DNA of 8,274 nt, taken from positions 1 through 8,274 of the forward strand of contig CAMZCW010000096.1 of NCBI GenBank assembly GCA_947305045.1. Direction: 5' to 3'. Below the pieces are notes generated by a model that saw only the letters and a list, made by a program, of their open reading frames with translations, had not been told where the DNA came from and made no database searches. Made by a program: the position numbers and the translations under genes. Shown piece after piece: positions 1 to 8,274 of this stretch (positions are counted from its first letter, which is position 1; every line of letters begins with the position of its first letter). The DNA comes from an uncultured Bacteroidales bacterium. Its GTDB lineage: Bacteria; Bacteroidota; Bacteroidia; Bacteroidales; UBA932.

Positions 1-2727
1 GGCTCCGTAAGCTGGGCCCCGGCCCGCATGGACCTGCAGACGCTTCCCAATTCCGTGTGCTCGGACCCGGCGCCGTGGAGCATCCAGCTGGTCTCCCATG
101 AGCCCCGCCACCAGGCGCAGCTGCAGATGGGAGAACGAAAGTATTTCAAGGCCTTCCGCTACATTATCGGCCAGGCATGGCATCCCGTGGCCTATCAGGT
201 TTTTCTGGGACATGCGCTGGGAGAAGGCGATGCCGTCACGGTGGAAACCGGCCTGTGGAACGGCACCCGCGCCCGCACGGCGGATTTCCTGAACTATTAC
301 CGTGTCGCACTGGACCAGGGAGACTACCGCAACTGGTTCCGCTGGCGCTATGACTCCTTCAAGCACTTCACGCCGGACCATTACAAAGTGGGGTACCTCA
401 CCGTGGCCGGTTCCCGCCTCCTGACCGGAAATCCCACCATCATGCATGAGAACGCGCAGAACGCCAGCAAACGGCCCTGGCTCCTTTCCCACAGCTTCCG
501 TAGCACACTCAAACGCAACGGTTTCCCGCACTTTAACGACGCCTTTCGCGCCATCCTGGATACGGTGAACCACGCTTGGCAGGCCGATGCCATCGCCCGC
601 GGACCGCTTATCCCGCAGGAGCAGTTTACCCCCGACGCGGCGCATCCCGTCTTTTACTGCTCGACCCAAATGGACAGCAACGGCACCCTTTTCGCCCTGC
701 GCGACGGATTTACGTATGCGCCGGAACTGGTGGCTATCCGGGACGGAATCGTGCGGCATGTCGCTTATATAAACGGGATGGATACGTCGCTTGCGTATGA
801 CCCCAACCTGAATCGGCTCTACTTCATGGAAGCGCGTTCGCATCCGCGCTGGAAGCTCGCCGGAGAGCGCGTTGTGGCCTATTATGACCTGGGCACCGGG
901 AAGCTGCATGACCTTGCCACCGGGCACCATTACCAGAATGCACAGCCCTCGGGAGACGGCTCGCGCATTGCCGTGGCGGAATATATGCCCGGCGGGGAGA
1001 ACTACGTGGTGCTGTTATCGGCACGGGATGGTTCCGTGCTGGCCCGTACGCGCGTCCCGGACGGCTTCCAGCCCACGGAATTCGGCTGGATAGGGGATAC
1101 GCTGTACACATCGGCCATCTCTGTAGGCGGCTACGGCATTTACCAGGTGGTGCCCCAGTGGCAGGAAATCCTGGCACCAAGCATCCAGAAGGTGACCAAT
1201 CTGGGCGGCAACGAAGACTACCTGGAGTGGGTATCGGACCCCACCGGCACCAACGAATTTTATCGTTTCTATCCCTCCACCGGACGGCTTTTGCAAATGA
1301 CCAGCAGCCGTTATGGCGTAGTGGACGTGATTACGGACGATAAAGACATGATCGCGACCACCACCACCCTCAACGGCGAGCACCTTTTCCGCACGCCGCT
1401 GGATTCCCTAAGGCCGCGGGAGGTGCGTTTTGCCGATGTAGCCCCGCATTTCCTTGCCGATACCATCACCGCGCAGGAACAGGCGCTGGGGCCGGGGCCG
1501 GACTTATCCCAGCCCGTTGCGCTCAGCAAGCCCAAACGCTACTACAAGTGGGGAAACCTGCTGCGGCTGCATTCCTGGCTGCCGCTGTATGTGAACTACG
1601 ATGCCGTGAAGGATGGTTCCATGGACTTTACCTACAAAACGGCTTCTATCGGCCTTACGGGCTTTTTCCAAAATTCCCTGGGGACGCTGTACGGCATGGC
1701 GGGATACAGTCTCCACCGCAGTCCGGACAACCGGGCCAACTGGCGGAACGCCTTTCATGCCAAACTGGTATATGCGGGGCAGTATCCGGTCTTTGAGGCC
1801 TCGCTGGACCTGGGAGACCGGGCCGCCCGGCATGTGTTCCTGAACCGTTTTGCCGATGGCGCCAAGCAGGAATTAGGCACGGGGTATTACCTTCGGAACG
1901 CACCGCTGGTGGAGGTTTCCGCACGCGTGTATGTGCCGCTCTCCTGGCACAAATATGGTCTCAATTACGGCTTTGTACCCCAGGTGCGGTATACCCTTAC
2001 CAACAACTGGCTCTCTACCGAGCCCGTTTTGTGGGAGGCCCCGGACCGCTTCGAAGGCTTGCCCGCCCATTATAAACTGGCCGGCATGGGGGGTGACGCT
2101 TCCGTGCTCATGCAGCGCTTCAGTGCATCGGCCCGTGGCTATGTCACCTTGCCCCGGGAGGAGAATCAAGTCTTTCCCCGCTGGGGCATTGGCCTGGAGG
2201 CGGGCGGTTCCTTCCGTCCTTCGCTGGATAAGGTGTTCATGCCCAGTATCTTTGGCTATCTGTACGGGTATTTGCCCGGCTTCTCCCGCACGCAGGGTAT
2301 CCGCCTCACCGCCATGGTGCAGCAGCAGCTCACCCCGGGCACCGGACTGTATTTCGGGGAGCTGGGAGCCAATGTGCTCCCGCGCGGTTTTGAAAGTGAT
2401 GCCCTTCAGGCGGTGGCCCAGGCCAGCCCCTTCCAGTTTAAGCTGACGGCCGACTATGCCATCCCCATCTATGTGGGAGACTGGTACATCCCCGGGGTGG
2501 CCCACATCCGCAACTTTGTGCTCACCCCGCACGGGGACTACATGGGCCTCTCCGGCGGCAATCTCTGGAGCGCCGGAGCAGACTTCACGGCAGAGCTGAC
2601 CAAACTCATCCTGCCCTTCAACTCTTCTCTGGGGGTTTCCTTCAGCTACCTTGGCGGCTCTTTCTACGCTGGCAGCGGCCAGGAGCGACCTTGGTCTGTG
2701 GAGCTCATCTTTGGCATGGACTTCTAA
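1..2727 (+). CDS. Outer-membrane protein: gluzincin-like peptidase, beta-propeller and C-terminal beta-barrel (5' truncated)
   Basis: The reading frame is open from base 1, and sequence that looks like part of the protein precedes the first ATG (28), so the true start lies outside the window. Residues here are counted from that ATG. An N-terminal zinc-peptidase region carries H24-E25-P26-R27-H28 and, 38 residues on, an E66-G-D-A-V motif, the spacing expected of a peptidase-MA-like gluzincin whose third zinc ligand is a Glu. The PDHYKVGY stretch near 116-123 also resembles this family. Residues about 200-460 have blade-like repeats of a TolB/WD40-type propeller. From about 505 (YYKWGNLL onward) the sequence alternates aromatic and polar strands, consistent with a beta-barrel, and it ends in Phe (LIFGMDF), the usual signal for barrel insertion. 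Cell location is inferred as outer membrane; substrate unknown. The proline inside HExxH is odd and may mean lost or altered catalysis. Family assignment is from recalled Bacteroidales homologues and is fairly sure; activity is not. Confidence 0.78.
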   Translation, partial: GSVSWAPARMDLQTLPNSVCSDPAPWSIQLVSHEPRHQAQLQMGERKYFKAFRYIIGQAWHPVAYQVFLGHALGEGDAVTVETGLWNGTRARTADFLNYYRVALDQGDYRNWFRWRYDSFKHFTPDHYKVGYLTVAGSRLLTGNPTIMHENAQNASKRPWLLSHSFRSTLKRNGFPHFNDAFRAILDTVNHAWQADAIARGPLIPQEQFTPDAAHPVFYCSTQMDSNGTLFALRDGFTYAPELVAIRDGIVRHVAYINGMDTSLAYDPNLNRLYFMEARSHPRWKLAGERVVAYYDLGTGKLHDLATGHHYQNAQPSGDGSRIAVAEYMPGGENYVVLLSARDGSVLARTRVPDGFQPTEFGWIGDTLYTSAISVGGYGIYQVVPQWQEILAPSIQKVTNLGGNEDYLEWVSDPTGTNEFYRFYPSTGRLLQMTSSRYGVVDVITDDKDMIATTTTLNGEHLFRTPLDSLRPREVRFADVAPHFLADTITAQEQALGPGPDLSQPVALSKPKRYYKWGNLLRLHSWLPLYVNYDAVKDGSMDFTYKTASIGLTGFFQNSLGTLYGMAGYSLHRSPDNRANWRNAFHAKLVYAGQYPVFEASLDLGDRAARHVFLNRFADGAKQELGTGYYLRNAPLVEVSARVYVPLSWHKYGLNYGFVPQVRYTLTNNWLSTEPVLWEAPDRFEGLPAHYKLAGMGGDASVLMQRFSASARGYVTLPREENQVFPRWGIGLEAGGSFRPSLDKVFMPSIFGYLYGYLPGFSRTQGIRLTAMVQQQLTPGTGLYFGELGANVLPRGFESDALQAVAQASPFQFKLTADYAIPIYVGDWYIPGVAHIRNFVLTPHGDYMGLSGGNLWSAGADFTAELTKLILPFNSSLGVSFSYLGGSFYAGSGQERPWSVELIFGMDF

Positions 2728-2744
2728 TCCGGCCCTCATCCCTG

Positions 2745-2810
2745 TTTCGGGCTCTTTTTGAGGACTCGTTTGGGCCCTCTCGTCCTTGCTTTGGGCCGTT
2801 TTTGAGGACG
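2745..2810. repeat. Short imperfect direct and inverted repeats after the outer-membrane gene
   Basis: Two imperfect copies of a roughly 20-nt segment (2745-2765 and 2790-2809) share a TTTsGGC start and end TTTTTGAGGAC. A third TTTGGGCC start occurs at 2769. AGGAC at 2761-2765 can pair with GTCCT at 2782-2786, and CGTCCT at 2781-2786 can instead pair with AGGACG at 2805-2810, so two mutually exclusive hairpins are possible. This could be the 3' end of the upstream transcript, but neither hairpin is followed by a clean T-run. No gene is visible between 2728 and the thyA start. Confidence 0.4.
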
Positions 2811-2830
2811 AAACTACTCTCCCCTGGACG

Positions 2831-2886
2831 TTAAAGCACAGTATAGTGGCTCAGAGCGTATTCTGGCAGGGGTCGATGTGCTTTAA
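2831..2886 (+). repeat. Palindrome-ended 56-nt repeat, array A copy 1
   Basis: Begins TTAAAGCACA and ends TGTGCTTTAA, a perfect 10-bp inverted pair. Inside, CAGA and TCTG flank a 6-nt loop. Adding the neighbouring GC on each side gives a 6-bp stem with one bulged T. The start of this copy is 103 nt beyond the upstream stop codon. It is followed by a 19-nt separator containing the palindrome CCCCGGGG. Confidence 0.9.
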
Positions 2887-2905
2887 TGAACCCCGGGGAG
2901 GGTGA

Positions 2906-2961
2906 TTAAAGCACAGTATAGTGGCTCAGAGCGTATTTTGGCAGAGGTCGGTGTGCTTTAA
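2906..2961 (+). repeat. Palindrome-ended 56-nt repeat, array A copy 2
   Basis: Same orientation as copy 1, with starts exactly 75 nt apart. Both 10-nt ends are unchanged. Inside, the TCTG arm reads TTTG, which still pairs with CAGA through a G-T (G-U in RNA) wobble on this strand. It is followed by a second separator, 2962-2980, almost identical to 2887-2905. Confidence 0.9.
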
Positions 2962-2980
2962 TGGACCCCGGGGAGGGTGA

Positions 2981-2991
2981 GCTTTAACGGG
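2981..2991 (+). repeat. Remnant of a repeat end in array A
   Basis: The 11-nt string GCTTTAACGGG is the exact complement of the separator/repeat junction seen at copies 4-6 of array B (CCCGTTAAAGC). It begins directly after the second array A separator, where a third unit would be expected. It therefore looks like a deleted copy of which only the end survives. The match is short, so chance is possible, but its position in register argues against that. Confidence 0.5.
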
Positions 2992-3009
2992 ATAGACAAG
3001 GGGAGGGCA

Positions 3010-3040
3010 TTGGGGAAATGAAAATAATTGCGTACATTTG
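3010..3040 (+). promoter_or_regulatory. Bacteroidota-type promoter for thyA-folA-galM
   Basis: TACATTTG at 3033-3040 matches the Bacteroidota -7 consensus TAnnTTTG exactly. A TTG at 3010-3012 lies 20 nt upstream, near the expected position of the -33 element. The predicted transcript start lies only a few bases after 3040, at or just before the thyA ATG at 3045, so the mRNA may be leaderless or nearly so. The elements are seen directly; promoter activity is inferred. Confidence 0.62.
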
Positions 3041-3044
3041 TAGT

Positions 3045-3839
3045 ATGCGACAGTACCTAGACCTCCTGCAACATATCCGGGAACACGGTGCCATGAAAGA
3101 AGACCGCACCGGGACGGGCACCCAGAGTGTGTTCGGCTACCAGATGCGGTTCAATCTGGCCGATGGTTTTCCGCTCCTGACCACCAAAAAAGTGCATCTT
3201 AAGTCCATTATCTATGAACTTTTGTGGTTCATTTCCGGCGACACCAACGTGCACTGGCTGCAGGAGCATGGGGTCACTATTTGGGACGAATGGGCCGGCC
3301 CGGACGGAGAACTGGGACCGGTGTACGGTCACCAGTGGCGTTCCTGGCCCGCGCCGGACGGGCGCAGCATCGACCAGCTGGGCCAAGTGATTGAGCAAAT
3401 CAAGCGTAACCCGGACTCCCGCCGCCTGCTGGTGAGCGCCTGGAACCCCGGGGAGGTGGACCGCATGGCTCTCCCTCCTTGCCATTGCCTGTTCCAGTTT
3501 TATGTGGCCGATGGCAAACTCTCCTGCCAGCTGTATCAGCGCAGCGCAGACGTTTTCCTGGGTGTGCCGTTCAACATTGCCTCCTATGCCCTCCTCACCC
3601 TTATGATTGCCCAGGAGTGCGGCCTGCAGCCCGGTGAGTTTATTCACACGACGGGGGACACCCACCTGTACAGGAACCATTTTGAGCAGGCGGCTCTGCA
3701 GCTGACCCGGGAGCCGCGGAAACTGCCCGTCATGCGCCTGAACCCGGAGGTGAAGTCCGTCTTTGACTTCAAGTACGAGGACTTCACGCTGGAAGGGTAC
3801 GACCCCTGGCCGGCCATCAAGGCGCCGGTGGCGGTGTGA
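3045..3839 (+). CDS. thyA: Thymidylate synthase
   Basis: Makes dTMP from dUMP using 5,10-methylene-tetrahydrofolate as carbon and hydride donor, releasing dihydrofolate; cytosolic homodimer. Starting at MRQYLDLL gives 264 residues, the same length as E. coli ThyA and in the same numbering. The phosphate-binding Arg is in DRTGTGT (R21), R126-R127 are in DSRR, the catalytic nucleophile is C146 in PPCH, and D169 and N177 match the dUMP-binding residues. [16 protein letters not shown] is a near-exact family signature. An in-frame ATG at 3018 would add nine residues not found in the family and would span the -7 promoter element, so 3045 is preferred. folA, whose product recycles the dihydrofolate, follows after 57 nt with no visible terminator or new promoter, so the genes are probably co-transcribed. 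All key residues are present and I am very sure of the function. Confidence 0.97.
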
Positions 3840-3896
3840 GATACGCTCGCTCCGCTCGATGTACAAAAGGGCACATAGAATGACTAAATAGAAGCT

Positions 3897-4394
3897 ATGC
3901 AAAAGTGTTTAATCGTGGCCGTGGGCCAGAACCATGAAATTGGCGTGAAGGGTGCCTTGCCTTGGCACATCTCCGCCGATTTACAATATTTCAAGCGCAC
4001 CACCAGGGGTTTTCCCGTGATCATGGGACGCACCACGTATTTTTCCCTGCCCGTTCGGCCGCTGCCGGGGCGCAAGAATATCGTCCTGAACCTGGGCGGA
4101 GACCCTATCCCTGAGGTTACCTGCGTGTACTCCTTCGAGGAGGCGTATGCGGCGGCAGAGGCTACCGGCGCGGAAAAGTGCTTTGTCATGGGCGGCGCAT
4201 CCGTGTACAAGGCCGCCCTGCCGGAGATGGACCTGCTGTACATCACCCATGTGCATGCGTCCGTTCCCGAGGCCGATGTCTTTTTCCCCGCCATCGACCC
4301 GCAAATCTGGGAGCGGGAGAGTACCTCGGAAACCTTCACGGACCCGGAAACCGGCTATGAGTTTGAATTTGTGATTTATCGAAAAAGAATATGA
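3897..4394 (+). CDS. folA: Dihydrofolate reductase
   Basis: Reduces dihydrofolate to tetrahydrofolate with NADPH, regenerating the cofactor that ThyA oxidises; cytosolic. The protein has 165 residues, near the usual size of about 160. It shows the substrate-loop motif IGVKGALPWH (residues 15-24), the catalytic acid D28 in SADLQYFK, the NADPH-binding stretch PVIMGRTTY (40-48), RPLPGRKN (54-61), and the glycine pair G99-G100 in FVMGGASVY. This is the trimethoprim-target chromosomal type, with nothing suggesting a plasmid resistance variant. The start is preceded by an A-rich stretch with no Shine-Dalgarno sequence, normal for Bacteroidota. The stop codon overlaps the galM start in ATGA, suggesting translational coupling. 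Confidence 0.96.
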   Translation: MQKCLIVAVGQNHEIGVKGALPWHISADLQYFKRTTRGFPVIMGRTTYFSLPVRPLPGRKNIVLNLGGDPIPEVTCVYSFEEAYAAAEATGAEKCFVMGGASVYKAALPEMDLLYITHVHASVPEADVFFPAIDPQIWERESTSETFTDPETGYEFEFVIYRKRI

Positions 4395-5437
4395 TTACCA
4401 AGGAGTTATGGGGCACTTTGCCCGGCGGAAAAGACGTTTTCCTGTACACCCTCAAAAATGCATCGGGCGCGTATGTGCAGCTCGCGAGCATCGGCGCGGC
4501 CATCGTCCGCATTGTGGTGCCGGACCGCGACAGCAAGCTGGAGGACGTGGTTATCGGCTATAAAAATCCGGCCGATTACCTGGCCGACGGTCCCTGCTGC
4601 GGGAAAATTCCCGGGCGTTTTGCCAACCGTATCGGCAAGGGAAAATTCACCTTGGACGGCGTGGAATATACCTTACCCATCAACAACGGTCCCAACCACC
4701 TGCACGGCGGCCCGGACGGCTTCCAGAACCAGGTTTGGGAAAGCCGTATAGAGGGCGATGCCGTGGAATTCATGTATTTTTCGGCCGATGGTGAGGCCGG
4801 CTACCCCGGCAACCTGAAGGTGGTGGCACACTACTCCTGGGGGGAAGACAACTCCCTCAAGCTGGTGATGACCGCCGAAACCGATAAACCCACCGTGGTG
4901 AACCTCACCAACCACGTGTACGTGAACCTGGACGGAGAGGCTTCCGGCAGCGTTCTTAAGCACAAGCTGGAGCTCAACGCCTCCCAGTGGCTGCCCACGG
5001 ACGAGACACTCATCCCCGTCGGCGAACCGCAGGATGTGGCCGGCACACCCATGGACTTTGTGGAGGCCAAGGAGATCGGCCAGGATATTCAGGCCGATTT
5101 CCCCGCGCTCAAATATGGCAAGGGCTACGACAATTGCTATCTGATCGATGGTGCCATGCCCGGACAGCTTTGCTCCGCGGCAGAGTTATGGGGTGCTACT
5201 TCCGGCCGCCACATGGAAGTGCTTACCACCCAGCCCGCCGTGCAGGTGTACACCGGCAACTGGCTGGTGGGCTGCCCTGCAGGCAAGACGGGCCGCGCAT
5301 ACCAGGACTACGACGCCGTGGCCATTGAGTGCCAGCACTGCCCGGACTCTCCCAACCGGCCGGACTTCCCCTCCACCGTCCTTCGCCCCGGCGAAGTGTT
5401 CGAGGAAGCCATCATCTGGGCCTTTGACGCCAGGTAG
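4391..5437 (+). CDS. galM: Aldose 1-epimerase (mutarotase)
   Basis: Interconverts the alpha and beta anomers of hexoses such as galactose and glucose, usually feeding the Leloir pathway. The protein has 348 residues, the normal family length. Visible signatures are GRFANRI (75-81), NHLHGG with H105, NHVYVNLDG with H175, the substrate-binding D247 in GYDNCY, and E313 in AIECQHCPDSPN. These match the His, His, Asp and catalytic Glu of characterised GalM. No signal peptide is seen, so it is probably cytosolic, although some Bacteroidota relatives are exported. Its start overlaps the folA stop by 4 nt, so it is translated with the folate genes even though no galactose gene is in view. It is the last gene of the cluster and is followed by a probable terminator. 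Confidence 0.95.
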   Translation: MITKELWGTLPGGKDVFLYTLKNASGAYVQLASIGAAIVRIVVPDRDSKLEDVVIGYKNPADYLADGPCCGKIPGRFANRIGKGKFTLDGVEYTLPINNGPNHLHGGPDGFQNQVWESRIEGDAVEFMYFSADGEAGYPGNLKVVAHYSWGEDNSLKLVMTAETDKPTVVNLTNHVYVNLDGEASGSVLKHKLELNASQWLPTDETLIPVGEPQDVAGTPMDFVEAKEIGQDIQADFPALKYGKGYDNCYLIDGAMPGQLCSAAELWGATSGRHMEVLTTQPAVQVYTGNWLVGCPAGKTGRAYQDYDAVAIECQHCPDSPNRPDFPSTVLRPGEVFEEAIIWAFDAR

Positions 5438-5465
5438 AGGTATCATTCCTTGTCATACCTTAAGT

Positions 5466-5491
5466 GTATCTCCTTCCCCGGAGATGCTTTT
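5466..5491 (+). terminator. Probable intrinsic terminator of thyA-folA-galM
   Basis: GTATCTCC (5466-5473) pairs with GGAGATGC (5480-5487), including one G-T wobble, around the 6-nt loop TTCCCC, and is directly followed by TTTT. It lies 28 nt after the galM stop. The T-run is short, so efficiency may be modest. On the opposite strand no T-run follows, so it would act mainly on galM transcripts. Confidence 0.6.
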
Positions 5492-5500
5492 GGTGTTGCC

Positions 5501-5516
5501 ATGGGGTCCTCCCCAT
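5501..5516. other. Small hairpin between galM terminator and array B
   Basis: ATGGGG and CCCCAT form a perfect 6-bp stem around TCCT, followed by TTTA on the + strand. It may back up the preceding terminator. The short stem and weak T-run make this tentative. Confidence 0.3.
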
Positions 5517-5521
5517 TTACA

Positions 5522-5543
5522 TCACCCTCCTTCCCGGGGTTCG
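5522..5543 (-). repeat. Separator-type sequence at the galM side of array B
   Basis: Read on the minus strand this 22-nt segment resembles the array A separators: it contains GAACCCCGGG and ends GAGGGTGA, with a few extra bases between. It is closer to the array A separators than to the other array B separators, which carry GGGTCCC instead. It adjoins copy 3 at 5544, which shows the homology between the arrays extends past the 56-nt core. Confidence 0.55.
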
Positions 5544-5599
5544 TTAAAGCACACCAACCCCTGCCAGAACACGCTCTGAGCCACTATGCTGTGCTTTAA
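5544..5599 (-). repeat. Palindrome-ended 56-nt repeat, array B copy 3
   Basis: Reverse-complement orientation relative to array A, with both 10-nt ends identical to every other copy and the inner CAGA/TCTG pair intact. Unique change: one base in the inner 6-nt loop. A 19-nt separator (5600-5618) follows. Confidence 0.9.
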
Positions 5600-5618
5600 T
5601 CACCCTCACAGGGACCCG

Positions 5619-5674
5619 TTAAAGCACACCGAACCCCGCCAGAATATGCTCTGAGCCACTATGCTGTGCTTTAA
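5619..5674 (-). repeat. Palindrome-ended 56-nt repeat, array B copy 4
   Basis: Starts 75 nt after copy 3. It differs from copy 5 at a single base in the inner loop, suggesting recent tandem duplication. The following separator (5675-5693) is identical to 5600-5618. Confidence 0.9.
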
Positions 5675-5693
5675 TCACCCTCACAGGGACCCG

Positions 5694-5749
5694 TTAAAGC
5701 ACACCGAACCCCGCCAGAATACGCTCTGAGCCACTATGCTGTGCTTTAA
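5694..5749 (-). repeat. Palindrome-ended 56-nt repeat, array B copy 5
   Basis: Starts 75 nt after copy 4, with ends and inner stem intact. The separator that follows (5750-5767) is 18 nt rather than 19 and differs slightly from the previous two. Confidence 0.9.
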
Positions 5750-5767
5750 TCACCCCCCAGGGACCCG

Positions 5768-5823
5768 TTAAAGCACACCAACCCCTGCCAGAATATGCTC
5801 TGAGCCACTATGCTGTGCTTTAA
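5768..5823 (-). repeat. Palindrome-ended 56-nt repeat, array B copy 6
   Basis: Last copy of the array, starting 74 nt after copy 5. It differs from copy 3 at two bases, both in the inner loop. On the minus strand it is the first copy met by transcription leaving the symporter genes, 110 nt past their stop codon. No separator follows on the right side. Confidence 0.9.
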
Positions 5824-5865
5824 TGGATGGACGGAAGGGAGGGAAGACGCAAGCCGGGCCTGCTG

Positions 5866-5901
5866 CCGCCACGGTCTGAGCCCAAAATGCGCCCGTGGCG
5901 G
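5866..5901. other. Perfect 9-bp stem-loop downstream of the symporter operon
   Basis: CCGCCACGG (5866-5874) and CCGTGGCGG (5893-5901) are exact complements around an 18-nt loop. The stem sits between the symporter stop codon and array B. No T-run follows on the minus strand, so it is not a classical intrinsic terminator. It could protect the 3' end or assist factor-dependent termination. I see no gene between 5824 and 5933. Confidence 0.5.
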
Positions 5902-5933
5902 GACCGAAGAAACATGGAACGGAAGGAAGCCCG

Positions 5934-7292
5934 CTACAGGAACAAATTGCTCACAAACACCACCACAATGCCTACAGGGGCCAGGTAGCGCATGAGGAAG
6001 TACACCGCTCCGAAGAGGCGCACGTTGCAGGTGCCGCCGTTGGTGAGCTCGTCGCGGACATCGGCCCGGGACATCCACCAGCCCACAAAGAGGGTGAACG
6101 CCAGGCCGCCCAGCGGCATGAGCCAGTTGGAGCAGAGGGCATCCAGGAGATCGAAGAAACTGAGCCCCAGCACCTTAACGCCCGCCAAAGGCCCAAACGA
6201 CAGCGAGCAGAGAAGTCCCAGCAGCCACACGCCCAGCGACAGCAGCAACGTAGCGCGACGCCGGTCCATTCCCTTTTGGTCCACCAGGTACGCCACGCCT
6301 ACCTCCAGCATGGAGATGGCCGATGTGAGCGCCGCCGCCAGGATGGATAGGAAAAACGCCACTGACACCAGCGTGCTCACAATAGGCAGCCCCTGGGACA
6401 TTTTATGGAAGATGTATGGCAAGGTCTGGAACACCAGGCCCGGTCCGGACCCGGGTTCAAACCCGGCCGCAAACACCGCCGGCATCACGGCAAACGCTGC
6501 CACCAGCGCAAACACCAGGTCGCTCACCGCCGTTCCTACACCGGACGCTACCAGATTCTCCTCCTTTTTCACATACGACGCGTAGGTGAGCACCGTACCC
6601 ACCCCCAGCGAGAGGGAGAAAAAAGCCTGGCCCAGCGCTGCGGCATAGGCATCGGCCGTCAGTTTGGAAAAATCCGGCTTCACCAGGTATTCCACGCCGG
6701 ACCAGGCACCCGGCAAGGTCAGCGAATACACTACAATTAAAAGAATGAGCCCCAACAGCACCGGCATGGCCACCTTGGAAAAGCGTTCAATGCCGTTTTT
6801 GATGCCGTCAAGGACGATACCCGCCACCATCGCCATAAAGAGCGTATGCGACAGGATGGGCTGCCAGGTGGAAGAGATGAACCGGCTGAAGTAGCCTACC
6901 ACCTCCGACTCGGACACATCGCCGGTAATATTGAACGACAGCGCCTTGAACAGGAACTGTACGCTCCAGCCGCCCACCACGGAGTAGTAGCTCAGGATGA
7001 GCAGGGGCGACAGGATGGTGAGCAGCCCCGCCCACTTCCAGGGCGTGCCCGGTGCCAGTTTTTTCATGGCGCCGAAGGTGTCCGTTCCGCTGCGTCGGCC
7101 AATCACAGACTCGGCAAAAAAGATGGGCAGTGCTACCAGGAGACTGGCCACGACATAGACAAGGACAAAAGCTGCACCGCCGTACTGTCCCAGGACGTAC
7201 GGGAAGCGCCAGATGTTTCCCAGCCCTACAGCGCTTCCGGCCATGGCGGCAATGACAGCGAACCTGCTGCCAAAATGTTCACGAGGTTTCAT
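5934..7292 (-). CDS. Sodium-dependent amino-acid symporter, neurotransmitter:sodium symporter (NSS/SNF) family
   Basis: Inner-membrane transporter that couples Na+ entry to uptake of an amino acid or related amine. The 452-residue length fits bacterial 11-12-helix members. The start at MKPREHFGSR matches the family N-terminus. An ATG at 7442 would add 50 residues of non-family sequence read inside the upstream gene. LeuT-equivalent sodium ligands are present: G19, A21, V22 and N26 in AGSAVGLGN, S226 (Thr in LeuT) in FFSLSLG, and A320, T323 and S324 in AALTS. The helix-3 tyrosine is Y103 in SYYSVV. The gating Arg is R29. Its start overlaps the stop of the upstream paralogue by ATGA, so the two are translated together. 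Substrate cannot be read from sequence; bacterial relatives carry Leu, Trp or Tyr. The family is certain, the substrate unknown. Confidence 0.95.
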   Translation of the reverse strand: MKPREHFGSRFAVIAAMAGSAVGLGNIWRFPYVLGQYGGAAFVLVYVVASLLVALPIFFAESVIGRRSGTDTFGAMKKLAPGTPWKWAGLLTILSPLLILSYYSVVGGWSVQFLFKALSFNITGDVSESEVVGYFSRFISSTWQPILSHTLFMAMVAGIVLDGIKNGIERFSKVAMPVLLGLILLIVVYSLTLPGAWSGVEYLVKPDFSKLTADAYAAALGQAFFSLSLGVGTVLTYASYVKKEENLVASGVGTAVSDLVFALVAAFAVMPAVFAAGFEPGSGPGLVFQTLPYIFHKMSQGLPIVSTLVSVAFFLSILAAALTSAISMLEVGVAYLVDQKGMDRRRATLLLSLGVWLLGLLCSLSFGPLAGVKVLGLSFFDLLDALCSNWLMPLGGLAFTLFVGWWMSRADVRDELTNGGTCNVRLFGAVYFLMRYLAPVGIVVVFVSNLFL

Positions 7293-8274
7293 AACAAAAT
7301 GGAGGCTGCGACCAGCGCCAAAATGCCAATAGGCGCTACATAGCGGATGAGGAAATAGAAGACGCGGAAAAGACGCCGGTTCCTTGCCAGCGTCCCCCGG
7401 TTGGTAAATTCGGCAAAGAGGGTCCTCAGGGGCATCACCCACCCCACCAGAATGACGCTAAGCAGGCCACCCATCACCAACAGGACGTTGGAGGCAAAGC
7501 TGTCGGCAAAGTCAAACAGGCCGCCGCCAAAGATTCTGATTCCGGATAGCGGGCCAAAGGAAAGGCTGCTCAGTGCACCGCCCAGGCCGCAGGCGAAAAA
7601 CAGAACAAGGCACGCCGCTGTGCGCGAAAGTCCCTTACTCTCAGTAAGATATGCCACGCCCACCTCAATGAGCGAAACGGACGATGTAAGCGCCGCCACC
7701 AGAATAGCCGCAAAAAAGAGGATAGCGGCGATGGCACTGGCAACGGGCATCTGGCCGGCCATGCTGGAGAAAATATAGGGCAGCGTGTCGAACACCAGGC
7801 CGGGGCCCGTTCCAGGGGCGATCCCAGCGGCAAACACGGCCGGGAGGATGGCAAAGCCGGCGATGTAGGCAAAGAGCAGGTCGCTCACGGAGGTGCCCAC
7901 AGCACTCACCAGGAGGTTCTCGTCCTTGCTCACATAAGAGGAATAAGTGATGATGATACCCATACCCAGGGAAAGGGAATAGAAAGCCTGTCCCAGGGCA
8001 TTCACAAAGGTTTGCACCGTCACCTTGGAGAAGTCCGGATGGGTTAGGTAGTAAATGCCCTCCCTGGCGCCAGGCAGGGAAATGGAATACCCGGCAATCA
8101 CCAGAATGAGCACAAACAGGATGGGAATGGACACTTTGCTGAACCGTTCGATGCCGCTTTTGACGCCAAATGCCACAATTCCCACCGTAAGGGCCAGGAA
8201 CAGCAGGTGGCAAAGGACGGGCGTCCAGGTGCTGGAGATAAACGTGCCGAAGGTGCCTTTCACCAGCTCCGGTG
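7289..8274 (-). CDS. Second NSS/SNF-family sodium symporter (5' truncated by window edge)
   Basis: Paralogue of the downstream gene; roughly the first 127 residues lie beyond the right edge. The frame is open to the edge, and the first possible start in view, GTG at 8263-8261, is internal, aligning near residue 131 of the complete paralogue. In a core stretch from ALGQAF to TLPYIF, a hand count gives 55 identities in 77 positions. Sodium-site residues of helices 6 and 8 are kept (SLSLG; AALTS). Three positions equivalent to the LeuT substrate pocket differ between the two proteins: F253 is Phe downstream and Tyr here, F259 is Val and Met, and I359 is Met and Leu. That suggests related but distinct substrates. 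It is first in the visible operon; its promoter is outside the window. Confidence 0.94.
   Translation of the reverse strand, partial: PELVKGTFGTFISSTWTPVLCHLLFLALTVGIVAFGVKSGIERFSKVSIPILFVLILVIAGYSISLPGAREGIYYLTHPDFSKVTVQTFVNALGQAFYSLSLGMGIIITYSSYVSKDENLLVSAVGTSVSDLLFAYIAGFAILPAVFAAGIAPGTGPGLVFDTLPYIFSSMAGQMPVASAIAAILFFAAILVAALTSSVSLIEVGVAYLTESKGLSRTAACLVLFFACGLGGALSSLSFGPLSGIRIFGGGLFDFADSFASNVLLVMGGLLSVILVGWVMPLRTLFAEFTNRGTLARNRRLFRVFYFLIRYVAPIGILALVAASILL

Follow-up and report, generated by a model that had tools for sequence, protein, structure and literature searches.

What are the six 56-nt repeats that bracket thyA, folA and galM in this Bacteroidales DNA, and to which enzyme do they belong? 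The window, ie the whole stretch of 8,274 nt that was analysed, carries them as two arrays of mutually opposite orientation, the strand of a unit being the one with the C-rich inner part. The first-pass annotation had claimed six full copies; all six are exact at their coordinates, and at up to three mismatches they are the window's sole matches, with none in 200 shuffles. Array 1 has two copies (2831-2961) between the 899-aa ORF A and thyA, and array 2 has four (5544-5823) between galM and an opposite-strand transporter gene. Start-to-start spacing is 75 nt in array 1 and 75, 75 and 74 nt in array 2, with linkers of 18-19 nt. The features are as follows.

2735..2810, no strand: two CTCRTCC...GAGGAC repeats beside array 1; similar repeats lie beside an array in G002
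2831..2886, minus strand: 56-nt unit of array 1, exact copy
2906..2961, minus strand: 56-nt unit of array 1, exact copy
about 2976..2991, no strand: remains of another unit, GCTTTAAC, where array 1 ends towards thyA, from its sequence and the inverted match
2831..2980, minus strand: arm 1 of a long inverted repeat (array 1), 153 columns, 86% to 5522-5674
3018..5437, plus strand: thyA-folA-galM segment, its orientation relative to the transporter opposite to that in G001, G002, G003 and G004
5522..5823, plus strand: arm 2 of the long inverted repeat (array 2), match to arm 1
5544..5599, plus strand: 56-nt unit of array 2, exact copy
5619..5674, plus strand: 56-nt unit of array 2, exact copy
5694..5749, plus strand: 56-nt unit of array 2, exact copy
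5768..5823, plus strand: 56-nt unit of array 2, exact copy
5856..5908, no strand: CCGCCACGG...CGTGGCGG hairpin element beside array 2, 84.9% to L145 4986-4935

As had been annotated, nine of the 56 columns vary among the six copies (columns 11, 13, 15, 17, 19, 24, 27, 29 and 45 in one common orientation); the 20 positions of the ends are all constant, and the proposed inner stem contains one variable column, 24. Single-strand folds beat shuffles in six window stretches (z -3.1 to -5.3, DNA parameters). A homologue of the CCGCCACGG...CGTGGCGG hairpin element was seen near a unit in G003.

The units are not peculiar to this locus, since copies occur genome-wide in relatives. The two 10-mers, 21-51 nt apart, were sought in the genome contigs of 84,980 species, and 87 stretches were found; the record name was Bacteroidales or Bacteroidia for 59. 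Judged by record names, many of the matching records are of rumen origin. The other 28 stretches were set aside: one (L061) is probably a binning error, and the remaining 27 hold one palindrome each and look like chance or terminator palindromes. With ends of 8 nt, whole-genome counts were 47 in G002, 26 in G001, 20 in G013, 18 in G003 and 10 in G006, three each in G009 and G015, one each in G004, G005, G010, G011 and G012, and none in G007, G008 and G014; reading the pattern backwards produced no match in any of these 15 genomes. A pattern with 9-nt ends matched 4 of 299 sampled genomes of the G002 family and the pattern matched 7 of 101 of the G001 genus, so the family is patchy. It is multicopy and mainly extragenic, 44 of 53 arrays overlapping no ORF of at least 100 aa, although 92-93% of the G001 and G002 contigs is taken up by ORFs of that size. 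Several other repeat families adjoin the arrays.

A profile search of the window and 41 loci gave 144 matches, of which 132 were 56 nt long and 87 had exact ends. Among the 129 copies above 25 bits, the frequency of the commonest base averaged 0.979 over the 20 columns of the ends and 0.688 over the interior; the 43 of these without exact ends gave 0.944 and 0.707. These figures lean towards the ends, exact ends having served both to pick the copies for the profile and to select the loci. The end stems do not vary as freely as the loops, the ends varying less than the interior. A second unit type, of 43-45 nt, has the same ends around a different interior. The lengths of 192 distinct units were 56 nt (114 units), 55 (3), 57 (2), 54 (2), 45 (33), 44 (32) and 43 (6), ie inverted conserved ends enclose a spacer of conserved length, as in a REPIN. 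The two types differ by about 11 nt, which equals one helical turn. Their tandem periods are 74-75 nt (56-nt type) and about 62-64 nt (43-45-nt type), and the linkers between exact-ended units are of 18 nt (29 cases) or 19 nt (115), overlapping loci being counted repeatedly. A GT[AG]G tetranucleotide at the foot is not part of the unit ends.

Stems kept while loops drift had been taken as the mark of an element acting as folded RNA or single-stranded DNA. The inner stem does not hold up, since it is not kept over 129 copies: inner pairs 22-35 and 23-34 are standard in 72 and 55 of them, and pairs 24-33 and 25-32, standard in 116 and 125, are nearly invariant. No inner-stem covariation was found in 51 diverged representatives, RNAalifold returned the outer stem only on such representatives, and the spacer hairpin with compensatory changes that a REPIN may have was not seen. 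The outer stem gave a divided result on the 192 units, for which the search pattern left two end pairs free and fixed the other eight. Its outermost pair (T-A in 150, C-G in 18) covaries, with 173 paired against 157.1 in shuffles and none of 2000 shuffles as high, entirely through the 43-45-nt type and with none within the 56-nt type; its innermost pair does not (148 paired against 147.3).

Being mostly extragenic and hairpin-forming, with folds that beat shuffles, the units could be RNA elements under selection for their fold, whether terminators, stabilisers of mRNA or regulatory RNAs. We consider this very unlikely, given the inner stem without covariation, the lack of an Rfam match at the repeats, neighbouring genes in all orientations (++ 9, -- 8, +- 7 and -+ 4 for the 28 arrays with clear neighbours) and a copy number at one site that differs between related genomes, from 0 to 10. 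Membership of an Rfam RNA family was rejected, the one match being sub-threshold and away from the repeats. The TTAA at both outer ends of the commonest form would suit MITEs mobilised by a DDE transposase that duplicates a TTAA target (ends TTAA-AGCACA...TGTGCT-TTAA). Many units of G013 and G286 have C/G as the outer base instead (CTAAAG...TTTAG), so TTAA is not needed; this, the tandem units with 18- or 19-nt linkers and the HUH type of the adjacent transposase make the MITE explanation extremely improbable. Three further candidates were discarded. In some arrays a 75-nt stretch of the C-rich strand is open, but a coding repeat was dropped because of the 64-nt period of the 45-nt type and the 1-nt differences in unit length. 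Both attC sites and a CRISPR array were set aside because of the layout, in the latter case with unit interiors and linkers both alike within an array.

RAYTs are REP-associated tyrosine transposases, HUH/Y1 enzymes that act on single-stranded DNA. The 56-nt units are, in our judgement, very probably REPIN-like REP elements, short and non-autonomous, with inverted 10-nt ends that serve as substrate for a RAYT encoded elsewhere in the genome. The window has no RAYT in its 8,274 nt, and its units are for that reason linked to one by kinship. A search with PF01797 (Pfam Y1_Tnp) matched 14 of 15 genomes at 46 places; the first 12 loci read had no units, and among the 28 of 46 loci read only G013:C117 had any, some 6 kb from its RAYT-like gene. 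It took a RAYT protein as query to reach the cognate gene: run against eight genomes, one such protein gave 53 matches, some of them between inverted arrays. From 14 genomes 70 candidate loci were collected, and 66 gave an ORF (the exceptions being G001:C32, G002:C1, G008:C16 and G009:C23); with G286:C1 left out as too short (160 aa), 65 ORFs made up the tree. Six RAYT ORFs adjoin units, in flanks that were mostly 1.5-3 kb, so that units further off would be missed. Besides those 6 kb from G013:C117, units were seen 10 kb from G006:C5.

Five of the six unit-adjacent RAYTs, one per genome (G001:C12, G002:C38, G006:C26, G013:C135 and G286:C14), form one exclusive clade with 100/100 support that spans both unit types. 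The sixth, G002:C53, is a degenerate RAYT of a different clade which has no HxH and lies between arrays. The unit-adjacency label requires 2 changes on the tree, compared with a mean of 5.8 when shuffled, and none of 500 shuffles was as low. Units stand on both sides of G001:C12, G002:C38, G006:C26 and G286:C14, within 300 nt on the near side and up to about 2 kb away on the far side, and on one side of G013:C135 within the stretch examined; as in REP/RAYT systems, the gene lies between oppositely oriented repeats of its family. Arrays and RAYTs might also meet by chance, both crowding into the same repeat-rich intergenic spots, and the other repeat families that adjoin the arrays and the degenerate G002:C53 between arrays would fit. 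We think this very improbable, as all five array-adjacent RAYTs with intact HxH fall in one clade, one per genome, and that exclusive clade spans the 56- and 45-nt types.

Other RAYTs keep other company. Of eight distinct RAYT ORFs picked out, six had flanking repeats, none of the 56-nt/43-45-nt family; other tandem families adjoin them, such as GAAGGTCCA...TGGACCTTC with a 52-nt period, and at L327 an unrelated 75-nt array lies beside another RAYT. This fits the published rule, as given in PMC2817692 and PMC6006769, that each RAYT has its own repeat family, and the TTAAAGCACA family likewise has its exclusive clade. Tandem REPIN clusters adjoining RAYTs were already known in SBW25 (PMC3116915).

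The G001 RAYT protein has 133 homologues. A 62-row alignment shows no variation at T58, H59, H61, Y118, R121, N122 and W137 and hardly any at F60. Pfam Y1_Tnp did not match any of the five clade proteins at E 0.1, and the NCBIfam REP-associated tyrosine transposase (REP_Tyr_transpos) matched at E 2.4e-4, below cut-off, with 21 bits in G001 and 12.7 in G286 against the 80 set. The best match of an AF2 model (pLDDT 83.7) in both structure comparisons was 4er8, the E. coli RAYT with a REP hairpin. The clade proteins are thus predicted to have the Y1/HUH fold, with HuH and Tyr in place. Among 101 genomes of the G001 genus 24 had a RAYT match at 1e-30, and in this sample relatives of at least 60% identity were confined to G001, G002 and G006. 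A 46%-identical RAYT in G363 has one internal stop, and that genome has no match to the repeat pattern. No RAYT of the clade was found by the searches made in G003 (17-18 unit copies) or G368 (8 copies). In G003 the RAYT site is present with most of the gene missing: homology resumes after an array at position 5193 of G001:C12, where the RAYT ends at 5252, so either units can persist after their transposase is lost or the gene is absent from the assembly.

Of the suggestion that the element acts as folded RNA or single-stranded DNA, what survives is a dispersed unit with kept ends and a drifting interior; action as folded single-stranded DNA is plausible because the family goes with an HUH single-strand transposase. 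No named family had been recognised at the outset. The units do belong to a named kind, REP/REPIN with a RAYT, and the family itself was not found in print, neither 10-mer having led to a relevant paper among the 10 of 74 listed for the open-licence literature. It is a REP/REPIN-like family with its own RAYT clade, of a kind that is known and in a version not found described.

The arrays also bear on gene order. GalM matches Pfam PF01263, ORF A had no Pfam match at E 0.1, and the putative ThyA, FolA, transporter and thioredoxin-like products are named from their translations. The order in G001, G002 and G003 is ORF A, the thioredoxin-like ORF (D), galM-folA-thyA and transporter, on one strand except for D, and in the G004 stretch galM-folA-thyA and the transporter are related in the same way. 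The window ThyA is 96% identical to those of G001 and G003, 93% to G002 and 91% to G004. In the window thyA-folA-galM is inverted relative to the transporter, with the thyA side abutted by ORF A and an array at each end, the arms matching over about 150 nt at 86%; the order of the galM-side transporter rests on nucleotide matches. Between D and galM there are no units in G001, one in G003 and 10 in G002. The thyA/transporter junction has no unit in G001 and G003, where matches to the window abut within 6 nt, and another repeat family in G002. By sequence kinship G001 and G003 go together with the window, so that a change of orientation in the window's own lineage is favoured. The orders in three other genomes are D<, A>, thyA>, folA>, transporter> (G006), A<, D>, thyA>, folA>, galM< (G013) and galM>, thyA>, folA< (G005), so that in G006 and G013 too the 5' end of thyA points to ORF A or the gene next to it. 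Their thyA-locus stretches contain no units, and no inverted repeats were found in three stretches beside the flipped genes of G005 and G013. Gene order is therefore fluid with and without arrays, and the change may have run in either direction. The window order could conceivably be a chimeric assembly, a repeat-driven misjoin being less likely because the arms are only 86% identical.

Orientation was compared further in array-bearing contigs, amounting to 624 kb of G001, 734 kb of G002 and a smaller part of G003. Consecutive matches switched strand 6 times in G001-G002 and 7 times in G003-G001; two of the latter are a copied element and were left out, giving 11 junctions in 8 events. Arrays are present in at least one of the two genomes at five of the 11 junctions, in three of the eight events (G002 C10, G003 C4/C121 and G003 C56). 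About 3.3% of G001 sequence is within 700 nt of an array (binomial 1.6e-5, which treats junctions as independent; those of one event are not). The G003-G002 comparison gave four further switches, all at arrays and belonging to the same events. Inverted array pairs edge some of the segments that differ in orientation between genomes, and where two arrays are neighbours within 4 kb the pair is inverted in 11 of 12 cases, with orthologous pairs counted repeatedly (seven of eight distinct loci). The pairing and the excess at junctions would both suit a dedicated inversion system that flips gene-sized segments at the arrays with the RAYT as a bystander. That explanation is very unlikely: junctions are not independent within an event, five of the eight events are away from this family's arrays, and in two of these five a junction carries another RAYT gene (G001:C25, G002:C3), the array-flanked C160/C58/C23 segment is collinear in G001, G002 and G003, and arms of 74-95% identity are unlike the sites of conservative site-specific recombination. 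The array-flanked C12/C38 segment is collinear in G001 and G002.

The C10 segment has arrays at both ends in G002 and units at one end only in G003 (1), G005 (1) and G001 (2), with matches that abut within about 10 nt at the unit-free end. One step (inversion with an inverted array copy) or two (array insertion, then recombination) would both do. Both in the window and at G002 C10, two-ended arrays accompany the other segment orientation, whereas in G003 the counterparts of both carry an array on one side only, the opposite junction being free of units. It is possible, if rather doubtful, that the REP/RAYT lineage itself makes genes flip, the array at one end of a gene giving rise to an inverted copy at the other during or after inversion of the gene, as a steady source of gene-sized inversions. 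No target duplications were recognised at the flip junctions read, and no insertion of a unit with clean boundaries was found.

Several observations count against the REPIN-RAYT reading as a whole: the lack of a RAYT in the window, the blank Pfam Y1_Tnp result, the missing GT[AG]G foot, carriers without a clade RAYT (G003, G368), the G363 RAYT without repeats, the want of a clean-bounded insertion, the 5 of 8 inversion events off arrays, and a thyA gene order that varies in G005, G006 and G013 without units at the locus. Under the REPIN-RAYT reading, the clade RAYT would cut and copy the units, arrays would grow by tandem amplification, and some of the orientation changes may be favoured by inverted array pairs, through homologous recombination, template switching or the action of the transposase. 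If it is right, a RAYT clade invisible to Pfam has been identified in Bacteroidales together with its cognate repeat, and REP/RAYT coupling extends to repeats without a GTAG guide, so that DNA recognition by such a RAYT becomes testable. Comparisons are also now at hand in which REP arrays lie at gene-sized orientation differences, including around the thyA and folA housekeeping genes, and the old idea that rearrangement is promoted by REP clusters can therefore be tested in natural populations.

Compared with REPtrons (REP with RAYT/TnpA_REP), as described by Nunvar in 2010 (PMC2817692), the units are likewise extragenic palindromes in many copies with an own family for each RAYT, but they are without the GT[AG]G foot, have 10-nt arms around a 23-36-nt interior, and go with a RAYT of about 300 aa that has no Pfam Y1_Tnp match. 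With the REPINs of Pseudomonas fluorescens SBW25 (Bertels and Rainey 2011, PMC3116915) they have in common the inverted doublet, conserved ends, a less conserved spacer of kept length, and tandem clusters that include flanks and adjoin RAYTs; the unit ends are simple 10-mers, whereas those in SBW25 are REPs that are themselves palindromic, and the units lack compensatory spacer changes and are far fewer. In PMC6006769 (Quentin 2018), RAYT group 5 is assigned to TnpA_Y1 subclass 2.6, which is mostly from Bacteroidetes and shares with the present system atypical flanking structures without GT[AG]G and copies elsewhere in the genome. Compared by motif and length, that subclass has NH[LIV]H, YIH[QN]NP and a median of 179 aa, and the present clade has THFH, Y[VI][FL]RN(C/S)T and about 300 aa. 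Finally, the E. coli REP clusters described as rearrangement hot spots in PMC3161906 are also palindrome-rich intergenic arrays at junctions; there the new junctions arose in starving cells, and here the differences are between related genomes.

Gene order at the thyA locus varies between the related genomes. In the seven genomes compared (loci L143-L149), ORF A (899 aa), the thioredoxin-like ORF D, thyA, folA, galM and the transporter gene differ in both order and orientation, and this variation is also seen at loci which carry no TTAAAGCACA unit. The junction between thyA and the transporter is almost empty in genomes G001 and G003, and in G002 it holds two elements belonging to another REP-associated tyrosine transposase (RAYT):

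L144 8291-8461 (G002:C24:13290-13460), two GAAGGTCCA...TGGACCTTC elements.

In G003 (L145, approximately 4830-4880), inspection by eye showed that a piece of ORF A, about 40 nt from its 3' end, is also present as an inverted copy in the intergenic region 3' of galM, perhaps the footprint of an earlier flip.

Two small inversions lack TTAAAGCACA units:

G001:C25, 62.9-65.6 kb, inversion.
G002:C3, 63.5-65.7 kb, inversion.

Each has a RAYT gene at one junction and is surrounded by inverted repeats of other families. One further intergenic family, distinct from TTAAAGCACA, lies in the window and also adjoins the G002 array:

Window 2735-2810, two CTCRTCC...GAGGAC repeats.

The 44-nt unit type is present in the Bacteroidales genome G368 (8 copies) and in the Bacteroidales loci L008, L030, L043 and L060. 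A cognate RAYT was looked for in G368 and was not found. A contig from a metagenome-assembled genome (MAG) named Fibrobacter (L061 1971-3923) is 98% identical to a contig (L056 4823-6774) of the Bacteroidales MAG G002, and its assignment is probably a binning error.

Other RAYT genes are flanked by repeats of their own:

L113 1312-1375 and 2855-3021, tandem repeats, 52-nt period.
L327 690-1092, tandem repeats, 75-nt period.
L245, flanking repeats.
L233, flanking repeats.

Since each of these genes has its own repeats, several REP/RAYT systems exist side by side in these genomes.
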